Position numbers and translations under genes: made by a program. From contig JACPHL010000196.1 in NCBI GenBank assembly GCA_016188625.1, positions 1 to 7,505 on the forward strand: a stretch of 7,505 bases of DNA. Reading direction: 5' to 3'. Source of the stretch: Candidatus Rokuibacteriota bacterium. Its GTDB lineage: Bacteria; Methylomirabilota; Methylomirabilia; Rokubacteriales; JACPHL01. This document shows positions 1 through 7,505 of this stretch, piece by piece. The stretch's first letter is position 1, and each line of letters begins with the position of its first letter. The notes below the pieces were generated by a model, which had not been told where the DNA came from, made no database searches, and saw nothing but the letters and a program-made list of their open reading frames with translations.

Positions 1-161
1 TCGACAACGGCTCGAAGCTCGTGGTGGACGACAGCACGACCATCTCGATCGAGGGCAAGGAGAGCAAGCTCGAGGACCTGAAGCAGGGCGCGAAGGTCAA
101 GGCCAGCTACGAGGAGAAGGACGGGAAGAAGGTCGTGACCTCGATCGACGTGAAGAAGTAG
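1..161 (+). CDS. DUF1344-like small protein, 3' end only (5' truncated by window)
   Basis: An open frame runs in from the left edge (first whole codon at position 3) to TAG at 159-161, giving the last 52 residues. They are rich in Lys, Glu and Asp, and contain LEDLKQGAKVKASYEEKD followed by a KKVVTSIDVKK tail. This matches the end of the complete protein at 2361-2642 almost residue for residue (LKEGAMVKASFEEKDGQKIVTNIEVKKE), so the two are paralogues. The pattern of a short beta-rich domain with an acidic/basic VKVSYEEKDGK-type end is that of DUF1344-like periplasmic proteins, whose function is unknown. The missing N-terminus presumably held a signal peptide, as in the paralogue. A strong hairpin 70 bp downstream closes its transcription unit. 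Confidence 0.75.
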   Translation, partial: DNGSKLVVDDSTTISIEGKESKLEDLKQGAKVKASYEEKDGKKVVTSIDVKK

Positions 162-230
162 CGGGACCCGCGATGAAGGGGCCCGGCGCGCAGGAGAAGA
201 GGTCCTAGCGAGCCCGGCTCGTTCCGTCAC

Positions 231-265
231 GGCGAAGGCCCGGGGGAGCACTCCGGGCCTTCGCC
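231..265 (+). terminator. Strong hairpin, probable terminator of the left-edge gene
   Basis: A perfect 13-bp stem is formed by GGCGAAGGCCCGG (231-243) and CCGGGCCTTCGCC (253-265) around a 9-nt loop. It lies 70 bp after the stop of the left-edge gene and well upstream of the next promoter. No clear T-run follows, so a classical intrinsic terminator is not proven; in a GC-rich genome, stem-only or Rho-assisted ends are plausible. Confidence 0.6.
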
Positions 266-350
266 GTTCAGGCCTCCTGCCCGGGGAGGGCCGGCCCCGG
301 GCACCTGCCATCACTCCCATCTCACTCACGGGCGTCGCGTTCGGCCGTCG

Positions 351-394
351 CCGGATTTTCAGGGCGGCTCGGGTACTCGGGTAAATGTTACATC
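351..394 (+). promoter_or_regulatory. Upstream activating element, copy 1
   Basis: First of three related elements. It has a left T-tract (TTTTC, 356-360) and a right box GGTAAATGTTACATC (380-394), which matches the box of copies 2 and 3 at 13 of 15 positions. The right box ends 100 bp before the -24 GG of the sigma-54-type promoter at 493-508, a usual distance for an enhancer-binding protein site. A tandem duplication of CTCGGGTA (368-383) sits between the two halves and lengthens this copy. The role as an activator site is inferred from recurrence and position. Confidence 0.6.
368..383 (+). repeat. 8-bp tandem duplication CTCGGGTA x2
   Basis: CTCGGGTA occurs at 368-375 and again at 376-383 without a break, inside upstream element copy 1. 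Removing one unit brings the distance from the left T-tract to the TTACATC end of the box to 21 bp, against 20 bp in copies 2 and 3. It is therefore probably a slippage duplication in an ancestral element of the same form. Confidence 0.8.
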
Positions 395-450
395 CTCGCT
401 CCGCGCACAGGCTCGACCCGCGGATGCCGCCTCCGGCGCGAAAGCCCTGA

Positions 451-457
451 ATTTTCC
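451..457 (+). promoter_or_regulatory. Proximal T-tract element of promoter 1
   Basis: ATTTTCC is an AT-rich island in GC-rich DNA. The last T (455) is exactly 39 bp before the first G of the -24 element (494), the same spacing as at the other two promoters. Read on the other strand it is GGAAAAT, the core of the upstream box, so it may be an inverted half-site for the same activator or a bend site. Confidence 0.5.
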
Positions 458-492
458 AGCCTCTCGCACCCCTTCGATCCTCCACCCGACCC

Positions 493-508
493 AGGCATGG
501 AGGTTGCA
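493..508 (+). promoter_or_regulatory. Sigma-54 (RpoN) -24/-12 promoter 1
   Basis: GGCATGGAGGTTGCA carries GG (494-495), ten bases and GC (506-507). It fits the sigma-54 consensus TGGCACG-N4-TTGCW, with T for C in the -24 box and A for the leading T. Transcription would start near 519, leaving a leader of about 110 nt before the ATG at 628. It drives the three overlapping genes 628-2080. Upstream element copy 1 and the T-tract supply the expected activator sites. Confidence 0.75.
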
Positions 509-627
509 GTTCTCGGGAAGCTAGCCAGCACAGGCCCTCGGCCATCGTTCAGACAGGGCCTGCGGCGGACTCATCGTGGCGGATGGGTACTTCGGCCGGA
601 GCGGTAACGGCAAGGAGGACGCGCGAC

Positions 628-1098
628 ATGAGAACCAAGGACAGGCTCGACCGCCGGACCGTGCAGGAGATCGAACGGTCCCTCAGGGACCGGCACGCCA
701 GGCTCAGGGAGTCCATGCGGAGCGCCATCGCCCAGCGAAACGGGAACGGGGCCGGCCGATCCACCGAGCTCATGGCCCGGGCGACCGAGACCCTGCACGA
801 AGAGATCCAGGTCGCCATCGTGGACCTCCACAGTCGCCAGGCCGCCCAGATCGAGGCGGCCCTCGAGCGGCTCGGCCAGCAGGAGTACGGGTTCTGCCGC
901 GACTGCGCGGGGTTCATCGGGGTGGCGCGACTCCGGGCCCTGCCGTTCGCCCAGCGATGCCAGCCCTGCCAGGCGCGGGCCGAGTCGAGGGCGCAGGAGG
1001 TGACGCCGGATGCGGCGCTCATCGCCACGGACGACGCCGAATGGGGACCGTCGGCTACCGGCGGGCCGAAGCGGATGACCCAGAAAGGAGGCCGATGA
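628..1098 (+). CDS. DksA/TraR-family C4 zinc-finger protein
   Basis: A 156-residue protein. The N-terminal 85 residues are charged and helical, consistent with the coiled-coil hairpin of the family. The C-terminus has a C4 zinc finger, C90-x2-C93-x17-C111-x2-C114, in the family context YGFCRDC...IGVARLRALPFAQRCQPC. Family members such as DksA enter the RNA polymerase secondary channel and change promoter response, often with ppGpp. The region between the two helices (NGNGAGRSTE) lacks the acidic DxxDxA tip of canonical DksA, so this is better called DksA/TraR-like than DksA. The start at 628 is chosen because a perfect AAGGAGG (612-618) precedes it by 9 nt; an in-frame ATG at 583 has no such site. 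It is the first gene after promoter 1, and its stop overlaps the next start (ATGA). Confidence 0.85.
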   Translation: MRTKDRLDRRTVQEIERSLRDRHARLRESMRSAIAQRNGNGAGRSTELMARATETLHEEIQVAIVDLHSRQAAQIEAALERLGQQEYGFCRDCAGFIGVARLRALPFAQRCQPCQARAESRAQEVTPDAALIATDDAEWGPSATGGPKRMTQKGGR

Positions 1099-1439
1099 TG
1101 CGTAGGCTCGGGCGGCTCGCCCTTCTGCTCCTCCTGATGCTATCGGTGGCCTCCCCCGCGCTGGCCGGGGTCGCCACCATCGAGACCACGGCCCCGCTTT
1201 CGGACTACTCCGAGCAGAGCATCACGATGGCCTTCAAGACGGCGGTCGAGACCGCCGTCCGCGGGGCGGTGGCTATGGGGCTCCCCCGGGTCCAGCTTCG
1301 CCAGGCGGTCGTGCTGGAGGACATGGTGGCGATCCAGATCCGGGCGACCGACATGGAACCCGACGCCGAGACCCCGGAGCCCGACCCGGACGAGACGCCC
1401 GGCGACGGGGCCGGGGAGCCCGGGAGGCTCGATCTATGA
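1095..1439 (+). CDS. Small secreted protein of unknown function, acidic tail
   Basis: A 114-residue protein that I do not recognise. MMRRLGRLALLLLLMLSVASPALA is a clear Sec signal peptide, with likely cleavage after Ala24. The mature part is about 90 residues: a predicted helical stretch (residues 41-62), a beta-like segment around RQAVVLEDMVAIQIRA, and a low-complexity Asp/Glu/Pro/Gly tail from about residue 87. The start overlaps the stop of the zinc-finger gene (ATGA), and AAAGGAGG sits just upstream. The stop overlaps the start of the MlaC-like gene in the same way, so all three should be translated together. Its place before an MlaC-like gene suggests a periplasmic job, but no function can be assigned. 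Confidence 0.8.
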   Translation: MMRRLGRLALLLLLMLSVASPALAGVATIETTAPLSDYSEQSITMAFKTAVETAVRGAVAMGLPRVQLRQAVVLEDMVAIQIRATDMEPDAETPEPDPDETPGDGAGEPGRLDL

Positions 1440-2080
1440 GGGGGCACGGGATCAAGCTCACCGTGGCGATCGCCGTCGTGGCGGGGCTCCTGGCGGGCGG
1501 GGGCTCCGTCGAGGCGGGCGCCCCGACGGACCAGCTCAAGGGGGCCGCCGACCGGGTGGTGAAGCTGCTCCGGGATCCCGAGCTCGGCAAGCCCGGAAAA
1601 GTCGCGGAGCGCCGGAAGCAGCTCCGCGCGGTCGCGGACCAGATCTTCGACTGGCAGGAGACCGCCAAGCGGGCCCTCGGCCGACACTGGCGGGAGCGGA
1701 CCCCCGCCGAGCGCGAGGAGTTCACGAGGCTCTTCGCCGACCTCCTCGAGCGCGCCTACGTCGGCAAGATCGAGCTGTACAGCGGCGAGCGGATCCGGTA
1801 CGAGGGCGAGAGCGTCGAAGGCGACCGGGCCATGGTGAGGACCATCCTGGTGACCAGGTCGAACACGGAGGTCCCCATCGACTACCGGATGCTCAAGGCG
1901 GGCGACCGGTGGCGGGTCTACGACGTGACGGTCGAGGGGATCAGCCTGGTCTCCAACTACCGCACACAGTTCAACCGGATCATCCAGCAGGCCGGGTACG
2001 GCGGCCTCGTGGAGAAGCTCAAGACCAGGCAGGACGAGCTGGTCGCCGAGGGATCGGCGCAGGGGAAGAAGAGGCGGTGA
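1436..2080 (+). CDS. MlaC/Ttg2D-type periplasmic phospholipid-binding protein
   Basis: A 214-residue protein with a signal peptide (hydrophobic 7-23, likely cleavage after Ala27, VEA-G) and an MlaC/Tol_Tol_Ttg2 domain over about residues 33-200. Diagnostic stretches are RTPAEREEFTRLFADLLERAY (88-108, helical), VPIDYRMLKAGDRWRVYDVTVEGISLV and SNYRTQFNRII (173-183). In Proteobacteria MlaC carries phospholipids between the outer-membrane MlaA complex and the inner-membrane MlaFEDB transporter. None of those partners is in the window, so this is an orphan copy placed after a DksA-like regulator and a small secreted protein. GGGAGG lies 8 nt before the ATG, and the start overlaps the preceding stop. 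The basic, Lys/Arg-rich C-terminus (KKRR) is unremarkable. The family call is firm; the exact ligand is not known. Confidence 0.9.
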   Translation: MRGHGIKLTVAIAVVAGLLAGGGSVEAGAPTDQLKGAADRVVKLLRDPELGKPGKVAERRKQLRAVADQIFDWQETAKRALGRHWRERTPAEREEFTRLFADLLERAYVGKIELYSGERIRYEGESVEGDRAMVRTILVTRSNTEVPIDYRMLKAGDRWRVYDVTVEGISLVSNYRTQFNRIIQQAGYGGLVEKLKTRQDELVAEGSAQGKKRR

Positions 2081-2116
2081 GGTCGATCACGGCCTTCCCC
2101 GGCGATCCGGGACCCC

Positions 2117-2152
2117 CCAATTTTTTCTGATGGCCCTGGAAAATCTTACATC
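2117..2152 (+). promoter_or_regulatory. Upstream activating element, copy 2
   Basis: CCAATTTTTT (2117-2126), then the box GGAAAATCTTACATC (2138-2152), identical over 15 bases to copy 3. The distance from the last T of the tract to TTACATC is 20 bp, as in copy 3. The element ends 99 bp before the -24 GG of promoter 2. The TTTTTTC and GGAAAA parts form an imperfect inverted repeat, as expected for a dimeric activator site. Confidence 0.65.
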
Positions 2153-2201
2153 CCGCGGCCTCGGACGGGGCGTTGAGGGCTCCCGCGCCGATCCAAATCC
2201 T

Positions 2202-2214
2202 CCAAAAGTTTTGG
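2202..2214 (+). promoter_or_regulatory. Proximal palindrome/T-tract element of promoter 2
   Basis: CCAAAAGTTTTGG is a perfect palindrome around a central G (2208). Its last T (2212) is exactly 39 bp before the -24 GG (2251), the same as at promoters 1 and 3. It is probably a protein-binding site: a second activator site or an architectural protein site. Confidence 0.55.
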
Positions 2215-2249
2215 GACCTTGGAAACCCGGGGCCGAGCCCCGAAGGCTC

Positions 2250-2265
2250 GGGCACGCCGGTTGCA
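2250..2265 (+). promoter_or_regulatory. Sigma-54 (RpoN) -24/-12 promoter 2
   Basis: GGCACGCCGGTTGCA matches the consensus GGCACG-N4-TTGCA at every fixed position, with GG at 2251-2252 and GC at 2263-2264. Only the leading T is replaced, by G. The start of transcription should be near 2276, giving a leader of about 85 nt before the ATG at 2361. It drives the DUF1344-like and coiled-coil genes. Confidence 0.85.
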
Positions 2266-2360
2266 GGGATGGGAAAGGGAGGCGGTGTCTCTGGAGGTGC
2301 CGGGGTCATGGTGGCCCGCCGGGGACGGTCGCAACAATACCCGGGGAGGAGGTGCATGGC

Positions 2361-2642
2361 ATGAGGCGAGTCGCCGCAGTCCTGACCGCGCTCCTGGTGG
2401 CGCTCTCGCTCGGCTGGGGCCTGGGGGTGCTGGCCCAGCAGGCGGGCGAGGTGGAGGGCAAGATCCAGAGCGTGGATCCGTCCGGGAGGGTGGTGACCCT
2501 CGAGGACGGGACCCAGCTCACGATCCCCGACAACGTCCAGGTCCAGCGCGACGCCCTCAAGGAGGGGGCGATGGTGAAGGCCAGTTTCGAGGAGAAGGAC
2601 GGGCAGAAGATCGTGACCAACATCGAGGTCAAGAAGGAGTAG
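2361..2642 (+). CDS. DUF1344-like secreted protein (complete paralogue)
   Basis: A 93-residue protein. The signal peptide MRRVAAVLTALLVALSLGWG... ends near the LAQQAG stretch (about residue 25-27). The mature part is one small beta-rich domain: EVEGKIQSVDPSGRVVTLEDGTQLTIPDNVQV, then LKEGAMVKASFEEKDGQKIVTNIEVKKE. This order (EGxIxSVDP, TLxDGTxxxIP, LKxGxxVKxxFEEKDG) is typical of DUF1344-like proteins, whose function is unknown; the fold is probably a small OB- or SH3-like barrel. The left-edge gene (1-161) is a close paralogue. The ATG at 2361 is chosen because GGAGGAGG (2345-2352) ends 8 nt upstream and the signal peptide starts there; in-frame codons further upstream lie before the promoter. 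It is the first gene of unit 2. Confidence 0.8.
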   Translation: MRRVAAVLTALLVALSLGWGLGVLAQQAGEVEGKIQSVDPSGRVVTLEDGTQLTIPDNVQVQRDALKEGAMVKASFEEKDGQKIVTNIEVKKE

Positions 2643-2674
2643 TTCCCTAGCGGGCCACCCAACCGTCGCGTCCA

Positions 2675-2701
2675 GAGGCTCGGGGTGACTCCCCGGGCCT
2701 C
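2675..2701 (+). terminator. Intergenic hairpin between the DUF1344-like and coiled-coil genes
   Basis: GAGGCTCGGGG (2675-2685) pairs with CCCCGGGCCTC (2691-2701), with one U-G wobble and a 5-nt loop. It begins 33 bp after the DUF1344-like stop, and no T-run follows. It may be an attenuator or an mRNA 3'-end stabiliser favouring the first gene over the second. The other DUF1344-like gene is also followed by a hairpin. Confidence 0.45.
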
Positions 2702-2734
2702 CGCGACGCGGCCGAGCGGAAGGGAGGGAGCGGG

Positions 2735-3085
2735 ATGCTGAGACGTGTACTGCCTATCGGGCTCGGGATCGCCTTTCTGGCGGTGTTGGCGTTCCTCGCC
2801 TTTGCCGAGGTCAACGACGACCACTACCGCCCGGTCCCGGAGACGTGGCTGGTGACCGAGGAGAGTCTTGACAGCAAGGTGGCCGAGATCAGGGCCGACG
2901 TGCAGAGCCTCCGCGCGGAGCAGCAGCGCCTCCAGGCGGACTTCCAGGGCCTGCGCGCGGAGAACAAGAGCCTCCGTCAGCAGGTGCAGACCCTCCAGGA
3001 GAACCTGCAGGCGAGGATGGAGAAGGAGGAGACCCGCGAGGGCAGGGCCCCGGAGGGTGGGGGGGCCGCGGGAGGGCGACTCTAG
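2735..3085 (+). CDS. Membrane-anchored coiled-coil protein
   Basis: A 116-residue protein. Residues 5-24 form a hydrophobic segment (a signal anchor or uncleaved signal). Residues 43-98 are a long charged helix with heptad-like Leu/Val spacing (VAEIRADVQSLRAEQQRL, FQGLRAENKSLRQQVQTLQENL), that is, a coiled coil. The last 15 residues are Gly/Ala-rich and probably disordered. I do not recognise a family; single-pass coiled-coil proteins of this shape include FtsB/FtsL-like and many spacer proteins, but nothing here marks cell-division function. GGGAGGGAG precedes the ATG. It follows the DUF1344-like gene by 92 bp, with a hairpin between, so it probably shares promoter 2. It converges on the minus-strand protease gene. 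Confidence 0.75.
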   Translation: MLRRVLPIGLGIAFLAVLAFLAFAEVNDDHYRPVPETWLVTEESLDSKVAEIRADVQSLRAEQQRLQADFQGLRAENKSLRQQVQTLQENLQARMEKEETREGRAPEGGGAAGGRL

Positions 3086-3115
3086 CCGATGGCGGCTCAG
3101 CGCTGACGGCCGGAG

Positions 3116-3931
3116 CTATTCCCCCGTCCTCGGGGGGGAGCGGCGATCCCCCAGGAGGTTGCCGTAGCCGGCCTGGTCCAGGAACCGCCGGATGGCGGCC
3201 GGTGGCGTGACGTAGGTCTCGCCGGGGACCGGCACGTTGATGGAGCGCGGCGAGTCCCCGCCCAGCGACACGCTCGCGGTCCCGTAGCCCTCCACGAGCC
3301 CGATCAGCCTTCCGGTGCGCGCCTCGTAGACGCCGCCCCCGCTCGAGCCGTAGGTCACCGAGGCGTCCACCATGATGCGCGAGGCCCCGTTTTCCCCCGC
3401 TGCCTCCGGCTCGACCTGGCTCACGATGCCGCCGGACAGCTTCATGTGGCGGCCCCAGGGAAAGGCGACGACCCAGACCGCCTCGCCGAGCGTCGGCGGA
3501 GGGCCCAGCGGGGCGGCGGAACATCGACCGGTCCGGATGCGCAGGAGGGCAAGGTCCAGCTCCTCGGCCTCTCGGCGGGCGAGGACGATGGCGCGCGCCT
3601 TCGTGGCCGCGCCCCGGTGGCGGTCGAACAGGACGTAGGCCTCGGCCTGTTCCGGTGGGCGGATCAGCGCATGCGCGCTCGTGAGGACGAAGCAGTCTGT
3701 GCCGTCCGCGGCCGGGCGCTGGGCGATCACGACGCCGGAGGCGCTCCGAAGGCGTCGTCCATCGTGGTGCTCGATGACGACCTGGACCGCCGAGGGCAGG
3801 ATCGCCTGGAGGACCTGCTCGCGGGTCGGCGCGGGAAGACGGCCGGTCGCGCAACCGGAGGCAAGCGCGAGCAGCAGGGAGCACATGATCGCGCCTCCCC
3901 CGAGGCGTCGCGGCCAAGACATGGTGGGCAT
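3116..3931 (-). CDS. Trypsin-like (S1/HtrA-type) serine protease, lipoprotein
   Basis: With the start at 3931 the protein has 271 residues. It begins with a lipoprotein signal ending in LALASGC (lipobox; lipidated Cys27). The catalytic triad is visible: His87 in LTSAHAL, Asp126 in ELDLALLRI and Ser197 in GSSGGGVYEARTGRLIGLVEG. This is the Trypsin_2/S1C fold as in HtrA/DegP, but there is no PDZ domain, so it is about a protease-domain length. It probably acts on periplasmic or envelope proteins while tethered to a membrane. ATG 3931 has a GGAG about 10 nt upstream on its strand; ATG 3922 is three codons later and equally fits the signal. Longer in-frame extensions upstream would overlap the divergent gene and delay the signal peptide, so I reject them. 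Confidence 0.85.
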   Translation of the reverse strand: MPTMSWPRRLGGGAIMCSLLLALASGCATGRLPAPTREQVLQAILPSAVQVVIEHHDGRRLRSASGVVIAQRPAADGTDCFVLTSAHALIRPPEQAEAYVLFDRHRGAATKARAIVLARREAEELDLALLRIRTGRCSAAPLGPPPTLGEAVWVVAFPWGRHMKLSGGIVSQVEPEAAGENGASRIMVDASVTYGSSGGGVYEARTGRLIGLVEGYGTASVSLGGDSPRSINVPVPGETYVTPPAAIRRFLDQAGYGNLLGDRRSPPRTGE

Positions 3932-3971
3932 GATACCCCAGCTCCCCCCGGGGATCAAGGGGTAGCTTTCC

Positions 3972-3980
3972 GGAGGTGAT
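3972..3980 (+). promoter_or_regulatory. Near-perfect Shine-Dalgarno of the BON-like gene
   Basis: GGAGGTGAT is fully complementary to the 16S anti-SD core (AUCACCUCC) and sits just before the ATG at 3984, fixing that start. It lies in the 52-bp gap between the two divergent genes. I see no convincing -35/-10 pair in the gap. Confidence 0.75.
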
Positions 3981-3983
3981 CCC

Positions 3984-4490
3984 ATGAGATCTATCGGTGT
4001 CGCATTCGGGATCCTCGCGGTCTTCCTCGCGCCCATGGCGGTCCCTGCGCCTGGCTGGGCCCAGGCGCCCGGCGCCCCGGGCGCGCCCCTCCCACCGCCA
4101 GTGGCTGGCAGCCCCGTGGAACCCGACGGGGGCGGCGCGGGACTGGCGCTCGTCCTCCTGACGCTCGGGTTCATCGTCGTCATCGGGGCTGCGGGGAAGC
4201 TGGTCGATCTCAGGCGGAGACGGGAGGAGGACGCGGTCTACATCGAGTCGCAGATCTCCGACGTGCTGCTTCGAGATCCAAAGCTCTTCCGCCTGCCGAT
4301 CAAGTCTACCGTGCGGCTCCCGACCTGGAAGGGGTCGCCGGCCGCCATCACCGTCTCGGGACAGGTGCCGACGCCTGAGCTCCGGCAGGTCATCCTTCGC
4401 ACCGTCGAGGAGGAGGCGTCGCGGATTCGATCGGACTTCCGGATCGAGGACCGGATCGTCGTCGCATCCCGGGGGACCCGCGCCGCCTGA
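3984..4490 (+). CDS. Membrane-anchored BON-like domain protein
   Basis: A 168-residue protein. Residues 1-27 look like a signal peptide (cleavage near WAQA). Residues 28-50 are an Ala/Gly/Pro-rich linker, 53-71 a transmembrane helix (LALVLLTLGFIVVIGAA), followed by a positive stop-transfer KLVDLRRRR. Residues 86-162 resemble a BON domain: helix (IESQISDVLLRDPKLF), beta (AITVSGQVPT), helix (ELRQVILRTVEEEASRI), beta (FRIEDRIVV). BON domains bind phospholipid membranes, as in OsmY or DolP. With a cleaved signal and the positive cluster after the helix, the BON-like part would be cytoplasmic; with an uncleaved signal the topology would be reversed, so sidedness is uncertain. It is divergent from the lipoprotein protease and not visibly under a sigma-54 promoter. 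Confidence 0.7.
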   Translation: MRSIGVAFGILAVFLAPMAVPAPGWAQAPGAPGAPLPPPVAGSPVEPDGGGAGLALVLLTLGFIVVIGAAGKLVDLRRRREEDAVYIESQISDVLLRDPKLFRLPIKSTVRLPTWKGSPAAITVSGQVPTPELRQVILRTVEEEASRIRSDFRIEDRIVVASRGTRAA

Positions 4491-4606
4491 AGCGAGCGAT
4501 GGGTGGACTCCTCTGGTCCCTCCCCGTGGCGGGCCTCCTCACGCCGGACGGCCGGGCCGCGTAAGGGAATTGCGCCGCGGCGCGCCCCCTTTCGTCCCGC
4601 AGACGG

Positions 4607-4641
4607 CCAATTTTTCCGGTGGCTCGGGAAAATCTTACATC
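4607..4641 (+). promoter_or_regulatory. Upstream activating element, copy 3
   Basis: CCAATTTTT (4607-4615) and the box GGAAAATCTTACATC (4627-4641), identical over 15 bases to copy 2. ATTTTTCC and GGGAAAAT form an imperfect inverted repeat. It ends 87 bp before the -24 GG of promoter 3, 12-13 bp (about one helical turn) closer than in copies 1 and 2. Confidence 0.65.
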
Positions 4642-4649
4642 GAGCCACC
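4618..4649 (+). repeat. Perfect 9-bp inverted repeat around the activator box
   Basis: GGTGGCTCG (4618-4626) and CGAGCCACC (4641-4649) are perfect inverted copies flanking the 14-nt GGAAAATCTTACAT core of upstream element copy 3. The arms are not conserved in copies 1 and 2, so this dyad is particular to promoter 3. It could be a further operator or a cruciform-prone site. Confidence 0.6.
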
Positions 4650-4684
4650 GCAGTGCGCCTCCCCTCCTCCACCACAACTACCCG

Positions 4685-4691
4685 TTTTTCC
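4685..4691 (+). promoter_or_regulatory. Proximal T-tract element of promoter 3
   Basis: TTTTTCC. The last T (4689) is exactly 39 bp before the -24 GG (4728), matching the other two promoters. On the opposite strand it reads GGAAAAA, close to the core of the upstream box. Confidence 0.5.
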
Positions 4692-4726
4692 TGCTCTTTA
4701 CAGCCCGCATGCCGCCTCGCCGGGGT

Positions 4727-4742
4727 GGGCACGTGGGTTGCA
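4727..4742 (+). promoter_or_regulatory. Sigma-54 (RpoN) -24/-12 promoter 3
   Basis: GGCACGTGGGTTGCA is a full match to GGCACG-N4-TTGCA, with GG at 4728-4729 and GC at 4740-4741. Transcription should start near 4753, which leaves about 33 nt before the ATG at 4786 and makes the upstream GTG at 4756 an unlikely start. It drives the receiver protein and probably the four genes after it. Confidence 0.85.
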
Positions 4743-4785
4743 CAACCCTTGAATCGTGGTGGCACAGGATGAGGGAAGACGCTCG

Positions 4786-5229
4786 ATGTCCCAGCGCATC
4801 CTGATCGTGGAACCCGAGCCGCACGCCCGGGAGGGGTTGCGGGCGATCCTCGCGGGGGTGGGGCACGAGGTCGTCGTGGCCGCCGACATCCCCGGCGGGT
4901 TCGAGCACCTGACCGCGCGACCGTTCGATGTCCTGCTCCTGGACGCGGATCTCTCCCGTCGGGAGGTCGTGCTCAGCGTGCTCGACCTCCTACGGCTCGC
5001 CCGGATGCGGGACGGGCGGGCGAGCGGGGTCCTGCTGACCAGCAGCGCCGAGGATCTCCCGAACGACCTGGCTTCGGAGGGGGTCGTGGCCGTCCTGGAA
5101 CGGCCCGTCGAGCTCGCCCGGTTGCGGCAGGCGCTGGAGACCGCCGGGGCCCGATCCGCGAGGGCAGGGAAGGCCCGGCCGTCGGGATCGAGATCGGGGG
5201 AGAGGGAGGAGAGGAGGACGACGGGATGA
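4786..5229 (+). CDS. Stand-alone CheY-like receiver protein, degenerate active site
   Basis: A 147-residue protein with a single receiver domain over about residues 3-120 and no output domain. The beta-1 motif ILIVEPEP replaces the usual IVDDD pair with Glu9-Pro10. The phospho-acceptor Asp53 is kept (FDVLLLDADL). The Thr/Ser switch is kept (VLLTSS, Thr85). The conserved Lys before Pro in beta-5 is Arg106 (VLERPVE). Loss of the acidic pair and the Lys suggests weak, altered or absent phosphorylation. The last 27 residues are a basic, Ser/Arg/Gly-rich tail, partly encoded by the next gene's ribosome binding site. The start at 4786 begins the domain directly (MSQRILIVE) and follows GAGGG by about 12 nt; GTG 4756 is almost on the transcription start. 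Its stop overlaps the next start (ATGA). No histidine kinase is present. Confidence 0.8.
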   Translation: MSQRILIVEPEPHAREGLRAILAGVGHEVVVAADIPGGFEHLTARPFDVLLLDADLSRREVVLSVLDLLRLARMRDGRASGVLLTSSAEDLPNDLASEGVVAVLERPVELARLRQALETAGARSARAGKARPSGSRSGEREERRTTG

Positions 5230-5825
5230 AGGGGATCAGGCAGCTCTTCGCGCTGATCGTGGTCTTCGCGGCCTTTGGCTGCAGCGGCGGCGGATCGGCG
5301 GGCGCGCCGACGACGCCGACGACGTCCGCAAGCGCCGGAGAGGGCACGGCGACCGTCCTGCTCACGGACAGCCCGTTCAGCGACGCCCAGGCCGTGCTCG
5401 TGACCTTCACCGAGGTGAGCGCTCACCGGAGCGGCGGGGGGTGGGAGACGATCCCGTTCTCGCCGCCGAGCGCCAGTCGCACCTGCGATCTGAAGCAGCT
5501 CCAGGGCGCCCAGGACATCCTGGGGACCGGGCCGCTCCCCCAGGGGCACTACACCCAGATCCGCCTGATGGTCTCCGAGGCGACCCTGTACTTCGACAAC
5601 CCCGCGGGCGGCCCCGCCTGCGCCCCGGCGATCGCCGCCCCGGCGGGCGCGAGCGCGCCGCTCGAGATCCCGTCCGGGGAGGTCAAGCTCAACCGGGAGT
5701 TCGACGTGACCTCGGGCGACGTGACGACCATCACCCTGGACTTCGAAGGGGAGCGCTCCATCCACCAGACCGGGAGCGTGACATTCATGATGAAGCCGGT
5801 GATCGCGGTGGTGAGCGTTCAGTGA
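5226..5825 (+). CDS. DUF4382-like lipoprotein
   Basis: A 199-residue protein with a lipoprotein signal (FAAFGC; Cys19 lipidated, followed by Ser-Gly-Gly-Gly) and a Thr/Ala-rich linker to about residue 39. The rest fits DUF4382: TVLLTDSPF (43-51), VTFTEVSAH (59-67), W73, CDLKQLQGA, LPQGHYTQIRL (104-114), EIPSGEVKLNREFDV (147-161), TLDFEGERSIHQTG (170-183) and FMMKPVI (187-193). This is a beta-rich, probably Ig-like fold on the cell surface or periplasmic face; the function is unknown. An internal Cys pair (Cys87, Cys132) could form a disulphide. GAGGAGG lies 8 nt before the ATG, which overlaps the receiver stop, so the two are translationally coupled. Confidence 0.82.
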   Translation: MKGIRQLFALIVVFAAFGCSGGGSAGAPTTPTTSASAGEGTATVLLTDSPFSDAQAVLVTFTEVSAHRSGGGWETIPFSPPSASRTCDLKQLQGAQDILGTGPLPQGHYTQIRLMVSEATLYFDNPAGGPACAPAIAAPAGASAPLEIPSGEVKLNREFDVTSGDVTTITLDFEGERSIHQTGSVTFMMKPVIAVVSVQ

Positions 5826-5877
5826 GAAGCGGATCCGGGATGAGACAGCATTCGCATCGGTCACGGAGGGGCCTGGC

Positions 5878-6498
5878 ATGAGCACAACGTGGCGGCGTCT
5901 TGAAGTCGTGGCGGTCGTGATCTTGGCGGCCCTGGTGTGGGCGGCGCCGGTGGGCGCGCAGGAGCAGGAGAAGCCGTCGCCCGCTCAGTCCGGGCAGCCG
6001 ACGGCGTCCTCGCCGGCGCTGGGGATCGGCGGTCGGGCCGGCTGGCTGCGCTCCGACGACGCCGACGACACCACCCTCCACGGCGGGGCCCAGCTCCGGC
6101 TGCGTCTCCTGCCGATCCTCGGCCTGGAGGGCTCGATCGACTACCGGAAGGAGGAGTTCGACAACGGCCGGATCGAGATCAAGAGCTACCCCGTGCTCGT
6201 CTCGGCCCTGCTCTACCCGATCCCCACCGCGCCCATCCAGCCGTACCTGATCGGCGGGGTGGGCTGGTACTTCAACCGGATCGAGATCGAGGGGGGGCGC
6301 AGCGACGAGACGCAGCGGTTCGGGGTCCACATCGGCCCCGGGATCGACATCCCCATCACGCCCCAGGTGGTGCTGAACGGCGACATCCGCTGGTACTTCC
6401 TCGATGTGGACTCGAAGAGGGTGCGCGAGGCGCGCCGCCGCGACCTCGACACCGACGGCTGGCCCGCGACCGTCGGCGTGACGTTCTACTTCCGCTAG
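5878..6498 (+). CDS. Small outer-membrane beta-barrel protein (OmpW/OprF-barrel type)
   Basis: A 206-residue protein with a signal peptide (cleavage after Ala27, VGA-Q) and a Gln/Ser/Pro linker to about residue 46. Alternating hydrophobic/polar strands follow at roughly 48-57, 67-77, 81-90, 98-112, 120-137, 144-160, 163-177 and 195-205. Eight strands match the small 8-stranded barrels (outer-membrane beta-barrel domain family). Recognisable stretches are QPYLIGGVGWYFNRIEI and the aromatic C-terminal strand VGVTFYFR, with Phe next to last. Such proteins serve as structural or small-solute outer-membrane proteins; the ligand is unknown. GGAGGG is 7 nt upstream of the ATG. It lies 52 bp after the lipoprotein gene, with no terminator seen, so it is probably in the same unit. 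Confidence 0.8.
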   Translation: MSTTWRRLEVVAVVILAALVWAAPVGAQEQEKPSPAQSGQPTASSPALGIGGRAGWLRSDDADDTTLHGGAQLRLRLLPILGLEGSIDYRKEEFDNGRIEIKSYPVLVSALLYPIPTAPIQPYLIGGVGWYFNRIEIEGGRSDETQRFGVHIGPGIDIPITPQVVLNGDIRWYFLDVDSKRVREARRRDLDTDGWPATVGVTFYFR

Positions 6499-6589
6499 GG
6501 GCGGCTTGGAGCCGACACGGGCGGCCGCCCCGGCGGAGACCCCGAGGGCATCCGCGGATGCCCGGCATCCAGGAGAGGAGGAGTTGACG

Positions 6590-7153
6590 ATGAGGAGATG
6601 GTTGACGGTCATGCTGGCAGTGGCTCTGGCCATGGGGCTCGGCGCCGGACCGGCGCTCGGGCAGGAATCCACGGCCAAGGCCGACAAGGAACTGACCACG
6701 GAAGGCCGGAAGATCGACAAGGCTGCGGCCGGGGCCGATGCGGGCCAGGTCACGTCCCGGATCGTGGAGGAGTGGCAGGGGACCAAGTTCAAATTCGACG
6801 CCACGAGCGACCCGCGCCCGCTCACCGCGCAGGACGTGCAGGATCTGCGCGCCAAGGGGCTCGGATACGGGGAGATCTCGATCCTGCTCGGGCTGACGGC
6901 CAACCAGCCGAACCCGGACACCGCGAAGCCGCTGAACGAGGTGCTGGCCCTGCGACAGGGCGGCAAGGGCTGGGGGGAAGTCGCTACGGAGCTGGGGTAC
7001 AAGAACCTCGGCTCGGTGATGAAGAGCGTGAAGGCGACCGAAAAGGGGATCTCCCAGGCCGCCAAGGCCGGCAAGCCCGAGATGGGCAAGCCCGAGAAGG
7101 CGAACGGTGATCGGAAGCCCGAGGGTGCCCGCCCAGACGGCACCGGCCCCTGA
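6590..7153 (+). CDS. Secreted protein with a two-fold internal repeat, unknown function
   Basis: A 187-residue protein. The signal peptide is followed by QES after a likely ALG cleavage at residue 24. A helical, charged region (28-62) is followed by two similar segments: DVQDLRAKGLGYGEISILLGL (82-102) and NEVLALRQGGKGWGEVATELGY (116-137). Both share a Leu-x-x-(Lys/Gly)-Gly-x-G-(Tyr/Trp)-G-Glu-(Ile/Val) core and look like helix-turn-helix hairpins. The last 30 residues are a Lys/Gly/Pro-rich tail (AGKPEMGKPEK), probably disordered and perhaps able to bind acidic surfaces. I do not recognise a named family. AGGAGG (6576-6581) lies 8 nt before the ATG at 6590, and the signal peptide begins there, so an in-frame ATG at 6506 is rejected. 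It is 91 bp after the barrel gene. Confidence 0.75.
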   Translation: MRRWLTVMLAVALAMGLGAGPALGQESTAKADKELTTEGRKIDKAAAGADAGQVTSRIVEEWQGTKFKFDATSDPRPLTAQDVQDLRAKGLGYGEISILLGLTANQPNPDTAKPLNEVLALRQGGKGWGEVATELGYKNLGSVMKSVKATEKGISQAAKAGKPEMGKPEKANGDRKPEGARPDGTGP

Positions 7154-7175
7154 AGAGCCGAGGCCAGGGATCGAG

Positions 7176-7490
7176 ATGAAGACTCCCCCGCCACCGAGCG
7201 CGCCGGGATTGCGGTTCGAGCCGGGGCAGCCGCGCGAGATCAACCGGGTGCGGGAGGAGGAGCTCTACCCCACCCGGATACGGGCGCGGCACGAGCCGGC
7301 GTTCCTCGCGCCGCTGACGGTGACGGTCCCGACGGGCCCGGGGACGGCGGTGCGCGCGGGGCTCGCCGGGTGGACGGCGCCGCGGGTGCCGAACGACGAT
7401 CGCGAGGCGACCGGCGCCGCGGCCTTCGGCCTAACGTTCGCCTGGGACTTCCCGGCCCCGGCCGGGGAGAAGACCGCCCCGGAGCGGTGA
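7176..7490 (+). CDS. Hypothetical protein, proline-rich N-terminus
   Basis: A 104-residue frame that starts 22 nt after the preceding stop and ends at TGA just before a palindrome. The N-terminus is MKTPPPPSAPG, with no signal peptide. The middle is charged (REINRVREEELYPTRIRAR), and the C-terminus has alternating beta-like stretches (LAPLTVTVPT, GAAAFGLTFAWDF). I do not recognise it. The ribosome binding site is weak (AGGGA about 6 nt upstream), and a GTG at 7107 inside the previous gene is an alternative start. The frame is long for its position, follows its neighbours closely on the same strand and is closed by a hairpin, which favours a real gene. Confidence 0.55.
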   Translation: MKTPPPPSAPGLRFEPGQPREINRVREEELYPTRIRARHEPAFLAPLTVTVPTGPGTAVRAGLAGWTAPRVPNDDREATGAAAFGLTFAWDFPAPAGEKTAPER

Positions 7491-7505
7491 GGGGGACTGT
7501 CCCCC
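7491..7505 (+). terminator. Perfect palindrome after the last gene (possible terminator or REP-like unit)
   Basis: GGGGGACTGTCCCCC begins directly after the TGA of the last gene. GGGGGA and TCCCCC pair around CTG. The window ends here, so a following T-run or further repeat units cannot be seen. Confidence 0.4.

Follow-up and report, generated by a model that had tools for sequence, protein, structure and literature searches.

An apparent sigma-54 regulon of envelope proteins and its likely two-component regulator in a Candidatus Rokuibacteriota genome

Introduction

Do three neighbouring gene units of a bacterium respond to one common sigma-54 switch and, if so, which protein operates this switch? 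The question is raised by a stretch of 7,505 nucleotides from Candidatus Rokuibacteriota bacterium (GCA_016188625.1 JACPHL010000196.1:1-7505), which in its whole length is called the window here. The original prediction proposed that three long gaps each carry a -24/-12 promoter preceded by a common box and a T-tract, that the box is the site of an enhancer-binding protein and that the units form a local envelope regulon. Here, these proposals were followed up by pattern searches in the genome itself and by comparison of upstream regions and gene neighbourhoods in relatives.

Results

Genes of the window

The genes considered here are listed below.

628..1098, plus strand: DksA/TraR-type zinc-finger protein gene (PF01258, E 9e-8), with orthologues in relatives
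1098..1439, plus strand: hypA, gene for a small exported protein of no family, with homologues of 33-48% identity in genus g7
1436..2080, plus strand: MlaC-type periplasmic protein gene (PF05494, E 2e-50)
2361..2642, plus strand: DUF1344-like exported protein gene (PF07076), with homologues behind box and sigma-54 promoter in relatives
2735..3085, plus strand: membrane-anchored coiled-coil protein gene, probably in the DUF1344 unit
4786..5229, plus strand: receiver-only response regulator gene (PF00072)
5226..5825, plus strand: DUF4382 lipoprotein gene (PF14321, E 1e-26)
5878..6498, plus strand: outer-membrane beta-barrel protein gene (PF13505)
6590..7153, plus strand: exported protein gene (the 6590 gene), with a box-bearing homologue in the relative G025

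The families proposed earlier, i.e., DksA/TraR zinc finger, MlaC, DUF1344, receiver, DUF4382 and outer-membrane beta-barrel, were all recovered by Pfam. Just upstream of unit 1, positions 1-161 hold the 3' end of a second DUF1344-like gene, which is 46% identical over that stretch to the product of 2361-2642. Moreover, a trypsin-like (HtrA-type) protease gene lies on the minus strand between units 2 and 3 (3116-3922), and a 50% identical homologue of it adjoins a box-bearing DUF1344 gene in the relative G022 (L292).

Box-promoter pairs in the window and in its genome

In each of the three gaps a sigma-54 type promoter was found by pattern search in the window and the genome, accompanied by a predicted enhancer box and a T-tract.

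355..360, plus strand: T-tract ATTTTC upstream of box 1, possible degenerate second site (sequence; upstream-region comparison)
380..394, plus strand: predicted enhancer box copy 1, GGTAAATGTTACATC; palindrome core 380-392, match to TGTAANNNTTACA 9/10
494..508, plus strand: sigma-54 type -24/-12 promoter of unit 1, GGCATGGAGGTTGCA (genome pattern search)
2119..2127, plus strand: T-tract AATTTTTTC at about 22 bp from box 2, which may be a degenerate second operator (upstream-region comparison)
2138..2152, plus strand: predicted enhancer box copy 2, GGAAAATCTTACATC (pattern search; upstream-region comparison)
2251..2265, plus strand: sigma-54 type promoter of unit 2, GGCACGCCGGTTGCA (genome pattern search)
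4609..4617, plus strand: T-tract AATTTTTCC upstream of box 3 (upstream-region comparison)
4627..4641, plus strand: predicted enhancer box copy 3, GGAAAATCTTACATC (pattern search; upstream-region comparison)
4728..4742, plus strand: sigma-54 type promoter of unit 3, GGCACGTGGGTTGCA (genome pattern search)

The promoters are -24/-12 elements of the GG-N10-GC type with a sequence close to GGCACG-N4-TTGCW, and a conserved putative enhancer site is located in the range of about 80-150 bp upstream. The boxes lie 99 (unit 1), 98 (unit 2) and 86 bases (unit 3) ahead of the promoters, in good agreement with the 87-100 bp proposed originally, and the proposed identities hold as well: copies 2 and 3 are identical in 15/15 bases, and copy 1 agrees with both in 13/15. 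The T-tract is present at all three copies as claimed and also at a fourth copy on contig C205 (ATTTTTTC); it is less regular than the box, and the tract of copy 1 is located about 6 bp farther from its box.

The genome is available as a 2.6 Mb bin of 344 contigs with 84% completeness, to which all genome-wide counts refer. A search for the box as GGWAAATNTTACATC with up to two mismatches returned five matches (reversed control 0), i.e., three exact ones in the window, one with a single mismatch on C205 and a poor one on C8. The latter (C8:5156) was rejected as a chance match, its only promoter-like sequence being about 60 bp off and thus wrongly spaced. The strict promoter pattern GGCAYGNNNNTTGCW occurs ten times (reversed control 0). 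The genome scan for box plus promoter suggested by the original prediction, performed with the loose pair TTACAT-N80-110-GGNNNGNNNNTTGC, yielded exactly four pairs, the three of the window and one at C205:4231, and none in the reversed control. Moreover, TGTAANNNTTACA scores are 7-9 of 10 for the four promoters with a box and only 5 for the six remaining strict promoters of sigma-54 type in the genome, before which the box is absent. As a background, about 2% of arbitrary 85-bp stretches in the own-genome contigs examined reach a score of 7 and 0.4% reach 8, figures which include the true box sites. The occurrence of box and promoter in all three gaps is far beyond chance.

The promoters with a box (n=4) end in TTGCA and have a G/C-rich spacer, and the others (n=6) end in TTGCT and have an A/T-richer spacer. 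Possibly, the ten strict sigma-54 promoters fall into two classes.

The two-component operon on C205 and the sigma-54 machinery

The fourth box-promoter pair is found on C205 in the order response regulator, kinase, lipoprotein, box and promoter, secreted-protein gene. The regulator (452 aa, C205:503-1861) shows PF00072, PF00158 and PF02954 above cut-off, corresponding to the receiver, the AAA+ sigma-54 activator domain and the Fis-type HTH of the NtrC family, and it carries the GAFTGA loop (EKGAFTGA). The kinase (608 aa) is composed of single-Cache, HAMP, PAS, HisKA and ATPase domains, and the third gene encodes a lipoprotein-like protein of 151 aa. In several regulator orthologues of genus g7 (L155, L081, L138, L132, L084, L134) as well as in L150, L151 and L154, the sigma-54 contact loop reads GSFTGA instead of GAFTGA.

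The machinery on which a sigma-54 switch depends is encoded in the genome: rpoN is present on C106 (PF04552, E 7e-62), and clear domains of sigma-54 activators number about 15. The absence of rpoN or activators that would have refuted the original prediction is therefore not observed. Due to this number of activators, assigning the box to the C205 regulator takes more than adjacency. C205 and the window are linked by binning, by the shared box and by synteny in relatives only.

The putative operator in relatives is a 13-bp palindrome

In the relatives, palindromes were found before sigma-54 promoters, i.e., the box is conserved beyond this genome. A comparison of 49 upstream regions indicates that the box is a degenerate, genome-specific form of a 13-bp palindrome, TGTAA-N3-TTACA, which in most cases is located 78-124 bp ahead of the -24 element. 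The 15-mer described originally is thus real in this genome, but the conserved unit is the palindrome, of which the window boxes are imperfect versions with a weaker left arm (GGTAA and GGAAA vs TGTAA). A secondary copy of the palindrome peaks 20-22 bp to either side of the main one, corresponding to two helical turns as in paired enhancer sites. The 49 regions were picked partly by a box score of >=7, so that the main palindrome is no independent evidence in this set, whereas the secondary peak is. The T-tract of the window may occupy the place of such a second, degenerate copy.

Of 18 sigma-54 sites in the loci of the named relatives, 5 have a perfect 10/10 palindrome ahead of them, and random positions within these loci would be expected to give 0.1. 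When 95 genomes of the class were searched for GTAANNNTTAY together with a promoter, 20 matches in 13 genomes were obtained (control 0). A close regulator orthologue, defined by E <=1e-170, is present in 42 of the 95. All 13 palindrome-promoter genomes fall within these 42 and none within the other 53 (Fisher p 7e-6), a value that is indicative only, because the threshold was set after inspection and the relatives are not independent. The regulator orthologues retain the recognition helix SLKTLHNKL, and for a related group of regulators with TLYNKL no palindrome-promoter matches were obtained in the 95 class genomes. In some genomes (Methylomirabilis, genus g31), orthologue and operon are present and the box is weak or absent. 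The pattern TTACATC matched few sites among 99 relatives because the bases past TTACA are not conserved, and the palindrome was used instead; the strict TGTAANNNTTACA combined with a looser promoter gained no further genomes.

Conservation of the box is weak for unit 1, the weakest of the units. A sigma-54-like promoter precedes the DksA gene in G002 and G003, with a box of at best 8/10 (G003, 100 bp upstream); in the other relatives nothing of this kind was found before DksA, and G002 and G003 have no regulator match at the E <=1e-170 threshold.

Gene order and putative targets in relatives

Within the searched set, the window's own family is represented by this genome alone. The named relatives of the kinase are found in Candidatus Rokuibacteriota and Methylomirabilota MAGs, followed by Tectomicrobia, Nitrospirae and Acidobacteria. 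The recurrent order in relatives is regulator, kinase, lipoprotein, box, sigma-54 promoter and receiver gene, and many Rokubacteria/Methylomirabilota genomes have palindrome plus sigma-54 promoter following this operon. The gene that follows is often a homologue of the receiver protein of the window, as for the receiver protein of G037, which is 60% identical to the product of 4786-5229. In L079 (G025:C273), the lipoprotein gene is followed by two tandem receiver-only genes, both of which have a box and a sigma-54 promoter of their own.

Other window genes recur in the same context. DUF1344-like genes stand behind box and sigma-54 promoter in L286, L287 and L292, and the homologue of the 6590 gene in G025 (L285, 61%) has its own 10/10 box and sigma-54 promoter. 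Homologues of hypA (33-48%) lie directly upstream of the regulator gene in relatives of genus g7, and in several genera a DksA-like gene immediately precedes a related regulator. The MlaC homologue follows the receiver gene in two genomes and lies near the regulator in others, and BON-like homologues adjoin regulator copies in g11 and g8. Homologues of window genes thus adjoin the regulator or the same switch elsewhere and the window therefore gathers genes that travel with the system. In L275, L278 and L279 (G014, G054, G008), regulator copies are accompanied by BON-like, further regulator-like and MlaC genes, an arrangement that suggests duplication of the system.

Moreover, genes for trehalose-phosphatase, DUF3185-like, YMGG glycine-zipper, BON, bactofilin, DUF748, PsiE and BrkB proteins are found behind the palindrome-promoter in relatives. 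Further putative targets are OmpA-like and HtrA-like, and a fragment may be FecR-like; these three names are readings of the sequence only, since Pfam gave no match for the truncated target fragments.

Comparison with known systems

AtoSC and ZraSR of E. coli are among the best-scoring named models for the C205 pair, and domain order and the logic of sigma-54 activation are common to these systems. ZraSR also serves an envelope-stress response. In the PEP-CTERM system PrsK/PrsR (TIGR02915), an NtrC-type regulator and its kinase control surface proteins via sigma-54 promoters, and the C205 system resembles it in combining an NtrC-type regulator and kinase with sigma-54 promoters; no PEP-CTERM motifs were noticed in an unsystematic reading of the targets. 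NCBIfam scores stay well below the cut-offs, both for the regulator (AtoC 451.8 vs 714; ZraR 420.5 vs 760; PrsR 414.8 vs 502.6) and for the kinase (AtoS 300.3 vs 646; ZraS 208 vs 479), placing the pair in the NtrC family but outside AtoSC, ZraSR and PrsR. The closest solved structure is NtrC1 of Aquifex aeolicus (PDB 4l4u, 1ny5), whose sequence similarity spans nearly the whole regulator (E 2e-111). The operator TGTAA-N3-TTACA, the targets and the lipoprotein partner of the C205 system were encountered in none of the papers searched.

As described in the main text of a study on Desulfovibrio vulgaris, sigma-54 regulons were reconstructed there from enhancer-binding protein, motif and -24/-12 promoter by comparative genomics (Kazakov et al., 2015; PMC4641369), i.e., by a parallel method and for the same kind of object in a different phylum; neither TGTAA nor TTACA occurs in that main text. 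The main text of a sigma-54 regulon survey from 2025 does not mention the phylum (PMC12316311). A search confined to the open literature gave nothing that matches the motif, a sigma-54 system in Rokubacteria/Methylomirabilis or such a stress regulon. The mechanism is of a known kind, and regulon and operator appear to be undescribed in the open literature.

Discussion

As the three units share one two-part switch and the likely regulator, itself accompanied by a fourth copy, is retained in relatives, the envelope-protein regulon is apparently real. The pairing of box and promoter, its specificity and conservation, the palindromic form and the linkage to the regulator can be read from the genome sequences themselves. 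The original proposal of a shared switch is supported by this; the regulon is not only local, as the likely regulator and the fourth promoter sit on another contig. The box as the putative site of an enhancer-binding protein gains support from the copy beside an NtrC-type operon and from its occurrence only together with a close orthologue of this regulator.

The following mechanism is proposed. The C205 sensor kinase would sense an envelope signal by its periplasmic single-Cache domain and phosphorylate the partner NtrC-family regulator, which would bind the palindrome TGTAA-N3-TTACA at a distance of roughly 110 bp ahead of the -24 element; many promoters would offer it a further copy, separated from the first by about two helical turns. 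The bound regulator would reach the sigma-54 polymerase via DNA looping and open the promoter by ATP hydrolysis. Enhancer binding and ATP-driven opening of sigma-54 promoters by the phosphorylated protein are expected from its family membership. Targets would be the DksA-hypA-MlaC, the DUF1344/coiled-coil and the receiver/DUF4382/barrel units and the secreted protein encoded next to the kinase operon, and the receiver-only protein among them may act back on the phosphorelay, damping it as a phosphate sink. In this scheme the phosphorelay, the signal, the role in stress and the receiver feedback are inferred. The C205 regulator is very likely the protein that binds the box, and it is likely that the three gaps are the sigma-54 promoters of one C205-system regulon working in this way as a whole.

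Alternatively, another of the roughly 15 sigma-54 activators might read the box, the C205-side copy merely putting the downstream gene into its regulon; adjacency to a regulator gene is no proof of binding, and the box follows the C205 operon and does not precede it. This is improbable, since the box stands directly behind this operon across many genomes, it matches only where a close orthologue of the regulator exists, the recognition helix is conserved along with it and homologues of the window genes cluster with the C205-type regulator. A factor outside the sigma-54 system, i.e., a repressor or an accessory protein, might also act on the same promoters, as many factors could fit a 13-bp palindrome that is so short and has TGTAA arms, and the box was first spotted here from sequence alone. 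The tight pairing with -24/-12 sites, mostly at the classic enhancer distance of 78-124 bp, and the absence of the box before the other six strict promoters make such a factor very improbable. Finally, the likeness of the gaps could result from local copying of one promoter region without selection for a shared switch, as suggested by the adjacency of the three units and the two identical boxes. Only box, T-tract and promoter are in common, though, the rest of the gaps being not visibly alike in the upstream listing, and the pair is seen again on C205 and, amid unrelated flanks, in other genera, so that copying is hardly credible.

For the regulon of the C205 system, the presence of trehalose-phosphatase, BON, bactofilin, glycine-zipper, DUF3185-like and DUF748 targets suggests an envelope or osmotic stress response, and a signal of this kind is somewhat favoured. 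The regulon might be real and its theme a different one, e.g., carbon/energy or surface-attachment control: the nearest named models, AtoC/AtoS and ZraR/ZraS, are all below cut-offs and several target genes have no known function. This is judged rather unlikely, as exported, outer-membrane, lipoprotein, BON, glycine-zipper or trehalose genes make up most of the targets and sigma-54 generally tends toward control of the bacterial exterior, a published general theme (PMC3162934).

Rokubacteria and Methylomirabilota are mostly known from metagenomes and little is known about their gene regulation. Here, sequence alone provides a candidate regulator, operator, promoters and a target list recurring across genera, by which the uncharacterised families DUF1344, DUF4382, hypA and the kinase-linked lipoprotein gain a common regulatory context. 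The 13-bp motif can be used for target prediction or for in vitro binding tests without culture. Tentatively, and with slightly less than even confidence, the system might represent a sigma-54 pathway dedicated to envelope stress in Rokubacteria/Methylomirabilota, equipped with a two-component system of its own, a lipoprotein partner, feedback by receiver-only proteins and the operator TGTAA-N3-TTACA. Its role would resemble that of Cpx or sigma-E in Proteobacteria, and its kinase-regulator pair would extend to Nitrospirae, Tectomicrobia and Acidobacteria.

Follow-up and report, generated by a model that had tools for sequence, protein, structure and literature searches.

Three sigma-54 promoters in the window, which is the whole 7,505-nucleotide stretch of Candidatus Rokuibacteriota DNA that was analysed, carry a T-tract at one and the same distance from their -24 elements. 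These tracts are most likely part of a predicted IHF landing site on one helix face, and probably form the A/T-rich portion of an IHF-type site that would be bent so that an activator can loop to the sigma-54 holoenzyme. The relevant features of these promoters (P1 to P3), together with a fourth from elsewhere in the same assembly (P4), are as follows.

380-393, plus strand: P1 activator box GGTAAATGTTACAT
452-455, plus strand: P1 T-tract AATTTTCC, last T to -24 GG 39 bp
494-508, plus strand: P1 sigma-54 -24/-12 element GGCATGGAGGTTGCA
628-1098, plus strand: DksA/TraR-type zinc-finger gene behind P1 (PF01258)
2138-2151, plus strand: P2 activator box GGAAAATCTTACAT
2209-2212, plus strand: P2 T-tract AAAAGTTTTGGG, last T to -24 GG 39 bp
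2251-2265, plus strand: P2 sigma-54 -24/-12 element GGCACGCCGGTTGCA
2361-2642, plus strand: gene for a DUF1344/CusF-like secreted protein behind P2 (PF07076)
4627-4640, plus strand: P3 activator box GGAAAATCTTACAT, the same as that of P2
4685-4689, plus strand: P3 T-tract GTTTTTCC, last T to -24 GG 39 bp
4728-4742, plus strand: P3 sigma-54 -24/-12 element GGCACGTGGGTTGCA
4786-5229, plus strand: stand-alone response-regulator receiver gene behind P3 (PF00072)
Contig C205, 4223-4350: P4 promoter, adjoining a sigma-54 activator/sensor-kinase operon

All four promoters match GGCAYGN4TTGCA, in keeping with the sigma-54 -24/-12 consensus (GG-N10-GC), and P4 is the sole further promoter in this 84%-complete assembly that has both the box and a sigma-54 site. 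The activator box lies 93-106 bp upstream in each case, with the predicted IHF-type site between, 28-57 bp upstream of the -24 element. Immediately upstream of the P1 box there is also an 8-bp tandem duplication, CTCGGGTA.

An earlier note had claimed that the T-tracts of P1 to P3 all end 39 bp from the -24 GG, and the coordinates bear this out: the last T is at 455, 2212 and 4689, and the first G of the -24 element is at 494, 2251 and 4728. When the box-to-promoter spacers of these three promoters were subjected to dinucleotide shuffling, a T-run of at least four T residues at a common distance appeared in 0 of 20,000 shuffles, and random placement of one T-run per spacer gives a coincidence probability of about 1e-4. 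Because the feature was chosen after reading the sequence, however, a realistic chance figure is perhaps 0.001-0.02. The T-run might also be taken for the U-tract of a terminator, but this candidate was rejected, as no G+C hairpin directly precedes it and its distance is tied to the -24 element.

By the same note's own criterion, a lack of the T-tract at this distance in other members of the regulon would have refuted the idea; it was not refuted, but "exactly 39" is not an invariant distance. P4 has TTT at positions 42-40 upstream of the GG, and these columns are the sole run of invariant columns among the four spacers; the last T of its TTTT is at 48 and that of its TTT at 40. Among orthologous promoters, TTT is located at 42-40 in six, at 41-39 in one and at 39-37 in one, and in three others it is found at 32-28, which is one helical turn nearer the -24 element. 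Taken together, the positions in P4 and in the orthologues indicate that the tract is real and that what is constrained is the side of the helix on which it lies, not the precise base pair. The six other GGCAYGN4TTGCW sites of the genome, all of which lack the box, have no T-run at 39-42.

What surrounds the tract is also conserved. Orthologous promoters, which follow the same kinase-lipoprotein gene pair and at most loci have a perfect or near-perfect -24/-12 element right after the lipoprotein gene, have TTTYC-N6-TTRG either at 42-29 or shifted by one turn towards the -24 element. This predicted IHF-type element is a variant of WATC-ARNNNN-TTR. Several of the orthologous promoters (L137, L141 and L135) have no good IHF-type site at the place of the tract. 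Counterparts of the P3 receiver gene, with 45-61% identity, lie behind orthologous promoters of relatives (L124-L133). A relative of the P2 DUF1344 gene is likewise found in genome G014 (L166) behind a promoter with an IHF-type element, and a gene related to the P1 DksA/TraR-type gene is present in G058 (L169) behind a similar promoter.

A matrix of IHF sites from the class, built leaving out this genome, ranks a site at this place as the top site of every spacer, with estimated centres of 40, 43, 39 and 44 and probabilities of so good a site anywhere in the spacer of 0.004, 0.063, 0.045 and 0.0005 for P1, P2, P3 and P4, respectively. The individual sites in the window are listed here.

440-454, minus strand: best IHF-type site of P1, AAATTCAGGGCTTTC, 11.5 bits
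451-465, plus strand: weak forward alternative in P1, ATTTTCCAGCCTCTC
2194-2221: weak IHF-type element of P2, with the best site on the minus strand at 2194-2208 (7.2 bits)
2207-2221, plus strand: weak forward register of the P2 element, AGTTTTGGGACCTTG
4675-4700: weak IHF-type element of P3, with the best site on the minus strand at 4675-4689 (6.8 bits)
4686-4700, plus strand: weak forward register of the P3 element, TTTTCCTGCTCTTTA

P4 matches the IHF core at 8 of 9 positions (TTTCAAAGGATTA, 18.7 bits), and the G058 promoter carries AAATCAAAGGGTT in the same register; both are predicted near-perfect IHF sites (core WATCARNNNNTTR) in the register of the tract. P1 to P3 match this consensus partially and do so better on the strand opposite to that of P4, and thus their orientation is uncertain. 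The weakest IHF-type site is that of P2, which is about 3 bp out of register.

Helical phasing of such sites was also seen across the class. The pattern TTTCN6TTRG-N{3,33}-GGCAYGN4TTGC yields 17 matches in 95 class genomes and none for the reversed control, and the gaps to the -24 element in these 17 are exclusively 16-18 or 25-29. Canonical IHF cores (WTCARN4TTR) upstream of -24/-12 elements in the class (n=48) have gaps of 6-7, 15-19, 26-31 and 35-36, and none falls between these clusters, for example at 20-25. After dereplication, 27 of 28 clusters of these cores are in phase, and 0 of 3,000 uniform draws reached equal periodicity; in a broad sample from across the domain (n=79), phase is significant at p=0.001. 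This statistic presumes uniform chance gaps, and the A/T content of real promoters is mildly uneven. These distributions make it well supported that the position of the predicted IHF-type site is limited by helical phase, both in relatives and for canonical sites class-wide. The earlier note's suggestion of an architectural protein that bends the DNA from a fixed side of the helix is well supported by the IHF-type element and its phasing in relatives and across the class.

We regard it as an even call whether a broader rule applies, in which the IHF sites of sigma-54 promoters across bacteria would be confined to discrete windows one turn apart, whatever the activator. The proposed windows place the end of the IHF core about 6-7, 15-19 and 26-31 bp upstream of the GG, and they would exist because the bend has to direct the enhancer towards a single side of the holoenzyme. 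Both the class-wide and the domain-wide gap distributions agree with this rule, which we did not find stated in any paper in a limited literature search. If general, it would permit sigma-54 promoters and IHF sites to be predicted jointly and would show in advance which alterations of the spacer abolish promoter activity.

For P1 to P4, we envisage that IHF, or else an HU-family protein resembling it, would bind a site whose centre is some 40-44 bp upstream of the -24 GG, midway between the activator box some 100 bp upstream and the -24/-12 element. Counting the C of the -12 GC as -12, this centre would be near -66 relative to the start. The resulting bend would bring a box-bound NtrC-type activator onto the sigma-54 holoenzyme, and helical phase would restrict the site to this distance or one turn nearer. 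The genome has 18 matches to the activator family PF00158, and from these many activators we infer that rpoN is present. The bound protein is probably the activator encoded beside P4 on C205, in which the GAFTGA motif is legible. Its best model is AtoC (451.8 bits), although it falls below the cut-offs of both AtoC (714) and ZraR (760). A coiled-coil lipoprotein gene lies between the kinase gene and the promoter at this locus, an arrangement conserved across the order. In AtoSC and ZraSR the activator gene, kinase gene and sigma-54 target promoter also adjoin, whereas the C205 operon differs in its activator scores and its extra lipoprotein gene. This reading, if true, names a conserved four-promoter regulon together with its likely activator/sensor pair.

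Several other explanations for the tract were weighed against an IHF-type site. It is unlikely that the tract is a UP-like element, at which the alpha-CTDs of the sigma-54 holoenzyme would touch the minor groove with a preference for one face. The presence of A/T patches at a 10-bp interval (TTT at 42-40 and TT at 32-31) and the tolerance of a one-turn shift are consistent with alpha-CTD contacts, but conservation exceeds A/T richness (a C after the T-run, TTRG ten bases on), the 4+6+3 layout is that of IHF, and canonical IHF cores sit in the same register. The tract is also located at about -64 to -67, upstream of the standard UP subsites.

The other proposal of the earlier note, a second activator site in inverted orientation, is very improbable when read as a place where the same activator binds with low affinity. 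ATTTTCC in P1 and TTTTTCC in P3 are indeed reverse complements of the box half GGAAAAT/GGAAAAA, but P2 (TTTTGGG) and P4 (TTTCAAA) depart from the reversed box, and no TTACAT half-site lies next to the tract. Moreover, the box of relatives is TGTAAN3TTACAY (also TGTAAN3TTACAC), which TTTYC-N6-TTRG does not resemble. Searching 95 class genomes for the P1-P3-type box with two mismatches allowed gave only chance-like matches outside its own genome, so the box letters have diverged and the downstream element has not; as the one changes while the other stays, the two do not co-vary.

We give equally little credence to the site of another sequence-specific regulator, such as a direct repeat of the OmpR type, TT(T).C-N5-YTT. 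The two half-elements are about 10 bp apart, as are OmpR, PhoB and CpxR half-sites, but unrelated operons from other class families (L153-L156) have the element at their promoters as well, and IHF sites with one mismatch sit in the same register. Protein-free curvature or flexibility of the T/A-tract is just as doubtful: short A and T tracts are present near 56-51 and 42-39 in P1, P2 and P4, but the orthologues retain specific letters other than A and T (C, RG), and L131 and L133 have just TTT in very GC-rich DNA, too short for a strong bend. Coincidence is scarcely credible, because although the feature was picked post hoc from many and P4 breaks the exact distance, the shuffles, the TTT of the held-out P4, and the retention and class-wide phasing of the element largely refute it.

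The closest known counterparts of P1 to P4 are IHF-assisted sigma-54 promoters. In Desulfovibrio vulgaris, IHF sites between the activator site and the sigma-54 promoter of orp1/orp2 are required, despite only a 67% match to the consensus (PMC3897727); IHF is needed at the CbrB promoters of Pseudomonas putida (PMC6296734); and E. coli psp is cited as an IHF-assisted sigma-54 promoter in PMC7175178. There, as predicted here, a site with the core WATCARNNNNTTR or a degenerate form of it separates the activator box from the -24/-12 element, and the activator is of the NtrC type. In contrast, three of the four sites here are weak, with an orientation that is uncertain, and in the class a T-run (TTTTC) tends to replace the WATC of the E. 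coli core. The chief weakness of the IHF reading is that the incomplete assembly yielded no IHF gene, and its two HU-family proteins are both far from the IHF cut-off. A relative from the same order (G029) has proteins scoring 116.2 bits for IHF-alpha (cut-off 111) and 116.9 bits for IHF-beta (cut-off 115), and in relatives the ihfA and ihfB genes are separated by about 12.5 kb. No class genome reaches the curated cut-off of TIGR00987, and that of a second IHF model, NF001401, is reached in the one genome tested. An oddity first seen by eye has become a testable statement: in this little-studied lineage, promoters that depend on an enhancer would, if our reading is true, be bent and phased in the manner of Proteobacteria.

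The PEP-CTERM (PrsK-PrsR) sigma-54 regulon offers another comparison, as it too has a box ending in TTTACA or TTACA upstream of a sigma-54 promoter. Its box-to-promoter spacing averages 62.8 bp (Haft et al., 2006; PMC1569441), whereas in P1 to P4 box and -24 element are separated by 87-100 bp, and the regulated genes here are envelope and regulatory genes, with no PEP-CTERM proteins as far as seen. PrsR itself was rejected as the activator, since the C205 protein scores 414.8 against the TIGR02915 cut-off of 502.6; the best score among ten activators scanned in the 84%-complete assembly is 428.2. A scan of a contig database for the box plus a -24/-12 element gave 14 matches, none from a close relative; several resemble PEP-CTERM-type promoters of Proteobacteria, and others are seemingly in coding DNA. 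Box-containing promoters of other phyla (L049, L056, L057 and L060) carry TGTCGGAATATTTTACAT or a sequence near it.

Each of the three sigma-54 promoters in the window (contig C336) has, 93-106 bp upstream, a box whose last bases are TTACATC. The first G of each -24 GG lies at the following window positions.

P1, sigma-54 promoter, 494, GGCAYGN4TTGCA
P2, sigma-54 promoter, 2251, GGCAYGN4TTGCA
P3, sigma-54 promoter, 4728, GGCAYGN4TTGCA

As the earlier note had claimed, the last T of a T-tract lies 39 bp before this G in all three promoters. None of 20,000 dinucleotide shuffles of the three spacers produced T-runs of at least four residues ending at a common distance, and with one T-run placed uniformly in each spacer, a common distance is expected by chance at about 1e-4. 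Allowing for selection by eye, a chance origin of the shared spacing is unlikely but not impossible.

Pattern searches of the genome (2.6 Mb in 344 contigs, 84% complete) revealed just one more promoter with both a box and a -24/-12 element, called P4 (contig C205, 4223-4350). Its T-runs end at 48 (TTTT) and 40 bp (TTT) upstream of the GG, and so ‘exactly 39’ is not a genome-wide invariant. The idea was also to fall if other regulon members had no T-tract at this distance, and P4 has TTT at 42-40. Columns 42, 41 and 40 are TTT in four of four promoters and form the sole run of invariant spacer columns. The genome’s six other GGCAYGN4TTGCW sites, all without this box, have no T-run at this position.

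A second T-tract (TTTTTTC) is present upstream of each box (window 356-359, 2121-2126 and 4611-4615; locus L023 for P4), and may belong to the activator site. Its last T precedes TTACAT by 20-21 bp in P2, P3 and P4 and by 29 bp in P1, where the longer spacing results from an 8-bp tandem duplication, CTCGGGTACTCGGGTA, between this tract and the box (window 367-382). The same genome carries what looks like a separate regulon, possibly of the PilR type, whose three sigma-54 promoters (C110:10135, C260:16576 and C337:2493) have AATTTTGTCA or a near variant in common, some 130 bp before the -24 element. The product of the gene behind one of them begins like a type IV pilin (RGVTLVEL).

Alignment of orthologous promoters on the tract yields the consensus TTTYC-N6-TTRG.

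Position of TTT in orthologous promoters (bp upstream of the -24 GG)
42-40: L126, L127, L129, L131, L132, L133
41-39: L130
39-37: L128
32-28, one helical turn closer: L124, L124b, L125

The pattern TTTCN6TTRG-N{3,33}-GGCAYGN4TTGC has 17 matches in 95 genomes of the class, and its reversed control has none. About 10 of these are orthologues of one locus and are not independent; the other seven are different promoters, including one duplicate pair. Gaps between element and GG are 16, 17, 17, 18 and then 25-29, with none between or outside. The T-tract is thus real and its helical face is kept, but the exact base is not.

The earlier note offered two explanations for fixed spacing, and a second activator site is unsupported. 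An architectural protein is supported by an IHF-like layout and phased gap windows. The IHF consensus, WATC-ARNNNN-TTR, has the same layout as TTTC-N6-TTR of the element; the P4 site, TTTCAAAGGATTA, matches eight of nine consensus letters, and the orthologue in relative G058 carries AAATCAAAGGGTT in the P4 register. As an independent test, canonical cores (WTCARNNNNTTR) were sought upstream of -24/-12 elements in 388 genomes. Those from the class (n=48) have gaps of 6-7, 15-19, 26-31 and 35-36, and none of 8-14, 20-25 or 32-34. After dereplication, 27 of 28 class clusters are in phase, and 0 of 3,000 uniform draws were as periodic. The same windows dominate elsewhere in the domain (n=79; p=0.001 versus uniform gaps), and the T-tract element sits in them as well. 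Among 23 promoters picked solely by their box, 10 of the 12 sites scoring at least 6 bits are confined to a small number of positions spaced by roughly one turn.

Both strands of the P1-P4 spacers were scanned with an IHF matrix built from 29 dereplicated class sites, excluding this genome. Taking the bend centre to lie 2 bp before the core, as in the IHF-DNA structure, the best predicted sites are centred 40 (P1), 43 (P2), 39 (P3) and 44 bp (P4) upstream of the GG. The P values, which refer to the top site anywhere in the spacer, are 0.004, 0.063, 0.045 and 0.0005, respectively. For P1-P3 the minus strand scores higher, with the T-tract serving as the 5′ A-run of the site; forward matches in the P4 register are present but poor. 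Judged from sequence, an IHF-type site is likely at the T-tract position in P1-P3, in either orientation.

Most class genomes have an IHF-alpha-like and an IHF-beta-like gene separated by about 12.5 kb, a linkage conserved across the class. In G029, a relative that encodes both subunits, the two genes are at C3:10482 and 23120, and their products score 116.2 bits (IHF-alpha, cut-off 111) and 116.9 bits (IHF-beta, cut-off 115). This 84%-complete assembly has no IHF genes and only two HU-like proteins. Because the IHF genes are close together in relatives, a single gap in the assembly could account for the absence of both; alternatively, the genes may truly have been lost, with HU replacing IHF.

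An IHF site lying between the enhancer and a sigma-54 promoter is a well-known arrangement, of which P1-P4 are probably a further instance. IHF is needed by CbrB promoters (PMC6296734), and a site with a 67% match is functional in Desulfovibrio orp (PMC3897727). In our limited literature search, no paper described a rule tying the helical position of IHF sites to the -24 element, and it is this wider phase rule that may be novel.

Upstream of P4, contig C205 encodes in order an NtrC-type activator (452 aa, GAFTGA present), a sensor kinase (~600 aa) and a coiled-coil lipoprotein. Of 59 genomes from the order, about 20 encode a relative of the lipoprotein, with the gene for the same kinase ahead of it (43-75% identity); at most of these loci a perfect sigma-54 element follows directly downstream. 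In many genomes the gene behind this orthologous promoter encodes a stand-alone receiver and is related to the one behind P3 (45-61% identity in clear cases). Element-bearing promoters also precede a P1-gene relative (DksA/TraR type; L169), a P2-gene relative (DUF1344; L166) and an MlaC gene (L165). The kinase-lipoprotein-promoter loci, and the relatives of P1, P2 and P3 genes behind such promoters, support but do not prove our inference that the C205 pair regulates these promoters. In sequence the box is similar to motif 1 described for the PEP-CTERM regulon (PMC1569441), but none of the genome’s scanned activators reaches the PrsR cut-off.

In one genus of the order, TTACACGGT repeats upstream of sigma-54 elements (L067, L068, L074 and L075, from G050, G056 and G057), in tandem in L067 and L075, are apparently arrays of the order’s activator box. 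Within the window, two related small proteins (DUF1344/CusF-like) are encoded at the left edge (1-162) and behind P2 (2361-2642), and a trypsin-like protease gene on the minus strand (3116-3922) separates the P2 and P3 operons.
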